Part shown: in pieces, positions 1 through 64,000 of the stretch
Numbering within the stretch: position 1 is the first letter of the stretch
Layout of the letters: each line of letters opens with the position of its first letter
NCBI RefSeq assembly: GCF_013343005.1
Contig: NZ_CP054491.1
Span: 3,020,501 to 3,084,500 of the forward strand
DNA: 64,000 nucleotides
Origin: Candidatus Reidiella endopervernicosa
GTDB lineage: Bacteria > Pseudomonadota > Gammaproteobacteria > GCF-013343005
Reading direction: 5' to 3'
Position numbers and translations under genes: made by a program
Notes under the pieces: model-generated
The model's database searches: none
Told to the model about the DNA's origin: nothing
What the model saw: only the letters and a program-made list of their open reading frames with translations

Positions 1-71
1 ATCGTGGTGAAGGGGTGGCAGATGTTTTGTGGCAACCCGACAGGGCACGTTAAACCTCTACAGCTGCCGCC

Positions 72-2377
72 TTAGACAGTCTGAAGTTCGAAGTAGAAGG
101 TTGTACCTCGACCAACCTCGGTCTCAAAACCAATCGTCCCGCCCATCTGTGCGATGATCGACTTACTGATGGTCAGCCCCAGACCGGTACCCCCCATGCT
201 ACGGGTGCTCGATGCATCAGCCTGGGTAAACTTCTCAAAGATCTGATTGCGAAACTCGACTGGGATACCGCCACCATAATCGGTCACAGCGACCCGTACC
301 TGCGGTCCATTATCGATCACGGCTATCTCCACCCGAGTGGCACCCGCAGAGAACTTGGCTGCGTTGGAGAGCAGATTGAAGAGCACCTGGCGAAGACGAT
401 CTGAATCGACATTGACGCGTGTTGTCGATGAGCTGGAGACAATCTGATACTCGACACCAAACTGTTGTGCATAGGCGTGACTCTCCGCCATCGCACTATC
501 AACCAGCGGCATCAGCAGTTGCGGCTCGTTGTTGAACTCCATCTTGCCGGAGGTGATCTTCTCCATGTCGAGCAGATCGTTGATTAGGTGAATCAGACGA
601 TCACTGTTTTTGTGGGCGATATCGACCATTTCATACTGCTGTTTTGGTAAATCACCGGCAGCACCACCTACCAACAGACCCAGCGCACCCCGGATCGAGG
701 TCAGCGGAGTACGCAACTCGTGGCTCACGGTAGAGATAAAATCGCTCTTCATCTGATCGATCCGGTTTCGTTCGGTGATATCGCGAATGATCGCTACAAA
801 ACGCGCCTGTTCTCCCTCGGGTGCGATGTACTGCAGCAACACCTCAACCGGGATGTCGACCCCCGCCTTACTGCGATGCACCGTCTCGAAACTGGTAAAG
901 CTAAGCTCACCCGAAAGCATCGGTTCGAGCAATCGGCGGAACTGAACCTCATCAAGTAGCGGCATAACGTCAAACGGTTTCATGTTGAGTAACATCTCAC
1001 GCGGGAATCCGACCTGTTCAACGGCGCCCTGATTGGCGTAGAAGATCTCGAGCCGCTCGGCGGAGAAGATCAACACACAGTCCATGGTCAGATCGAGCGT
1101 GTTTTTAAAGCGCGTCAGTTCGCGGGTGCGATTAACGACCAGCCCTTCCAGGTCACGATTCAATCCCTGTAGGTTCTCTTCGCTACTGCGCACCTGACGC
1201 TCCAGGTCACGAAAGGCACGTGCCAACATACCGATCTCATCACTACGTTCAATCGGCAGCGAACCGGTTTCACGTCCATGCATGAAGTCATCAATGCGCT
1301 GTGTGACCAGACCAATCGGTCTGACCAGAAGCCCAGAGAATGCGTAGGCGGCAGCGATGCCAATCACGATCAGCAGCAACGAGAAACCGATCGCATTGGC
1401 AAGCGCAGTGCTCTGCGAGGCGATCACATCGTCATAGGGTTGCGAGAGACCCACAGTCACAAAACGCTCTGGGTGATCTCGGAGCAGCGCAATCTTCACA
1501 AACACGCGAACACGATTATCACCCGTATCTTCGGGTAGCAGTGTTTCGATAGTGCGGTGACTGGTGGGTGAGAATAGATTGGTGAGCTGCGGGAAGTCAC
1601 GCTGCACTCGCTCATCGTGACCCAGATCGAAACCAAACTCCTTGTCACGATTAGGGTGGACCAGATAGCTACCCAGGCTATTGGTGACGTAAAGCGATTG
1701 ACCAATCCCCTGCTGCGCACGTTTAATCACATCGAGCTGGCGCCCAAAGTCCATATTGATCACGACCAGACCAAATAACTCACCACCATTATCGTAAACC
1801 GGTGTAGCAGCACGCAGCACCGGCATATAGGGCTCGGAGATACGTCCATGCTCACGGTTAAGATTGATCTCGGAGAGATAGATACTGCCTGCTGGCAATT
1901 TGATCGTCTCGCTCACATAGCGCCGATCATGCTTATTCTGCATCAGATCTCGCGGCACCACTCGCGTCTTCTCACCCACACGGTCGACGCGCACCAGCTC
2001 ATTACCCGCCTTATCGATCAGGCGTACCTGAATGTAGGCACGTTTGGCTTGCAGCAGTCCTGAAAAGAGCTCGAGAGACGCTGTCGCCAGATCCAGTCTG
2101 CCGTAATCACCTGGTCAGGATCGGGCGCCTTATGTGCCTGAATAATGCCGTCGATAGATGAGAGATCGGAGATAAAGCGCACATCCTGCTGTACCGAGTC
2201 GACCAACTCGACCAGCTTCACACCATCTTGCTGCACCCCGAAGGAGAGCTGCTCAATCTTGTTTTTGATCAGAATTGCATTACTGCTGACGTAGAAGACC
2301 CACGCCACCATGCCCGCAGTGCAGAACACCAGCAACACAGACAGCAGCGAAATCTTACGAGTAATATTGAGCTTCAA
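72..2377 (-). CDS. membrane sensor histidine kinase (HAMP-PAS-HisKA-HATPase), frameshifted
   Basis: This is a hybrid-less sensor kinase for a two-component system. The N-terminal piece (start at 2377) has a membrane segment at about residues 8-30 followed by a periplasmic sensing region. The downstream piece carries a second membrane segment, a HAMP domain, a PAS domain, the H-box SHELRTPLTS and a HATPase domain with N-box LSNAAKFS, G1 DYGGGIP and G2 GGTGLGLTIS. The two pieces lie in different frames. The switch is near 2105-2118, where one added base (for example one C) joins them into a continuous sensor domain. No response regulator lies next to it inside the window. The family assignment is firm and the ligand is unknown. 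The frameshift may be a sequencing error, because other genes here show the same type of lesion. Confidence 0.88.
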
Positions 2378-2509
2378 TGCCCCTCTCTCTCCTGCACCAG
2401 CATCCGGTTACCAGCATAGCGGAGGTTGTTGCTTATTATTATCTCGTCTCATAGTGGCCATCTTCAGCAGTAGCATCAAGTCAGTACAGTAAAAAGTGTG
2501 ATCACTCTA

Positions 2510-3405
2510 CTACTCTGCAGCTCTACGTTGACGCACCCGCTCCATAATTGCACAGATCTGCTCGGCTCCATCGACCAGTCGCGGACCGGCCCGCTGCAGC
2601 AGATCGGGAGCGACATGATAGAGATTCTCCTCCGCCACGGCGCGTAGCTGTGGCCAGCGCCGCCACTGATCGAGCCACTCTGGCCGAGATGCTGCCATAC
2701 CACTGGCGATAATCACCTCTGGATTACGTGCCAGCACCGCTTCCAGTGCCACCTCTCCAGCATCAACACTCAGATCAGCGAAGATATTTCTCCCACCACA
2801 GAGCGTAATAATGTCACTGATGATCTGTTCGCCACCGATGGTCATCAGCGGCTGATGCCAGACCTGATAGAAACTCATTGTCGGCTCACTATCACGGGCC
2901 ACATTTTTCAGCACAGCAATTCTGGCGGACAACAGCTCGGCTCGCTGGCGCGCCACTGTTCCAGTCCCGCCAATAGACCGAGTGTCGTAAGAGTCCCCGG
3001 TATAGACTCCAGCGCCCGCGGCCGATGGCGATAGAGTGGAAAGCCGAGCGACTCGACCCGTTCAAGCTGTACGGCAGGATTACCATCGGCCCAACCGATA
3101 ACAAGATCGGGACGCAGGGCGAGAATGCGTTCGAGATCGAATGCCATATAGCTACCGACTCGTGGCAGTTTCACGGCCTCGGCCGGGTAGTCACTATATT
3201 CAACCGTCGCCACCACCTGCTTGCCTGCACCAGCGGCAAACAGCAGTTCAGTTAGATGGGGAGCCAGTGAGATGATGCGCTGTGCTGGCTGTTCTAACTC
3301 GATCTGCGCACCACTATCGTCAGTGACCACGACTGTGGCGGCGACAGAGAGCGACGACGTCAATAGCAGTAACGAGACGGTTATTAACCTAATAAAAAGA
3401 TTCAC
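2510..3405 (-). CDS. btuF: BtuF-like cobalamin-binding periplasmic protein, frameshifted
   Basis: This is a substrate-binding protein of a vitamin B12-type ABC importer (class III, FepB/BtuF fold). The N-terminal part has a signal peptide ending near LSVAA, then the family motifs [19 protein letters not shown] and [19 protein letters not shown]. The C-terminal part has GGRNIFADL and NPEVII. The parts are in different frames; one missing base near 2955 separates them. I place the start at the GTG at 3405; a TTG at 3420 is an in-frame alternative. It is divergent from cobQ, only about 40 bp away, which supports a cobalamin role over haem or siderophore binding. No permease or ATPase gene lies beside it here. 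Whether the gene is truly broken or the base is a read error cannot be decided from sequence. Confidence 0.8.
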
Positions 3406-3445
3406 TACACACAGTTCCAATCAGCTGTCGTGCGATAATAGCACC

Positions 3446-4921
3446 ATGACTCAGACAGTAATGGTACAGGGCACTACCTCCGATGCGGGCAAGAGCATCC
3501 TGGTTGCAGGGCTCTGCCGCTGGTTTCACCGCAACGGCATCAATGTAGCTCCTTTTAAACCGCAAAACATGGCACTCAACAGTGCGGTTACAGCCACCGG
3601 GGGTGAGATCGGTCGCGCTCAGGCACTGCAGGCACAGGCCGCACGGCTCGAGCCACACACCGATATGAACTCGGTACTGCTCAAACCCAACAGCGACACC
3701 GGCGCTCAGGTCATCATCCATGGACATGCCATCGGCAACATGGAGGCGCTTGAATACCATCACTACAAAAAAACCGCTCGAAGCGCTGTGCTTGAATCGC
3801 ACTATCGCCTGCAACAGCAGTATGAGTTGATCGTGGTCGAGGGGGCCGGTAGCCCCGCCGAGATCAATCTACGTGAGGGTGATATTGCCAACATGGGTTT
3901 TGCCGAGACGATCGACTGCCCGGTAATCCTGATCGCCGATATCGACCGTGGTGGCGTCTTCGCCCATATCGTCGGTACCCTGGCGCTGCTAAGCGATTCG
4001 GAGCGAGCGCGTGTTAAGGGAGTGGTGATCAACCGCTTCCGAGGTGATCTCTCACTACTCACCTCCGGGTTGGAGTGGCTGGAGCAGGAGACGGGCATTC
4101 CCGTACTGGGAGTACTCCCCTATCTGGATAACTTTCACCTGGCGGCCGAAGATGCCATCACCCACCATCAACAGTGTGATAGCGAGAAGCTCTTCAAGAT
4201 CAGCGTGATCGCCTATCCGCATATCAGCAACCACACCGACCTCGATCCCCTGCAACTCAACCCCGGAGTCGATCTGCGCTTTGTACGCAGTGCCGATCAG
4301 CTTTCCGAGAGCGACCTGATTATCCTGCCGGGCAGCAAAAGCGTGCGTAGCGATCTCATCTGGCTACGCGACAACGGCTTCGAAGCGGCGCTGCATCGCC
4401 ACCTGCGCTATGGCGGCAAGTTGATTGGTATCTGTGGCGGTTTTCAGATGCTCGGTACCACTATCCACGATCCAGAAGGGTTGGAGAGTGAAGCGGGTAG
4501 CAGCATCGGACTCGGACTCCTTGAGATGCAGACGACACTGCAGGCAGAGAAACAGCTCACTCGTATGTCAGGCAAGTTAACTCTTAACGGCACTCACATC
4601 GAAGGTTATGAGATCCACATGGGCTACAGCGAAGGCGAGGCGCTGTCACGTCCCGCTGTTTGCTTTAGCAATGGTGTGGATGGCGCTATCAGCGAGGATG
4701 ATCAGCTACTCGGCACCTATCTGCACGGACTCTTCGATCAGGCCGATACCGCCGCCGCACTACTGGCATGGGCAGGCATGGAGGCAGCCGCTGGCATCGA
4801 TCTCGCTCAGCAGAGTGAGCAGGCGCTGGAGCGACTCTGTGATGCGCTGGATGAACATCTCGACATGGCCAAACTGATCGAAGTAACCAATACCCCTGTA
4901 TCAAGCACACACCCTGAATAG
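3446..4921 (+). CDS. cobQ: cobyric acid synthase
   Basis: CobQ amidates side chains b, d, e and g of adenosylcobyrinic acid a,c-diamide using glutamine and ATP, giving cobyric acid. The 491-residue protein has an N-terminal dethiobiotin-synthetase-like ATPase domain with P-loop GTTSDAGKS at residues 9-17 and the KPQNMALNS motif. The C-terminal type-1 glutamine amidotransferase domain has its nucleophile Cys at about residue 330 ([10 protein letters not shown]) and the His in TYLHGLF. I chose the ATG at 3446; the frame is open further upstream, but that part overlaps the divergent btuF and matches no family sequence. The other nucleotide-loop genes lie about 3-6 kb away on the opposite strand. 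Confidence 0.95.
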
Positions 4922-4937
4922 CACCCAGCAAGGGTGC
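4921..4937 (+). terminator. short hairpin after cobQ (weak)
   Basis: GCACCC and GGGTGC pair around a five-base loop directly at the cobQ stop codon. There is no T-run after it, so a terminator role is only a suggestion. Confidence 0.25.
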
Positions 4938-5012
4938 TGCAATCTGCTACAAGGTTGCGATGACATGGCATAATCGCCACATCGTTACATCACAAAACTA
5001 GAGAGAACTGAG

Positions 5013-5780
5013 ATGGAAAAACCAATTATCGTTGTCGGCCTCGGTGAGATGGCCAGTGTCTTTACCCGCGCGATCCTGCGTCTCGGCCACCCTGTCTTCC
5101 CCGTTACCCGCAACACCGATATGGAGGCTGAGGCACGAGCGCTCGCCGAACCCGCGATGGTACTGGTCGCCGTGGGTGAAAATGATCTGCACCCTGTATT
5201 GGAGAAGCTACCCGCCGCATGGCGCAACCATGTAGCGCTACTGCAGAACGAGCTACTACCCGATGACTGGAAGCGCCACGGGCTGGAAAACCCCACCGTG
5301 ATCTCGGTCTGGTTCGAGAAGAAAAAGGGACAGGACTATAAGGTGCTCGTCCCCTCCCCCGCCTTTGGGCCCGCTGCCGCCCTACTTGAGAGCGCACTCG
5401 AAACACTGGAGATCCCCTGCTGGGAGGTCGCCGACGAGGAGGAGCTGCTGTTTGAACTGGTACGCAAAAACCTCTACATCGTCACCACCAATATCGCTGG
5501 ACTGGTCGTAGGCGGCAACGTCGACTCACTCTGGAATGGACACAATGCACTGGCCCGTGAAGTCGCCAGCGAGGTGCTCGATATCCAGTTCTGCCTGATC
5601 GGTCAGGAGTTGGATCGTGACAAGCTGATTGAAGCGATGGTCGAAGCGATCCAGGGCGATCTGGAACACAAGTGCATGGGACGTAGTGCACCAGGACGCC
5701 TGGCACGCGCCATCTCTCTGGCCGATGAAGCAGGGCTCGCTGTGCCTAAGCTGCGTGAGATCGCTGCCAGTCAGTCGTAG
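5013..5780 (+). CDS. Rossmann-fold NAD(P)-binding protein of ketopantoate-reductase/dehydrogenase type
   Basis: The 255-residue protein opens with a dinucleotide-binding motif (VVGLGEMASVF, residues 7-17) and has the general shape of 6-phosphogluconate-dehydrogenase-like or PanE-like proteins: an N-terminal Rossmann domain and a mostly helical C-terminal half. I do not recognise the specific family, and the PanE catalytic signature is not clear. It follows cobQ on the same strand after 91 bp and has a reasonable ribosome site (GAGAGAAC) before the ATG. A role next to cobalamin genes is possible, but only by position. Confidence 0.65.
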   Translation: MEKPIIVVGLGEMASVFTRAILRLGHPVFPVTRNTDMEAEARALAEPAMVLVAVGENDLHPVLEKLPAAWRNHVALLQNELLPDDWKRHGLENPTVISVWFEKKKGQDYKVLVPSPAFGPAAALLESALETLEIPCWEVADEEELLFELVRKNLYIVTTNIAGLVVGGNVDSLWNGHNALAREVASEVLDIQFCLIGQELDRDKLIEAMVEAIQGDLEHKCMGRSAPGRLARAISLADEAGLAVPKLREIAASQS

Positions 5781-5797
5781 CGACACAATCAGGCGTC

Positions 5798-5827
5798 GGG
5801 GTCGGAGTTGGTATCGACTCCGACCCC
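5798..5827 (+). terminator. perfect 11-bp stem after the Rossmann-fold gene
   Basis: GGGGTCGGAGT pairs perfectly with ACTCCGACCCC around an 8-base loop, 18 bp after the stop codon. It lacks a T-run. It could end transcription from the cobQ side or be part of the repeat cluster that follows. Confidence 0.45.
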
Positions 5828-5860
5828 TATCGCTAAACGTAAGATGGGTAGAGCAGAGAT

Positions 5861-5945
5861 GTAGCCCGGATGGAGCGAAGCACAATCCGGGGTTTGCAAG
5901 TTAAGTCAAACTCTCCCGGATTACGTTGCACTCCATCCGGGCTAC
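5861..5945. repeat. dispersed palindromic repeat of the GTAGCCCGGATG type
   Basis: GTAGCCCGGATGGAG at the left end is mirrored by CTCCATCCGGGCTAC at the right end, with a second inner pair around AATCCGGG/CCCGGATT. A half copy of the same motif occurs at about 22809-22845. This type of imperfect palindrome is common between genes of many gammaproteobacteria. Mobility and function are not shown by the sequence. Confidence 0.7.
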
Positions 5946-5958
5946 GGATCATCGATCT

Positions 5959-6219
5959 GGGCCTGTTCACACTAACCGAATACCCAACGTTGGCCCTCAA
6001 CAACAGTCAGGCAAGGCGCACAGAGCGCGGTTTGGTTGCTCCAAATAAGCGATGTGCAACGACGCATGACTGTTGTTGAGGCCAACCCTAGACAGGAGCA
6101 TTGTGTACAGGCGTGCGTTGCACTTTCGCTCATGTACGTTAAGTACACTACGTGCAATGCGTCTTCTCCTGTACAAAATGGTCCATGTCGATGGATATTC
6201 GGTTAGTGTGAACAGGCCC
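5959..6219. mobile_element. 261-bp MITE-like element with perfect 24-bp terminal inverted repeats
   Basis: The left end (5959-5982, starting GGGCCTGTTCACAC) is the exact reverse complement of the right end (6196-6219). Two further inverted pairs are nested inside: CTCAACAACAGTCA against TGACTGTTGTTGAG, and GCGTTGCAC against GTGCAATGCG. There is no open reading frame of note, so it would be non-autonomous. The last base of the right repeat is the first base of the ROK-kinase stop codon, so the element sits flush against that gene. No clear target duplication is visible. Confidence 0.7.
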
Positions 6220-7121
6220 TAACACGGCCAGAGCCAGGCAGCACCACGCACGCCACTCGAGTCACCGTGTTTCGCCTGCACCAGCTTCGTCTTCACGCAG
6301 TCTGAGAAGAGATACTCTCCCCACAGCTCCGGCACACGCTGACAGAGGTTAGGTAGATTGGAGAGACCACCACCGAGCACAATCACGTGGGGATCGATCA
6401 CATTGATCACACTTGCCAACGCCTTTGCCAGCCGTCGCTCATACCGCCCCAGTGTTTCTCTCGCTACATCGCTACCCGCGTCAGCCTCGACTACAATCGA
6501 CTCGGCCGTTAACGCTTCACCCGTAACAGACAGGTGGTCGCGCGCCAGCCCCGGTCCAGATAGCCAGGTCTCGATACAGCCCTGCTTGCCGCAGTAACAG
6601 TCGGGCCCAGGTAGCTCATCGGGCTGTGGCCACGGCAGTGGATTATGGCCCCACTCACCGGCAATGGCGGTGGGACCAGCAAGCAGCTGGCCGTTCACTA
6701 CAATGCCACCTCCGGTACCGGTGCCGATGATCACACCAAACACCGTTGCGGCACCGATGGCCGCACCATCGCTCGCCTCCGAGAGGGCAAAACAGTCGGC
6801 ATCGTTTGCAATACGAATTGGTCGCGTTAGTAGCTTTTCAAGATCACGATCGATCGGCTGGCCGTTGAGGCAGATCGAGTTGGAGTTTCGCAGTAGTCCG
6901 GTAGCTGGTGAGATAGCACCCGGTGTGGCTATACCCACTGAAACCGATTCACCCAGTTCAGACTCTACATCTAATACCAAACAGGAAATCGCCTGCAGTG
7001 TTCCCAGGTAGTCATTCTGTGGTGTGGCGACACGTCGGCGTACTACCATCTCACCCTGCTCATCAAGTGCGACCACTTCAATCTTGGTTCCTCCAAGATC
7101 GATACCTACACGCTTGCTCAC
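6219..7121 (-). CDS. ROK-family sugar kinase (fructokinase-like)
   Basis: This ATP-dependent hexose kinase phosphorylates a sugar at the 6-position. The 300-residue protein has the phosphate loop GIDLGGTKIE at residues 6-15, the catalytic NDADCFA, the GTGTGGG motif, and the ROK zinc site seen as EWGHN followed by CYCGKQGCIETWLSGPG. The wording of this zinc site is closest to Mak/NagK-type fructokinases; glucose or N-acetylglucosamine cannot be excluded. Its stop codon overlaps the terminal repeat of the element at 5959-6219. No sugar transporter or regulator is adjacent. Confidence 0.88.
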   Translation of the reverse strand: MSKRVGIDLGGTKIEVVALDEQGEMVVRRRVATPQNDYLGTLQAISCLVLDVESELGESVSVGIATPGAISPATGLLRNSNSICLNGQPIDRDLEKLLTRPIRIANDADCFALSEASDGAAIGAATVFGVIIGTGTGGGIVVNGQLLAGPTAIAGEWGHNPLPWPQPDELPGPDCYCGKQGCIETWLSGPGLARDHLSVTGEALTAESIVVEADAGSDVARETLGRYERRLAKALASVINVIDPHVIVLGGGLSNLPNLCQRVPELWGEYLFSDCVKTKLVQAKHGDSSGVRGAAWLWPC

Positions 7122-7299
7122 CCCAAACTCCTGCAGTAACAGCTATTCATCATCACGACCGTAACCGAGTCAATTTAGTCCATCACCCGCGATGATCGTT
7201 TTACCGTCAGTGGCTGTAAAAACGATGCTGCGCACGGAACAGAAAAAGAGCTGTTTATCCATCTCCGCTAACCTTCGATTTCGATAGCGATTCGTTGAC

Positions 7300-8049
7300 T
7301 CACGAAACACCACCTACCATGGTCGCCACCGCGGTGATCAACACCACCACCTCCACCAGCTCCACCAGCGCACCAAAGCCATCACCGGTCACACCCTGTA
7401 GTCGAGCCATGAGTCGGTTTCTGAGTAGAAAAACAACCACCACGGTCGCTAACAGTAGATAGAAAAATGAGAGCTGCCAGATCATCAGTGCCACCGAGAT
7501 CAGCACCAGTAGTGCAGCCATCTCCTGTTTTGGCATTGCGTTAACCAGCGTCGATCCAAGTCCCTCACGTCGGACATAGGGAGTCGTCATCATCATTAGC
7601 GGTAGCGCCATTCGTGCCAGTAGCGGTGTCACGACCACAACCATCAGCGCGTGACTCTGCAACAGTGCCAGCAACGCCAGATATTTGAGTAGCAGTAACA
7701 GTATCAACGCCACCACTCCGATCGGGCCAGAGGCAGGATCCTTCATGATCTCCAAGGTGCGCTCGCGACTGTCGTGACCACCAACCCAAGCGTCGGCCAT
7801 ATCAGCCAGACCATCGAGATGCAGACCACCCGTTAATAACACCCACAGCGTTAACAACACCCCCGCCTGGAGTTCAGGTGTCAGTGCAGTCGGCAGTGAA
7901 GCAGCCAGCCACAACAGACCTCCCAGCAGCAGGCCGACCAGCGGATAGAAGAGCGTCGAGAAACCGAGTTCCTTTTCGCCAGGCTCAGCAATCTCTGGCG
8001 TTGGTAACCGGGTTAGAAACTGCTGTGCGAGCAGGTAGCAGCGAATCAT
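7300..8049 (-). CDS. cobS: adenosylcobinamide-GDP ribazoletransferase
   Basis: CobS joins adenosylcobinamide-GDP to alpha-ribazole (phosphate) in the inner membrane, the last assembly step of the cobalamin lower ligand. The 249-residue protein is polytopic and has the family motif GGLHLDGLADMADAWVGG at about residues 75-92. Its start overlaps the end of cobC by 4 bp, and it is the last gene of the cobU-cobT-cobC-cobS run. Confidence 0.95.
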   Translation of the reverse strand: MIRCYLLAQQFLTRLPTPEIAEPGEKELGFSTLFYPLVGLLLGGLLWLAASLPTALTPELQAGVLLTLWVLLTGGLHLDGLADMADAWVGGHDSRERTLEIMKDPASGPIGVVALILLLLLKYLALLALLQSHALMVVVVTPLLARMALPLMMMTTPYVRREGLGSTLVNAMPKQEMAALLVLISVALMIWQLSFFYLLLATVVVVFLLRNRLMARLQGVTGDGFGALVELVEVVVLITAVATMVGGVS

Positions 8050-8657
8050 AGCTGTCCAGCGTGAAAGATCAGCCGCGGAAAGGATTCGGCATCGAAGTGG
8101 TCGACCTGCACCCGACTGATGCCAGCACTCGGCACCTGCAGACGGAACATACGATCGAGCGGCATATCGAGCACATGACGTAGCACCATACGCATCATAC
8201 CGGCGTGGCCAACGACCAGTAGGTGCTGCCCCGCATAGCTGTTTAGCAGCGACTCCCAGGCCGCGATCACCCGATCACGAAAATCGGCCAGCGTCTCGGC
8301 ACCGGGCGGTGTGTTGTTGAGCGGATCACTCCAGAAACGGTTCAGGGTCTCACTATCCTCGGCCATCAACTCGGCGGCAGTACGTCCTTCCCACTCACCA
8401 AAGCCGATCTCCATCAAACGCGGGTCCAGCTTCATCGGGATTCCATGTCGCGATGCCAACTCAGCGGCGAACTCACTACAGCGGCTCAGGCTCGAACTGA
8501 CAATACGATCCCACGGAGCATGGTCAGCCACCGCCTCACGCATCTGCCGCCACCCCTTCTCGCTAAGTGGATCATCGATCTGACCACGATAACGTCGTCC
8601 ACCGACCGGCTCGCCATGACGCATTAGATCGATCGTGGTGGTAACCATTTCACTCAT
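8046..8657 (-). CDS. cobC: alpha-ribazole phosphatase, histidine-phosphatase family
   Basis: CobC removes the phosphate from alpha-ribazole-5'-phosphate or adenosylcobalamin-5'-phosphate. The 203-residue protein has the phosphatase signature LMRHGEPVGG at residues 12-21, the family RYRGQIDDPLSEKG region and the second catalytic His in VVGHAGMMR. It lies 10 bp after cobT and overlaps cobS. General phosphoglycerate-mutase-like phosphatases share the fold, so the name rests on both the motif set and the neighbours. Confidence 0.9.
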   Translation of the reverse strand: MSEMVTTTIDLMRHGEPVGGRRYRGQIDDPLSEKGWRQMREAVADHAPWDRIVSSSLSRCSEFAAELASRHGIPMKLDPRLMEIGFGEWEGRTAAELMAEDSETLNRFWSDPLNNTPPGAETLADFRDRVIAAWESLLNSYAGQHLLVVGHAGMMRMVLRHVLDMPLDRMFRLQVPSAGISRVQVDHFDAESFPRLIFHAGQL

Positions 8658-8667
8658 TCAATATTCC

Positions 8668-9720
8668 CTATAGCTCTTCCGAGACATCCGCCTCGGCAAA
8701 GGTGGCCATGTTGTTGTGCAGCGCCACCGCCATACGCAGCAGCGGTAGCGCAACGGCTGCGCCGGACCCCTCACCGAGACGCAGATCGAGATCGACTAGC
8801 GGCTTGGCACTGAGCGCCTCGACCATCAGGAGATGACCCGGCTCGGCCGAGGCGTGGGCGAACAGCAGCCAGGGACGAATCTCCGGGACAATATGTGTTG
8901 CGGCAAGTGCGGCACTGGTGGCGATAAAACCGTCGACCAGCACAGGCAACCCCACCTGCGCCGCTGCGACATAGGCACCGGCCAAAGCGGCAATCTCAAA
9001 ACCACCCAGGCAACGCAACACCTCAAACGGTTGCTCGAGCAACGCAGTGTGTAACAGCAACGCCTGCTCAATCACCTGCGTCTTGTGCTGTACGCCATCG
9101 CTATCGAGTCCCGTACCAGGCCCCACCAGTCGTGCCGCTGGCTGTTTGAGCAGTGCAGCAGCTATCGCCGTAGCGGCGGTGGTATTGGCGATACCCATAT
9201 CACCGCCAACAAAGAGCTCCGCCTTCGTCTCAACTGCGCGCGCCACGGCATCCCGTCCAGCAGAGAGTGCGGATGCCAACTGCTCGGTGCTCATCGCTGC
9301 ACCGACAGCGAGATTACTACTACCTGCAGCGACACGTTGCGAGATGACACCCTCCAGCGGACCGGGATCGATCACCGCACCGACATCGACTACCTCGAGC
9401 CGTGCACCCAGCTCACGCGCCAGCACACTGATCGCCGCACCACCACGGGCGAAGTTACGAATCATCTCGGTAGTGACCGCCTGCGGAAAGGCGGAGACCC
9501 CTTCATCAGCGACACCGTGATCGGCGGCGAAGATAACAATCGAAATCTGTTCGAGGCTGGGTGCCTCACGCCCCTGTAGCGCGGCCAACTCGATTGCTAC
9601 CGTCTCAAGCCGACCCAGGGAACCGGGTGGCTTGGTGAGCTGCTGCTGGCGTGCCTCTGCCGCGGCGCGCACCGTCTCATCCAGTTTGGCAACGGGCGCA
9701 TTTAGCCACTCGACACTCAT
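8668..9720 (-). CDS. cobT: nicotinate-nucleotide--dimethylbenzimidazole phosphoribosyltransferase
   Basis: CobT transfers phosphoribose from nicotinate mononucleotide to the lower-ligand base to make alpha-ribazole phosphate. The 350-residue length is typical. Seen motifs include [10 protein letters not shown] (about 31-40), [26 protein letters not shown] and the C-terminal LGEGSGAA, whose Glu is the family's catalytic base. It starts immediately after the cobU stop codon, which suggests translational coupling. Confidence 0.96.
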
Positions 9721-10233
9721 CTACTCCCCTTTTAAAATCATTGGTAGACCGGCGGCCACAAAGGTGACTCGCGCAGCGTGCTCAGCAACGCGCTGGTTGA
9801 GCCAGCCCGCCTCATCTCGGAAACGTCGTGCCAGCGGGTTGTCGGGGACAATGCCAAGACCCACCTCATTACTGACCAGCACCACCCGGCCCGGCAGGCT
9901 CGGCAGCAGTCTCAACAACTGCTCTCGTTCATCGTTCAGACGCGCCTCATCCGCTGCCATCAGGTTAGATAACCAGAGGGTCAGACAGTCGACAATCACG
10001 GTCCGATCGGCCGCCGCATTTTCCGCAAGAACTGCGGCCAGCGCCAGCGGCTCTTCAATACTCAGCCACGCTTCAGGACGACGTTCTCGATGGTGGGCAA
10101 TGCGCTCTGCCATCTCCTCATCACCCGCCTCTGCGGTGGCGATGTAGATCACCTGCCGACCACCTTCACTGGCACGCTGCTCCGCCAGGGCGCTCTTTCC
10201 TGAACGAGCACCACCGAGAATCAGTTCAACCAT
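9721..10233 (-). CDS. cobU: adenosylcobinamide kinase / adenosylcobinamide-phosphate guanylyltransferase
   Basis: CobU phosphorylates adenosylcobinamide and then adds GMP. The 170-residue protein begins MVELILGGARSGKSALAEQ, with the P-loop at residues 7-14, and keeps the VDCLTLWLSNLM and SNEVGLGIVP family motifs. As sequenced, its frame is continuous with the upstream ampD. I list it as a separate gene because a strong ribosome site (GGGGGAG) stands 7 bases before its ATG, and because adding one G to the G5 tract at 10241-10245 gives ampD its own stop codon overlapping this start. Confidence 0.92.
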   Translation of the reverse strand: MVELILGGARSGKSALAEQRASEGGRQVIYIATAEAGDEEMAERIAHHRERRPEAWLSIEEPLALAAVLAENAAADRTVIVDCLTLWLSNLMAADEARLNDEREQLLRLLPSLPGRVVLVSNEVGLGIVPDNPLARRFRDEAGWLNQRVAEHAARVTFVAAGLPMILKGE

Positions 10234-10803
10234 TGACGCTCCCCCATCTAGATAGATGGCCAGCTGGGCACGGTAGTGCTGCCAGTCAAAGGCGGGGCCT
10301 GGATCACTCTTACGCTCAGGCGCGATATCGCTGTGGCCGGTGATGCGTTGCGGTGCAATCCCTGGATAGGCCTCGATAATTGCCGCTGTGACCATTGCCA
10401 GCTGTGCATACTGCGCCTCTGTATAGGGAACCTCATCGCTCCCCTCAAGCTCGATACCGATGGAGAAGTTATTACACGCCTCACGTCCTTCAAAACAGGA
10501 GAGACCGGCGTGCCAGGCACGACGGTTGAACGGCACATACTGAACCAGTTCACCATCACGCCGGATCAGCAGATGACTTGAGACTCGCAACCCTTCGATC
10601 TCTTTGAAGTAGGGATGGGCAGTGGGATCGAGCTGATTGCTAAAGAGCTGATCGATCCAGGGACCACCGTACTCATCCGGCGGTAGGCTAATGTTATGAA
10701 TCACCAGCAGGTCGATCGCCTCATCCTCGGGGCGAGCATCACAATTGGGTGACGGGTGCTGACGAGCCACATCGAGTAGACCGCTTTGGGCATCAACGTG
10801 CAT
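10226..10803 (-). CDS. ampD: 1,6-anhydro-N-acetylmuramyl-L-alanine amidase
   Basis: AmpD is a cytoplasmic zinc amidase that removes the peptide from recycled anhydro-muropeptides and so keeps beta-lactamase inducer levels low in many gammaproteobacteria. Zinc ligands are visible in VIHNISLPP and in GHSDIAPERKSDPGPAF. The ATG at 10803 is chosen because it stands 1 bp after the stop codon of the thioredoxin-like gene; the open frame further upstream does not resemble AmpD. As written, the frame runs on into cobU to give a 360-residue fusion. With one extra G at 10241-10245 it would end at 10226 at a normal AmpD length (about 190 residues). Confidence 0.88.
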
Positions 10804-10804
10804 T

Positions 10805-11164
10805 TCAGGGAGCCTCTTCACTCGGCAACTCAAGAGCGAGTTCAATTGCGCGCTGGAGTCCCTGTGGGGACGCCTCAGCCTGTAGTGGACGGTGGAATTG
10901 ACCATCGCGGTAGAGAAACAGTGCCGGCAGATGGAACACATCAAACTCGCGTGTCAGCGCCTGGCTGCGCTCAGCGTCCACCTCAAACAGTTGTAGATCA
11001 GGAAAGTCGGGGGGCTGGGTTTCAAACAGCCTTTTCCAGTGGCGGCAGGAGGCACAACCGACACCGGTGAAAAAGACAATACTTAATCCGGGTGTCGCTT
11101 CCAGAGTGTGGTGAAACTCGAACTCTTCGATCGATCTGATCTGCACGCCGACACCACACCCCAA
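10805..11164 (-). CDS. thioredoxin-like protein
   Basis: The 119-residue protein has a thioredoxin fold with a CxxC redox pair in FFTGVGCASCRHWKRL, then the VDAERSQALTREFDV and LPALFLYRDG elements, where the cis-Pro follows LPA. It has no signal peptide and is probably cytoplasmic. It lies between the CBS-domain gene (3 bp) and ampD (1 bp) in a tightly packed run. The N-terminal start is uncertain by up to about ten residues. Its redox partner is unknown. Confidence 0.8.
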   Translation of the reverse strand: MGCGVGVQIRSIEEFEFHHTLEATPGLSIVFFTGVGCASCRHWKRLFETQPPDFPDLQLFEVDAERSQALTREFDVFHLPALFLYRDGQFHRPLQAEASPQGLQRAIELALELPSEEAP

Positions 11165-11167
11165 CCA

Positions 11168-11572
11168 TCAGACGTTCTTGCAGAAACCGCGCAGTACCAT
11201 ATCGGTGAAGCTGACAATTCCGACCACCTTGCCCGCTTCGACGACCGGTGCACGCGACAGCTGAAAACGGTCAAAGAGACGCGCGCAGTAACGAATATCC
11301 ATTGCGGGATCGACATTGATCACCGGCTTGGCCATCACCTCGTAGACATTGACCCGCTCCGGCGCCTTATCAACAGCCAACACCTTGCGCGCGATATCGG
11401 AGATCAGCAACATGCCGTACTCGTCGTCATCGTGACGCTTGTCGACAATCAGTGACTTGGTCTCAACGTGTTTCATCTCTGCCAGTGCATCACTCACCGT
11501 GGCCATGCCGTCGACCATGTCAAACTTGGCCTTCATCACATCACGAACCCGTACTACCTCTTTATGGCTCAT
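11168..11572 (-). CDS. CBS-domain pair protein
   Basis: The 134-residue protein consists of two CBS motifs: one around residues 9-66 (VRDVMKAKF ... MLLISDIARKVLA) and one around 76-130 (VYEVMAKPVINVDPAMDIR ... GIVSFTDMVLRG). Such modules bind adenine nucleotides and switch partner proteins. It overlaps the P-II-like gene by 4 bp and belongs to the DUF1538 gene run, so it is probably a regulatory subunit for the membrane pair. That role is inferred from position. Confidence 0.85.
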   Translation of the reverse strand: MSHKEVVRVRDVMKAKFDMVDGMATVSDALAEMKHVETKSLIVDKRHDDDEYGMLLISDIARKVLAVDKAPERVNVYEVMAKPVINVDPAMDIRYCARLFDRFQLSRAPVVEAGKVVGIVSFTDMVLRGFCKNV

Positions 11573-11919
11573 ATCTCTTCCTCCACAGCCTCTACTAGCT
11601 CTCTCATCTGGTGGGCAACGCCGACGGCGTCCTCTACATCAATCTGAAACGCAATCCCGGTACCGGGTCGAGCATCGAACTCGCCCTGTTTCTCGATCTC
11701 CTCGAGGATATGGCGACTCAGGTGCTCTTCAACCAGAAACATCACCATATCGCGCTGTGTCTCGAGCGAGAGGCCGAAGAAGGTCTTGGTCTGCTCAACA
11801 CCCTCACCACGCGCCTGGTTGAGCACGGTAGCGCCCGTCGCACCCGCTGAGCGTGCCGCATCCAGCACGGCACTGGTCTTGTCGTCTTCAACCAGTGCTA
11901 TTAACAGTTTGAAGTGCAT
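11569..11919 (-). CDS. P-II-like small signalling protein
   Basis: The 116-residue protein starting MHFKLLIALVEDDKT resembles the P-II (GlnB-like) ferredoxin fold, including a GATVLNQARGEG stretch where P-II proteins carry the T-loop base. The ATG at 11919 is favoured over an upstream start because it begins at the usual family position, has GGAG before it, and lies 2 bp after the DUF1538 gene. P-II-like proteins near transporters usually sense nucleotides and gate the transporter. Here the likely partners are the two DUF1538 proteins. Confidence 0.8.
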   Translation of the reverse strand: MHFKLLIALVEDDKTSAVLDAARSAGATGATVLNQARGEGVEQTKTFFGLSLETQRDMVMFLVEEHLSRHILEEIEKQGEFDARPGTGIAFQIDVEDAVGVAHQMRELVEAVEEEI

Positions 11920-11921
11920 CG

Positions 11922-12722
11922 CTACTCTCCTTTTTCTTTTAGTTTGCGAGCGTGGGCACGTTTGGTGCGCCATTCACCCAGTTGGGCATAACCCATCACA
12001 GTGATAATTGGGAACAGGCTGGCAAAGGCGATCAGGCCAAAGCCATCGAGCAGAACACTGCGCCCCGGTACGGTGCCTGCCAGTCCCAGCCCAAGCGCCG
12101 TCACCAGTGGAACGGTAACGGTTGAGGTGGTGACACCACCCGAGTCGTAGGCCAGCGGAATGATCATTTTCGGTGCCCGCATCGTCTGGAATATAACTAC
12201 GATATAGCCGACGATGATGTAGTAGTGAAGCGGCGTGCCGGTAACAATACGGTATGTACCAAGCGCAATACCGATCGCCACACCGATCGCCACCGCAATG
12301 CGCAGCCCCCAGACGGTGATCGCACCACCAGAAACCGATTGCGCCTTGATCGCCACGGCGATCAGCGACGGTTCAGCGATAGTCGTAGAAAAACCGATCG
12401 CCGCGGCAAATAGATAGACCCACTTGTAGTCCGACCAGTGCATCACTCGACCCAGCTCCTCAACCCCCCCGTAGATGAAGGCGGGATCGGTCAGCTGCTG
12501 CGCCATCAATTTCCCAAGCGGGAACAGCGCCTGCTCCAGCCCCTGCAGGAAGAAGGCGAGACCGACAATGACGTAGGCAAAACCGATCAACACCTGTTTC
12601 ATGTGTGGAATCGGTTTGCGGATTACCAGGAACTGGAAGCCGAAGATAATCGCAGCGATTGGAATCACATCGCGCACCGTCTGCAGCAGGACGGTCAGAA
12701 ACTCTATCAGCCACTCGATCAT
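11922..12722 (-). CDS. DUF1538 integral membrane protein (second of a pair)
   Basis: The 266-residue polytopic protein carries the DUF1538 hallmarks [15 protein letters not shown] and [20 protein letters not shown]. It overlaps its paralogue at 12719-12722 by 4 bp, so the two are probably made in equal amounts and may form a heteromer. From memory, a DUF1538 pair named UmpA/UmpB has been reported as a cation/proton antiporter in a Halomonas species. I apply that here only as a hypothesis. The P-II-like and CBS genes follow directly. Confidence 0.85.
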
Positions 12723-13456
12723 GAGAAGAGCATCCCGTAGGCCATGACAAAGATCATCGGTGTTAGCGAGGCGAGCGCGATCAGACCGAAGCCGTCGATC
12801 ATCGGGTTACGCCCCTTGATCGAAGATGCGAGGCCGACACCGAGCGCTGTCACCAGCGGCACCGTGATGGTCGAGGTGGTCACACCACCCGAGTCGTAGG
12901 CGATACCGATAATCTCTTTGGGTGCAAACATGGTCATGATCACCACGCCGCAGTAGCCGCCGATGATCAGATACTGGATTGGCCAGCCTTTTAGAATACG
13001 AAATACACCGAGCAGAATGGCCGCACCGACCGAGATCGCAACGGTCAGACGCAGACCATCGGCGTAGCTACTCTGTGCTTCAGGGGTATTCACAATCACA
13101 CCACCCTCGGCGGCGATCTTGGCCGCCTCGGCCGCGACGGCAATCAGTGCTGGCTCTGCCACGGTGGTACCGAATCCGAGTGCGAAGGCGAAGATCAGCA
13201 GCCACATCACACTGCCCTTACGCGCAAAGGCGAAGGCCATGCTTTCACCAATGGGGAAGAGTCCCATCTCCAGGCCGTGTATAAAGAGGGTCAGGCCGAT
13301 TACTACCATTGCGGTACCGGCAACGATACTGCCCATATTGGGGATCGGTTGCTGCAACACCACGATCTGGAAAAAAGCGATCACCACGATAATCGAGGCG
13401 AGATCGCGCAGGCTGCCGAGCATTGAAGCAAACAGTTTTTGTAGTTGCTGTTTCAC
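12719..13456 (-). CDS. DUF1538 integral membrane protein (first of a pair)
   Basis: The 245-residue paralogue of the next gene has the same conserved segments: [15 protein letters not shown] and [20 protein letters not shown], the latter nearly identical in both. The repeated TVAEP and SGGVTTS signatures in both halves of the pair suggest a symmetric transport core. It is the first gene of a run that continues through P-II-like, CBS, thioredoxin-like, ampD and cobUTCS. It is divergent from a P-type ATPase gene with about 107 bp between them. Confidence 0.85.
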
Positions 13457-13563
13457 GAAACCCTTTTACACTCGACATTGGCTCGCGGCAGTTGCCAAGG
13501 CAGTGTAGAGATTATTATTTTCGAGCCAACATTCTAATTAAATGGAAGCCAGGGTGTAAGCAG

Positions 13564-16314
13564 ATGTCAGCTCACGGTGATCAACAGAGACTACAGGGAA
13601 CAACACCGGAGACACAACCGGTAATTACAGCGCCGCATCAACTAAAACGTGCTGAGTTATTGGAGCGGCTGCAGGGTAACAAACATGGACTGAGTCAAGA
13701 CGAAGTAAACAGTCGACTCAAGCGTTACGGCAACAACAGCCTGCCACAGGCCAAGCCTCCAGGCATTACCCACACCTTTATTCGTCAGTTTTTCAATCCA
13801 CTGATCTATATCCTGCTGCTTGCGGCCTTCGTCTCGTTGCTGCTGCACGAGTACTCCGACGCTATATTTATTATTGCCGTACTGTTGATCAATGCCGTGA
13901 TAGGCACCGTTCAGGAGTACTCAGCACAGCGAGCGGCGCTTGCGCTGCAGCAGCTGGTAACGACCCATGTGATGGTACTGCGCAGCGGTGAGAGCTATCA
14001 GATCAACTCCGAAGCGTTGGTGCCGGGCGATATCGTGCTACTCGAATCGGGCAGTCGCGTACCGGCCGACATGCGACTGCTCTCTGAGTACGACCTCGAA
14101 ATCGATGAGTCACTGCTCACCGGTGAATCACTACCGGTCAGCAAGGAGGCTGGGCTAACGCTCGAGCACGACACACCACTGGCTGAGCGATGCAATATGG
14201 CCTTTGCCGGCACCATGGTGAGCCGGGGGCGGGGGCGCTGCCTGGTAACTGCCACAGCCACGGCAACCGAGATCGGTACACTCGCCAGCGCCATCAGTCG
14301 TCCGCCACAAAAACCACCCCTACTGCTGCGCATGGAACGCTTTACCTTCATGGTCGGCATCTTTGTTGCCATCGCGGTGCTGATCCTCGCCACCATCGGC
14401 TTTATCAGTGGCACTCCGCTGGAGGAGATCTTCCTGCTCTCCGTGGCGCTGGCCGTCTCTGCCATTCCTGAAGGACTACCGGTCGCACTCACCGTGGCAC
14501 TGGCGATCGGCATGAACCGCATGGCAAAACGTAACGTGGTGGTACGACGTCTGATGGCGGTCGAATCACTCGGCTCCTGTACCTTTATCGCCTCCGACAA
14601 GACCGGCACCCTGACCGTCAACGAGCTGACCGCTCGCCGCATTCTGCTACCCGGCCAGCCCGCGTGGCATATCAGTGGCGAGGGAATGGTGCCGGTGGGT
14701 GCGATCACACCACCGACGGGTGTCGACGGCGACGGTTCTAAGCTGCTGATCGAGCAGCTCGCCATCGCCGTCACACTCGACAACGAGGGTTTCCTCGGCC
14801 TGCGCGAGGGTGAGTGGGACCACCACGGTGATGCGGTCGATGTCGCACTTCTAGTGATGGCCCACAAGGTGGACATTCATCAGGCTGATGCCCTCGCCAC
14901 CTATGAGAAGATCGCTGAGATCCCGTTCGAGTCGGAGCACCGCTTCTCCGCTTCTCTCAATCTATTTGATGGACGACCGACCATCTCCACCAAGGGCGCA
15001 CTCGAATCCCTGCTACCAATGTGTAGTCACATGGCAACTACTGAAGGTCGGCAGCCGATCGATCGTGACGCCCTTGAGGCACAGGCGATCACGCTGGCCG
15101 CAGAGGGCTACCGCATACTCTCCATCGCCTCTGGCGCGTGCGTGCCCATCAGTGACGAACCGTTTGCCGTCTCCCATCTACACGGGCTCACCCTGCTCGG
15201 CATGGTTGGCATGATCGACCCTCTCAGGCCCACCGCCGCCGCCGCCATCCGCAACTGTCGAAGCGCGGGTATCGAAGTCTCGATGGTTACGGGTGATCAC
15301 CCGCTCACCGCCTATGCCATCGCCAGTGAACTGCAGCTGGCCAACTCACTCGACCAGGTCGTCACCGGTACGGCGCTGCGCGAGGCCGAACAGCAGAGCC
15401 ACGCAGCGGTCGACCAACTGACCCGCGAGGCGCGAGTCTTTGCTCGAGTAGAGCCGCAGCAGAAGCTGGCGATCATCGAATCACTGACCCGCAACGGCCA
15501 CTACGTCGCGGTGACCGGCGACGGCGCCAACGACGCCCCGGCACTGCGAGCCGCCCACGTCGGGGTGGCGATGGGTAAGAGTGGGACTGATGTGGCGCGC
15601 GAAACCGCCGACATCATCATTACCGATGACGACTTCAGTTCGATAGCCAACGGTATCGAAGAGGGGCGCATCGCCTACGCCAACGTGCGCAAGGTGATCT
15701 TCCTGCTGATCTCAACCGGCGCCGCGGAGCTGGTGTTGTTCGCCCTCTCGCTGATGGCGGGACTACCGATGCCGCTACTGGCGGTACAACTACTGTGGCT
15801 CAACCTGGTTACCAACGGTATTCAGGATGTCGCACTCGCCTTCGAACCCGGCGAGGGCAATGAACTCAAACAGCCGCCACGTGCACCCAAAGAGGCGATC
15901 TTTAATCGACTGATGCTTGAGCGAGTAATCATCTCTGCCGTGGTGATCGGTATCGTCGCCTTCCTCACCTTCCGCTGGCTACTACAGGCTGGATATAGCG
16001 TCGATGAGGCTCGCAACGGCACTCTGCTGCTGATGGTCCTATTTGAAAACGTGCACGTCTTTAACAGTCGCTCTGAGCACCTCTCCTGCTTCCGCCACAA
16101 CCCACTGCGTAACAAGCTGCTGTTATTTGGCACTGCGGCTGCGCAGCTGATTCATATCGGCGCGATGTATACACCGGGGCTCAATGAGGTACTCGGTGTG
16201 AAGCCGGTGGCGATCGGCCATTGGCTGCAACTACTACTACTCGCAACCAGCGTTCTGTTGGCAATGGAGTTACACAAGTGCTACCTAAAGCTGCGCCACA
16301 CCAACCATGTATAA
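13564..16314 (+). CDS. P-type (P2) cation-transporting ATPase
   Basis: The 916-residue ATP-driven cation pump has an N-terminal cation-ATPase domain, the actuator motif LTGESLPVS, the membrane-4 motif IPEGLP typical of P2 (SERCA/PMR-like) pumps, the phosphorylated Asp at about residue 345 in SDKTGTLT, and the hinge motif TGDGANDAPALR. The PEGL motif and overall length point to Ca2+, Mn2+ or Na+/K+-like transport rather than heavy metals; the exact ion is not decided. The ATG at 13564 is chosen because the sequence from there matches the family N-terminus. The upstream open frame overlaps the divergent DUF1538 gene. Confidence 0.9.
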   Translation: MSAHGDQQRLQGTTPETQPVITAPHQLKRAELLERLQGNKHGLSQDEVNSRLKRYGNNSLPQAKPPGITHTFIRQFFNPLIYILLLAAFVSLLLHEYSDAIFIIAVLLINAVIGTVQEYSAQRAALALQQLVTTHVMVLRSGESYQINSEALVPGDIVLLESGSRVPADMRLLSEYDLEIDESLLTGESLPVSKEAGLTLEHDTPLAERCNMAFAGTMVSRGRGRCLVTATATATEIGTLASAISRPPQKPPLLLRMERFTFMVGIFVAIAVLILATIGFISGTPLEEIFLLSVALAVSAIPEGLPVALTVALAIGMNRMAKRNVVVRRLMAVESLGSCTFIASDKTGTLTVNELTARRILLPGQPAWHISGEGMVPVGAITPPTGVDGDGSKLLIEQLAIAVTLDNEGFLGLREGEWDHHGDAVDVALLVMAHKVDIHQADALATYEKIAEIPFESEHRFSASLNLFDGRPTISTKGALESLLPMCSHMATTEGRQPIDRDALEAQAITLAAEGYRILSIASGACVPISDEPFAVSHLHGLTLLGMVGMIDPLRPTAAAAIRNCRSAGIEVSMVTGDHPLTAYAIASELQLANSLDQVVTGTALREAEQQSHAAVDQLTREARVFARVEPQQKLAIIESLTRNGHYVAVTGDGANDAPALRAAHVGVAMGKSGTDVARETADIIITDDDFSSIANGIEEGRIAYANVRKVIFLLISTGAAELVLFALSLMAGLPMPLLAVQLLWLNLVTNGIQDVALAFEPGEGNELKQPPRAPKEAIFNRLMLERVIISAVVIGIVAFLTFRWLLQAGYSVDEARNGTLLLMVLFENVHVFNSRSEHLSCFRHNPLRNKLLLFGTAAAQLIHIGAMYTPGLNEVLGVKPVAIGHWLQLLLLATSVLLAMELHKCYLKLRHTNHV

Positions 16315-16349
16315 TCGGCTCTCAATAATTCACCAATAACAAGCTGGGA

Positions 16350-17756
16350 ATGAAGATGGAAAGCGGTGAAGAGACGCAAACGCTGATCGAATTGCTCACC
16401 GCCTGGAGCGGCAAGATCGCGGACGCACTCTGGGGCAACGAACTCACCCTGATCGCCCTGCTCGGCACCGGCCTCTACTTAACCATCAGAATCGGCTTCA
16501 TCCAGATTCGTGGCTTTCGCCATGCGATCAACCTGATCGGCGGTCGCTACAGCAGTCACAAAGATACCGGCGAGGTCTCCCACTTCCAGGCGCTCTCCGC
16601 AGCACTCTCCGCCACCGTCGGCACCGGTAATATCGCCGGTGTCGCCACCGCCATCTCGCTCGGCGGCCCCGGCGCACTCTTCTGGATGTGGATGACTGCC
16701 TTCTTCGGCATGGCGACCAAGTTCACCGAATGTACCCTGGCGCTGCAATTCCGCGAGGTTAGCCGCGATGGTGAGATCGCGGGTGGCCCGATGTACACCC
16801 TGTTGAACGGTCTGAAGATGAAGCGCACCGCCATCGTCTTTGCCGTTTTTGCACTGATCGCCTCGTTCGGTATCGGCAACATGGTGCAGGCCAACTCGGT
16901 CGTTGATGGCATACGCTACATCTATCCACCCGTAGGAGAGCTCTCCTGGCTAATCGGTATCGTCATGGCCGTCCTGGTAGGTCTGGTGATCATCGGCGGC
17001 ATCAAACGTATCGCCAAGGTCGCCTCGGTACTAGTCCCCTTCATGGCAACGATCTACATCGCCGCCGCACTGATCGTACTGGCCAACAGCTACGAGGCGA
17101 TCCCCGCCGCATTTGCCACCATCTTTGAAGCCGCACTCAACCCCTGGGTCGTCGGTGGTGCCGCCGTCGGCGAGGCGATCCGCTGGGGTGTCGCCCGCGG
17201 CCTCTTCTCCAACGAAGCAGGCCTCGGCTCCTCGCCGATGGCCCACGCCGCCGCTCGCACCAACGAACCGGTCCGCGAAGGTCTGGTCGCGATGATGGAG
17301 CCCTTCATCGACACCATCGTCATCTGCACCCTCACCGGCCTGGTGATCATCGTCACCGGCAGCTACATCGACCGCCCCGATGACCTGGTCGGCGCCGCCC
17401 TCACCGCCCACGCCTTCAGCCAGAGCCTCGGTAACGCCGGAGCACTGGTCGTCGGCATCGGTCTCTCGCTCTTCGCCTTCTCCACCATTATCGCCTGGTC
17501 CTACTACGGCGACCGCTCCGCCCGCTTCCTCTTCGGCGAAGCGGCAGTAATGCCCTATCGAGTCCTCTACACCATCGTCGTCGCCTTCGGTGCTCCCGTA
17601 CCACTGCAACTGGTCTGGAACCTTGCAGACACCACCAATATCCTGATGGCACTACCCAACCTGATCGGGCTGATACTGTTGGCAGGGCTGGTAAAGAAGA
17701 TGAAGAACGAGTACTTCTCCGCCGCAGGAGCGGACGCAGTAGCCATTAACCTCTAA
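16350..17756 (+). CDS. sodium:alanine/glycine symporter (AGCS family)
   Basis: The 468-residue polytopic protein imports a small neutral amino acid with Na+. The AGCS signature is clear: FQALSAALSATVGTGNIAGVA around residues 79-99, GGPGALFWMW, FTECTLA, and GLFSNEAGLGSSPMAHAAA. It follows the P-type ATPase on the same strand after 35 bp, so co-transcription is possible. Together with the DUF1538 pair this makes a local group of cation-linked transport genes. Confidence 0.93.
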   Translation: MKMESGEETQTLIELLTAWSGKIADALWGNELTLIALLGTGLYLTIRIGFIQIRGFRHAINLIGGRYSSHKDTGEVSHFQALSAALSATVGTGNIAGVATAISLGGPGALFWMWMTAFFGMATKFTECTLALQFREVSRDGEIAGGPMYTLLNGLKMKRTAIVFAVFALIASFGIGNMVQANSVVDGIRYIYPPVGELSWLIGIVMAVLVGLVIIGGIKRIAKVASVLVPFMATIYIAAALIVLANSYEAIPAAFATIFEAALNPWVVGGAAVGEAIRWGVARGLFSNEAGLGSSPMAHAAARTNEPVREGLVAMMEPFIDTIVICTLTGLVIIVTGSYIDRPDDLVGAALTAHAFSQSLGNAGALVVGIGLSLFAFSTIIAWSYYGDRSARFLFGEAAVMPYRVLYTIVVAFGAPVPLQLVWNLADTTNILMALPNLIGLILLAGLVKKMKNEYFSAAGADAVAINL

Positions 17757-17770
17757 AGTCAAAACACTAA

Positions 17771-17803
17771 GGAACGGTGACAAGATGCAGGGAAGCAGCA
17801 AAC
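17771..17803 (+). repeat. direct repeat, copy 1 (shared leader and first codons)
   Basis: A 33-bp stretch reading GGAAC..GTGACA.GATGCAGGG.AGC.GCAAAC is repeated with few changes at 18489-18522. Both copies contain an ATG that would start a peptide MQG..K. Copy 1 leads into a short open frame ending near 17932 with no recognisable product. It looks like a duplicated gene start whose coding part has been lost or replaced. Confidence 0.5.
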
Positions 17804-17927
17804 CCACACATTTGACCAGCAGGTCACTCAATCACTGTGTGAATTGTACGTGCAATTTTCAGTCACTTGGACTGACATCTACCCATAATATTTTCACTAC
17901 ACAGCCAGTCTCTTTGAGGATTAGATA

Positions 17928-18321
17928 TTGCTAATCTGGTCTCAAAGATATCAACGAGATATCTACAACTGCACAAACTGCCATGAGTGGGTAGCGAAAG
18001 GCGATGCGTTTTGCCGGCATTGCGGACACCAATTCAGCACCAGTGACGTTGATACGATGATAAACCAATCAACATTCACGCGAAGATGGCATGCACCATT
18101 TCACAATCCGATTAATGAACTGCTCAAATGCCCCGCTGCAACGATCTCGCAGCCCTGAAATATCATTATTGTCGACACTGCGGTCACGAATTTACTGGTA
18201 CCGACCGAGAACAAATGGCGGATCACAACTCCACAAACAAAGTCGAAACACACAAAATTAGCAACTCGTTTTTATTATCACCATAATCTTAGTAGCGATC
18301 CTATTTCACTCATTACTATGA
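17928..18321 (+). pseudogene. double zinc-ribbon protein with C-terminal membrane helix, two frameshifts
   Basis: The first frame encodes a zinc ribbon (CTNCHEWVAKGDAFCRHCGHQF pattern, two CxxC pairs). After one missing C in the C-run at 18130-18133, a second ribbon follows (CPRCND ... YCRHCGHEF). After one missing T in the T5 run near 18270, a hydrophobic tail follows (SFFIITIILVAILFHSLL) and the frame stops at 18321. The repaired protein would be about 130 residues: two zinc ribbons and a tail anchor. Both lesions are single bases lost from homopolymers, so they may be sequencing errors. Function unknown. Confidence 0.6.
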
Positions 18322-18488
18322 GAATACAAGTTATTGGCAACATCCTTCAAACGGACCACGGGGGTCAGAGTACTTGAATCTCTGACATCTATGCTTTTCA
18401 TATCTACGACATAAAATAGGTATACTGTCCCGGAACCCCGGGAACCCCCGTAGACTAAAGACGACAGGCTAAGGCAAGACAACGCTAG

Positions 18489-18522
18489 GGAACAGATGAC
18501 AGGATGCAGGGAGGCGGCAAAC
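18489..18522 (+). repeat. direct repeat, copy 2 (leader of the membrane-protein gene)
   Basis: This partner of the repeat at 17771-17803 provides the ribosome site and ATG (18504) of the following broken membrane-protein gene. Confidence 0.5.
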
Positions 18523-19603
18523 ATATAAAACCTGACTTCAAAGAACTATCAATACTGAAGACATTAGTAGGCGCATTCCTAATTCCGTGGTGGAATCATT
18601 ACTTCTTTTTAAGCATCTAGCCATCCCTACTGCTGGAATACTATTAGTAATCGCGATCGCTCAAGCCATACCTGGACAACCAGAAGATGCAAAAGTGACT
18701 TTTACTATTCTAGCTATTGCAACTGCTTGCTTTTCAGTCCTTTTCGCAGTCACATGCCACCGCCTCATACTACTTGGCGAAAAGTCAAAACATCAAGCAT
18801 TACCGGGGAGTCGCTATTTTTGCGAAAGTTTGTTTTGGGCATCCAAGCCCAAGCAAACAGCAAAACTTAACGCGACCATTTATGCCTACGGCGCCCCGAC
18901 GTCCTGCGTACGTTGCGTAATCACCTCTTCGCGGCTCTACACAACTCCCTCAGTGACTCTACGCCGACATAAAGCCGCTGCTGCATCTTCTTCGTCGTCC
19001 GCTCGCGCTCTCAACTACGAATAGGCAGACGGCGTCGACTATCGGGGACTAACCGCCCTCACTTCGCTCTCCATGGCGGTCAGCGGAAGCCACGGCTTTT
19101 AAGCGCCTAATTCGTTTCCTTATCACCGTAGTAGTCCTAATAGTCACAGAGGGATTCATAAAACAGCATTCACTCACGCATTCAGCTGGTCATTAGACAC
19201 ATACCAATTTGACAGCTTAATAAACCCAATTGACGAAACCACAAGTGAAGTAACAACCTCTTTTAAGCTGCTCTATACGCTAGTTACACTCCCGCTCTAT
19301 ATGTTGTCGCCCGACTATCCCTACTACTCCCATCAATTGCGATTGACAGACCATTAAGCTTCTCGGAAGGATGGGGTCTAACCAAAGGCAATGGATGGAA
19401 AATGTTCGCAGTAGTATTCCTGTTTCCTTGGGCACTTTTTGTTGATCTCAATCATTCCGATACCGAACCTTGGCGATTGGGGCTGGCTATTACTACTCCC
19501 ATTTATCGCAATAGTATTTGTCGTTGAAATTAGCGCTCTTTCACTGGCATTCCGTCAACTTACACAAGAACAAAAGCTAGTGCGGGGTAATTCGAGTAGT
19601 TAG
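18504..19603 (+). pseudogene. polytopic membrane protein, broken by frameshifts and a 280-bp insert
   Basis: Joined across frames, the region encodes a membrane protein. It starts MQGGGKHIKPDFKELS, continues through VGAFLIPWWNHYFFFKHLA, several hydrophobic spans, the insert at 18806-19085, then ATAFKRLIRFLITVVVLIV, FSEGWGLTKGNGWKMF and a C-terminal span ending at 19603. At least four single- or double-base shifts occur (one at the T5 run near 18605, others near 19180, 19310 and 19480). The spread of lesions suggests true decay, though some may be sequence errors. I do not recognise the family; the LTKGNGWKMF region resembles conserved integral membrane proteins of unknown function. Confidence 0.6.
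18806..19085 (+). mobile_element. 280-bp structured insert, copy A
   Basis: This segment (GGGAGTCGC ... GGTCAGCG) recurs at 35638-35915 with over 90 percent identity by eye. It lies exactly between codons of the broken membrane-protein gene (CCG before, GAA after), with no target duplication. Both ends can fold: the left ~65 bases form a long hairpin (GTCGC ... GCGAC, with inner TTGGGC/GCCCAA), and the right end has ACCGCC pairing with GGCGGT. There is no protein gene of note. The family is unassigned; candidates are an IS200/IS605-type non-autonomous element or an intron-like RNA. Confidence 0.65.
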
Positions 19604-19659
19604 TCTCAGACCACGGCTTTGATATTTCTCCCCTTCGATGCAGAGCGAGCCTCGCAGCG

Positions 19660-19718
19660 ATTTCAGGGTTAAGCGGGCAGCATGTCTGAGCGAAGCGAGT
19701 TCTGCCCGCGCCTGAAAT
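19660..19718. repeat. long imperfect palindrome beside the insertion sequence
   Basis: ATTTCAGG and GCGGGCAG on the left pair with CTGCCCGC and CCTGAAAT on the right around a 21-base loop. This belongs to the stretch from 19604 to 19776, which otherwise holds no gene and resembles dispersed intergenic repeats. Confidence 0.55.
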
Positions 19719-19776
19719 CACGAGAAGCGCAGGGAACCCGAAGGGCGATGTAGTGGGGCGTGTACGAGTCAAGGAG

Positions 19777-21060
19777 ATAGGTAACACTTAAGTCCAAGGA
19801 CATAGGTTACACTTTGACTGTCCAGTACGGCGTATCCCAGCCTTGCTTATCCCTCAGATCATAACTTCCGAGACGGATTGGGCCGAAATAAATTTCCCAC
19901 TTCCCATCGTCTATCTCTTCGATGCCTACCTGCTCTCCTGTTAGCAGATGAGAGACATACACCTGTCCACCATGCGCAGCTATCACGCCACATGAGTGCA
20001 CCTGCTTTATATCAAAATAGTCTGGGTATATCGGCTGTGGCAGACGACTTGGATATTCTCGTACTGAACGCACGTAGTGGCTTGAGGGCGTTGTTTGCCC
20101 TAAACCTTCATGTGGTCGTTGCTCGTTATACTCTCGCCTGAAGGCCTCGAACTGACGCTGCTGCGCGGCAAAGGATGCAGATGCAGGTCGTGTTGTGGCT
20201 CGTTTCATAGTGCGATGCATTCGCTCGTGACGGCCATTCTGCTGTGGCTTACCAGGCTCAATACGCTCCGGTACGATCCCTAGACGTATCCACCAGATCG
20301 ATAGCTTAGACAAGCCTGCAGTGGCTCGACTGGCAAAGGGAACGCCATTATCTGAGCGAATTCGCTGCGGTAGACCATACTCTTTAAACAGCTTGATAAA
20401 GCAACTCCGTGCAATTTGGGTCTTCGTACCTTTTACACCCTGACATCCCAGTAGATAACGGCTGTGATGATCCATCACGGTGAGCGGATAACACCACTGT
20501 CCATTGCCTAATTTGAACTGCCCCTTGTAGTCGGTGCTCCAGAGTTCGTTGGGTGCCGTTACAGGATCAAAAGGCTGTGGATAAGGGCTGACTCTCGTAC
20601 GCCTTTTACGGTGTTTTACCAGCCCTTCCGCATTGAGAATGTTGTAGATAGTGCTTTTGGAGGGTACTACCTGGTTGGGAAAACGCTGCTCCAATATCGC
20701 CCGAATCTTTTTGGCACCTAGCGGTACACGATATTTATTACGCAGCTCGATGATGGCTTTGCGGAGGGAGTAAGGCGTTGTGAGCGGGCTCCGGTGTGGG
20801 CGTCGACTCTGCTCTTTCAGCCCCTCAAGATTAGCTTGCCTGTACCGCTCCAGCCACTTATAACCTGTTTTTCGACTGATACCATAACGTCTGCATAGCT
20901 CACTATGACTGAAGTGGCCGCGAAGGTGATCTGCAATGAAGAGTAGCTTCTGATCCATAGGTTTCATCTCTTGCCAGGGCATGATCGACATCTCCTTTTC
21001 GTGGATGCCTTCAGCATAGGAAAAGTGTTACCTATGTACCTGGACTGATCTGTTACCTAT
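19777..21060 (-). mobile_element. IS481-type insertion sequence, about 1.28 kb
   Basis: The element contains one transposase gene and has imperfect inverted ends of about 40 bp. The left end reads ATAGGTAACACTTAAGTCC and the right end, inverted, reads ATAGGTAACAGATCAGTCC; a second ATAGGT..CAC block occurs about 27 bases further in at each end. No flanking duplication could be established. It sits within a patch of dispersed repeats in a decaying region. Confidence 0.8.
19807..20991 (-). CDS. IS481-family transposase
   Basis: The 394-residue DDE transposase has an N-terminal helix-turn-helix (FSHSELCRRYGISRKTGYKWL, residues about 30-50) and an integrase core. Acidic residues are seen in STDYKGQF, RSDNGVPF and NGRHERMHRTMK. 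The gene is intact and fills most of the element, so the copy could be active. It is the only transposase in the window. Confidence 0.93.
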   Translation of the reverse strand: MSIMPWQEMKPMDQKLLFIADHLRGHFSHSELCRRYGISRKTGYKWLERYRQANLEGLKEQSRRPHRSPLTTPYSLRKAIIELRNKYRVPLGAKKIRAILEQRFPNQVVPSKSTIYNILNAEGLVKHRKRRTRVSPYPQPFDPVTAPNELWSTDYKGQFKLGNGQWCYPLTVMDHHSRYLLGCQGVKGTKTQIARSCFIKLFKEYGLPQRIRSDNGVPFASRATAGLSKLSIWWIRLGIVPERIEPGKPQQNGRHERMHRTMKRATTRPASASFAAQQRQFEAFRREYNEQRPHEGLGQTTPSSHYVRSVREYPSRLPQPIYPDYFDIKQVHSCGVIAAHGGQVYVSHLLTGEQVGIEEIDDGKWEIYFGPIRLGSYDLRDKQGWDTPYWTVKV

Positions 21061-21471
21061 GTATATAACCCGTACCCGGCCTTCTCTTTCGTTAGTTTCT
21101 CTTGGCCGTGCAAGAGAAAGTAACCTGCCGCGAGTCAGCCACCCGCATTCATAAATCACGTCGCGTCAGCGACACAAACAAAACCAATCCGCGTGGGCAT
21201 AAAACCGATGCCCACCCTACCGCTCAATCAGCCAGCCTATTTGGAGGCTTACCTTTCGCGACCACACTGTGGCGGTATCTCATGCCTCGACATGGTGGGT
21301 ATTACTCCGTTCAACCCACCTACGTCATTACGTCCTTTCCATTAGTGAAAAGACCAACGGGGCCAGACTCGATTGATCATGATTTGCATACCCACAAGCC
21401 TTTACTAACGTATAATCCCGTCCAACTCGCAATTAGAACAAGCCAATTAGACTCATCTCGGAAGGCAGATC
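21061..21471. other. intergenic stretch without a supported gene
   Basis: It holds fragments of dispersed repeats: a TTTCTCTTGGCCGTGCAAGAGAAA palindromic area near 21100, and the pairs GTGGGCA/TGCCCAC near 21190 and TGGTGGGT/ACCCACC near 21292. The open frame at 21102-21482 has repeat-derived composition and no family match. Confidence 0.5.
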
Positions 21472-22794
21472 ATGGTATTTAAAAACCCAACCGCAACTGG
21501 ACTTATTGTCGGATTGATGGTGATTCAATCACTATTCGCTGATCCTACTCCTCCGGCAACCCCGATCACCGTTGAATACGATGATACAAGTTATATTTTA
21601 ACTACCAACTATTTTAGTTTTTCCGATAACCCTGAATTATTAGAAGCACAGCCTTGGTGGGAGGACCCAGACCTCGCTATAGGCCTCGCTGAAACAGTCC
21701 AATTTCAACTGGGAACCTCTGTAGACTCACAAGACACATCCCCTTCAGGGGAAGCCCTCGGGCCACTGTTTGCTTACAAAGATCATCTGAGCATTGCCTG
21801 GGATGGAAGCGGTGCCTGCAACGATTGTCACACCTCTGATGACCCAACCTATTACGCTATCGATATAACCAGTAGCGTAACTAGCATTGAAAACACCCAT
21901 AAGGCATTCAAGCTTTTTTCATTAGCAGAAGACACGGTTATCCACGGTGCTCATAGTCGCCCACTATCCAGACAAGTTACTAAAAACAAGAGGGCGTTCT
22001 GGGTTGCTGGAGATTGGGGTGTCGACAACCACTACAACAGCAACGCCACCGCAAAACTGGCAGAAGTTGGTGTGGGCTACAATTATGGAACCACACAAAT
22101 CAACGCCTCTCTGGGTAAAACCTGGGTCAGACAAGAGTTAGATTACAACGGAAGCGCTGATGGTGATGGTAAATATTTCATTCTGGAGAGCATTTATCAC
22201 AATGCCAGTTCTGAGAACTTATTTGTAACCCTTGGCCTTTACCACCATCGATGGGACGCCGAAATAGAGCGCGGTTATCTCTTCGGTGCCACACCATACT
22301 TATCATCAGGCAACCCTGAAATATCCAGCTGGGGGGTTAGAGCAAGACTTGATTGGCAAGACCTATATTTGGCGAACAGTTTTCAGATCAGCCCATACAT
22401 AGATCTCACGCACAGAGATGTAAGCACTGAGTCATACACAGAGACGGGTGGCGCATTACCAGCATCGTTTGATCGTCATGATGAAAACGTCACCGACATA
22501 CGGTTGGGCTTCAACGCAAGCAAACCCATTGCCAATTCACAGATCGCTTTCGCGACTAGCCTTGAAGTTGCACACCGACTCAATTACGAGGATGCAAACA
22601 TCTCTGGTCATGTACCAAACGCATATACATTCAATTTCACTGGCCAAGACTATGATAAATCGACATGGTACAAAGTTGGTATTGGCGTAGAGAACAGCTC
22701 AGACAACGGGAAGTTTTCAGTTATGTTGAATACCACGACGGAAGGCGCAATGCCTACCAGGTGGATTGCAGCATCCTGGCAGACAACGTTCTAA
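21472..22794 (+). CDS. autotransporter-type outer-membrane protein with a CxxCH motif
   Basis: The 440-residue protein has a signal peptide (residues 1-23, cleavage near SLFA), a short passenger of about 130 residues, and a C-terminal beta-barrel domain from about residue 160 onward. The HGAHSRPLSRQV ... WVAGDWG linker is typical of autotransporter barrels, and the protein ends in a terminal Phe. The passenger has the QPWWEDPDLAIGLA block and a CNDCH motif at residues 116-120, which matches the haem c attachment pattern. That a passenger domain carries haem is speculative; two lone cysteines are also possible. It lies between repeat-rich stretches in an accessory region. Confidence 0.7.
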   Translation: MVFKNPTATGLIVGLMVIQSLFADPTPPATPITVEYDDTSYILTTNYFSFSDNPELLEAQPWWEDPDLAIGLAETVQFQLGTSVDSQDTSPSGEALGPLFAYKDHLSIAWDGSGACNDCHTSDDPTYYAIDITSSVTSIENTHKAFKLFSLAEDTVIHGAHSRPLSRQVTKNKRAFWVAGDWGVDNHYNSNATAKLAEVGVGYNYGTTQINASLGKTWVRQELDYNGSADGDGKYFILESIYHNASSENLFVTLGLYHHRWDAEIERGYLFGATPYLSSGNPEISSWGVRARLDWQDLYLANSFQISPYIDLTHRDVSTESYTETGGALPASFDRHDENVTDIRLGFNASKPIANSQIAFATSLEVAHRLNYEDANISGHVPNAYTFNFTGQDYDKSTWYKVGIGVENSSDNGKFSVMLNTTTEGAMPTRWIAASWQTTF

Positions 22795-23097
22795 AGCATG
22801 CGCCAGCTCCGGATTACATTCCATTTCATCCGGGCTACGGACTAGACTTTCCGCGTGGCGCGTACGTGCCTACCCTACGGTTCTATGTTGGTTGGGTTGA
22901 ACGCAGTGAAACCCAACAAATTATCCAAGCCCTAACCACATCTCCCATTGGGGGGTATCACTTTCACCCCAAGGGCACTTCCTCGCTTCGCTCAGGGCGC
23001 GCTAATCCCACCCTACATTCCGTTGCCTGTTGTCTGTTACCTGTTTCCCCACCCCAATGGCATAATAGCCACCAAAATCAAAACACTTGGAGAGACC
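22795..23097. repeat. intergenic repeat fragments
   Basis: The stretch contains a half copy of the CATCCGGGCTAC palindrome (about 22827-22841) and a GTTGGGTTGAACGCAGTG / AAACCCAAC repeat (about 22889-22920). Both are common dispersed types. No supported gene lies here. The FKBP start follows directly, with GGAGAG as its ribosome site. Confidence 0.5.
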
Positions 23098-23448
23098 ATG
23101 ACCACTATCACCACCGATTCAGGCCTGCAGTATGAAGAGATCACCATTGGCGAAGGCACCGAGGCGACTGGCCGCGGTCAGACCGCTGTTGTCCACTACA
23201 CCGGCTGGCTTGAGGATGGCACCAAGTTCGACTCAAGTGTTGATCGTAACGATCCGTTCAGCTTCCCGATGGCCTGTGGTTATGTGATCAAGGGTTGGGA
23301 CGAGGGTGTTGTCGGCATGAAGGTTGGCGGCAAGCGCAAGCTGACCGTCCCCTCCAACCTCGGTTACGGCGAGAACGGTGCCGGTGGTGTAATACCCCCC
23401 AACGCAACACTGATCTTTGAGGTTGAGCTACTCGAGGTCTCTGAGTAA
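23098..23448 (+). CDS. FKBP-type peptidyl-prolyl cis-trans isomerase
   Basis: The 116-residue single-domain prolyl isomerase has no signal peptide, so it is cytoplasmic. Family motifs are VVHYTGWLEDGTKFDSS, FPMACGYVIKGWDEGV, YGENGAGGVIPPNATLIFEVELL. The ATG at 23098 is chosen because GGAGAG stands 6-11 bases upstream and the sequence before it is repeat-derived. The nadC gene starts 5 bp after its stop, so the two are probably co-transcribed. Confidence 0.93.
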   Translation: MTTITTDSGLQYEEITIGEGTEATGRGQTAVVHYTGWLEDGTKFDSSVDRNDPFSFPMACGYVIKGWDEGVVGMKVGGKRKLTVPSNLGYGENGAGGVIPPNATLIFEVELLEVSE

Positions 23449-23453
23449 CAGCG

Positions 23454-24326
23454 ATGGAGCAGGCGCTGATCGAGGAGATTCGGCGGAACGTCGCCACCGC
23501 ACTGGAGGAGGATATCGGCAATGGTGATCTCACCGCCGCGCTGATACCCGTTAACGCCCTCTCCACGGCAACGGTGATCTGCCGTGAGGCTGCGGTGATT
23601 AGTGGTCGCCCCTGGTTCGATCAGGTGTTTCATCAGATCGATGCCACTATCACTGTCGAATGGTTGGTTTCGGAGGGTGAACAGGTCGCAGCCGACCAGC
23701 CGCTCTGCACTCTGCACGGCTCTTCGCGGAATCTGCTCACCGGTGAGCGTGCTGCGCTCAACATTCTGCAGACCCTCTCCGCTACCGCAACCGCCACCCG
23801 CCACTACGTTGATCTGATTGCTGGCAGTGGGGCGACCATTCTCGATACACGCAAGACGCTGCCGGGATTACGCCACGCGCAGAAGTACGCGGTGAGATGC
23901 GGTGGCGGACGGAATCACCGCATCGGTCTCTTCGACGCGATATTGATCAAGGAGAACCACATCGCCGCTGCCGGTTCGATCACCGCTGCGCTACTCACGG
24001 CACGTGCCAGTGTCGAAGAGGGCGTGATGATTGAGGTAGAGGTGGAGGTGGAGGTGGAGGTGGAGGTGGAGGATCTGGCACAGCTGGAAGAGGCGTTACT
24101 CTCCGGTTGCAAACGGATTCTGCTCGACAATATGCCCCCTGAGCTGCTGCGCCGTGCCGTTGAACTCAACTGCGGACGGGCCAAACTGGAGGCCTCCGGC
24201 GGGATTACCGATGAGACGATCGTCTCGATTGCCGCCACCGGCGTTGACTACATTTCGATCGGTTCCCTGACCAAGGATATTCGTGCCGTCGACCTTTCGA
24301 TGCGGCTCGCCGAAGGTGTGTCATAA
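23454..24326 (+). CDS. nadC: nicotinate-nucleotide pyrophosphorylase (quinolinate phosphoribosyltransferase)
   Basis: NadC converts quinolinate and PRPP to nicotinate mononucleotide in de novo NAD synthesis. The 290-residue protein has ALEEDIGNGDLTAALIP near the N-terminus, ERAALNILQTLSATAT, DTRKTLPGLRHAQKYAVRCGGG, and the C-terminal LEASGGI and GVDYISIGSLT. It is a little longer than usual because an EV dipeptide repeat is expanded at about residues 194-205. Its product is also the phosphoribosyl donor used by CobT, which is encoded elsewhere in this window. Confidence 0.95.
   Translation: MEQALIEEIRRNVATALEEDIGNGDLTAALIPVNALSTATVICREAAVISGRPWFDQVFHQIDATITVEWLVSEGEQVAADQPLCTLHGSSRNLLTGERAALNILQTLSATATATRHYVDLIAGSGATILDTRKTLPGLRHAQKYAVRCGGGRNHRIGLFDAILIKENHIAAAGSITAALLTARASVEEGVMIEVEVEVEVEVEVEDLAQLEEALLSGCKRILLDNMPPELLRRAVELNCGRAKLEASGGITDETIVSIAATGVDYISIGSLTKDIRAVDLSMRLAEGVS
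24033..24068 (+). repeat. in-frame hexanucleotide repeat (GAGGTR)x6 in nadC
   Basis: Six tandem copies of GAGGTA/GAGGTG encode (Glu-Val)6 where the family normally has one or two. The unit length is a multiple of three, so copy-number change keeps the frame. Confidence 0.9.
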
Positions 24327-24438
24327 GGCACACTACAGGAAAATATTTTTCACTTATTTTGAATGTAAGTTACGCCACACTTCTTAAGAAGTTTCTTAAA
24401 GTATTCGCTAACAACCTGTCACAACACAACTTTAACCG

Positions 24439-24461
24439 TTATCCACAAAAGCTGTGGATAA
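24439..24461. promoter_or_regulatory. palindromic pair of consensus DnaA boxes
   Basis: TTATCCACA (24439-24447) and its inverse TGTGGATAA (24453-24461) form a perfect inverted pair separated by five bases. A third match to the consensus in the inverse orientation, TGTGTATAA, is at 24644-24652. They lie in a 429-bp AT-rich non-coding stretch between nadC and rimO that otherwise shows no gene. Consensus DnaA boxes suggest DnaA binding; the purpose (origin, titration or promoter control) is not shown. Confidence 0.55.
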
Positions 24462-24643
24462 CTCTGTGGAGTAATTGGTAGATGAATGCGCTAGCCCGCA
24501 CTACGACTGGTATTTCGTTAGATTGATGAAATCTGCATCACAATATTTTTCTTTATAAATAACAACGTTTTACAGCATTTAATAATATACCAACCTGTTG
24601 CATAGGAAATTAATTCACCGAATGTTGCAATTGCATTACCCCC

Positions 24644-24652
24644 TGTGTATAA
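24644..24652 (-). promoter_or_regulatory. possible third DnaA box
   Basis: TGTGTATAA is the complement of TTATACACA, which fits the TTATNCACA consensus. It is 112 bp upstream of rimO. A single nine-base match is weak evidence on its own. Confidence 0.35.
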
Positions 24653-24755
24653 GCGATTCTCCTTCGCGGGGCTATGTTGCTGAAAAACGGCTATACCAGC
24701 ATGGATACCGGGTTTATCGCGAAAAACTGGTCGGAGAAAAAAGATTCCTAATCAA

Positions 24756-26069
24756 ATGAACAATCAAGGTGGAAAAATCGGCTTTGTCAGCCTCGGCTGC
24801 CCCAAGGCGACGGTCGACTCAGAACGCATTCTGACGCGACTACGTGCCGAGGGTTATCAGCTCGCCCCCGACTACGATGAAGCGAACCTGGTGATTGTGA
24901 ATACCTGCGGTTTTATCGATAGCGCCGTGCAGGAGTCACTCGACGCGATCAGCGAGGCGATGGATGAGAACGGCAAGGTGATCGTTACCGGCTGTCTCGG
25001 TGCCGATGAGGGACGAATCCGCGAGGTCCAGCCCGATGTGTTGGCCGTAACCGGCCCGCAGGCGTTCGAGGAGGTGATGGAGGCGGTCCACGGTCAGCTC
25101 CCCGAACACAACCCACATATTGATCTGCTCCCCCCTCAGGGGATCAAACTCACCCCTCGCCACTATGCCTATCTAAAGATCTCCGAGGGGTGTAACCAGT
25201 CGTGCAGCTTCTGCATCATCCCCTCAATGCGCGGAAAACTGGTCAGCCGTCCCATCAATGAGGTGCTCGACGAGGCAGAGCGCCTTGCTGGGGCCGGGGT
25301 GAAGGAGCTGCTGGTGGTCTCACAGGATAGCGGTGCCTACGGGGTAGACACCAAATACCAGACCAGTTTCTGGCAGGGACGGCCGGTGAAGAGCCGTCTC
25401 ACTGAGATGGCGAAGATTCTCGGTGATATGGGGATGTGGATTCGCCTCCACTACCCCTATCCGCACATCGACGAGCTGCTGACGTTGATGGCCGATGGCA
25501 CCATTCTTCCCTACCTCGATGCGCCGCTACAGCACGCCAGTCCGCCCATCCTCAAGGCGATGCGTCGCCCTGCGAACAGCGAGAATGCATTGCGCCGCAT
25601 TGAGCAGTGGCGACGTGACTGCCCTGACCTGACCCTACGCAGCACCTTTATTGTCGGCTTTCCCGGCGAGACCGAAGAAGACTTTGAAACCCTGTTGGAT
25701 TTCATCGAAGAGGCGGGTATCGATCGAGCCGGTGCCTTCACCTACTCCGCCGTTGAAGGGGCCACAGCTAACGAGCTACCGGGTGCGGTGCCCGAAGAGC
25801 TGAAGCTTGAGCGCCTGGAGCGGCTAATGGAACGTCAGGAGGAGATCAGTGCCGATCGTCTGGCGGCCAAGGTCGGTCGCAAGATGAGGGTGTTGGTCGA
25901 TGATATCGAGGGTGATCTGGCGATTGCCCGTAGTGGTGGCGATGCGCCTGAGGTCGATGGGGTAGTGATCATCAACGATGGCGGCGAGCTGCCGGTGGGT
26001 GAGTTTGTCGAGGTGGAGATCGACGCCAGCGACGCCCACGATCTTTGGGCACACCGCATAGAGCGTTAA
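24756..26069 (+). CDS. rimO: ribosomal protein S12 methylthiotransferase
   Basis: RimO is a radical-SAM enzyme that adds a methylthio group to Asp of ribosomal protein S12. The 437-residue protein has an N-terminal UPF0004 domain with cysteines in [16 protein letters not shown] and TGCLG for the second Fe-S cluster, the radical-SAM motif CNQSCSFC (about residues 146-153), and a C-terminal TRAM domain. The [12 protein letters not shown] wording separates RimO from MiaB. The start is preceded by a long AT-rich non-coding stretch with DnaA boxes. Confidence 0.96.
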
Positions 26070-26071
26070 AC

Positions 26072-26326
26072 CTATTCGATGCACTCGTCGACGGGATCAA
26101 ATGATGTGATCAGGTCGAGGCGTAGGCGAATCGCATCACCCAGCGAACTCTCGGCAATCAGATACTCCGAGCCCTCACGGGTCTCCAGATCGAGCGGCAT
26201 AACCGTATCAATGTGTGCCGTGCCCGTTACATCGCTCCAGCTCAAGCGCAACCGGCAGCGATGCATAATCGCCACCTCGAAGCGGCTGTAGAGCCCGCAG
26301 TCGATTGGTGTGTAGTCATCACTCAC
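26072..26326 (-). CDS. rof: Rof (Rho-binding antiterminator) family protein
   Basis: The 84-residue protein has the Rof/YaeO pattern: YTPIDCGLYSRFEVA at the N-terminus, a beta-barrel core and LRLDLITSF near the C-terminus. In E. coli, Rof binds Rho and inhibits termination. Its ATG overlaps the apbE stop by 4 bp, so it is translated with apbE. It converges with rimO, with 2 bp between the stop codons. The family call rests on short motifs and length. Confidence 0.75.
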   Translation of the reverse strand: MSDDYTPIDCGLYSRFEVAIMHRCRLRLSWSDVTGTAHIDTVMPLDLETREGSEYLIAESSLGDAIRLRLDLITSFDPVDECIE

Positions 26327-27399
26327 TCTACATCCCCCTCAAATAGCGGTCCGCTCACCACCACCTTTTCCGGCATCTCGCCATCGATCATCAAGCGCTT
26401 TTTCATTGCCGGGTTGAGATAGAGCGTTCCCGACTCATCGACCAGCAGTGCATAACGAATCCCCATGTTACGAGCGACGCGGTGCCAACCCTCAACTCCG
26501 GCAACCACCAGTGCCGTAGCGGCGGCATCGGCGACACTCCCCCTGTTATGAATAACAGTAGCAGAGGCGATGTGACGCACCGGCATACCATCGCGCGGAT
26601 CGATGATGTGCGGATAGCGTTGACCTTTGTACTCGTGATAGCGCTCATAGTTACCGGAGGTAAAGATGCTCTCATCACCCTCCACCTCTAGTGCTGCAAT
26701 CACTCCCTCTCCCTGCGGATGTTTGATACCGATGCGCCAGTTGCGTCCGCCCCGCTGGCCGATGGCACGTAGGTCGCCACCCGCATTGACGATAGCGTGT
26801 TCAACGCCCATCGAGCGCAGCCGCTGGATAGCGAGATCGACGGCATAACCCTTGGCAAAACCACCAAAATCGAGCTGCACCGCCGGATTACCACTACGCA
26901 CCAGGCGGCCATCAATGAAGATCTGATCCATTGCAGGACGCTGCGCAATCAGTGCTGCGATCTCCTCGGCCGTGGGTGGTGGTCCGACCGGCAGCTCATC
27001 GCTGTGAAAACCCCACAGATCGATCAAGCCGCCAATTGCGGGATTGAAAAGTCCATCGCTCTGCAGATAGAGCTGCCGAGACTCCTCGATCACCGGTAGC
27101 AGTGACTCGAGCACCTCTATCGAACGCCCCTCGCTAAAGGCAACATTAAGATCAACCAGCGGCCCCGGTTTCCAGGCGTGCCACTCGTAGTGCATCTGCT
27201 GAAAGTCAGCGGCCACCGCATCGATCGCCTCACCGGCCTGCTTCTTATCAGGCCCCCAGACCGAGACATCAACCAGAGTACCGAAGATGTAGATCTGCTG
27301 GTGATGGAGCGCGTCGCGCGAGCAGGCCGATAACAGTAGTGCAGCAACAAGGGTAAATAGCAGCGATTGTCGTTTAAACCGATATTGAATCATTTCCAT
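26323..27399 (-). CDS. apbE: FAD:protein FMN transferase, lipoprotein
   Basis: ApbE attaches FMN covalently to Thr of membrane flavoproteins such as NqrB/NqrC and RnfG/RnfD in the periplasm. The 358-residue protein has a lipoprotein signal with lipobox LLLSAC at about residues 21-26, then FGGFAKGYAVDLAIQRL, VNAGGDLRAIG and HIIDPRDGMPV, the family's FAD- and Mg-binding segments. No nqr or rnf gene is in the window, so the target protein is elsewhere. A small acidic protein gene lies just upstream on the same strand. Confidence 0.94.
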   Translation of the reverse strand: MEMIQYRFKRQSLLFTLVAALLLSACSRDALHHQQIYIFGTLVDVSVWGPDKKQAGEAIDAVAADFQQMHYEWHAWKPGPLVDLNVAFSEGRSIEVLESLLPVIEESRQLYLQSDGLFNPAIGGLIDLWGFHSDELPVGPPPTAEEIAALIAQRPAMDQIFIDGRLVRSGNPAVQLDFGGFAKGYAVDLAIQRLRSMGVEHAIVNAGGDLRAIGQRGGRNWRIGIKHPQGEGVIAALEVEGDESIFTSGNYERYHEYKGQRYPHIIDPRDGMPVRHIASATVIHNRGSVADAAATALVVAGVEGWHRVARNMGIRYALLVDESGTLYLNPAMKKRLMIDGEMPEKVVVSGPLFEGDVE

Positions 27400-27405
27400 T
27401 CCGAG

Positions 27406-27897
27406 CTACTCAATATGTGGATTGGCGAGCACCTTAAAGACAACCGCCTGCTGATTACAGCGTTTATCGGCCAGCGAGAGCAGACCGGTGACGACACGAC
27501 CAAGCAGCTGCCACGCCTCGGGGGCCTTATCCTGCCAGCTGTAACTACTGTTATTGCCGCCACTGGTCAGGGTGAGTGTGTAGATAGGTGCAACTGACTC
27601 GGCAACCTGCGGCGGCACAGCCGGTATCGGCTCACTGCGTAGCTGCTCGAGCAGAGGTTCCACCTCAGAAGCCGAAACGAGAATCTCTGACGAGGCGGTG
27701 GTACGCCACTCCGGACCCTCATCCTCAAGATAGTCCTCATCACCCTCTTCAATCAGCGAGTGCATATGGCAGGCGAGATGGTAGATCACCTGCCCATCAC
27801 GCCCCTCAGGGCGCAGCTCGATCTCGGTCACTCCCTCATCCTGCTCATCAACGATCAGCGACAGGGTCGGTTTGCTCTCATCTGTTACAGCTTCCAT
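27406..27897 (-). CDS. acidic protein of unknown function
   Basis: The 163-residue protein is acidic, without signal peptide or membrane segment. It has a middle stretch LIEEGDEDYLEDEG and a C-terminal helix-rich part (WQLLGRVVTGLLSLADKRC). I do not recognise the family. It lies 6 bp upstream of apbE on the same strand, so the two are probably co-transcribed, which is the only hint to its job. Confidence 0.6.
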   Translation of the reverse strand: MEAVTDESKPTLSLIVDEQDEGVTEIELRPEGRDGQVIYHLACHMHSLIEEGDEDYLEDEGPEWRTTASSEILVSASEVEPLLEQLRSEPIPAVPPQVAESVAPIYTLTLTSGGNNSSYSWQDKAPEAWQLLGRVVTGLLSLADKRCNQQAVVFKVLANPHIE

Positions 27898-28020
27898 TCC
27901 CTGATCTTAACTCAGAGACTCCCTCTTCATAGAGTGAATAGCCTGCAAACCGTACTTGCAGCGTGGTGAAGCAGCCAGGCCAATACGGTTACAATGGAGC
28001 GATAATCCTGCCCGATCGAT

Positions 28021-28854
28021 ATGGTGAAGAGAATGAAGAGACTCAGAATTTCGTCAAAGATTTTAGCCGCCCTACTATTAACGACTGCGGTCGCACGCGC
28101 TGATGTAGCTGTGCTGGTACACGGCTGGAACTCTAATGCCGAGACCTGGATGGTTAACGGCGTGGTTCCCGTGATGCGACAACACGGCTGGGAGGATGCC
28201 GGTGTCTATGCAGCCGCGCCCAGCGGCATGCAGCTCTACCCCACCAACACCGCCTCAGGCAACAAGCTCTACAGAACCAACCTGCCGGCCGAAGCACCGC
28301 TGCTGATACAGGCCAGCCTGCTCTTCAACGCGGTAGCGCAGATACGCCAGCAACATCCTGGCGAATCGCTGACACTGGTTGGCCACTCGGCCGGTGGTCT
28401 GGTGGCAAGACTGGTCACAGTGCGTGGCGACGCCCCAAAAATCGACCGCCTGGTCACCATTGCCACACCAAACCTTGGTACGCCCCGTGCGATTGAAGGG
28501 CTCGATATCGTCGATAGCAAACCCTTCTTCTGCCCAGGCCCTGGTATCGATTTTCTGAAATCGATGGTCGGTGGTAACGACTACGACTACCTCAAATACT
28601 CACGTGGCGCCCTGATCGACATGACCCCCGGTGCCCTGACCGTCTGGCTGAACCAGCAGCCCCACCCCCAGATCAGTTACCACACCATTATTCGCACAGA
28701 TCCGAATGGTCAGGGTGACTCTCTTGTGCCCGCCTTCAGCCAGGATCTCAACCAGGTGTCCGCACTACGTGGTCGCGCCGAGCGTCACATCACCCTCGCA
28801 GGCCACAGCCTCAACCCTGCCGATGGAAACCTGCTCGCCAAGATACTTAAGTAA
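28021..28854 (+). CDS. secreted alpha/beta-hydrolase (lipase/esterase-like)
   Basis: The 277-residue protein has an N-terminal signal peptide (cleavage near ARA, about residue 27) and an alpha/beta-hydrolase core. The oxyanion region is VLVHGWNSN, the nucleophile elbow is VGHSAGG (Ser about residue 123), and the catalytic His is probably in LAGHSLNP near the C-terminus. PGPGIDF and DYDYLKYS may form a lid. It resembles triacylglycerol lipases and PGAP1-like hydrolases; the substrate is unknown. A second ATG at 28033 is a possible start. Confidence 0.85.
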   Translation: MVKRMKRLRISSKILAALLLTTAVARADVAVLVHGWNSNAETWMVNGVVPVMRQHGWEDAGVYAAAPSGMQLYPTNTASGNKLYRTNLPAEAPLLIQASLLFNAVAQIRQQHPGESLTLVGHSAGGLVARLVTVRGDAPKIDRLVTIATPNLGTPRAIEGLDIVDSKPFFCPGPGIDFLKSMVGGNDYDYLKYSRGALIDMTPGALTVWLNQQPHPQISYHTIIRTDPNGQGDSLVPAFSQDLNQVSALRGRAERHITLAGHSLNPADGNLLAKILK

Positions 28855-28876
28855 ACCTCTCTTCACAGACATCAGA

Positions 28877-28913
28877 CCACGCACTGCCTGAGCATCCCTC
28901 ATGCAGGGCGTGG
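28877..28913 (+). terminator. imperfect hairpin after the hydrolase gene
   Basis: CCACGC and CTGCCTGA pair with TCATGCAG and GCGTGG around a short loop, 23 bp after the stop codon. No T-run follows, so the role is uncertain. The rest of the stretch to 29149 is AT-rich and shows nothing further. Confidence 0.35.
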
Positions 28914-29149
28914 CAATCTGCTGACACCCGCCCGGCTGTTAAAACTCACACACCACGCGCCACCCTCCACCAACAACTAACGGTTATTCATATAGTTATC
29001 GTCAATATCACCCGCACTCAGAGAAGAACCCACTGCAACAACATAAAAACATAGTAATAAGTTAAGTTTCTAATAAAAGACGGTTCACAAACAAAATATT
29101 GGTACTACATTTGTGCTCGAGCAGACATTGAATTCAGGAGGGTTTTCAC

Positions 29150-29233
29150 ATGATCGAACTGACACTCATCGGACTCGCAGTTCTCGCACTCTTCGCCGGC
29201 ACCCTACTCGACGATGACCTGGGTAGATTCTGA
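29150..29233 (+). CDS. 27-residue hydrophobic small protein
   Basis: A small frame starting at the ATG at 29150 encodes a hydrophobic N-terminal helix (LTLIGLAVLALFAGTLL) and an acidic tail DDDLGRF. It is preceded at optimal distance by a full ribosome site AGGAGG (29136-29141) and followed 28 bp later by a strong Rho-independent terminator. The upstream 100 bp are AT-rich, as expected of a promoter. This arrangement is what a real single-gene transcript looks like. The product may be a small membrane protein; no homologue is known to me. Confidence 0.6.
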   Translation: MIELTLIGLAVLALFAGTLLDDDLGRF

Positions 29234-29260
29234 CCACATAAAATTATCCGCGCACAAACA

Positions 29261-29290
29261 AAAAACCCCGACCATATGATCGGGGTTTTT
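29261..29290 (+). terminator. Rho-independent terminator
   Basis: AACCCCGA and TCGGGGTT form a stem around CCATATGA, with A5 before and T5 after. It ends the small-protein transcript and, by its symmetry, may also serve tRNA-Thr transcription from the other strand. Confidence 0.85.
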
Positions 29291-29304
29291 ATCGTTTAAC
29301 TAAT

Positions 29305-29380
29305 TGGTGCCGGAAATAGGAATCGAACCTACGACCCACGCGTTACGAGTGCGTTGCTCTACCAACTGAGCTATTCCGGC
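29305..29380 (-). tRNA. tRNA-Thr (anticodon CGT)
   Basis: The 76-nt cloverleaf reads GCCGGAA on the acceptor arm, GCTCAGTTGGTAGAGC as D-arm, anticodon loop CTCGTAA with anticodon CGT, TTCGATT as T-loop and an encoded CCA end. It resembles thrW of enterobacteria. No integrase or attachment repeat is seen next to it. Confidence 0.95.
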
Positions 29381-29435
29381 CTGATGCGGACGGGATTATA
29401 TAAGAAAAGAGGTGGAGCGGGAAACTTCTCTGACG

Positions 29436-29879
29436 TTACTGCTGGACGCTGCTGGCGCGCAGTCTAACGATCACCTCAACACCTTCGATTTCGGTCCCGG
29501 CAGGGGCCTCAGGTAGCGCACTCACCTGGAAACCATCAGCGGGCACATCGGTCAGCTCACTGGTATCGACATTATAGAAGTGGTGGTGACGTGAGGTATT
29601 GGTATCGTAGAAGAGGCGGGTCGGATCGACAACCACTTCACGGATAAGCCCCTTACGAGCAAAGAGCCCCAGGGTGTTGTAGACGGTCGCTTTCGACACA
29701 TGCTGCTCACTACCAGTGAGCATCGCCATCACCTGATCTGCCGAGAGGTGTTGCGGCTCGGAGAGCATCAATTGGGCGATTTCCAAACGCTGCTGAGTCG
29801 GTGAGATATCGTACTCACGCAACAGTTCACGAAAGTCGGTTTCGACCTGGACACTACTATTTTCTATCAACATTTCCAT
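29436..29879 (-). CDS. Fur-family transcriptional regulator (Irr/PerR-like)
   Basis: The 147-residue regulator has the winged-helix part (SPTQQRLEIAQLMLSEPQHLSADQVM; SKATVYNTLGLFARKGLI) and the metal-binding dimerisation part with TSRHHHFYNVDTSEL. The usual CxxC structural zinc pairs of Fur are missing, and the HHHF motif is like Irr- or PerR-type members. It is therefore likely to respond to haem, iron or peroxide, but the signal is not decided by sequence. No clear operator was identified near it. Confidence 0.88.
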   Translation of the reverse strand: MEMLIENSSVQVETDFRELLREYDISPTQQRLEIAQLMLSEPQHLSADQVMAMLTGSEQHVSKATVYNTLGLFARKGLIREVVVDPTRLFYDTNTSRHHHFYNVDTSELTDVPADGFQVSALPEAPAGTEIEGVEVIVRLRASSVQQ

Positions 29880-29959
29880 AGAGTCGAATATATGCCAGAA
29901 AAGGCGGCAAGTCTACATACCCTTATGATTTAACAGCCTTTTATGTCCTTAGAGGTAAT

Positions 29960-31048
29960 CTAATGCGCACTACCTACCCCATAAGGGGCAAGCTCGAGGA
30001 TCGGATCACGATTCAACACCAGATCTGCTGCCAAGCGGGCCGAGGCGTAACCGATCACCACACCATTTCGGAAGTGACCGGCATTAACGTAGAGCCCGCT
30101 TACCTCAGGGTGCTCACCTATATAGGGGATGCCACTTGGGGTTCCTGGACGCAGTCCAGCCCAGTGCTGCTCAATCTCCGCATCGGCCAACGCAGGAATT
30201 ATCTTATGTGCTGCCTGACTCAGATCCTCCAACGCATGTTCGGTCGTCGCCTTCTCAAAGCCGACGTGCTCAAGCGTACTACCGATTAACACCCGCCCAT
30301 CACGGCGCGGAATGATATATCGATCACCCTGCAACACAATCCGTTTGACCAACCCCTGAGGGGCTTTAAAGAGAATCATCTGTCCCTGCACCGGCTCAAC
30401 ATCGAAACTGACGCCCAGCCGTTCAAGGATACGTCCACTCCACGCTCCACCGGCAACGACCACTTGATCTGCCTCGAAACGGCCGTTAGAACAGCGCACA
30501 CCGCATACCGCGCCGCCCTTAACCTCAATATCACGCACCTCGGTGTGGGTCTCGATACGAACCCCTGCCGCCTCAATGGTCGCTTTCAGTGATTTAACGA
30601 TGCGAGGATTTCTGACCTGTGCCACATCGGGCATCCACAGCCCCTTCTCAAAATCACCACCCAGCGCGGGCTCAGTCGTCTCTACGCCCGCGTGATCAAG
30701 TGCTCGAAGGTCGTATTCATTGCTCTCTGCCCAGTGCAGAGCTGATTCATCCTCATCAACATCGAGCATTAACAGACCCGACTGGGTCCATTCGGGATCG
30801 ATACCGCTAATCTCATTGAGTCGTTCAGATAGCGCCTGATAACGTGCCTGCCCCCACTTCGCCAGCTGCGTTACCGCATCGTCATAACGCCAGGGGTAGA
30901 GCGGTGAGATAATCCCGCCACCGGCCCAGGAGGACTCACGACCAATCTCTCCACGCTCTAACAAAGTAACGGAGGCACCCGACTCGGCCAGCTCAAAGGC
31001 CGTGAGCATACCAATCAGGCCGCCACCAACAACGAGGCAATCAGACAC
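29960..31048 (-). CDS. thiO: glycine oxidase ThiO (FAD-dependent amine oxidase)
   Basis: ThiO oxidises glycine to the imine used for the thiazole ring of thiamine. The 362-residue protein has the FAD-binding VVGGGLIGMLTAFELAESG at residues 5-23, SSWAGGGIISPLYPW and the C-terminal WAGLRPGTPSGIPYIG and NAGHFRNGVVIGYAS blocks typical of ThiO. D-amino-acid oxidase-like enzymes share the fold. No thiazole genes are adjacent, but thiO beside type IV pilus genes is a known arrangement in gammaproteobacteria. Confidence 0.9.
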   Translation of the reverse strand: MSDCLVVGGGLIGMLTAFELAESGASVTLLERGEIGRESSWAGGGIISPLYPWRYDDAVTQLAKWGQARYQALSERLNEISGIDPEWTQSGLLMLDVDEDESALHWAESNEYDLRALDHAGVETTEPALGGDFEKGLWMPDVAQVRNPRIVKSLKATIEAAGVRIETHTEVRDIEVKGGAVCGVRCSNGRFEADQVVVAGGAWSGRILERLGVSFDVEPVQGQMILFKAPQGLVKRIVLQGDRYIIPRRDGRVLIGSTLEHVGFEKATTEHALEDLSQAAHKIIPALADAEIEQHWAGLRPGTPSGIPYIGEHPEVSGLYVNAGHFRNGVVIGYASARLAADLVLNRDPILELAPYGVGSAH

Positions 31049-31105
31049 GAACCGTCTCCAAAAATTTGGGGATTAGAAACATCAGTGGACTCACGCGAAA
31101 ATCAG

Positions 31106-31513
31106 TTAATCAAAACAGGTGGTCGGTGCGTAGAGGCCAGTGGGGAGCGTTGGATTAACTGTGAGTGTTAAGGACGTACAACCCGAATCAGCCGCTTGAG
31201 TGCCCTGCCCCGTTAGCGTTGCGGTGTAGCGAGTGGAGTCGTTACCTGAAACAGCTAACGTGTAGACCAGATCACCACCATCGGTTGTCACATTGCTATT
31301 GACTCCAATATTGGCAAGAGTTCCATAGGTTGTATTGTTCGCACGCCATTTCTCCTGCTCAAGCTGAACCTGAAGCAGGGCAGCTCGCCCCTCACCGCGC
31401 TTCGCCTCGCGGATATAGTCGGTATACATCGGGTAAGCAAAGGTCATCAAAATCGCGACAATTGCCACCACAATCATCAACTCAATCAGTGTAAAACCGC
31501 TATTTTTCTTCAT
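31106..31513 (-). CDS. type IV pilin PilE-like
   Basis: The 135-residue prepilin has the type III signal KKNSG^[16 protein letters not shown], cleaved before Phe by PilD, and Glu5 of the mature protein. A C-terminal disulphide loop is likely between CTSL and TTCFD. Minor pilins of the PilE group have this size. It is divergent from the first minor-pilin cluster (172 bp between them). Confidence 0.9.
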
Positions 31514-31709
31514 GCCGCTCTCCCCTCATCCTAATCGTCGTTGTTATCTAACAGGCGGTCGTAATATAGCATCAAGCCCATCATCAGACCTCTATTGGAA
31601 CGATATTGGATGAGCGGCACAAAACGAGTTACAAGCGGTAGGTCGTCTGGATACCATTGCGCCGACCAATCCCTATACTGACTACATGAGATTTTCAGGA
31701 AAATCCGAG

Positions 31710-32282
31710 ATGAGCAAAAATAACAACCGCGGTTTCACCCTGATTGAGTTGATGATCACCCTGGTTGTCATCTCAATCATTGCCGCATTTGCCGTTCCCT
31801 CGCTGGGAGATTTCGTCACCAAACGCAAGCTGGTTGGTGCCGCTGAGGAGGTCTACAGCCAACTCCAACTAGCCCGATCACTGGCCATCAAACGCAATCA
31901 GACGATTTATGTGAACTTCGCGGAAGACGGCAGTTCCACCTGGAATTTTGGTATCGGTGATTACAGTGGCTGCACACCTGCCACCACCTCCCCCACCGGA
32001 ACAACTCCCTGCGCCATCTACGAATTGCCCGGTGACGCTACTAGCACTCGTATTCTGCACAGAACCAGCAGCAGCAACTTTGACAACGTATCCATGGTCG
32101 TATCAGGTTTCGGTAGCGACGAGACTAACTTTGAACCACAGCGGGGAACCGCTGATAACGGCAATGTTTTGATGACCAATGACGCAGGCCAGTTGAAAGT
32201 CGTGGTGAGCACCATTGGTCGCATATTGATCTGCTCACCCGCCGGTTCAACCTACATCAGCGGCTACACGGAGTGTTCATAA
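31710..32282 (+). CDS. FimT/GspH-type minor pseudopilin
   Basis: This prepilin-like protein of about 190 residues has NNNRG^[16 protein letters not shown] and a GspH/FimT domain (LQLARSLAIKRNQTIYVNF). An AGGA ribosome site supports the ATG at 31710; an upstream in-frame ATG at 31686 has none. First gene of minor-pilin cluster 1, followed by a pilW-like gene 2 bp later. Confidence 0.88.
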   Translation: MSKNNNRGFTLIELMITLVVISIIAAFAVPSLGDFVTKRKLVGAAEEVYSQLQLARSLAIKRNQTIYVNFAEDGSSTWNFGIGDYSGCTPATTSPTGTTPCAIYELPGDATSTRILHRTSSSNFDNVSMVVSGFGSDETNFEPQRGTADNGNVLMTNDAGQLKVVVSTIGRILICSPAGSTYISGYTECS

Positions 32283-32284
32283 TC

Positions 32285-33064
32285 ATGCTCAGATCAATAA
32301 AACACCAAGCCGGACTAACCGTTGTTGAGTTAATGGTCGGCGTTCTGGTCGGCATTATTATTCTCGCCGGCGTGCTCAACGTCTTTATCGCTACTGTCAG
32401 CAGCAGCAACGAGTCGCTTCAGAGCGCTCGCCTGAATCAGGAGCTGCGTGCCATCATGACCATCATGGTCGACGATATCCGTCGTGCGGGCTACTGGGGG
32501 TCAGCCAGCAACAGCACCAGCAACCCATTTGCCAACCCATCTGCAAACACCAGTTTACAGGTACGTAACACCGCTGCTTCGGGAAATATCGAAGCCACCT
32601 CAGGCCCCTGTATCGTCTTTGTCTATGACGCCACTTTTCGCGGTGGTACCGCAGGCACTGTAGACGCAAGTGAAGACTATTTTGGCTACCGCTGGGAGGG
32701 CACCTCCTCCGATGGGATCGACATGCGGAAAACGTCTGCCAGCGGTACCGTTGATGACTGCACTAACGGATCATGGGAGGCAATCACCTCACCCGACATC
32801 ACCATCACCACTCTCACCTTCAGTACCGCCAACACCCAGTGTTTCAACACCTCAGTCTCCGATGGCATCGATGATGATGGCGACGCTGGCACCAGTGACG
32901 CCGCCGAGGAGAACTGCACCGCCACCCCATCTACGGGTGATGTAACCGTCAGCACACAACAGGTCGACATTACTCTGTCTGGTCAACTTACCAGCGACAG
33001 CTCTGTTAAACAGACGCTCAATGAAACGGTTAAGATCAGAAACAACCTGGTCCAGACCCATTAG
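32285..33064 (+). CDS. PilW-type minor pilin
   Basis: The protein of about 259 residues has an unusual prepilin motif, HQAG^LTVVELMVGVLVGIII, and the PilW-type segment LNQELRAIMTIMVDDIRRAGYWG. It has an Asp-rich loop (DGIDDDGDAGTSDAAEE) that could bind calcium. I use the ATG at 32285, just after the stop of the previous gene. It helps prime pilus assembly together with the other minor pilins of the cluster. Confidence 0.88.
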   Translation: MLRSIKHQAGLTVVELMVGVLVGIIILAGVLNVFIATVSSSNESLQSARLNQELRAIMTIMVDDIRRAGYWGSASNSTSNPFANPSANTSLQVRNTAASGNIEATSGPCIVFVYDATFRGGTAGTVDASEDYFGYRWEGTSSDGIDMRKTSASGTVDDCTNGSWEAITSPDITITTLTFSTANTQCFNTSVSDGIDDDGDAGTSDAAEENCTATPSTGDVTVSTQQVDITLSGQLTSDSSVKQTLNETVKIRNNLVQTH

Positions 33065-33081
33065 CGGCTGAAGAGGAATAT

Positions 33082-34350
33082 ATGATGCCATTCACACCAC
33101 ACAATTTTCCGAAACAGCAACGCGGAGCGGCAACGCTGCTCATTTCGCTGGCGCTACTGATCTCCATCACTCTGATCTCGGTCTATACCGCTAGAACGAC
33201 CATCATGGAGCAGAAGATCGCTGCCAATGACTTCCGCACCAAACAGGCCTTCGAGGCCGCCGATGCCGGCATGGAGTATGCGATTGCCTACATTCGTGGT
33301 CCGGGTGGTGTCGACAAGGATGCGAACGGCGCGCTCGACACCAACATTGTCGACTCCAACAGCGACGGCACCTACAACACCAACACCCTGACACTCTCTA
33401 CCGGCGCCACCTATACCATCGCGCTCTCAGGCTCAACCGGCTCCGTTATCGTAACCTCCACGGGCACCAGCGATGATGGCACCGCCACACGTACCATCAC
33501 CCAGACCATTGGTAGTGTTGACCCGTTACCCAATGAACCCCATACGCCGCTCACCACCCGTGGCGGCGCTTTTATTGGCGGTTCCGCCACGGTTATCAAT
33601 CCAGAGGGTAAGGCGACCATCTGGTCGGGCGGTAATGTCGATCTGGGCTCCAACAACTCAACCGCCACCATGGTGGCAGACCCCACAGACGCTACCTATC
33701 CGGCCTGCATCGGTAGCCCTGAAGCACCCTGTGACGTGGAACGATCCTCTGACAAGGACAATGAGGGTTTCGATTTGGTAGAGAACGACGCCAACCTTTC
33801 GGCACTCTCATCCGATGACTACTTCCTCAACTTTTTTGGACTAGACAAAACAACCTACCGAAATACCCGCGTCGAAATTGAATCAACAGGGGCTACTGCA
33901 ACCAACAACCACGATGCTGCCTCACCGGGCATTAACCTCGCCCAGGAGACGGTAGTCTGGGTCGATGGTGGCGGCCCCGGCAATAATGTCTCCATCGGAG
34001 GCGTAACCGTGGGTTGTGCCAGCAGCGTCAACGTCAATGCCAACTACGAAGACAGTGCCTGCGACAACAACAACGGTGATCCACCCTTCGATGCTGCACT
34101 TCCCACTATCACCATCATCGATGGTGACGCTTCTGCCACCGGTAGCACCACCCTGCTCGGCCTGGTCTACATCACGGGTGACTTCAACATCACCGGTAAT
34201 GTCACGGTGGTTGGTGCCGTTATCGTAGAGGGTCAGACCCTCTCCAGCGGTGGCGGCAGTCTCGACATCATCTACAACTCACGCGTGCTCGGTAATGCAG
34301 GCGGTGAGGGTAATAGCGCCAGCCTGGCTGGCTCATGGCGTGACTTTTAA
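33082..34350 (+). CDS. PilX-type minor pilin with long C-terminal extension
   Basis: The N-terminal part (QQRGAATLLISLALLISITL; EQKIAANDFRTKQAFEAADAG) is the PilX_N pattern. At 422 residues it is more than twice the usual length. The extension is rich in Thr, Ser, Gly and Asn, has repeated short beta-forming segments (GDFNITGNVTVVGAVIVEG) and few cysteines. This looks like a surface-exposed beta domain on a pilus-tip subunit. It is 17 bp after pilW and 27 bp before pilV. Confidence 0.82.
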   Translation: MMPFTPHNFPKQQRGAATLLISLALLISITLISVYTARTTIMEQKIAANDFRTKQAFEAADAGMEYAIAYIRGPGGVDKDANGALDTNIVDSNSDGTYNTNTLTLSTGATYTIALSGSTGSVIVTSTGTSDDGTATRTITQTIGSVDPLPNEPHTPLTTRGGAFIGGSATVINPEGKATIWSGGNVDLGSNNSTATMVADPTDATYPACIGSPEAPCDVERSSDKDNEGFDLVENDANLSALSSDDYFLNFFGLDKTTYRNTRVEIESTGATATNNHDAASPGINLAQETVVWVDGGGPGNNVSIGGVTVGCASSVNVNANYEDSACDNNNGDPPFDAALPTITIIDGDASATGSTTLLGLVYITGDFNITGNVTVVGAVIVEGQTLSSGGGSLDIIYNSRVLGNAGGEGNSASLAGSWRDF

Positions 34351-34377
34351 GTGAATACGCGCACAGGAGATAACCTC

Positions 34378-37070
34378 ATGAACAACTATCGCAACATACA
34401 TTCCAGTCGCGGCTTCACCTTGATCGAAGCGCTCGTCGCCCTGATCGTGCTCGCTGTGGGCCTGCTGAGTCTGGCGCAGTTCCACACCAACCTTGTCTCC
34501 TCCGGCGCACTCACCAAAACCCGCACCGAGGCGATCAACGTCGCTCAGGAGAAGCTCGAGGAGCTGCGAAACAACATTGAGGTGACTGATTACACCGGCC
34601 TGGTCTCCTCGACTTCAGGCACACAGGAGACGGTCAACGGCACCAACGCCATCTACACTGTTAGCTGGACCGTCGGCAACGTCCCCAACAGTCTGCAAGC
34701 GAAGGTGATCACCGTTTCAGCCAGCTGGACCGGCAGAGACGGCACCACTCAGACTATCTCTCTGGTCAGCAATATTGCCTGGAACAACCCGGTAACCAGT
34801 GTGGCGCTCGCCGGAGCCGGCGTTGCCAATCCACTAATTGAAACCCCCAAGGGATCGGCCGAGTTTGTTTACGATAGAACCTATACCGACGACCAGGGAA
34901 ATCCTAGTCTCCCTCAGAGTGCGACCGATAATGATGACGGCACCCAAACCTATCAGGATGGTGACACCTACGAACTGATCGATGAGGCGACGGGCGATGT
35001 CATCCTTGAGCTCGACTGCGCCAATAACACCTGCGCTGGTTTTGTCACCATCAGCGGCACGGTTGTGATCGACGACGGTGACGTTACTGCAACCGACGTC
35101 AATGTCATGGCCTCCGACGTCGCCTTCTGTGCCCGCTCTATCGACGACACAACCGCAACCGACGTCGTCGTCTACCCAACGGGTGCGACTGGTAACAACA
35201 TTGACTACACAGCCTTCACCTACACCTGCTATCTGGGTCACGGCTGGTACGGCAATATCGGTATCCTGCGCACCGACAACGCCAACTCCAATGAACGGGT
35301 CTGCCTCGGCGACCCGACGGTTGCCTCGAACGACACCTACTATCCGACCGTTAACAACAACCGCACCTATCGCGGCCTCTTCAACCTCTCGACCGATAAT
35401 GGCACTCCTCCGATCTACTACTCCTTTGGTGCCGACGCAGGCACCACCATTACCGGCCACGACTTCTTCCTCGATACCATTACCGGTAATAACGTTACGG
35501 GTGCCGACTGCATTACACCGATGACCAATGACTACGAGGGCAACGCCGACGGCACCGGCACCGGCACCAACATCTTTGCCGGTGTTCCTGACAACTTCTA
35601 CTGCCTCAACCCGCATATCACCACACCGACCGGACCTGGGAGTCGCTATTTTGCGAAAGTTTGTTTTGGGCATCCAAGCCCAAGCAAACAGCAAAACTTC
35701 ACGCGACCGTTTATGCCTGCGGCGCCCGACCGTCCTGCGTACGTTGCGTAATCACCTCTTCGCGGCTCTACACAACTCCCTCAGTGACTCTACGCCGACA
35801 TAAAGCCGTGCTGCATCTTCTCCGTCGTTCGCTCGCGCTCTCAACTACGAATAGGCAGACGGCGTCGACTATCGGGGACTAACCGCCCTCACTTCGCTCT
35901 CCATGGCGGTCAGCGTTTGATGCGGCCTCTAGCTGCGCCATTGATCCGACCAATTCGAACCTTACCGTTCACACCGTTACGGGTGAGATTGTTGCTACCA
36001 CAGAGGCGGCGTTCAACAACATGACTGATAACACCTCTGTCGTCACCTCGGACGGCGAGACATGTGGCCTGGCTGTAAACGATACCTACGGTAGAGACGG
36101 TGTCTTTGCCACCTACGAATGTACCGCTAATGACTGGGGAGGCGGCTGGAGTGGAACCATCAGCGTCAACACCCCTGACACTGCCGCCTGTACGCCTGAA
36201 AACTACGACTACACGACAACCCTGTTGGAAGCAGACGCAACCAACAAGGACTTCGAATGTGTTGAGCAGATTTCTACCACTACCTTCGAAGTTTCCGGCA
36301 TCGTCACTGGTCTGGGTGACACACCTGTAGCCGAGATTTCTGCGACCTCGGATGCAGAGTGCTCAATCAGATCGGGTGGCTTCTCCTGCCAGATGAGCTA
36401 TCTATCCAACACCAGCGGCTGGACGGGATCGATCATGCTCTATCCAGCACTTGCCGGAGCAGAGTGCACCCCATCCTTCTACACGCAGGACACTGCGATC
36501 ACGGAGGACCCGGGCACATTCAACTTCGAGTGCACCGTGGCTGAAACCGTAACCTTTGAGATCATCGGGACGATCTCGGGAATTGGCGACACCTCAACCG
36601 CTGAGCTCTACGGCTCACCCGATGCAATCTGCGATTTCAAGACTGGAGGTTATAAGTGTGATGTGAGTTACCTCTCTACCAGCGATGGATGGATCGGTGG
36701 AATTTCACTCTACAAGAGTGGATACCTCTGCGAACCAAGCTCGCACTATGCAGAGGCACCGTTAACATCTGATCCAGGCAGCTACAACTTCAGCTGCACC
36801 GAGGAGCTGATCCCGCAGCAGTTCACTATCTCGGGTAGTGTTGATGCAGGCAACATCGCATCAGTCACCATCAGTGATGGCGGAACCTGCAGCAATACCA
36901 ACAGCACCTACAGCTGTACCACTGCCATCTTCTACGGTGACACCTGGTCCGGCTCGGTCTCGATGTCCACCAACAAGACGGTATGTGACAGCCCGGCGAC
37001 ATTTACCAATATCACCGGCGACACCACCTACAACTTCAATGGTGAAGTACAGGCGAGGAACTGCCCATAA
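34378..37070 (+). CDS. giant PilV-type minor pilin with Cys-rich repeats, interrupted by a 278-bp insert
   Basis: The N-terminus is a PilV prepilin (SSRG^FTLIEALVALIVLAVGLL; AQEKLEELRNN). The frame runs to 35637, is interrupted by the insert at 35638-35915, and resumes in frame at 35916 to the stop at 37070; joined, it encodes about 804 residues. The C-terminal part has about five related modules of 85-95 residues with conserved cysteines and a GW.G.I core (for example TSGWTGSIMLYP and SDGWIGGISLYK). Unless the insert is removed, the product is cut at about residue 457. The ATG at 34378 is chosen for its AGGAGAT ribosome site. Confidence 0.75.
35638..35915 (+). mobile_element. 278-bp structured insert, copy B, inside pilV
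   Basis: It is over 90 percent identical by eye to 18806-19085, in the same orientation relative to the host gene's coding strand. It starts GGGAGTCGC and ends GGTCAGCG, and lies exactly between a CCT and a TTT codon. There is no target duplication. Left-end hairpin (GTCGC ... GCGAC with inner TTGGGC/GCCCAA) and right-end hairpin (ACCGCC/GGCGGT) are conserved in both copies. Differences between copies are scattered single bases, so neither is a very recent copy of the other. Confidence 0.7.
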
Positions 37071-37104
37071 CCATTAACCCAGATAACCCGTAGATCGGGA
37101 GATG

Positions 37105-37136
37105 AAGGCCGCCACGCAATGTGGCGGCCTTTTTTA
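37105..37136 (+). terminator. Rho-independent terminator after pilin cluster 1
   Basis: GGCCGCCAC pairs with GTGGCGGCC around ACGCA... and is followed by a T-run. It separates cluster 1 from cluster 2. Confidence 0.88.
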
Positions 37137-37310
37137 TTTGAATGACAAAATACTCTGAATGCCTAATTCTCGTTATAACTCCGTGACAACCGTCACAACT
37201 CAGCTTGTAACAAAACCCATATCTCAGAATATTGAGCACCAGTTCACACCATACCGCTCGCTCAACTGCGTTAATAAATGCAAAGGGTACTTACGGAATC
37301 GGTACAAACT

Positions 37311-37898
37311 ATGCGAACAATATCTACAAATCGGGACAACGGCTTCACCCTCCTTGAACTGCTCTTCACACTTGCCATTGGCGGCATCATCCTTGCGATG
37401 GCGGTCCCGAGTTTCAAAACCTTCGCGATGAACAATCGCCTCACCACCCAGAACCACGCCCTGGTGGCGTCTCTCACCCTGGCACGCAGTGAGGCAATCA
37501 AGCGCGGGCAGCGGGTAGTCGTATGCAAGTCGTCAGACGGTGCCAGCTGTTCCACGGCAAACACCATCAATTGGGAAAACGGCTGGATCGTCTTTGTCGA
37601 CAGTGACAACGACAGCACTATCGATAGCGGCGAGACACTACGTGTCAGCGAGACACTGGAAGGGGGTAACACTCTGCGCAGCGACAGCAACTACAGCAAT
37701 AGTGTCACCTATCTGGCCTCTGGACTCTCCACTCAGGCGGGCACACTGGTGCTCTGCGATGACCGTAATAGCGATGGAGACACCGCCGATTCCGCTGATT
37801 TTTCCAGCGGGCTGGCGGTCATCGTCAACACAACCGGACGGGCAAGAACCACCACTGCCAGCGGCTCCGGATTTACCAACTGCGTGACCGCTTCGTAA
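37311..37898 (+). CDS. FimT/GspH-type minor pseudopilin (cluster 2)
   Basis: The protein of about 195 residues has the prepilin motif NRDNG^FTLLELLFTLAIGGII and the GspH/FimT domain (LTLARSEAIKRGQRVVVCKS; ENGWIVFVD). The ATG at 37311 has a weak ribosome site (GGAATC); an earlier ATG at 37278 has none. It is the first gene of minor-pilin cluster 2. Confidence 0.88.
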   Translation: MRTISTNRDNGFTLLELLFTLAIGGIILAMAVPSFKTFAMNNRLTTQNHALVASLTLARSEAIKRGQRVVVCKSSDGASCSTANTINWENGWIVFVDSDNDSTIDSGETLRVSETLEGGNTLRSDSNYSNSVTYLASGLSTQAGTLVLCDDRNSDGDTADSADFSSGLAVIVNTTGRARTTTASGSGFTNCVTAS

Positions 37899-37914
37899 CC
37901 CGATGGAGATCGAC

Positions 37915-38373
37915 ATGGAACGACGACAACAAAACGGCTTTGCGATGATGGAGGTACTGGTTACTGTGCTGGTCCTTTCAGTGGGTCTACTCGGAATTGC
38001 CGCTATGCAGACCACGGGCCTGAAATACAACCACAGCGCCTATCTCCGCACCCAGGCAACCCTGCTCGCTTACGACATCAGCGACCGCATGCGCTCGAAT
38101 ATGTCAGCGGTAACAGCCAACAGCTATGTCACCGCTTATAACGACAGCGGCACGGCAATCTCAAATTGCAGCAGCGCCAGTAGTGGTTGTAGCAGTGTGC
38201 AGATGGCGCAAAACGACCTATTCGAATGGAAAGGCACACTCAGCTCAGAACTCCCCTTTGGCCAGGGTCAGATCACCAGGGTATCGGGCAGCAATCAGTG
38301 GACCATCTCGGTGATGTGGGATGATGAACGCAATAACAGCGACAAGATTTTCACCACGGTGTTTCAGCCATGA
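37915..38373 (+). CDS. pilV: PilV-type minor pilin (cluster 2)
   Basis: The 152-residue prepilin has QQNG^FAMMEVLVTVLVLSVGLL and the PilV segment LKYNHSAYLRTQATLLAYDISDRMRSN. It is of normal length, unlike the PilV of cluster 1. GGAG at 37905-37908 supports the ATG at 37915. It overlaps pilW by 4 bp. Confidence 0.9.
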   Translation: MERRQQNGFAMMEVLVTVLVLSVGLLGIAAMQTTGLKYNHSAYLRTQATLLAYDISDRMRSNMSAVTANSYVTAYNDSGTAISNCSSASSGCSSVQMAQNDLFEWKGTLSSELPFGQGQITRVSGSNQWTISVMWDDERNNSDKIFTTVFQP

Positions 38374-39434
38374 ACATCTCACTCTCACAACCTGGAAATG
38401 AGCGCGGCCTGACACTGGTCGAACTGATGGTGGCCCTGGCACTGAGCATGATTCTGCTTGCCGGTACGATCCAGATCTTTGTTAGCAGCAAACAGGTCTA
38501 TCGTGTGCAGGATGCTTCCTCAGAAGTGCAGCAGAGCGGTCGCTTCGCCTCTATTTTCATCAATCGAGATATGCGCATGGCCGGATTCTTCGGCTGCGCT
38601 GGCATGGCGGGTGTCACCTTCACCAACAACGTTAACTACAGTCGTTATGTAGCCCGGTCTGGGCGAAGCGTACCGAGTGACATCGTCAACTTTGACGGCA
38701 CAGGATCTTTGATCGGTTACGACAACGTCGGATCGATCACCTCCACTAGCAACAGTGCGTTATACAACCTTGGCCTACGAATCGGCACAGCCACCGGAGA
38801 GGTAATACTCGGCACCGATGTGATCAGCATGAGCGGCGCCGCCTCCTGCCCCGGTGGTGAGGTGGTCTCCCCCTACAACTCCGGCTCCAACATCAAGATC
38901 GCCGATGCCGACACCTGCGGCATCGATCAGTACGACATTGTGATCGTCACCAACTGCACCAACGCCGACATCTTCGGCGTTACCAACAATCCCAGCGGTA
39001 ACGGCAACAGCAGTAATCTCGCCTATGGCGCCAATATCAACGGTCCGACCGGCGGCACCTCACACAAGATCGAACATGAGTATGGCGAAGGGGCGAAGGT
39101 GCTCGGCTACCGCTCAGTCACCTACTACATCGGCAACGGCTCCTCGGGCGGCCCAGCACTCTATCGCATCAGCTCGAACAACGGCTCCGGCATGGTTACC
39201 GAGGAGCTGGTTGAAGGGATCGAGAGTATCAATTTCGAATACGGGCAGGACAGTGATGACGATGGCTCGGCCAACTTCTTCGTTGCCGCTGGCGCAATCA
39301 CCGACTGGGAGCAGGTGGTGGCCATTCGCCCTACGCTGGTCTCGCGCAGTAGTGATACCAACATCACCGAAACGGGTGACACTCGGCTGCGTCACAGCTT
39401 CCGCTCCACCATTACCGTACGCAACCGGCTCTAG
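38370..39434 (+). CDS. pilW: PilW-type minor pilin (cluster 2)
   Basis: The 354-residue prepilin has GNERG^LTLVELMVALALSMIL and the PilW pattern SSEVQQSGRFASIFINRDMRMAGFFGC. The length is usual for PilW. Start overlaps the pilV stop (ATGA). Several cysteine pairs and Gly/Asn-rich loops follow. Confidence 0.92.
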   Translation: MNISLSQPGNERGLTLVELMVALALSMILLAGTIQIFVSSKQVYRVQDASSEVQQSGRFASIFINRDMRMAGFFGCAGMAGVTFTNNVNYSRYVARSGRSVPSDIVNFDGTGSLIGYDNVGSITSTSNSALYNLGLRIGTATGEVILGTDVISMSGAASCPGGEVVSPYNSGSNIKIADADTCGIDQYDIVIVTNCTNADIFGVTNNPSGNGNSSNLAYGANINGPTGGTSHKIEHEYGEGAKVLGYRSVTYYIGNGSSGGPALYRISSNNGSGMVTEELVEGIESINFEYGQDSDDDGSANFFVAAGAITDWEQVVAIRPTLVSRSSDTNITETGDTRLRHSFRSTITVRNRL

Positions 39435-39456
39435 CCGCATCAAAAGGGAACTCGTC

Positions 39457-40050
39457 ATGCGAAGCCGAAAGCACCACCTCCAAACGAACAAACCACCTCA
39501 TAAGCAGCGCGGTGCGGTGCTGATCATCAGCCTGATTCTGCTCATGATCATGACCCTGCTCGGGGTCAACGCGATGCAGTCCTCCACCATGGAGGAGCGA
39601 ATGGCCGGCAACCTGCGTGACCAGACGCTCGCCTTCCAGGCAGCAGAGTCTGCAGTACGCGATGCCGAGACCTTTATAGAAGGATTGGCTAGCACCGCCA
39701 GTTTTAATGACAGTAACGGCCTCTATCAGGCAGACAGCACGCTGGTACCCGACCGCCTCGACAGCGACGACGACTCCACCAAGGATCACCTTGATGGTGA
39801 CAGCACCGCCTGGAGTAGCAGCAAATCAGTAACAGCCAGCACCATCGCCGGTACAGCCACAGCGCCACGCTACTACATACAGCACCTGGGTACCGTCGAT
39901 GGCGGTGGTTCCTCAGCCCTCAACATCAAGGGGTACGGTGCACTTAAGGCCGGATCCGATGTAGAGCTGTTTCGCATCACTGCTCGCGGCACGGGCGGCT
40001 CAGATAGCGCCCAGGTGATACTTCAGTCTCACTACGGCATGCGTTTCTAG
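39457..40050 (+). CDS. pilX: PilX-type minor pilin (cluster 2)
   Basis: The 197-residue protein has the PilX_N pattern (KQRGAVLIISLILLMIMTLLGVNAMQSSTMEERMAGNLRDQ) shown in two parts: the hydrophobic stretch, then MEERMAGNLRDQ followed by AFQAAESAVRDAE. The open frame extends upstream over pilW, but the ATG at 39457 has an AAGGGA ribosome site and follows the pilW stop by 22 bp. It lies 15 bp before pilY1. Confidence 0.9.
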   Translation: MRSRKHHLQTNKPPHKQRGAVLIISLILLMIMTLLGVNAMQSSTMEERMAGNLRDQTLAFQAAESAVRDAETFIEGLASTASFNDSNGLYQADSTLVPDRLDSDDDSTKDHLDGDSTAWSSSKSVTASTIAGTATAPRYYIQHLGTVDGGGSSALNIKGYGALKAGSDVELFRITARGTGGSDSAQVILQSHYGMRF

Positions 40051-40065
40051 TTAAGGGAATAGACG

Positions 40066-43000
40066 ATGAATAGAGAAACCAATCCAACGACTAAACCGAT
40101 ACTCAGGAAACTGACGATCGCCCTTTTCAGCTGCCTCTCCGCCAGCGTTCAGGCAGCCCCCGGAACGCTCGACAACAGTCCGCTCTTTCTCGGCAACAGT
40201 ATCCAGCCCAACATTCTTTTCATGATTGATGACTCGGGTAGTATGGGCTGGGCCGACCTGCTTAACGAGGGCACCCCCTACCCCGGCTCCGCCTATCTCA
40301 CCGACCACACTTATTACCAGCCCCCCTCCGGCATCTACGGCAGCTGGTGGGATCGTGTCTTCCGTCGCCTCTCCTGTCGCGGCGTCAATCTGATGGCCTA
40401 CGACCCTTCGGTTACCTACACCCCGTGGCATGGTGATGACAACAGTGGCAACGCCTATGTCGATCAGACACTGGCCAGCGCCCGCGACAACCCCTATTCA
40501 ACCACCACCAGCAACATCAGCGATCACTACTACTGGGTCTGGAACGACGCCGATGGAGATGGCGAATATGACGGCCCCGCCAGCAGCGACATCGGTGCCG
40601 CTGCCAATAGCTCGACCGACGAGTGCGGCGATGTCGGCAGCAACTCCGGCGGCGTCGCTGTCAATTCGCTCTCAGCCGCACTGCAGACCAACTACGCCAA
40701 CTGGTATAGCTTCTACCGCAAGCGTGAATATGTAATGAAGCGTGCACTGTCGCAGATCATCGATGAATCGACCTCGCGCATGGGCCTGATGACCATCAAC
40801 AACGACTCCGATGTAGCCACCCCGGTAAAGGATATCGACGATGTCACCACCCCGGTCGATACCACCGCACAGAGTAATAAAACCGCACTGCTCGATAATC
40901 TTTTCGATGTCTCACCTTCAGGCGGCACACCACTACGTACTGGCCTGGAGCGAGCGGGTAAATATTTCGATGGCGACTACAGCGGCAGCTGGGCCTCGCC
41001 CATCCTCTCCGCCAGTAATGGTGGCACCTGCCAGCAGAACTTTACCGCCTTAATGTCCGATGGTTACTGGAACGGCAGCGATCCCAGCGTCGGTGACGCT
41101 GATAGTGATGATGACACCAGTTACGATGGCGGCTCACACGCCGACGGTGATACCAGCAGCACTATCTCCAATACACTTGCTGATGTCGCCATGGAGTATT
41201 ACGAGAACGATCTCAGCACTATCGCCAATGAAGTGCCGACTACTATCGGTGTCGATGAGAACGCGACCCAACACATGGTCACCTACACGGTCGCCTTTGG
41301 ACTCAACGGTCAACTTGATAGTGATCCTACTGACCGCACCACCGCCTTCAACTGGCCAACTCCGACAGCTGACGCGATTACAACCACCGATGACATGCGC
41401 CATGCGGCCTGGAACAGTCGCGGAAAGTTTCTCAATGCAAGCGATCCGCAGGGGCTGATAACCGCCTTTAACGATGCAATATCCGACATTGCCGATCGCA
41501 CCGGTTCCGCAGCGGCGGTCACCTTCAATACCGGCTCGTTAGAGGCCGACAGCGTCATCTACCTCTCACTGTTCAACTCCTCAAAGTGGAGCAGCCAACT
41601 ACTCGCCTATCCGCTCAACACGACTACCGGCGCTATCGGCTCTACAGCCAGCTGGGATGCTGCCAATCTGCTCGATAATCGAGATATCTCGGCCTCACCG
41701 CGCACTCTGCTCACTTTCAACAGTGACTCCGGTACCAATGATGGTGTCGCCTTTCAGTGGAGCAACCTGACCACCGCGCAGAAGAACGACCTAAAAACCA
41801 ATAGTTCGGGCGGTAGCGACAGCGATACCATCGCCCAGGCACGACTCAACCATCTGCGCGGCGAGCGAAGCAATGAGGGTAGCGGATACAACTTCCGGGT
41901 ACGCAACAGCCGACTCGGTGACATCATCCACTCTGCCCCCACCTATGTCGCCGAGCCGGATAGCGACTGGCCCGACACGGCTCCTTTCCCCGATACCAGC
42001 AGTGCGAAATATTCTGTTTTCCAGGCATCCAAGGCCTCACGTACCGGCGTCATCTACGCGGGCGGTAACGACGGTATGCTGCACGGCTTCAGTACTGAGG
42101 GCAGCAACACCGGTGAGGAGGTACTCGCCTACATCCCCAGCAACCTATTCTCCACAACGACGACCGCCGGACTCCACTACCTGACCGACCCCGACTATCT
42201 ACACCGTTACTACGTTGATCTCACGCCCACTATCTCCGATGCTTATGTGAAGACCACCAGCACAGGTAGTGCTGATTGGGCCACTGTCTTAATCGGTGGT
42301 GAGCGTGCAGGTGGACGTGGGCTCTTTGCACTCGATGTCACCGACCCTAGCCAGTTCAGCGAATCCAATGCCAGTGATCTGGTGATGTGGGAGTTTGATG
42401 AGAACGACGATGCCGATCTCGGTTACACATTCAGCCAGCCTACTATCGCTCTGCTCAATAACGATCGATGGGCAGCGATCTTCGGCAACGGTTATAACGA
42501 CAGCGGCGCAGGCGAGGCACAGCTCTTCATTCTATTCCTCGACGGCGGCCTGGATGGAACCTGGACTGACGGCTCCGGCAGTTCCGATCTCGATTACATC
42601 AAGATCTCCACCGATGTCGGCAGCAGTGGCAGTAAAAATGGATTAGCAACACCCGCTGTGATCGACACCGATGGCGACGGTACGGCTGACCGTGTCTATG
42701 CTGGCGATCTTGAGGGCAACATGTGGGCCTTCGATCTCTCAGCCAGTAACACCAACAGCTGGGATGTCGCCTACAAGCAGGGCAACACCCCTAAGCCGCT
42801 CTTCACCGCCAGGGATAGCAGCGGCAACACTCAGCCGATCACTGTCACACCGACTATTCTCAAAAACCCTTCTGTTGACGATACGACACAAAATAGCCCC
42901 AACGTGATGGTGCTATTCGGTACTGGCCAGTATCTGGTCGATACTGACAAAACCTCGAGCGGCACACAGAGCTTCTACGCCGTCTGGGATGAGGGAACCG

Positions 43001-43563
43001 ATGAGCTGCTGCGCACCAATCTCCAAGAGCAGACACTACTGAGCGGTTTTCCAGCCGATGTACGCGTACCGAGTAACAACACCATCGCCTTTGATGGCAG
43101 TGGCAGCGCTCAACAGTTCGGCTGGTACCTCGATCTGCCCGATACCGGTGAGCGGGTGATCACCGACGCGGTGGCACGTGGTGACATCATCTATTTCAAC
43201 ACCACGGTACCGACCTCCGACCCCTGCTCTTATGGCGGTTATGGATGGCAGATGTCGATCAAGATCGACAATGGCGGACGCCCTGACAGCCCGGTATTCG
43301 ACTACAACGACGATGGTTACATCGATAATAACGACACCGTTGACCAGGACCCGAATGAGGGCTCACTGACCGATGAGTCACCGGGTGGCGAAAAATTCAC
43401 CAAGGGACTTCCTACCTCACCCTCCTTCCTCGGTGACCATCAATACACCGCCGGCACCGGAGGCAGTAACGATGGCGGTGCCCCCCCCGTCGAGGAACGT
43501 GACGTAGAGCACCTGGGAGGAGACCTCACCGGACGGCTCTCCTGGGAAGAGTTGAGCCTGTAG
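40066..43563 (+). CDS. pilY1: PilY1-type pilus tip adhesin / calcium-dependent assembly protein
   Basis: The 1165-residue secreted protein has a signal peptide (cleavage near VQAA, about residue 30). It has a von Willebrand A-like domain with a MIDAS-type DDSGS motif at residues 55-59, and a C-terminal beta-propeller (PilY1 domain) with YAGGNDGMLHGF and a calcium loop DTDGDGTADRVYAGD at about residue 866. PilY1 sits at the pilus tip and controls retraction, adhesion and surface sensing in relatives. It is the only PilY1 in the window and follows pilX closely, so the two clusters may share it. Confidence 0.95.
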   Translation: MNRETNPTTKPILRKLTIALFSCLSASVQAAPGTLDNSPLFLGNSIQPNILFMIDDSGSMGWADLLNEGTPYPGSAYLTDHTYYQPPSGIYGSWWDRVFRRLSCRGVNLMAYDPSVTYTPWHGDDNSGNAYVDQTLASARDNPYSTTTSNISDHYYWVWNDADGDGEYDGPASSDIGAAANSSTDECGDVGSNSGGVAVNSLSAALQTNYANWYSFYRKREYVMKRALSQIIDESTSRMGLMTINNDSDVATPVKDIDDVTTPVDTTAQSNKTALLDNLFDVSPSGGTPLRTGLERAGKYFDGDYSGSWASPILSASNGGTCQQNFTALMSDGYWNGSDPSVGDADSDDDTSYDGGSHADGDTSSTISNTLADVAMEYYENDLSTIANEVPTTIGVDENATQHMVTYTVAFGLNGQLDSDPTDRTTAFNWPTPTADAITTTDDMRHAAWNSRGKFLNASDPQGLITAFNDAISDIADRTGSAAAVTFNTGSLEADSVIYLSLFNSSKWSSQLLAYPLNTTTGAIGSTASWDAANLLDNRDISASPRTLLTFNSDSGTNDGVAFQWSNLTTAQKNDLKTNSSGGSDSDTIAQARLNHLRGERSNEGSGYNFRVRNSRLGDIIHSAPTYVAEPDSDWPDTAPFPDTSSAKYSVFQASKASRTGVIYAGGNDGMLHGFSTEGSNTGEEVLAYIPSNLFSTTTTAGLHYLTDPDYLHRYYVDLTPTISDAYVKTTSTGSADWATVLIGGERAGGRGLFALDVTDPSQFSESNASDLVMWEFDENDDADLGYTFSQPTIALLNNDRWAAIFGNGYNDSGAGEAQLFILFLDGGLDGTWTDGSGSSDLDYIKISTDVGSSGSKNGLATPAVIDTDGDGTADRVYAGDLEGNMWAFDLSASNTNSWDVAYKQGNTPKPLFTARDSSGNTQPITVTPTILKNPSVDDTTQNSPNVMVLFGTGQYLVDTDKTSSGTQSFYAVWDEGTDELLRTNLQEQTLLSGFPADVRVPSNNTIAFDGSGSAQQFGWYLDLPDTGERVITDAVARGDIIYFNTTVPTSDPCSYGGYGWQMSIKIDNGGRPDSPVFDYNDDGYIDNNDTVDQDPNEGSLTDESPGGEKFTKGLPTSPSFLGDHQYTAGTGGSNDGGAPPVEERDVEHLGGDLTGRLSWEELSL

Positions 43564-43595
43564 CGATGATATCGACTGAACATGGAGCAATAGCA

Positions 43596-43961
43596 ATGCA
43601 CAAGCTGAGAAACCTGGTATCAACCCTGTTGCTGGCGCTGCTCTGCACTGCAGCATCGGCCGACTCACGTCCCGAGCATATTCCAGAAAACTATCCTGCC
43701 TCCGGAACACTCCTCGAGATTGATCACTACACCGGTAGGTTGAATATCAGCGACCGCATCTTCCACACCAATAACGATACCGCCATCCACAGTCGTTATC
43801 GCGCCAATGAATCGATTATCGTTTTACAGGCGGGTAACAAGGTCGGTTTCGATTACATCACCGAACCCAGTGGCACCAAGCGCCTCACTACCGTGTGGCA
43901 ACTGCCAGATGACCATACCCTGACCAATCCGGGTTTTCGTACCCCGATCAGAGTCCGTTAA
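43596..43961 (+). CDS. small periplasmic protein of the pilus cluster (PilY2-like by position)
   Basis: The 121-residue protein has a signal peptide (LVSTLLLALLCTAASA) and a short beta-rich mature part (SGTLLEIDHYTGRLNISDRIFHTN). I prefer the ATG at 43596 because the signal peptide starts there; an ATG at 43566 is upstream in frame. It lies between pilY1 and a pilE gene, the place of PilY2 in Pseudomonas, but sequence identity to PilY2 was not established. Confidence 0.65.
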   Translation: MHKLRNLVSTLLLALLCTAASADSRPEHIPENYPASGTLLEIDHYTGRLNISDRIFHTNNDTAIHSRYRANESIIVLQAGNKVGFDYITEPSGTKRLTTVWQLPDDHTLTNPGFRTPIRVR

Positions 43962-43982
43962 CAAATAATTTGGAGAGTCTGC

Positions 43983-44393
43983 GTGAGAAGAGCAGTAGGT
44001 TTTACACTTGTGGAATTGATGATCGTGATTGCGATCATCTCGATACTGGCGACCATCGCCTACCCGGCCTATACCGATTCGGTCAACAGGTCCCAACGTA
44101 GCGATGGCATGGCGGCACTTCTGGAGGTTTCACAGCAGCTAGAGCGCTGCTATACGGAGTTTAGTGCCTTTAACAACACTGGCTGCTCAGTCGTAAACGC
44201 TGGACCCGTGATCAGCTTCAACTCCGCTGAGGGTTACTACATCGTCTCAGCCACTGCTCTGGCAGCAACCAGCTTCACACTGCTAGCCACGGCACAGGCG
44301 GGCCAAACCGATGATACCGATTGTCTTAATCTCACCCTGACCCACACTGGAGTGAAAGGAGCCTCGGGGCCGAAGGGTGCAGAGTGTTGGTAA
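43983..44393 (+). CDS. pilE: type IV pilin PilE-like (cluster 2)
   Basis: The 136-residue prepilin has RRAVG^[16 protein letters not shown] and a C-terminal disulphide pair (DCLNL ... GAECW). It starts with GTG, with GGAGAG upstream. Last gene of the cluster, convergent with ispH (10 bp between stops in the repaired frame). Confidence 0.9.
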
Positions 44394-44402
44394 CGATTCA
44401 GG

Positions 44403-45337
44403 TTAGTCGCGCAGCTCTTTAGGTAGCGAGAAAACCACCGCTTCCTCCAGGCCGCTGGTGTTGGTCACTGACTCTGCACCCTGTTCCTGCAGATAATCGA
44501 TCACCGACTTAACCAGCAGTTCGGGTGCTGAAGCGCCGGCACTGACGCCAATTGAACTACACCCCTCAACCAGGTCGGATCGATCTCCTCAGCGCTATCG
44601 ACCAGATGGGCCTGCACGCCGTGACGCTCGGCAATCTCACGCAGGCGGTTGGAGTTGGAGCTGTTGGGTGAACCGACCACCAGAATCAGGTCGCAGCTCT
44701 CAGCAAGACTTTTGATTGCATCCTGACGATTCTGGGTTGCATAACAGATATCGTCCTTTTTGGGGCGGACGATCTTAGGAAAGCGGCTCTGTAACGCCTC
44801 GACCACGGCCGCTGCATCATCCATCGACAGGGTCGTCTGGGTAACAAGGGCGAGTTTGTCGGGGTTGTGAACCTGTAGCTGTTCAACATCCTCTGGTCGC
44901 TCTACCAGGTAGATGCCACGGCCCTCGCTGCAGCCATATTGCCCCATCGTTCCCTCGACCTCGGGGTGACCGGCGTGACCGATCAGGATCACCTCATCAC
45001 CCGCCTTGCAGTGGCGTGCTACCTCGAGATGAACCTTGGTCACCAGCGGGCAGGTAGCATCGAAGAGTTTGAAACCGCGCTGAACCGCCTCATCACGCAC
45101 CGCCTGCGAGACACCGTGCGCGCTGAAGATCACCGTCGCACCATCGGGAACCTCACTCAGCTCCTCGACGAAGATCGCCCCCTTCTCCCGCAGGGATTCG
45201 ACCACAAATCGATTGTGCACCACCTCGTGGCGTACAAAGATTGGCGCACCAAAGATCTCCAGTGCACGCTCAACTATCTCGATCGCACGCTCGACACCCG
45301 CACAAAAGCCGCGGGGATTGGCCAGTTCTACTTTCAT
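44403..45337 (-). CDS. ispH: 4-hydroxy-3-methylbut-2-enyl diphosphate reductase, frameshifted
   Basis: IspH is the Fe-S enzyme of the last step of the MEP isoprenoid pathway. The start ([20 protein letters not shown]), [28 protein letters not shown] and TQNRQDA blocks are all present. Near the end the frame changes. After [14 protein letters not shown] the expected [17 protein letters not shown] follows only if one G is added to the G4 tract at 44562-44565 (C4 on the plus strand). The repaired gene stops at 44403 with a normal C-terminus. Because ispH is essential in gammaproteobacteria, the lesion is most likely a homopolymer sequencing error. Confidence 0.93.
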
Positions 45338-45380
45338 TACTTCATACCCATCAATTCAATTTCAAGCCCGGCCAGGACTC

Positions 45381-45824
45381 TTAGACAACCTCGATAATCT
45401 CGACCTCAAAGATAAAGTCACGTCCAGCCAGCGGGTGGTTGAAATCGATCTTCACCATCTCATCCCCCACCTCCAGAATCGTGCCCGGCACCTCTTCGCC
45501 CGCCGGGGTGCTAAAAGCGATGATCAGTCCCGGCTCCAGTTCCATCTCGTCCTTAAACTTGTCACGCTCCATCTGATGGATACGCTCCGGATCTGGAAAG
45601 CCGAAGCCCTGCTGTGGAGAGATGGCGATCTTCGCTCGCTCACCCTCATGCAGTCCGGTAATCGCCAGTTCGAGTCCATCGATCATTGAGCCATCACCCA
45701 TGGTAAAGACGTGCGGCTCACCCTCATCGGTGGCATCGACCAGGGTGCCATCTGTCAGACTCATGGTGAAGTTCAGGGTTACCCGACTCTCCGGGGTTAC
45801 AACGGGGCTATTTTCACTCATCAC
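45381..45824 (-). CDS. fkpB: FKBP-type prolyl isomerase, SlyD/FkpB-like
   Basis: The 147-residue protein has the split FKBP domain with inserted flap: MGDGSMIDGLELAITGLHEGERA, then PQQGFGFPDPERIHQM and the C-terminal FNHPLAGRDFIFEVEI. It lacks the His-rich tail of SlyD and lies between lspA and ispH, as fkpB does in E. coli. Confidence 0.94.
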   Translation of the reverse strand: MMSENSPVVTPESRVTLNFTMSLTDGTLVDATDEGEPHVFTMGDGSMIDGLELAITGLHEGERAKIAISPQQGFGFPDPERIHQMERDKFKDEMELEPGLIIAFSTPAGEEVPGTILEVGDEMVKIDFNHPLAGRDFIFEVEIIEVV

Positions 45825-45859
45825 GAAAAACCTCTTGAGGGCACTGCGCAGAAACAGAC

Positions 45860-46324
45860 TCAGTTACGTCTGCTATCACGCAGGCTATCGAGCATCAGCA
45901 GCACCACACCGACAAAAATTGCAGAGTCGGCAACGTTAAAGGCAGGCCAGTGCCAATCGTTAATGTAGAAATCGAGGAAATCGATCACATGACCATAGAG
46001 TAGACGATCGATGATATTGCCAATCGCCCCCCCCACTACCAGTGCAAGTGCAAAGCGTAACAATCGCTCATCAGCACGACTGCGATGCATCCAGGTCAGC
46101 AGCACGGTAGTGATCACCACGCCCAGCACAACAAAGAACCAACGCTGCCAGCCACCCGCCGTACTGAGGAAGCTAAAGGCTGCCCCCTCGTTATAGACCA
46201 GGGTCAGATTAAAGAAAGGTGTTAACGAGAGGCTCTCATAGAGCTCAAAGCTGCGCTCTATCCACCACTTGCTCAACTGGTCGAGCAGGATAATGATCCC
46301 ACTCAATGCTAGCCACCGCGCCAT
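45860..46324 (-). CDS. lspA: signal peptidase II (lipoprotein signal peptidase)
   Basis: This inner-membrane aspartic protease removes signal peptides from lipoproteins. The 154-residue protein has four membrane segments and both catalytic Asp boxes, GNIIDRLLYGHVIDFLD and FNVADSAIFVG. Its start overlaps the ileS stop by 1 bp, as is usual in this operon. Confidence 0.96.
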   Translation of the reverse strand: MARWLALSGIIILLDQLSKWWIERSFELYESLSLTPFFNLTLVYNEGAAFSFLSTAGGWQRWFFVVLGVVITTVLLTWMHRSRADERLLRFALALVVGGAIGNIIDRLLYGHVIDFLDFYINDWHWPAFNVADSAIFVGVVLLMLDSLRDSRRN

Positions 46325-49161
46325 TAGGCAAAACGTCTCTGTTCACCCTCACCGGCGACATTCTCTACACAACGACCACACAGCTCGGGATGCTCACTAT
46401 CGGCGCCAACATCCTCACGATGATGCCAGCAGCGCACACACTTCTCAGCACCACTCGGGGTCACTTCGATCCAGACCTCATCACCATTACTCAGCGTAGT
46501 GTGGACCGCATCACTCGGCGGCTCCTCAACGACCTGATTAACCGTTGCCTCAGAGGTAATCAAGACAAAGCGCAGCTCATCCTCAAGTCTGACCAGTCGG
46601 TCGTATATCTCACGACCACAGTAGAGGATCACCTCGGCATCAAGCGCTGAGCCGATACCACCGGCCACTCGCAATTGTTCAATCTGTTTGTTGACCGAGT
46701 CACGCACCTCAATCACCTCCGACCAGTAGTCGAGCCCCATCGCATCATCTGCGCACATCTCGGGGAACTCATACCAGGTCTCAAGCAGTACCGAATCACC
46801 ATGCTCACCCGGAATCAACCGCCAGACCTCATCGGCGGTAAAGGTGGTGATCGGTGACAGCCAGCGCGCCATTGCCTCAATGATGTGGTACATCGCCGTC
46901 TGTGCCGAGCGACGTGCGACGCTATCGGGTTGGGTGGTGTATTGACGATCCTTGATGATATCGAGATAGAAACCACCCAGATCGCCAGAACAGAAGTTGT
47001 GCAGCTTCTGATAGATATGATGGAAGTCGTAGTCGTCGTAGGCCTGCACCAGCTCGGCCTGCAACGCCTCACTGCGTGCGACCGCCCAGCGATCGAGTGC
47101 CAACATCTGCCCAGGTGGCAACATATTCTCAGCCGGGTTAAAGCCGGTGAGATTGGCGAGCAGGAAGCGTGCGGTGTTACGGATACGACGATAGCCATCG
47201 GCGGTGCGCTTGAGGATCTCGTCAGAAACGGTCATCTCGTTACGATAGTCGGTCGCAGCCACCCACAGGCGCAGGATATCGGCACCGAGATTATTGACCA
47301 CCTTCTGTGGTGCCACCACGTTGCCCTTCGACTTCGACATCTTCTTACCCTTGGCGTCGACGGTGAAACCGTGGGTCAGAACCGAACGGTAGGGTGCCTC
47401 GCCACGCATCGCCACCGAGGTAAGCAACGACGACTGGAACCAACCGCGGTGTTGATCGGAACCCTCCAGGTAGAGGTCAGCAGGTGACTCCAGCTCTTCG
47501 CGTGCATCGACGACGCTGTAATGTGTGACACCCGAATCGAACCAGACATCGAGCGTGTCACGCACCATATCGTAATCATCCGCCTCGCTACCGAGCAGCT
47601 CGGCCGGATCGAGATCGAACCAGGCATCGATACCCGACTGCTCTACGCGCTGCGCCACCTGTTCGATCAGCTCAACACTCTTCGGGTGAAGTGCTGCGGT
47701 CACCTTATGTACAAACAGCGTGATCGGCACGCCCCAGGTACGCTGACGCGAAACACACCAGTCGGGCCGTTTCTCTACCATCCCCTCGATACGCGCCTGT
47801 CCCCAGTCGGGCATCCAGTTGGTCTGACGAATCGCCGCCATCGCCTGATCACGCAGACCGTTCTGATCCATGCTGATAAACCACTGGGGGGTTGCACGGA
47901 AGATGATCGGTGTTTTGTGGCGCCAGCAGTGTGGATAGCTGTGACGCAGCGCCTCCACGTGGATCAGCTTGCCGTTAGTTTTGAGAACCTCGAGCACACT
48001 GTCGTTGGCCTTGAAGACGTACTGACCTTCAAACAGCGGCGTGCCCGGCAGAAAGACACCGTTTCCGCCGACCGGGTTATCGATCTTGAGGTTGTAACGC
48101 ATACCAACCACGTAGTCGTCCTGGCCATGACCGGGTGCGGTATGCACCGCACCGGTACCCGCCTCGGTGGTAACGTGGTCGCCGAGGATGATCGGTACTT
48201 CACGCTCATAGAAGGGGTGAGCCAGCTTCAAACCCTCGAGCTCGGAGCCCATCGCAGTAGCAACGATGGAGTAGTCATTGATCTCATAACGCCCCATCGC
48301 ATCCTTGAGCAGCGCCTCGGCCAACAGCAGACGCTCGGTACCGTGCTCACCCTCACACTGCACCACGACGTACTCGAGATCGGGGTTGACCGCCACGCCC
48401 TGGTTAGCTGGCAATGTCCATGGAGTGGTGGTCCAGATGACGGCTGAGATCGGACCTGAGCCGTGCGGCTCTCCGGTGCTGTTACAGCGGGCGAAGAGCG
48501 CCTCATCATCGAGCAGTTCAAAACGGACATCAATTGCCGGGGAGGTCTTATCCTCATACTCAACCTCTGCCTCGGCCAGCGCCGAACCACACTCGACACA
48601 CCAGTGGACCGGCTTGGAGCCCTTGTGCAGATGGCCGTTTTTCACAATACCGGCGAGGGAGCGAATAATATCGGCCTCGGTCTTGTAGTCCATGGTCAGG
48701 TAGGGATTATCCCAATCACCAATCACTCCAAGACGTTTGAAATCCTCACGTTGACCATCAACCTGCTTGCGTGCGTAGGCGCGGCAGGCATCACGAAACT
48801 GTTTGGCATCGACCTTGGCGCCCGCCTTGCCGATCTTCTTCTCTACCTGCAGTTCAATCGGCAGGCCGTGACAATCCCAACCGGGAATATAGGGCGCATC
48901 GAAACCGCTCAGCCCCTTCGACTTGACGATGATGTCCTTGAGTATCTTGTTTACCGCGTGACCGATATGGATATCGCCATTGGCGTAGGGAGGACCATCG
49001 TGAAGGATGAATTTTGGACGCCTATCACCCACCTGACGCAGACGCGCATAGATATCGATATCCTGCAGACGTTTCAGCATCTCCGGTTCGCGCTTGGCAA
49101 GGTTGCCGCGCATCGGAAACTCGGTCTCAGGAAGGTTCAGCGTCTGCTTGTAGTCACTCAT
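46324..49161 (-). CDS. ileS: isoleucyl-tRNA synthetase
   Basis: The class Ia synthetase of 945 residues charges tRNA-Ile and edits valine. It has the HIGH motif in [12 protein letters not shown] (about residues 64-75), the KMSKS motif in KKMSKSKGN, the CP1 editing domain between them, and the C-terminal zinc finger [10 protein letters not shown] ... CGRC. Full length and intact. It is the third gene of murJ-ribF-ileS-lspA-fkpB-ispH. Confidence 0.98.
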
Positions 49162-49223
49162 GTCAGGTCCGTGGGAATACTAATAAGGTAAGCGGCGCAA
49201 TATACCACGCGCCGCTGTGTGGA

Positions 49224-50156
49224 TCAGTCGCGGGAGGCGAAAAAGGTACGTGCCGAGTCGACATCGCGATCGATCTGCTGTTTGAGTGCATCGAACGACT
49301 CAAATCGCTGCTCAGGGCGGATTCGCTGCAGAAAATCTACGTTGATGTAGTGGCCGTAGATCTCGCTGGAGAAATCGAACAGATGGATCTCGAGTAGACT
49401 GCGGGTGCCGTTCACCGTCGGGCGAGTACCGACATTGGCGACACCATGAACTGGTTCCCCCTCAACCCCGAACACCTCTACGGCAAACACGCCATCGACA
49501 GGTGTCGCCTTACGGTGCAGATGGATATTGGCGGTCGGAAAACCGATGGTGCGTCCCAGCTTGTCACCGTGCGCGACACGCCCCGACATACGATAGGGGC
49601 GCCCAAGCAGCTTCTCGGCGGTGACCAGATCACCCACACCCAGTGCTTCACGGATGCGGGTGCTGCTGACCCGTTCTGCATCGATATTAAAGGTGTGCAT
49701 ACTGACCACCGGGAATCCGTGCCGCTCACCCGCCAGTCTCAGCATTTCAAAATCACCGCGCCGACCCTTGCCGAAGCGGAAGTCATCACCCACCACCAGA
49801 TAGCGCACACCGAGCCCCTCGACCAGAATCTGCTCGATGAACTGCTCCGCCTCCATATTGGCCAGGCGCTGATCAAACGGTGTACAGAGCACCCGGTCAA
49901 CCGAGAAACGGCGTAGCGCCAACAATTTCTCACGCAGGCGAGTCAGGCGCGCGGGGGCCTGATCGGGGCGGAAGAACTCCTGTGGCTGTGGGTCGAAGGT
50001 GATCAGCTGCGTCGGCAGTCCATACTCCTCGGCCTGCTCGGCGAGCTGTCCCAACACCGCCTGATGGCCGAGATGGACACCATCGAAATTGCCGATGGTG
50101 GCCACACAGCCACGGTGGCGTGTACGAAGATTGTGTATTCCTCTGATCAGTTCCAT
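49224..50156 (-). CDS. ribF: bifunctional riboflavin kinase / FAD synthetase
   Basis: RibF makes FMN and FAD. The 310-residue protein has the N-terminal adenylyltransferase domain (TIGNFDGVHLGHQAVL at 19-34; VGDDFRFGKGRRGD) and the C-terminal riboflavin kinase domain (GRPYRMSGRVAHGDKLGRT region; GFPTANIHL). It is followed by ileS as in E. coli. Confidence 0.96.
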   Translation of the reverse strand: MELIRGIHNLRTRHRGCVATIGNFDGVHLGHQAVLGQLAEQAEEYGLPTQLITFDPQPQEFFRPDQAPARLTRLREKLLALRRFSVDRVLCTPFDQRLANMEAEQFIEQILVEGLGVRYLVVGDDFRFGKGRRGDFEMLRLAGERHGFPVVSMHTFNIDAERVSSTRIREALGVGDLVTAEKLLGRPYRMSGRVAHGDKLGRTIGFPTANIHLHRKATPVDGVFAVEVFGVEGEPVHGVANVGTRPTVNGTRSLLEIHLFDFSSEIYGHYINVDFLQRIRPEQRFESFDALKQQIDRDVDSARTFFASRD

Positions 50157-50213
50157 AAAGCGAATGGGTTCATCTGGTTAATTGAATTCGGTCGACCATT
50201 ATATGCCAGCCAT

Positions 50214-51767
50214 CTAGGTGCTGCTGCGCAGTATTGAGGGACGTACACCAGCCAGCCCCAGCGCCACAAAGTAGACAGACACACTTGCCACGATCAACAG
50301 CAGCAGCTGAAGCATGCGTTCAATACCCCCCCACGCTAACCACTGCTGTGGTGCAGCATTAACAAAAAGCAGCAGCCCCACCATTAGCGTCAGGGCAAAG
50401 GTCACCTGCATCAGCAATTGTCCCCAGCCCGGCTGGATATGCAGTACTCCTTCATTTTTTAGCGCACGAAATAGCAGCCCCGCATTGATAAAGGCGGAGG
50501 TGGCCGTGGCAAGCGCCAGACCTGCATGGGCACCGGGTGTATCGGTCAGGTAGAAAGCGAGCACAAAGAGCACGTTAAGCACCATATTGGCAGCCATCGC
50601 GATCACTCCGATACGCACCGGCGTACGAGTATCCTGTCTGGCAAAGAACCCTGGCGCCAACACCTTGATCAGAATGAAACCAGGAAGCCCTATTGCGTAG
50701 GCCATTAAACTTAGTGTCGCCATCTCTACATCGCTGACCAGGAATTGGTCGTACTGAAACAGCGTGGTGAGAATCGGCCCCGCCAACATAAAGAGTCCAA
50801 CGGCTGCAGGCAGCCCGATCAACAATGCCAGTCGTAGCGCCCAGTCGAGGGTCCGGCCAAACGCCTCCGGCTCTTCACGAGCATGCTTCTGCGACAGACT
50901 CGGCAGGATCACCGTTGCCAGCGCAATACCAAACACCCCGAGGGGAAACTCCATCAACCGATCCGAATAGTAGAGCCAGGAGACAGAGCCAGTAACCAGA
51001 AAAGAGGCGATCAGGGTATCGAAGAGCAGATTGATCTGTGCCACGGAGGAGCCAAAGATCGCTGGCAACATCAGCTTAAGGATCTTCTGCACTCCCTCAT
51101 CACGCCATCCCCAGCGCGGACGTGGTGACAGGCGCAGCTGCCTGAGGAACGGCAGCTGAAAAAAGAGCTGCGCCACTCCGGCAATGAAGACACCCCAGGC
51201 GAGCGCTACGATCGGCCGATCCATCAACGGGGCAAGCCAGATCGCAGCAGCGATCAGTGAAAGGTTAAGTAGAACCGGTGTAAACGCAGGGATTGCGAAG
51301 CGACCGTAGCTGTTGAGAATGCCACCTGCAAAGGCGGTCAGTGATATAAAAAGGATATAGGGGAAGGTGATGCGCAGCATATCGCTGGCCAGATCGTACT
51401 TCTGCTCATCACCGATGAATCCGGGCGCGAAGATCATCACCAGGACCGGCGCTGCAATCACACCGATGGTAGTGATCAGTAACAACACACCACCTAACGT
51501 GCCCGCAACCCGGTCACTCAGCCACTGTACCCGCTCATGATCGCCACTCTCTTTATATTCAGAGAGCACCGGAACAAAGGCTTGAGAGAAGGCCCCTTCT
51601 GCGAAGAGACGGCGTAGGAAGTTGGGAATCTTGAAGGCGATGAAGAAGGCATCGGTCCCCGCACCGGCACCGAAGTAGCGAGCGAAGACCATATCGCGGA
51701 CAAAACCGAGCACCCGCGACAGCAGGGTCATCACACCAACGGTGGCAGTTGATCGCAGCAGACTCAA
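50214..51767 (-). CDS. murJ: lipid II flippase MurJ
   Basis: MurJ moves lipid II across the inner membrane for peptidoglycan synthesis. The 517-residue polytopic protein starts with STATVGVMTLLSRVLGFVRD and has FGAGAGTDAFFIAFKIPNFLRRLFAEGAF in segments 2-3, typical of the MVF family. It is divergent from rpsT, the classic gammaproteobacterial arrangement. Confidence 0.96.
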   Translation of the reverse strand: MSLLRSTATVGVMTLLSRVLGFVRDMVFARYFGAGAGTDAFFIAFKIPNFLRRLFAEGAFSQAFVPVLSEYKESGDHERVQWLSDRVAGTLGGVLLLITTIGVIAAPVLVMIFAPGFIGDEQKYDLASDMLRITFPYILFISLTAFAGGILNSYGRFAIPAFTPVLLNLSLIAAAIWLAPLMDRPIVALAWGVFIAGVAQLFFQLPFLRQLRLSPRPRWGWRDEGVQKILKLMLPAIFGSSVAQINLLFDTLIASFLVTGSVSWLYYSDRLMEFPLGVFGIALATVILPSLSQKHAREEPEAFGRTLDWALRLALLIGLPAAVGLFMLAGPILTTLFQYDQFLVSDVEMATLSLMAYAIGLPGFILIKVLAPGFFARQDTRTPVRIGVIAMAANMVLNVLFVLAFYLTDTPGAHAGLALATATSAFINAGLLFRALKNEGVLHIQPGWGQLLMQVTFALTLMVGLLLFVNAAPQQWLAWGGIERMLQLLLLIVASVSVYFVALGLAGVRPSILRSST

Positions 51768-51931
51768 TTAAGATTCCTTCCAGATGCTCTTACGGCGTAG
51801 TTTGGTGGCGCAGTATGCCGCCTTTCCAGGGTGATACCAATCGAGCCCGCAGAATTGACAAGCCCCAAAAAAAACTGCATAGTACCGCGTCTTGATTTCC
51901 ATTGACCAAGTTTTTTTCAGGAGTAGTTAAG

Positions 51932-52192
51932 TTGGCCAACTCAGCACAAGCCAGAAAGCGCGCACGTCAGGCAGTAAAACGCCGCAACCACAATGTGGGC
52001 CTGCGTTCCAGAATGCGTACTGCCATCAAGGGCGTACTCGCCGCGATCGAAAACGGTGACAAGAGCGCAGCAGAGACCGCCTACAAGGCCGCAGTTCCTG
52101 TCATTGATGGTTCAGCCGGTAAAGGTCTGATCCACAAGAACAAGGCAGCTCGTCATAAGAGCCGCCTCAATACTGCAGTTCGCGCAATGTAA
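51932..52192 (+). CDS. rpsT: 30S ribosomal protein S20, UUG start
   Basis: The 86-residue basic protein reads (M)[13 protein letters not shown] at the N-terminus and ends [13 protein letters not shown]. The start is TTG at 51932, with AGGAG at 51919-51923. A UUG start for rpsT is conserved and linked to S20 autoregulation in E. coli. The in-frame ATG-like upstream extension is not part of S20. Confidence 0.96.
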
Positions 52193-52211
52193 TTGAGCAG
52201 ACTGCAGCAAT

Positions 52212-52240
52212 AAAAAAGCCGGCTTAGAGCCGGCTTTTTT
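52212..52240. terminator. bidirectional Rho-independent terminator between rpsT and proB
   Basis: A6, GCCGGC, TTAGA, GCCGGC, T6: a symmetric hairpin flanked by A and T runs that can serve both convergent genes. Confidence 0.92.
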
Positions 52241-52262
52241 ATTGCTCAGATAAACGCGCCAA

Positions 52263-53387
52263 TCAAGAGAGCACCAGATTATCGCGATGGATGAACTCTG
52301 GCTCATCGACATACCCAAGAATCTGCTCTATCCGATCACTCGGTTCTCGCTTAATCCGGTTAACCTCTTCGGCACTATAGTTGGCCAAACCTCGAGCGAC
52401 ACCGACACCCTCATTATCAACACACTCGACCAACTCACCGCGCATAAAGCGACCTTCGACGGCGGTAATACCAACCGGTAACAGACTTCGACCCTGCTCA
52501 CGCAGCACCCTGACTGCTCCCGTATCAAGGACCACTCGGCCGCGAACCTGCAGCTGCCCAGCCAACCACTGTTTACGCGCCGCCATCAACTCCTGCGCAG
52601 GATGGAGCAGCGTACCAACCGACTCACCGGCCGCAACACGCAACAACACTCGCTCCTCACGCCCCGAGACGATCACTGTCGCAGCGCCGGAACGAGCTGC
52701 ACGGGCAGCCGCCAGCACCTTGGTCTGCATTCCACCACGACCGAGCGAGCCGCCACTATCTCCAGCCATCGCCTCAAGCGCAGCATCGCCTGCAGCGCCC
52801 TCCTCTATCAGGGCGGCATCAGGGTTGCGACGTGGATCGCTATCGAACAGCCCCTGCTGATCGGTCAGAATCACCAGCAGATCGGCTTCGACCAGATTGG
52901 CAACCAATGCACCGAGAGTATCGTTATCGCCGAGACGTATCTCTTCAACCGCAACGGTATCGTTCTCATTCACGACCGGGATCACTCCCAGCCCGAGCAG
53001 TGTGCGGATAGTGCTGCGCGCATTGAGATAGCGATTACGATCAGAAAGGTCATCATGAGTGAGCAACACCTGCGCGGTATGCAGGCCATGGCGCTGGAAC
53101 TCCGACTCATAGGTCTGTACCAGGCCCATCTGTCCGACGGCAGCAGCCGCTTGAAGTTCATGCACGGCGCGAGGACGCTCACTCAGACCGAGCCGACTCA
53201 TCCCCTCGGCAACCGAACCAGAGGAGACCAGCACAACCTCACGTTCCGCCTGCCGCAATCTGGCAATCTGTTCGACCCAGCCAGCAATGGCGGCACGGTC
53301 GAGACCACGCCCCTCATCGGTCAGCAGCGCACTGCCGATCTTCACCACCCAGCGCTTGGAAGCCCCCAGTTCGACTCTGCCTTTCAT
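52263..53387 (-). CDS. proB: glutamate 5-kinase
   Basis: ProB catalyses the first step of proline synthesis. The 374-residue protein has the amino-acid kinase domain ([10 protein letters not shown] near the N-terminus; [22 protein letters not shown] in the middle; [10 protein letters not shown]) and a C-terminal PUA domain. proA is not adjacent. It follows obgE after 33 bp. Confidence 0.96.
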
Positions 53388-53420
53388 CGTTCTCCAGACT
53401 CTCTATCGCTCCGAGAAATA

Positions 53421-54562
<1,142 letters not shown>

Positions 54563-54584
54563 ACTTGAGCCTAGCCAGTTACCG

Positions 54585-54842
54585 TCAGTCGGCGACTACG
54601 CTTACAAACTGACGATTTTTTGGACCCTTGACCTCAAACACAACCTTGCCTGTCGCGGTAGCGAACAGGGTGTGGTCTCGACCACAACCAACGTTGGTGC
54701 CTGGGTGAACCTTGGTGCCACGCTGACGAATCAGGATGTTACCCGCCAGAACCTGCTCACCGCCGTAGCGCTTTACGCCAAGACGTTTCGACTCTGAATC
54801 GCGACCGTTACGAGTACTACCGCCTGCCTTTTTATGTGCCAT
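54585..54842 (-). CDS. rpmA: 50S ribosomal protein L27
   Basis: The 85-residue protein starts [20 protein letters not shown] and contains [21 protein letters not shown], the L27 hallmark. It follows rplU by 26 bp. Confidence 0.98.
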
Positions 54843-54868
54843 GCCTCTATACCTCTATTAATTGCCGG

Positions 54869-55180
54869 TTACGCGGAGATACCGGTAATTTCGACTTCTG
54901 TGTAGTTCTGACGATGTCCCATCTGCTTACGATGGTGTTTACGACGACGGAACTTGATGATCTCAATCTTCTTACCACGACCATGCGCAGTAACGGTTGC
55001 GGTGACCTTGCCACCCTCAACAACGGGGGTACCGATCTTAATATCGTCACCATCGCTGATCATCAGCACCTGATCGAATTCTACAGAGCTTCCTTCTTCT
55101 ACAGGTAGCGTCTCAACGCGCAGCTTGTCACCCTCGGCAACACGGTACTGCTTCCCGCCAGTCTTGATTACGGCATGCAT
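54869..55180 (-). CDS. rplU: 50S ribosomal protein L21
   Basis: The 103-residue protein starts [20 protein letters not shown] and has [21 protein letters not shown]-type basic C-terminal stretch. Two ATG codons in a row are available (55183 and 55180). Divergent from ispB with a 190-bp shared upstream region, as in E. coli. Confidence 0.97.
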
Positions 55181-55372
55181 CACTAAATCTCCAACCCAAC
55201 ACAGAGTCTTAAAACAAAGACGGACAATTTTAGCGATTGCGCCGGTTCAGGTCAATTCAATTATGGTCTTTGATTACGGCGCTGGACATGTGTCAGGCGG
55301 CAGTTAGAATATGCACTCGTTCAATCTGGCCTATATGCCACTCCAACAACCAGCAGAAGACTCACTATCAGC

Positions 55373-56344
55373 ATGGATCTGAACGCCATACGCGCACTCA
55401 TTGCCGACGACATGCAGGCTGTGGATTCTGTCATCCAGCAGCGCCTGACCTCTGACGTCGTGCTGATCAATCAGCTGGGAAATTATATCGTTAGCAACGG
55501 TGGCAAGCGCATGCGCCCGGTCATCACCCTGCTCTCTGCTGGAGCCTGCGGCTACAACAACGATCAGCGCCATATTCTGGTCTCCGCCATTATCGAATTC
55601 ATCCATACCGCCACTTTGCTGCACGACGATGTGGTCGATGCCTCCGAGATGCGCCGTGGTCAGGAAACCGCCAACACCATCTGGGGCAATGAGGCAAGCG
55701 TACTGGTCGGCGACTTCCTCTACTCACGCGCCTTCGAGATGATGGTCGACGTGGGCGATATGCGCATAATGGAGATCCTCGCCAACACCACCAACACCAT
55801 CGCCGAGGGCGAGGTGCTGCAGCTACTCAATATCAACGACGCCGACACCACCGAGGAGAGCTACCTCGAGGTCATCCACTGCAAGACCGCCAAGCTGTTT
55901 GAGGCTGCCTCTCGCCTCGGCGCCGTTCTCAGTGGCTTTGATCAAGAGAGCGAGGCCTCAATTGCCCGCTATGGCATGCACCTTGGCACCGCCTTTCAGC
56001 TCATCGATGACGTGCTCGACTACACCGCAACCACCGACGAAATGGGAAAAAATGTTGGCGATGATCTGGCTGAAGGCAAGCCAACCCTACCGCTGATCTA
56101 TGCCATGCGACACGGCAATCCCGAACAGGCAAAAACCATTCGGGAAGCGATCGAAAAGGGTGGACTGGAGAACCTCGACGCTATCCTGGCCACAATTGAA
56201 TCAACAGATGCCCTCACGTACACTTCGCGTGCCGCGCGAAAAGAGGCCGATCTTGCGATAGAAGCACTATCCGTTCTTCCCGACTCTCCATACAAGGAAG
56301 CGATGCGTGGACTGGCTGACTTCTCTGTCACGCGGTCCTACTAA
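55373..56344 (+). CDS. ispB: octaprenyl diphosphate synthase
   Basis: IspB builds the polyprenyl tail of ubiquinone. The 323-residue all-helical prenyltransferase has the first Asp-rich motif LLHDDVVDASEMRRG (about residues 82-96) and the second FQLIDDVLDYTA. The position next to rplU supports IspB over other chain-length variants. Confidence 0.95.
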   Translation: MDLNAIRALIADDMQAVDSVIQQRLTSDVVLINQLGNYIVSNGGKRMRPVITLLSAGACGYNNDQRHILVSAIIEFIHTATLLHDDVVDASEMRRGQETANTIWGNEASVLVGDFLYSRAFEMMVDVGDMRIMEILANTTNTIAEGEVLQLLNINDADTTEESYLEVIHCKTAKLFEAASRLGAVLSGFDQESEASIARYGMHLGTAFQLIDDVLDYTATTDEMGKNVGDDLAEGKPTLPLIYAMRHGNPEQAKTIREAIEKGGLENLDAILATIESTDALTYTSRAARKEADLAIEALSVLPDSPYKEAMRGLADFSVTRSY

Positions 56345-56347
56345 TTT

Positions 56348-56424
56348 CGGGGTGTAGCTCAGCCTGGTAGAGCACTGTCTTCGGGAGGCAGGGGCCGGAG
56401 GTTCGAATCCTCTCATCCCGACCA
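56348..56424 (+). tRNA. tRNA-Pro (anticodon CGG)
   Basis: The 77-nt cloverleaf has acceptor CGGGGTG/CATCCCG, anticodon loop TTCGGGA with anticodon CGG, TTCGAAT as T-loop and an encoded ACCA end. It lies 3 bp after the ispB stop codon. Confidence 0.95.
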
Positions 56425-56608
56425 TTAACACTTAACTAAGCACACCACCTTACCCACCGCACTTAATTCTCCTGCCTTCACCCCTAAATTGAAACATTCC
56501 TCTTTCTCAATCAATCACCGGGTTCGGCATACCCCAGACAAATGAATTAAAAGCAAACTTACTGTACATTTTCCGTAACTATAATAAATCGGTAATCGAA
56601 GGCACATC

Positions 56609-57625
56609 ATGGATGATATTTGCGAAAACAATACCCTGCTGACGCACGACGACCTAACAACTATCGGTCGTCACGCTGAATCCATCACCTACTCGGCCAA
56701 TCGGATCATCTTTGCAGAAGGAGACGAACCTGATGGCGTCTATTTCATTTGCGAAGGTCAGATCCTAATTCTCACAAACAAATTCACCAGCCAGGAACAG
56801 ATCAGCAAACTCGAGAAAGGCAGCTACTTTGGCGAGATGGCAGTCCTCGACCAGGGACTTCGAGCGGCATCCGCAGTCGCAGACTCGGATTGCGAGCTAC
56901 TCAAACTCGATCAGGACACCTTCATGGAGCTGATGAAAACGGGCAATAGAACTGCTTTAAAGATTAACGACATGCTCGCGGCGCGTTATGAAGAACTAAT
57001 CCTGACAGAGGACATAATGTCCAAATCAGGCCTCAACAGTAACAAGCTTCACGTTAGCATTAAGGGAGACCCGTCATTAAGAGAGTCGGCTTTCTCACGT
57101 GATCGGTACGATAGCATTGCTGACAAGGCACTCTCTGAATTACTCCCTATACTCGAAGATTTGATTCTCAACCATTGCCCCTATCAATTCTTTCTCTCTC
57201 TCAGCAGCGAAGAGGTTCGAATCATGTCTGTTTTCGAGCCTTTTGGTGGTCAAATACACTCATGCAACAAGCTACTTGACAAGAATTATATAAAACGGCA
57301 TTTCCCAAAAATCGATTACCTGGAAAAGACCGAATTAATCAGAGAACTCTACAAAACACTCTCTAAGAACCGAGCATTCGAATCCACATCTGGCCACTAT
57401 AGAAAGATAATGAACAACTATTATAATAATTGGCAACCGGTCAGCAAGGATGAGATCAAGAGAACTCTTTCTAATATTCCTGCTTTGCGAACACTTCCCA
57501 ATTTTTACATCAGAAACTTTTCAATCAGCATGGTTCATGATGCTATTCGCATGCAGTTCAATTGCGACGGCACACACATCGTTAGCAACGATGAACTTCT
57601 AAATTTCATGAAACAAAATGTGTGA
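56609..57625 (+). CDS. cyclic-nucleotide-binding domain protein with unknown C-terminal domain
   Basis: Residues about 12-125 form a cNMP-binding domain with the phosphate cassette FGEMAVLDQGLRAASAVA; the GE and RAAS residues for cyclic nucleotide contact are present. The remaining 200 residues are unlike CRP: there is no helix-turn-helix that I can see, so it is probably not a DNA-binding regulator. The C-terminal part is not recognised. With a class III nucleotide cyclase at the other end of this locus, it is a plausible receptor of that cyclase's product. Confidence 0.75.
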   Translation: MDDICENNTLLTHDDLTTIGRHAESITYSANRIIFAEGDEPDGVYFICEGQILILTNKFTSQEQISKLEKGSYFGEMAVLDQGLRAASAVADSDCELLKLDQDTFMELMKTGNRTALKINDMLAARYEELILTEDIMSKSGLNSNKLHVSIKGDPSLRESAFSRDRYDSIADKALSELLPILEDLILNHCPYQFFLSLSSEEVRIMSVFEPFGGQIHSCNKLLDKNYIKRHFPKIDYLEKTELIRELYKTLSKNRAFESTSGHYRKIMNNYYNNWQPVSKDEIKRTLSNIPALRTLPNFYIRNFSISMVHDAIRMQFNCDGTHIVSNDELLNFMKQNV

Positions 57626-57786
57626 TTATCTAACTAGAAACAAACCTCAGAACAGTGATAGCATTAGCGCGCGCTTATATGCCAAGACGCCGAAATCAAC
57701 CGAAATATTATTGTCGGCACCTAAATTGTTAGCGAATAATGCAAACCAAACTACATATGCGATCGGAGAAACTCACATTAAATAAT

Positions 57787-59082
57787 ATGAGGAAACAGTA
57801 CGTGAAAAGATGGACCAATGGATTGACCGTAGCGACAATCTTTTTACTCGGAAACGGAGCGTGTACTGCCGCCGTGGATTTGCTGGACGATCCACAGGTG
57901 CAATTTCTTCAGGCCATTGAAGAGCGAAATAACGGTTCGCTTGAGAATGCAATTGAGCTTTTCAAGTCCATATTATCCGAGCACCCCTCACTGCATCGTG
58001 CCCGACTAGAACTGGCGGTTGCCTACTATCAGGCGCTTAACTTCGCAGAAGGTCGCAACCAGGCCATGACTGTCCTGAACAACCCAAACACACCCGCAAA
58101 CGTGCGGCCAAAAATCAGGGCTTTTCTTGATGTACTGCAAGCCAACGCACAGGAGAACCGATGGTCACCCTTTATAACGCTCGGTTTTTTATACGACACA
58201 AATGTGAATGCAGGCCCCGATGACGACACTATTCCCACCGGGGGCGGCTCTATTGTCCTGATCCCCAGCGCCGTTGCGCGTGTAGACTATGGTTACAATC
58301 TCTCGACGGGCATCTCCCATCGCTATCTGGCACAAAGCCCAATCAGCATTGCTGACTCAGAGGTCAGTCTCGTCTGGTACTCGAAAGCCAACGTCTACCG
58401 GATGGATTACAACGCTGAAAATGACCGCGATCTTGATCTACTCTCATTCAGCACGGGGCCTACCCTAGTCGCTGCGAGAAAGTACCGTGCGGGCATAAAC
58501 TTTAGCGCTGATCATATGCGCCTGGGTGAGGATAATGAGGCCTATCTCAACACCTACGGCGTAACCCCAAAGATCTCCTGGATCTTTTACGAACAGAGTG
58601 CCGAGCTGACCGCAGATATCAAACTGCAGAAATCTGATTATCTGCAAGATGCAAACGATGCGCGCGATGGTTACCGTTACATTGGAGGACTCTCACTGCG
58701 CAAGACACTACGACGCGAACGGATGGCCGTCGAGGGGCGCGTAGAATTCTTTGATCAGGAGACCGAAGAGGGGCGTTACGCCTATAAAGGTTCGCAGCTC
58801 ATGCTGGGCGCCAGCTATCAACCTTCAAAGAGATCCAATCTCTACACCCGCCTACAGTTTGAAAAATCTGACTACGATGAGCTGGATGGCGCCTTTGGCG
58901 TAGTACGCGATGAGAAGAAGCAGCGCGCCATTATCGGTGCAAGCCATAGCTTCTCCAAGAGTAGTTCGCTCAGTGGTTGGACCATTGATGGCAGCTATGC
59001 ATTCACCAATAATATTTCGAACATTGAGCTCTATGAATACCGTCGTAAACAGCTCGGTATTCGCGTAAGCCGCTCGTTTTAA
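57787..59082 (+). CDS. TPR plus outer-membrane beta-barrel protein (Slam/DUF560-like)
   Basis: The protein of about 431 residues has a signal peptide (TNGLTVATIFLLGNGACTAA), a periplasmic TPR region of about 110 residues (AIEERNNGSLENAIELFKSIL ... ARLELAVAYYQALNFAEG) and a C-terminal barrel of about 290 residues. The barrel begins FITLGFLYDTNVNAGPDD and ends in Phe. This is the layout of surface-lipoprotein assembly modifiers (DUF560) and related TPR-porins. No lipoprotein client is clear next to it. The start is uncertain: ATGs at 57739 and 57757 are also in frame; 57787 gives the best signal peptide. Confidence 0.72.
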   Translation: MRKQYVKRWTNGLTVATIFLLGNGACTAAVDLLDDPQVQFLQAIEERNNGSLENAIELFKSILSEHPSLHRARLELAVAYYQALNFAEGRNQAMTVLNNPNTPANVRPKIRAFLDVLQANAQENRWSPFITLGFLYDTNVNAGPDDDTIPTGGGSIVLIPSAVARVDYGYNLSTGISHRYLAQSPISIADSEVSLVWYSKANVYRMDYNAENDRDLDLLSFSTGPTLVAARKYRAGINFSADHMRLGEDNEAYLNTYGVTPKISWIFYEQSAELTADIKLQKSDYLQDANDARDGYRYIGGLSLRKTLRRERMAVEGRVEFFDQETEEGRYAYKGSQLMLGASYQPSKRSNLYTRLQFEKSDYDELDGAFGVVRDEKKQRAIIGASHSFSKSSSLSGWTIDGSYAFTNNISNIELYEYRRKQLGIRVSRSF

Positions 59083-59107
59083 TCGATGAACAGCAAGGAA
59101 GGTTCAC

Positions 59108-59896
59108 ATGACTAACTCACTATTCAAAACTCTAATCATCACACTCGCCACAATAGCCAATACCACCGTCGTATACGCGGCTAGCACAGATGATGCGGGC
59201 TACATTGCAAGACAGCGAAATGATGTACGCATCAACGAAGACCCAGCTCATAAGGGCGACATCTTCTCTAGCCAGGACATGATCGTTACCGGCGAAAAAA
59301 TCTTCTCAATGCTAAAATTTCGCGATAACAGCTCCATGTTTGTCAAAGCCAATAGCAAGGTCAGCATCAGTGAGTACCAGTACAACAAAAATGATCCCAA
59401 AGACTCAAAAGTCGTTGTGGAGCTTACCGAAGGAGGTTTACGTGCACTCAGTGGCGCCATCGGAAAAGCAAACCCACAGGCGGTCGAATTCCGCACACCG
59501 GTAGGCACAATTGGTATTCGCGGCACAGATTTCATTGTCAGCATTGTCGACGGACAACTCTTCATGGAGGTACTCGACGGTGCCATCATGGTCGAGAATA
59601 CAGATGGCGAACCCGTGTTGTTGCAGGCGGGTCAGGTGTTAGTACTCGGTGCAGATGGAACTCTCGCCGCCCATGGCAATCAAGCCAAGAAAATAGGCAA
59701 AAAGAGCGGCGCATTTACCGAATTTACCAAGGTAAGCTTCTCTGGCGACCAGGAGAACTCACCCTACAGCTGGGGTCCTTGGACAGTAACCGATATCGCC
59801 AATCCAACCGACAGTGGTGATGGTTCAGACGGTAGCAGTTCTACCACCGCTCTGGATGAGACGACCATTCCTAACGAAACGGCCTCGGCGAAGTGA
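59108..59896 (+). CDS. secreted FecR-domain protein
   Basis: The 262-residue protein has a signal peptide (cleavage near VYAAS) and a FecR domain (VTGEKIFSMLKFRDNSSMFVKANSKVSI; GGLRALSGAIGK; FRTPVGTIGIRGTDFIVSI). Periplasmic FecR-domain proteins of this type, without an anti-sigma part, often stand beside CHASE2-type nucleotide cyclases, as here. The stop overlaps the next frame by 4 bp. One extra A in the AAG before the stop would fuse the two frames into one protein of about 460 residues. Confidence 0.85.
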   Translation: MTNSLFKTLIITLATIANTTVVYAASTDDAGYIARQRNDVRINEDPAHKGDIFSSQDMIVTGEKIFSMLKFRDNSSMFVKANSKVSISEYQYNKNDPKDSKVVVELTEGGLRALSGAIGKANPQAVEFRTPVGTIGIRGTDFIVSIVDGQLFMEVLDGAIMVENTDGEPVLLQAGQVLVLGADGTLAAHGNQAKKIGKKSGAFTEFTKVSFSGDQENSPYSWGPWTVTDIANPTDSGDGSDGSSSTTALDETTIPNETASAK

Positions 59897-60483
59897 ATTT
59901 CATCGAGCAAAACCCCGTTGTTCTGGAAGGGGCTATCATGAATTTTTACGGGGAAGCAGGACCAGAAACCACTCAAGGCGACCTACAGGCTCAGGTAGTT
60001 TGGCACACCGATACCGACATAGATCTTTACCTGATCACGCCCGGCTCTGGGGTTGTTAGCTACAACCAGCAAAGCATAAGTCTGAGTGGTCGTAGCGAAG
60101 CAATTCTGGATTGGGACAATTCAGAAGGCGAAATTGACTACGGCGAAGATACTCGTTTTGAGAATATCGCAGTAACTGGAGATGTGCCTGATGGCTTCTA
60201 CCAGTTTTTCGCAGAGGATTGCTGCTCTGATTCAGGCAACACGACTGATGTCACACTAACGGTAACCGATGATGGCGGCACTTCAGGCTTGAGAGACACC
60301 TTTACGCTCACAGAAAACAGTCCCACCACCACCACAGACACAACCGATATTTTTGCCGTAGAGATGGTCGATGGCGAGGCCCAAAGCTACCACAGGGGTG
60401 AAATGCCTGCCGATCAATACAACTACATCGCACCATTCGATTCGGGTGGTTCACAGGAGGCCGAAGAGGAAATTAGTTTTTAA
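59893..60483 (+). CDS. beta-rich protein, probably the C-terminal part of the FecR-domain protein
   Basis: The 196-residue frame begins NFIEQNPVVLEGAIMNFYG, has a segment VVWHTDTDIDLYLITPGSGVVSYN like the DUF2135/pre-peptidase type of small beta domain, a CC pair (AEDCCSDSG) and a Thr/Asp-rich tail. It has no signal peptide of its own although it looks extracytoplasmic, which supports fusion with the preceding FecR protein. If it is a separate gene, it is translated by GTGA overlap. Function unknown. Confidence 0.6.
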   Translation: MNFIEQNPVVLEGAIMNFYGEAGPETTQGDLQAQVVWHTDTDIDLYLITPGSGVVSYNQQSISLSGRSEAILDWDNSEGEIDYGEDTRFENIAVTGDVPDGFYQFFAEDCCSDSGNTTDVTLTVTDDGGTSGLRDTFTLTENSPTTTTDTTDIFAVEMVDGEAQSYHRGEMPADQYNYIAPFDSGGSQEAEEEISF

Positions 60484-60600
60484 TTTAATTCACACTCGTT
60501 AACAAATAACACAATGAACAATGGCTGCTCACGAAAAGCGGCCTTACCGCAAATAAAATACCGTGGTAATATCTTCATCAAATAATAATTACTATTAAAC

Positions 60601-61161
60601 ATGGACAACATGCAACTCACGGAAGAACAACACAACGAAATTCGTCAAGCAGTTCAGGATTTAAAAACCGCCATGGAAATCCGTGGTGGTCTCAATCTAC
60701 GCGTCGCCCGGCGCGTAACCACGATCCTGCGCGTCGGAATGATCGGTTTCGGCATCTTTACACTCGTCCTTGTATTGATGATGTATGCCTTTACATCAAA
60801 AATGACCATCATGCTTGATGCTCTTAATACAATGACCTACCAATTCACCTCAATGTCTAGCGATATGCAGGTTATGCGTACTGTTATTACACAGATGGAC
60901 CACTCGGTCTCCGCCATGCCGAATATCGTTACTCAGACCGGAGAGATGCGGCGTTCCGTCAGAGGGTTACGAGGTGAAATCACCACGATGAACAGCCAGG
61001 TGGATGGAATGCAAAACCGTTTGCATGGAATAACCACCCAGGTCGATCAAATGACCCATACCTTCCGCAGTCTCGATCCAGCCGTACAGGGACTTGGAAC
61101 TGATCTGAACAGCATCTCTCGCCCGATGAAGTTCTTCAACAGCTTCACTCCCTTCCCATAG
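60601..61161 (+). CDS. membrane-anchored Met-rich coiled-coil protein 1
   Basis: The 186-residue protein has a cytoplasmic N-terminus of about 45 residues, one membrane segment (VGMIGFGIFTLVLVLMMYAF, about 44-63) and a long helical periplasmic part with repeating Met and polar residues (MTYQFTSMSSDMQVMRTVIT). It ends NSFTPFP. It is a paralogue of the next gene in length, layout and C-terminal end. I know no characterised homologue. Confidence 0.6.
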   Translation: MDNMQLTEEQHNEIRQAVQDLKTAMEIRGGLNLRVARRVTTILRVGMIGFGIFTLVLVLMMYAFTSKMTIMLDALNTMTYQFTSMSSDMQVMRTVITQMDHSVSAMPNIVTQTGEMRRSVRGLRGEITTMNSQVDGMQNRLHGITTQVDQMTHTFRSLDPAVQGLGTDLNSISRPMKFFNSFTPFP

Positions 61162-61189
61162 TGGCCACACGAGAAGATCGAACACCATT

Positions 61190-61750
61190 ATGAGCAACCA
61201 ACGAACCGAGGAAGAGAGCATCCAAAACAGTCAGACTGTTCGCATCATCACCGAATCGATGGGTTTGCTCCGCGCTGAGATGGAGACAATCGACAAGGTA
61301 GCGGTGAAAGTTGCGGCCAAAACAACCTTAATCTTTAGGAGCGTACTCGCCCTGCTTGGCATCATTACTATCTATCTGGTTTATCTTGTATATATCATGG
61401 CCACGCATATGGGCAGTATGAACTCACACCTCGAGACCATGTATGGTCAATTCGGCATAATGGCCGACAACATGCAAAAGATCACATCCTCCGTACAGAG
61501 CATCAACTACAACGTGCAGGGGATTCCTGCGATCTCCAGCCACATGACCAACATGAATAGCGACGTCGCTTCAATGCTCGCATCGGTGCACGACATTAAT
61601 GTTAGTTTTAGTGGCATGAATAACGACGTGGCCAACATCCATATCGACACAGCCGAAATGTCACAACATTTCAACACAGTCAATAATGCGGTGAATCACA
61701 TGCGATACAATGTAAACCAGATATCAAACCCTCTAACGCCATTCTGGTAA
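61190..61750 (+). CDS. membrane-anchored Met-rich coiled-coil protein 2
   Basis: This is a second 186-residue protein with the same plan: N-terminal 48 residues, one membrane segment (SVLALLGIITIYLVYLVYIM), and a Met/Asn-rich coiled coil (MYGQFGIMADNMQKITSSVQ). It ends SNPLTPFW, like the SFTPFP of its paralogue. It starts 28 bp after gene 1. The tandem pair suggests a hetero-oligomer spanning the inner membrane into the periplasm. Confidence 0.6.
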   Translation: MSNQRTEEESIQNSQTVRIITESMGLLRAEMETIDKVAVKVAAKTTLIFRSVLALLGIITIYLVYLVYIMATHMGSMNSHLETMYGQFGIMADNMQKITSSVQSINYNVQGIPAISSHMTNMNSDVASMLASVHDINVSFSGMNNDVANIHIDTAEMSQHFNTVNNAVNHMRYNVNQISNPLTPFW

Positions 61751-61793
61751 GAGCCATTCAATTCACCACAGACACCGAAATAGACCACCCACC

Positions 61794-62573
61794 ATGAAGA
61801 GAGCCATCTTTAACGCGATCAACAACGATGAACTAGAGATGTACTACCAGCCAAAATTCAATCCTGTCACAGAAGAGGTGACCGGTCTTGAAGCATTTGT
61901 CAGGTGGAACCATCCGGACGGACATCAACTCCAGGCTGGCGAGTTTATCCACGTTATTGAAAAGGATTCTGAGCTAAGCCTAGCACTGGATAACTGGGTT
62001 CTGAACCATACACTCGCCCAAGCAACAGATTGGACCGACAAACAATATGGACTGGAGTTTATATCGATCAACCTCTCATCATGGATACAGACTGACGCAC
62101 TAACATCGATCATAAACAACGCACTAACCAACACAGCCTATCCAAGCAACAAACTCTCATTTGAGTGTCCCTGGCGAATACTAGAGATGGACACGACACT
62201 TACCACCAAAACAATGCGCAAAATAAGAGAGTCAGGTGCCTGCATTATCACCGATGGCGCGCCACTTGATGCCAGCGCGTTAATAACGGCCCGTAATACG
62301 CCCATCAAACTCTCTAAAGTCTGCTACACAACACTACACAAACTCATCGACGAGAGCGGCGTCAAGGCCGTATCAACACAGATCAGGAATTGGAAAAAAT
62401 CAGGGATAAAAATTGCTGCGGTAGGCGTTGAGAATGACAGCGAACATGAGCTAGCACGTCAAATTGATTGCCACCTCTCTCAGGGCAATCGCTTCAAAGC
62501 CCCACTGTCAGCAACAGACATCACCGCCCTACTTGTGATGATAATGGAAACCAAGATCGCATTTGGCATCTAA
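61794..62573 (+). CDS. degenerate EAL-domain protein
   Basis: The 259-residue single-domain protein has the EAL fold (MYYQPKFNPVTEEVTGLEAFVRWNHP shown in part; INLSS; LSQGNRFKAP) but key positions are altered. EAL reads EAF, the DDFG loop reads TDGAP, KID reads KLSK, and the AEGVE motif reads AVGVE, so one of the catalytic Glu residues is lost. It is probably not an active c-di-GMP phosphodiesterase and may instead bind c-di-GMP or a protein partner. It follows the two coiled-coil genes on the same strand. Confidence 0.75.
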   Translation: MKRAIFNAINNDELEMYYQPKFNPVTEEVTGLEAFVRWNHPDGHQLQAGEFIHVIEKDSELSLALDNWVLNHTLAQATDWTDKQYGLEFISINLSSWIQTDALTSIINNALTNTAYPSNKLSFECPWRILEMDTTLTTKTMRKIRESGACIITDGAPLDASALITARNTPIKLSKVCYTTLHKLIDESGVKAVSTQIRNWKKSGIKIAAVGVENDSEHELARQIDCHLSQGNRFKAPLSATDITALLVMIMETKIAFGI

Positions 62574-62699
62574 GCCGGTACTGCTTGCGGAAACCATGAC
62601 TAGAAACCAGCGCTATTTATAGATCAAATCACGCACAAGACACTATTTTGTATAACCATTACTCTGCATAGAAATAATCACTTCAACGGAATAGACACC

Positions 62700-64000
62700 C
62701 TACTTTGAGGTATGCACAAACTCCGGAGACCAACAACCAGGGTTTGTTAAAAGAAGCTCGGTACATCGATCAAAATAGAGGCTATAGAGCTTTCTTTCCG
62801 GATACGCCTGTACCAAGCCCCAGAAGTAGAAGCGCGCCACATCCCATGAGCCTGACCTATAGTTTTCCAGTGCAAGCTCATATATCCCCAGCTCATTCTT
62901 AATCTGACTGTTAACCTGATCACTCTGGCACATAGATCTCTATTGCATTCTCTTTACCCTTCGCCTTAACGATATCGAGCGAGCGATATATAAAATTATC
63001 CTTGGTTAATTCAGCTGTACGCTCTCCAACAATAATGTCCACACCATAGTATTTGGTCAAACCTTCCAGACGCGAAGCGAGGTTTACCGAATCACCCAAC
63101 ACAGTATAGGCACGACGATACTCAGACCCCATATCACCAACACTCATGGCTCCTGTATTTATTCCAACGCCAATATCGAAGCGAGGCAGTCCATCTTTTT
63201 CGTTTTGATCTGCCATGATCTTTGCCTCAGAGATCATTCCATAGGCAGCCAACACCGAGTTTCTGGCATGTTCTTTATCATCAATTGGCGCACCCCAAAA
63301 TGCCATAATCATATCGCCGACATACTTATCGATAGTTCCACGATTGTCGAAAATAATACGCGTCATGGGCGTAAAGAAGTGATTCAGGAATGTTCGCAAA
63401 TCGTGTGCATGTAAACTCTCTGAAATGGTTGTAAAGCCACGGATATCTGCAAAAAGCACTGACAGCTCTTTCGTCTTACCATCCAATGAAAAGCCGTCAT
63501 CTCCTCCCTCACTCATCTCATGAACAAGTTGCGGTGGAATATATTGACTGAATATCCCCTTAATTCTCCTCTCACGCCTGACACTTTTAAAATGACTATT
63601 AAAACCGTTAAATACAGCCAACATCAGAACCAAAAGGATCTGCGGCGCAAGATTAAGCACCAAATGCTCCGCGGACCATAACCAGAAGTTTGAAAATATC
63701 AGCAATACCAACACAACCATTGCCGTAACGATCTGCTTTCCAGCAGCAAAGAACGGTAAAGTAAGTGTGAGAAACAGCCCCGTCACAACAAGTACAACCA
63801 AATTTACCGCGTTGACCCAGGGCGGTTCACTATAGAGATTGTCATTGAGTATTCCGGAAATCATATTTGCGTGAATCTCAACACCTGGCATGTTCGCTTC
63901 AAGGGGCGAATTCCTAAGATCAAGTATGCCCTGCGCCGACGCCCCAATAAGAACTACGGCCTCTTCTAAATCTGCACTTGAGAATGAGCCCTCAAGTAGA
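62700..64000 (-). CDS. CHASE2-type class III adenylate/guanylate cyclase, partial and frameshifted
   Basis: The frame is open through the right edge of the window, so the N-terminus is missing. The part seen has the end of a CHASE2 sensor (EEAVVLIGASAQGILDLR; MPGVEIHANMI), then three membrane segments, then a class III cyclase domain: SVLFADIRGFTTISE (first metal Asp), KYVGDMIMAFWGAP (second metal Asp) and DSVNLASRLE. That frame stops at 62920, and a second frame (62700-62933) carries the usual C-terminal TPR-like tail (ELALENYRSGSWDVARFYF). The two are separated by a 1-base gain or 2-base loss near 62925. It faces the cNMP-binding, FecR and coiled-coil genes. Confidence 0.88.

What the first reader, a model, noticed from the sequence alone, without database searches (positions are those of the whole stretch)
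35638..35915. Structured 278-280-bp element inserted in two unrelated genes; precise removal restores both reading frames
Copies at 18806-19085 and 35638-35915 are near identical and in sense orientation in both hosts. Both lie exactly between codons, with no target duplication; deleting the segment joins ...TGP to FDAASS in pilV and ...QALP to EATAFK in the membrane protein. Both ends fold into hairpins and there is no protein gene. Known explanations would be an IS200/IS605-type non-autonomous element (no duplication, hairpin ends) or a small self-splicing intron. I cannot match group I or II core motifs by eye. If it is removed at RNA level, the 804-residue PilV would be made in full.
Basis: partly seen in the sequence, partly recalled or inferred. 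Interest (0 to 1): 0.8.

Follow-up and report, generated by a model that had tools for sequence, protein, structure and literature searches.

The report
High-copy folded mobile element without genes
The two 280-bp inserts belong to a gene-less jumping DNA of about 250 copies in this bacterium, with relatives in many other gammaproteobacteria; it behaves like a parasite that moves as a folded single strand at replication forks, and it is not an intron that the cell removes.

Summary
The host genome carries at least 249 near-identical copies (about 2% of 3.45 Mb). Relatives occur in 31 of 369 sampled gammaproteobacterial genomes and in no Rfam family.

The intron reading fails. About one third of clearly interrupted ORFs (19 of 58) carry the element antisense. 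Orientation follows replication: in 188 of 219 copies the same strand lies in the lagging-strand template, whatever the gene direction.

On the complementary strand, insertion requires only a C four bases before the joint (217 of 219 copies), with no duplication.

In 26 relatives, 30 of 51 predicted pairs show two-sided compensatory changes.

Best explanation: a non-autonomous transposon moving as single-stranded DNA, as IS200/IS605 elements do. The enzyme is not identified. The genome has no reverse transcriptase, IscB or IS91 transposase, and of its three Y1 genes two are broken, one by this very element. The whole-length conserved fold is unusual and unexplained.

The parts
35635..35915 (-). 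Element copy 1, corrected boundaries (281 bp). The minus strand is the proposed folded/transposed strand.
   Evidence: boundary by frame test plus dprA/hypF/aminotransferase alignments of sister copies
18803..19085 (-). Element copy 2, corrected boundaries (283 bp). Interrupts a short membrane-protein ORF.
35879..35913 (-). Left-end (LE) hairpin: CTGACCGCC...GGCGGTTAG with a conserved G.T pair and an inner GNA triloop (GCGAAGC in most relatives); starts 2 nt from the 5' end of the active strand
   Evidence: pairs of columns 2-11 with 33-42, with compensatory changes at columns 6-8 and 10
35708..35878 (-). Central branched fold (stem CCCGAT/GTCGGG closing two further arms), including the conserved blocks GTAGAGTCA.TGAGG and GACGCAGGACGGTCGGG
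35642..35707 (-). Right-end (RE) hairpin: GTCGC...GCGAC with a long inner stem
   Evidence: columns 256-340; linked T-A to C-G changes among own copies
35916..35919 (-). Target flank of copy 1: top TTTG, i.e. minus strand C-NNN immediately 5' of LE
   Evidence: logo; +4 G in 207 of 219 copies, 217 of 219 after shifting the joint by one base
19086..19089 (-). Target flank of copy 2: top GAAG, same rule

Best explanation
The segment is a non-autonomous mobile DNA element that moves in trans as a single strand, in the manner of IS200/IS605 (HUH, Y1) elements. Shown: copy number, exact ends, target rule, replication-strand bias, conserved fold of one strand. Inferred: a single-stranded DNA intermediate, an HUH enzyme acting in trans, and that insertion inactivates the interrupted genes.
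For: At least 249 copies, by pattern count plus sampled copies. 188 of 219 copies lie opposite to fork direction (binomial p about 1e-28), with dnaA at 573.7 kb and GC skew switching at about 0.6 and 2.2 Mb. Orientation follows replication within both gene classes: head-on genes 33:3, co-directional genes 16:6. The only target requirement lies 5' of one end on one strand, C at -4, 217 of 219; the same AGCG-NNN-G rule is seen in nearly all relatives. The RE 3' end, CCGR, also has C at -4. Precise insertion without duplication in dprA, hypF and an aminotransferase and in a RAYT gene. Three head-to-tail dimers are explained by insertion into the junction of an older copy. Covariation supports the complementary strand: consensus -44.4 versus -25.1 kcal/mol, 128 G.T versus 9 A.C cells. 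IS608 inserts into lagging-strand template and family orientation follows replication (PMC5371812, PMC6006769).
Against: No active transposase was found. Y1 hits are a RAYT broken by a frameshift and by this element (L031), a frameshifted RAYT (L033) and a more distant intact Y1 gene with its own repeats (L032). L031-like RAYTs are only moderately enriched in element-bearing genomes (20 of 31 versus 128 of 338). There is no 4-nt guide between the cleavage point and the LE hairpin, as IS608 has. The internal fold is conserved across genera, which an end-recognised passenger would not need. The single-copy fold energy is not better than shuffles (z -0.5).
Confidence: 0.66

Rival explanations
1. 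A structured RNA, transcribed from the complementary strand, is the mobile form: it reverse-splices or is reverse transcribed into lagging-strand template DNA, as group II introns do.
For: Whole-length conserved branched fold with compensatory changes and fixed G.U positions; exact ends with no truncated copies among 219; strand polarity would also fit group II-type retrohoming into the lagging template.
Against: No reverse transcriptase family hit in the complete genome; no group I, II or other Rfam match at E<=10; no base-pairing-length target, only one fixed base; copies in the putative RNA-sense orientation are not enriched in genes.
Confidence: 0.12
2. An intron or IVS-like segment removed at RNA level, so that pilV and other genes are expressed in full.
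For: Removal of the segment restores reading frames, which any transposon without target duplication would also give.
Against: 19 of 58 clear interrupted ORFs carry it antisense; orientation follows replication; the frame is restored only because the left boundary is off by exactly one codon; dprA and hypF each carry two copies, as expected for genes already dead; its own RAYT host gene also has a frameshift.
Confidence: 0.03
3. Mobilised by another DNA enzyme (for example an IS110 recombinase, a tyrosine recombinase acting on folded single strands, or an uncatalogued HUH protein), the fold being its recognition RNA or DNA.
For: No intact cognate Y1 found; IS110 elements carry a structured RNA and lack inverted repeats (own knowledge).
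Against: IS110 targets are guided over about 10 or more bases, whereas one base is fixed here; replication bias favours a single-strand route.
Confidence: 0.17
4. IscB/HEARO-type element: the fold is an omega RNA whose guide is the flank.
For: Topology fits: RNA sense strand with the flank directly at its 5' end.
Against: No IscB in this genome and in only 1 of 31 carriers; no HEARO match.
Confidence: 0.02

Closest known systems
IS200/IS605 family (IS608, ISDra2) and their non-autonomous derivatives
   Same: No duplication, no terminal inverted repeats, hairpins near both ends of one strand, target motif flanking only one end, lagging-strand-template bias (PMC5371812, PMC6006769)
   Different: No transposase or accessory gene; target reduced to one fixed base (C-NNN) instead of TTAC-like tetranucleotides; LE hairpin starts 2 nt from the end, leaving no guide tetranucleotide; whole interior structurally conserved
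REP/BIME/REPIN with TnpA-REP (RAYT)
   Same: High-copy, folded, gene-less, strand-specific hairpins with irregular pairs; RAYT genes exist in the genome
   Different: REPs are 21-65 nt, mostly extragenic, with a GT[AG]G foot and CT cleavage (PMC6006769, PMC8266576); this is 280 bp, mostly in genes, without that foot, and the closest RAYT genes are not flanked by it
Group II intron / ORF-less group II intron
   Same: Exact ends, no duplication, replication-strand bias, structured
   Different: No domain V or Rfam match, no reverse transcriptase, no exon-binding target
IscB/HEARO omega-RNA elements
   Same: Structured RNA-like sequence at a transposon end
   Different: No IscB, no Rfam match

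Membership tests
IS200/IS605 (as non-autonomous member) | No target duplication, no terminal inverted repeats | tested here: met
IS200/IS605 (as non-autonomous member) | Subterminal hairpins on one strand | tested here: met
IS200/IS605 (as non-autonomous member) | Conserved short target immediately 5' of LE and a similar motif ending RE | tested here: inconclusive
   Only C at -4 is fixed, on both LE flank and RE end
IS200/IS605 (as non-autonomous member) | Guide tetranucleotide 5' of the hairpin foot | tested here: not met
   LE hairpin foot is 1-2 nt from the end
IS200/IS605 (as non-autonomous member) | Active strand in the lagging-strand template | tested here: met
   188 of 219
IS200/IS605 (as non-autonomous member) | Cognate Y1 transposase with the same ends | tested here: not met
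   No autonomous copy seen; no recurrent gene next to relatives
REP/RAYT | GT[AG]G foot, 21-65 nt, REPs flanking the RAYT gene | tested here: not met
Group I / group II intron | Conserved catalytic core or domain V | tested here: not met
   Rfam scan E<=10
Group I / group II intron | Insertion in sense of host genes | tested here: not met
Group I / group II intron | Spliced transcripts | not testable with these tools
   No RNA-seq
Group I / group II intron | Reverse transcriptase available for mobility | tested here: not met
IscB/HEARO | HEARO RNA and IscB in the genome | tested here: not met
IS91 (Y2) | Y2 transposase in the genome, GTTC/CTTG target | tested here: not met
   No Y2 in G000; different target
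IS110 (bridge RNA) | DEDD recombinase and a target guided by the RNA | not tested
   No family search left; the one-base target argues against

The most novel reading that the evidence does not exclude
A new class of gene-less mobile element in which one 280-nt strand, conserved in structure over its whole length, is itself the working part (RNA or DNA) and inserts at almost any C-NNN on lagging-strand template, moved by a previously undescribed enzyme or activity.
Probability: 0.2. Interest if true: 0.9.

Novelty: new variant of a known kind. Interest (0 to 1): 0.66.

Why it matters
It is a widespread, undescribed (as far as Rfam and the held papers show) high-copy element that interrupts many genes and records replication direction in its orientation. 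If a Y1 enzyme moves it, it is an extreme relaxed-target case of single-strand transposition. If not, the whole-length conserved fold points to a new mobile RNA or DNA. About 250 sequenced insertions with exact ends make target and strand rules directly testable.

Tried and rejected
Rfam, gathering and E<=10: no relevant hit. IscB, IS91 Y2 and reverse transcriptase as mobilisers: absent from the genome. RAYT as partner: no element flanks the closest RAYTs; the distant match L066 near a RAYT in G014 lies beside a tRNA gene, not at the transposase ends. Search for a recurring gene next to relatives: none. Plasmids and phages: none; two viral contigs carry a member. Relatives outside the class: one marginal hit in a phylum-wide draw. 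YC as part of the target (my own first reading) was rejected by the frame test. Energy of a single copy is not above shuffles, so the structure claim rests on covariation only.

Full report
Observation. The two copies in the window are real and 96.4% identical. In the host genome (G000, one contig of 3,446,950 bp, window at 3,020,501-3,084,500) a 29-base right-end pattern occurs 215 times, 108 and 107 per strand, with no match of the reversed control. Among stretches fetched around listed copies (603 kb in all) 219 full-length copies were found, of which 185 carry the pattern, so at least 249 copies exist. Copies differ from their consensus by a median of 7 positions; four pairs are identical and the median nearest neighbour differs at 3 positions, so activity is recent. 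Apart from matches cut by the ends of stretches, the only partial match lacked 14 bases at the left end.

Boundaries and target. Aligned junctions show YC or YCG before GGGAGTC and NNN-G after AGCG. To decide what belongs to the element, the coding frame was determined independently on each side of every copy: with YCG on the left, removal of GGGAG...AGCG restores frame in 45 of 58 cases, while copies with YC are most often off by two. So YCG or YC is inserted material. Alignments with solved structures agree: dprA, a class-V aminotransferase and both hypF sites each show exactly one extra residue at the junction. The element is therefore YCGGGGAGTC...AGCG, about 283 bp. In the target only the G at +4 on the right (C at -4 on the complementary strand) is fixed: 207 of 219, and 217 of 219 once ten copies are read with the joint one base earlier. 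No bases are duplicated or lost. Three head-to-tail dimers fit insertion into the junction of an older copy. The element has also entered a RAYT gene of the same genome, splitting it between residues aligned to 204 and 205 of a relative.

Orientation. dnaA lies at 573.7 kb, and GC skew changes sign near 0.6 and 2.2 Mb. [quoted passage not shown] This holds for genes facing the fork (33 of 36) and with it (16 of 22). Across 58 clear interrupted ORFs, 39 copies are sense and 19 antisense. An element spliced from RNA in one orientation would not be distributed like this. The interrupted genes I could recognise (dprA, hypF, sensor kinases, GGDEF/EAL-type proteins, a transporter permease, a sugar dehydrogenase) are dispensable types; this naming is by eye except where apply.

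Family and fold. A relative from G015 used as query finds the family in 31 of 369 gammaproteobacterial genomes at 63-100% identity; named carriers include Thiotrichaceae and Chromatiales MAGs. Some of the 31 rest on short end matches only. Outside the class only a marginal hit appeared. The rule AGCG-NNN-G holds in nearly all relatives. G.T occurs in 128 pair cells and A.C in 9; since the structure was derived on that strand the count leans towards it, and the two energies are the fairer comparison. The left-end hairpin closes on a GAA triloop between G-C pairs, of the GNA type known as very stable in DNA (own knowledge). The fold of a single copy is not better than shuffles.

Mechanism. No duplication, one-sided short target, hairpins on one strand and lagging-template bias together are the signature of single-strand transposition described for IS608 and ISDra2 (PMC6006769, PMC5371812). 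I therefore commit to a non-autonomous element moved in trans as single-stranded DNA. What is missing is the enzyme. G000 has no reverse transcriptase, no IscB and no Y2 transposase. It has three Y1 hits: one is frameshifted and interrupted by the element, one is frameshifted, and one is a more distant gene with its own repeats. RAYT genes are enriched in carriers (20 of 31 against 128 of 338, p 0.006) but so are Y2 genes (14 of 31 against 66 of 338, p 0.002), so this may only mark mobile-rich genomes. The conserved interior is not explained by this model and keeps a mobile RNA, or another recombinase, open.

Comparison with known kinds. It works like IS200/IS605 but I do not file it as a member: the guide tetranucleotide next to the left-end hairpin and a cognate transposase were looked for and not found. 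It is not a REP or REPIN (size, foot and location differ), not a group I or II intron, and not HEARO.

Noticed in passing
L031 901-1878 (G000 3163157-3164134): RAYT-type Y1 transposase gene with a frameshift near 1481 and a full element copy inserted in it.
   Followed up: yes
G000 427026, 427519 and 2586527, 2586866: dprA and hypF each carry two element copies in the same orientation; the bacterium may lack natural transformation and hydrogenase maturation.
   Followed up: partly
G000 781286, 903177, 2950339: Head-to-tail dimers of the element with a one-base spacer, consistent with insertion into its own junction.
   Followed up: yes
L032 (G000 685802-689149): Intact Y1 gene of another group with nearby repeats encoding VGWAKRSVPI-like peptides, probably a separate REP system.
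   Followed up: no
L209, L235 (genome G023): Distant subfamily member at contig ends; 75 first-look candidates suggest another high-copy expansion.
   Followed up: no
L250, L254 (IMG/VR contigs): Element members on contigs classed as viral.
   Followed up: partly
window 29308-29380 (-), 56348-56421 (+): Two tRNA genes; no element at either.
   Followed up: no

Follow-up and report, generated by a model that had tools for sequence, protein, structure and literature searches.

Near its end, the window (the whole 64,000-nucleotide stretch analysed here, positions 3020501-3084500 of a complete 3.45-Mb chromosome) encodes an outer-membrane TPR barrel, a FecR-domain periplasmic protein and part of a CHASE2 class III cyclase. 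We found that these three components form a real, recurrent module whose genes are co-located beyond chance in other genomes. The explanation that best accounts for them, to which we assign a probability of roughly 0.55, is that barrel, FecR protein and CHASE2 cyclase, encoded here by separate genes, belong to a cyclic-nucleotide signalling module that spans the envelope. A preliminary description of the same DNA had joined seven genes into one envelope circuit. The association that it noticed is real, but it takes in fewer genes than were proposed. Part of it is broken in this genome, and it is a variant of a pathway for which there is a published precedent.

Genes of the cluster

The genes from the cNMP-binding protein to the EAL protein follow one another on the plus strand, and the cyclase sequences lie on the minus strand (Table 1). 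Gene content and the relatives of its cyclase and barrel point most probably to a gammaproteobacterium. As described beforehand, the cNMP-binding protein carries no DNA-binding domain, and its phosphate-binding motif FGEM...RAAS is intact.

Table 1. Features at the end of the window, in window coordinates.
Feature	Position	Strand	Observations
cNMP-binding protein, 338 aa	56609-57625	+	N-terminal cyclic-nucleotide-binding domain (PF00027, E 2e-20); C-terminal domain of ~212 aa with no named family; no HTH domain found
TPR + SlipAM/DUF560-like outer-membrane barrel, 447 aa	57739-59082	+	PF24575/PF04575; AF2 model; fold matches
FecR-domain periplasmic protein, 262 aa, short type	59108-59896	+	PF04773 (E 1e-10); no C-terminal barrel domain
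196-aa ORF	59893-60483	+	4-base overlap with the FecR stop; no obvious signal peptide; no homologue found
TM + coiled-coil protein 1, 186 aa	60601-61161	+	10% Met; neighbour, outside the conserved module
TM + coiled-coil protein 2, 186 aa	61190-61750	+	8% Met; paralogue of protein 1; neighbour, outside the conserved module
Degenerate EAL protein, 259 aa	61794-62573	+	PF00563 (E 4e-33); TDGA replaces DDFG
Out-of-frame remnant of cyclase C-terminal tail	62754-62933	-	tblastn of the relative L093_9, E 9e-7; frame differs from that of the catalytic part
C-terminal half of CHASE2 class III cyclase pseudogene	62920-64000	-	N-terminal half and ~280-bp repeat just outside the window (genome 3084544-3085686)

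The presence of a TPR/outer-membrane barrel was borne out as well. Its gene more likely starts at the ATG at 57787, ahead of a signal peptide, and the protein scored 26.2 bits against the PF04575 SlipAM profile (E 7e-6), above the cut-off of 22. The AlphaFold2 model predicts helices at residues 52-137, corresponding to the TPR region, and then 14 long strands (mean pLDDT 76), and BcsC, CymA and OmpG were among the best solved-structure matches to the predicted fold. The preliminary description had cast this barrel as the outer-membrane output of the circuit. Judging by the analogous protein NsrA, discussed below, it is more likely to be an input or secretion part.

The periplasmic FecR-domain protein was likewise present as described. 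A cargo-like C-terminal domain of the kind found in its relatives was sought in the window protein, and none was detected. The 196-aa ORF that follows is absent from the gene list of the preliminary description. Its overlap with the FecR gene and its apparent lack of a signal peptide suggest that it may be a split-off C-terminal part of FecR. We rejected it as the missing C-terminal barrel domain itself, to which it shows no similarity; a homologue search returned no detectable relative of any kind.

Two Met-rich membrane coiled-coil paralogues (26% identical, E 1e-14) and a degenerate EAL protein complete the plus-strand set, all three as noted earlier. Because its DDFG motif is lost, the EAL protein is probably catalytically inactive. 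The genes that run from cNMP protein to EAL protein share one strand with gaps of -4 to ~120 bp, an arrangement that speaks for a seven-gene circuit, a single pathway that would take in this particular cNMP protein, both coiled coils and the degenerate EAL protein as well. The gene-neighbourhood comparison pointed the other way, since neither the C-terminal domain of the cNMP protein nor the coiled-coil proteins occurred in any of 45 other barrel loci or 80 cyclase loci, and their homologues sit in unrelated gene contexts. EAL genes near CHASE2 cyclases elsewhere gave matches at chance level only, and no linkage to barrel, FecR or CHASE2 genes above chance was found for the coiled coils, the EAL protein or the 196-aa ORF. 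For the coiled coils and the C-terminal domain of the cNMP protein we rejected membership in a single circuit; they show no co-occurrence beyond chance, the outcome that the preliminary description had itself named as refuting. The seven-gene version, already weakened, is highly improbable.

Recurrence of the barrel, FecR and CHASE2 genes

Linkage was counted in 94 genomes, each from a different family of the class, against expected values that assume random gene placement and ignore phylogeny. In this set, 9 of 10 SlipAM matches lay within 4 kb of FecR (0.08 expected) and FecR lay within 5 kb of CHASE2 in 26 of 66 cases (0.49 expected), in agreement with the earlier remark that FecR and CHASE2-cyclase genes are known to occur together. 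A profile built from barrel alignment A4 found matches in 96 of 369 genomes, the weakest of which are probably other TPR or barrel proteins. Our counts rest on the A4 model, since iterating a barrel HMM made it pick up plain TPR proteins. Sixty barrel-anchored loci were fetched, and 45 had a clear barrel ORF. The next gene encoded FecR at 39 of these 45 barrels; a CHASE2 cyclase lay within 8 kb of only 14, and many CHASE2 cyclases elsewhere have no barrel nearby. When the surroundings of 80 named CHASE2 cyclases were compared, the barrel-FecR pair turned up repeatedly, in genera that include Pseudoalteromonas, Rheinheimera, Alteromonas and Gallionella, and the order seen in the window, with barrel and FecR on the plus strand and the cyclase on the minus strand, is also found at loci L093, L102 and L103. 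In Alteromonadales the operon also encodes a giant cadherin-type protein, a metallo-beta-lactamase-fold protein and an HD-GYP protein, which leaves room for a surface protein as an additional input or output.

A one-piece version of the barrel-FecR pair was present at eight other loci, where FecR, TPR and a barrel-like C-terminus are joined in a single protein of ~530-1150 aa (one of these ORFs runs off its contig). Seven of the eight have a CHASE2 cyclase and seven have a cNMP-binding neighbour, frequencies that are no test of linkage, as the loci were chosen for a FecR already close to a CHASE2 or cNMP domain. One of three fused proteins scanned matches a TonB-receptor-like barrel, and both of the cNMP neighbours scanned carry a CRP-type HTH.

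In other genomes, barrel-linked FecR proteins share a common C-terminal domain, often with a WGRW motif. This domain was found in 12 of 12 FecR proteins with a barrel neighbour vs 0 of 8 without one, a split that chance would give about once in 126,000 for independent loci; loci from related species are not independent. A second, barrel-anchored set contained it in 36 of 52; several of the remaining 16 are cut by contig ends, and some are truly short (237-254 aa), like the one in the window. AF2 predicts eight strands for the domain, mostly at pLDDT 75-94. Comparison with the Pfam family TbpB_B_D, the domain that marks type 11 secretion cargo (PMC8406197, PMC12282271), reached a best E of 8.9e-7 and was significant in 2 of 13 members; a second comparison gave a best value of 0.0011, with 2 of 9 members. 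Foldseek returned weak avidin-like barrel matches only, and our sequence search for a related solved structure found none that was convincing. These results from related genomes suggest that FecR is handled by a type 11-like secretion barrel.

The same data lend themselves to another interpretation, in which barrel and FecR are mainly a secretion pair, that is, a translocon resembling the type 11 secretion system (T11SS) with its cargo, and the cyclase, loosely linked to them, regulates their expression rather than acting as a sensor. The cargo-like domain fits this interpretation, as does the far tighter linkage of the barrel to FecR (39/45) than to the cyclase (14/45), and CRP-type regulators often adjoin the cyclase. 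It accounts less well for FecR proteins that pair with CHASE2 proteins without a separate barrel, for the Burkholderia FecR whose partner is a CHASE2 histidine kinase (PMC5192318), and for NsrA, which is reported to act upstream of CHASE2 cyclases (PMC7529298). On balance we find this interpretation doubtful.

The cNMP-binding component is more variable. The C-terminal domain of the window protein is present in 29 of 369 genomes. CHASE2 occurred within 5 kb of a cNMP-binding protein in 10 of 100 cases, spread over 10 genomes (0.79 expected; the 94-genome set). Proteins that combine a cNMP domain with rhodanese recur near module genes, directly upstream of the barrel at L111 and L115 and also at betaproteobacterial cyclase loci, and CRP-type proteins recur beside module genes in other genomes. 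As judged by sequence, then, the window protein belongs to the conserved module only at the level of its cNMP domain. Because cNMP-binding proteins of other architectures recur near the module, a cNMP-binding receptor for the pathway is plausible at the domain level, and the window's own protein is a candidate for it.

Decay of the locus in this genome

The gene at the end of the window, previously read as a CHASE2 class III cyclase, is a pseudogene. The CHASE2 profile matched the minus strand in two pieces (3084275-3084553 and 3084829-3085599), between which lies a ~280-bp repeat with at least 42 copies in the genome at 95-100% identity (361 first-look candidates). Outside the window, the N-terminal half forms an ORF of its own with a stop at the insertion, and the alignment of an intact paralogue changes frame between the two halves. 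The repeat insertion, together with the frameshifted C-terminal tail at the 3' end, rules out an intact cyclase in the window. A second CHASE2 cyclase is interrupted by the same repeat at 877563-877844 in the opposite relative orientation, and because this copy runs opposite to its gene, an intron is an unlikely reading of the insertion. The catalytic motifs FADIR and DKYVGD are of the class III type; from general knowledge of the family, we take the specificity to be for adenylate rather than guanylate. A third CHASE2 locus is frameshifted, and two CHASE2 cyclases of the genome are intact, at 552022 and at 3087635-3089863. The latter, ~3.1 kb beyond the window, holds CHASE2, TM helices and cyclase domain in one reading frame, which the window gene does not, and it groups with the module cyclase of genome G035 (support 86/95).

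With the adjacent cyclase a pseudogene and FecR devoid of its barrel domain, we conclude that the module is decaying in this genome. Its copy in the window may be a relic, or it may depend on the intact cyclase nearby. Taken further, the whole locus would be a non-functional relic, possibly of an acquired island, with no present joint function. The damage to the cyclase agrees with this, as do the FecR protein that lacks a cargo-like domain and is followed by an orphan ORF and the two further barrel-FecR loci of the genome, which look damaged. The cluster, moreover, begins 185 bp after a tRNA-Pro gene and has a lower G+C than the preceding genes, which hints at horizontal acquisition. Yet the genes for the cNMP protein, barrel, FecR, coiled coils and EAL protein have kept intact reading frames and an intact CHASE2 cyclase lies close by, so that we regard a wholly dead locus as unlikely.

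Proposed pathway and known systems

For the signalling module that we favour, we propose that the SlipAM/DUF560-type barrel works with the secreted FecR-domain protein. Because FecR in most genomes ends in an eight-strand domain resembling T11SS cargo, the barrel probably translocates the FecR protein or keeps it at the outer membrane. The CHASE2 domain of the inner-membrane class III cyclase would then read the state of the periplasmic FecR domain, putatively through physical contact, and the signal would run inward. The cyclase is predicted to make cAMP, the presumed messenger, and a cytoplasmic cyclic-nucleotide-binding protein would respond, either of the CRP type, of the cNMP-rhodanese type or, possibly here, the window's cNMP protein, whose C-terminal domain is its own. 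Any signalling that remains in this genome would need the intact cyclase beyond the window. Several observations run counter to the signalling module, namely the window FecR without its cargo-like domain, the dead adjacent cyclase, the presence of CHASE2 near only 14 of 45 barrels, the many CHASE2 cyclases with no barrel nearby, and the TbpB_B_D and Foldseek matches of the FecR domain, which are significant in few members and weak, respectively.

A more specific and tentative possibility is that FecR is the cargo of a large T11SS-like branch of barrels and that its secretion or docking is what the CHASE2 cyclase reads. If true, the secretion system would itself do the sensing for a trans-envelope cyclic-nucleotide pathway.

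As for the envelope circuit of the preliminary description, the co-localisation of barrel, FecR and CHASE2, the fused proteins and a precedent in S. meliloti uphold its core, whereas the broken cyclase and the unlinked coiled coils and cNMP C-terminal domain do not support the rest. Its statement that the pathway is not described was too strong in view of this precedent and of a published Campylobacterota cluster (PMC7529298, PMC13001267, PMC9239204).

The basic idea is not new, in that the module resembles, by analogy, the S. meliloti NsrA-CHASE2 cyclase-Clr pathway. The large outer-membrane barrel protein NsrA is reported to be needed for the CHASE2 cyclases CyaK and CyaD1/CyaD2 to answer an external protein, and the CRP-family protein Clr acts downstream of these NsrA-dependent adenylate cyclases (PMC7529298, PMC13001267). 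In both systems an outer-membrane barrel gene is linked to a CHASE2 class III cyclase, here in other genomes, the window cyclase being a pseudogene; the fused FecR-TPR-barrel proteins are of similar size to NsrA, to which we liken them. Unlike NsrA, the module here has separate barrel and FecR genes and a SlipAM/DUF560-like barrel, and the window cNMP protein, without an HTH, is no CRP-family receptor with a DNA-binding domain.

The Campylobacterota cluster, noted in 2022, combines a CHASE2 cyclase, a phosphodiesterase, a FecR outer-membrane protein and a TPR protein, which the authors assign to one signalling pathway (PMC9239204). It shares CHASE2 cyclase, FecR and TPR with our module; the text examined draws no link to a T11SS barrel or cargo domain, and the window cluster has no recognised phosphodiesterase gene. 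In the Burkholderia BiofilmReg operon, a LysM-FecR protein is encoded beside a CHASE2 sensor, and in this adjacency it is like our module. It differs in that the sensor is a CHASE2 histidine kinase with a response regulator and no cyclase, and the available text reports no outer-membrane barrel (PMC5192318).

The type 11 secretion system (Slam/NilB/HrpB; DUF560) offers a close parallel for the barrel. TPR and a 14-strand barrel are common to both, and in other genomes the barrel is encoded beside a protein that usually ends in an eight-strand TbpB_B_D-like domain. The window barrel agrees with the T11SS in its PF04575 score, N-terminal TPR and predicted strand number. The candidate cargo here is a FecR-domain protein rather than a metal or haem binder and is linked to CHASE2 cyclases, and its cargo-like domain is found in most relatives and is absent from the window FecR. 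A text search of the main text of the 2025 T11SS cargo survey (PMC12282271) returned no mention of FecR, CHASE2 or cyclases, and the FecR-as-cargo link appears to be undescribed in the literature that we examined.

CHASE2 is a common sensor domain whose ligands are called unknown in one report (PMC5192318). FecR-CHASE2 gene pairs occur widely and are little explained outside S. meliloti, and for most T11SS barrels a cargo is neither known nor predicted (PMC12282271). The barrel-FecR pair, the FecR-TPR-barrel fusions near CHASE2 cyclases and the cargo-like FecR domain join these three questions, and the chain from barrel through FecR to cyclase is directly testable. What the module adds to the systems above is that it connects a T11SS-like barrel with a cargo-like FecR protein and a CHASE2 cyclase.

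Cluster start and related loci in the same genome

The cluster start is preceded by a tRNA-Pro (cgg) gene at a distance of 185 bp, and G+C falls there from ∼0.55 to 0.42–0.53. Together, these two sequence features suggest an island boundary. The same genome carries two further barrel-FecR loci, L099 and L089, both of which are apparently damaged. Within them, the FecR C-terminal domains are scattered across three reading frames; the barrel, FecR, and cyclase genes are present as fragments.

We also found an interspersed repeat of ∼280 bp with at least 42 genomic copies at 95–100% identity (among 361 first-look candidates) and no evident terminal inverted repeats. Copies of this repeat disrupt two different CHASE2 cyclase genes and lie in opposite orientations in the two; close pairs of copies occur at 2950339/2950619 and 903178/903461.

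Features located in the window and in fetched loci (L numbers) of this or other genomes
Feature	Position	Remark
Suggested island boundary	window 56348-57000	tRNA-Pro, G+C drop
∼212-aa domain	window 56984-57622; L075:9974-10639	alignment A5
cNMP-binding + rhodanese proteins	L111:10146-11246; L115:14949-16049; L146:12917-13999; L169:4513-5592	
Weak coiled-coil relative + dynamin-family GTPase	L086:9020-11012; L088:2999-5236; L081:7697-9794	
Barrel-FecR loci, same genome	L099:8971-13148; L089:7420-11387	at genome positions 2.97 Mb; 1.80 Mb
∼280-bp repeat	genome 3084544-3084824 (L009 about 8545-8825)	just outside window

Relatives of the cluster in other genomes

Six loci (L124, L125, L132, L137, L157, and L163) share a conserved Alteromonadales operon whose listed genes encode a barrel, FecR with the C-terminal domain, a ∼1900–2100-aa protein (with cadherin/Ig/beta-propeller domains in the L137 member, the only one scanned), a metallo-beta-lactamase-fold protein, a CHASE2 cyclase, and a GAF-HD-GYP protein. 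Weak relatives of the window's coiled-coil pair directly precede a dynamin-family GTPase in three genomes, this one included.

The cNMP-binding proteins

The C-terminal ∼212-aa domain of the window's cNMP-binding protein has no match in Pfam or NCBIfam, and occurs in 29 of 369 genomes, either standalone or C-terminal to a cNMP domain, with strongly conserved GDPSxRE and RMQFNCDGT motifs. Cache-type proteins (e.g., L076:9391-10419) match it more weakly. Proteins of ∼360 aa with cNMP-binding and rhodanese domains are repeatedly encoded close to CHASE2 cyclases; their gene lies directly upstream of the barrel in L111 and L115, the same relative position as that of the window's cNMP gene.
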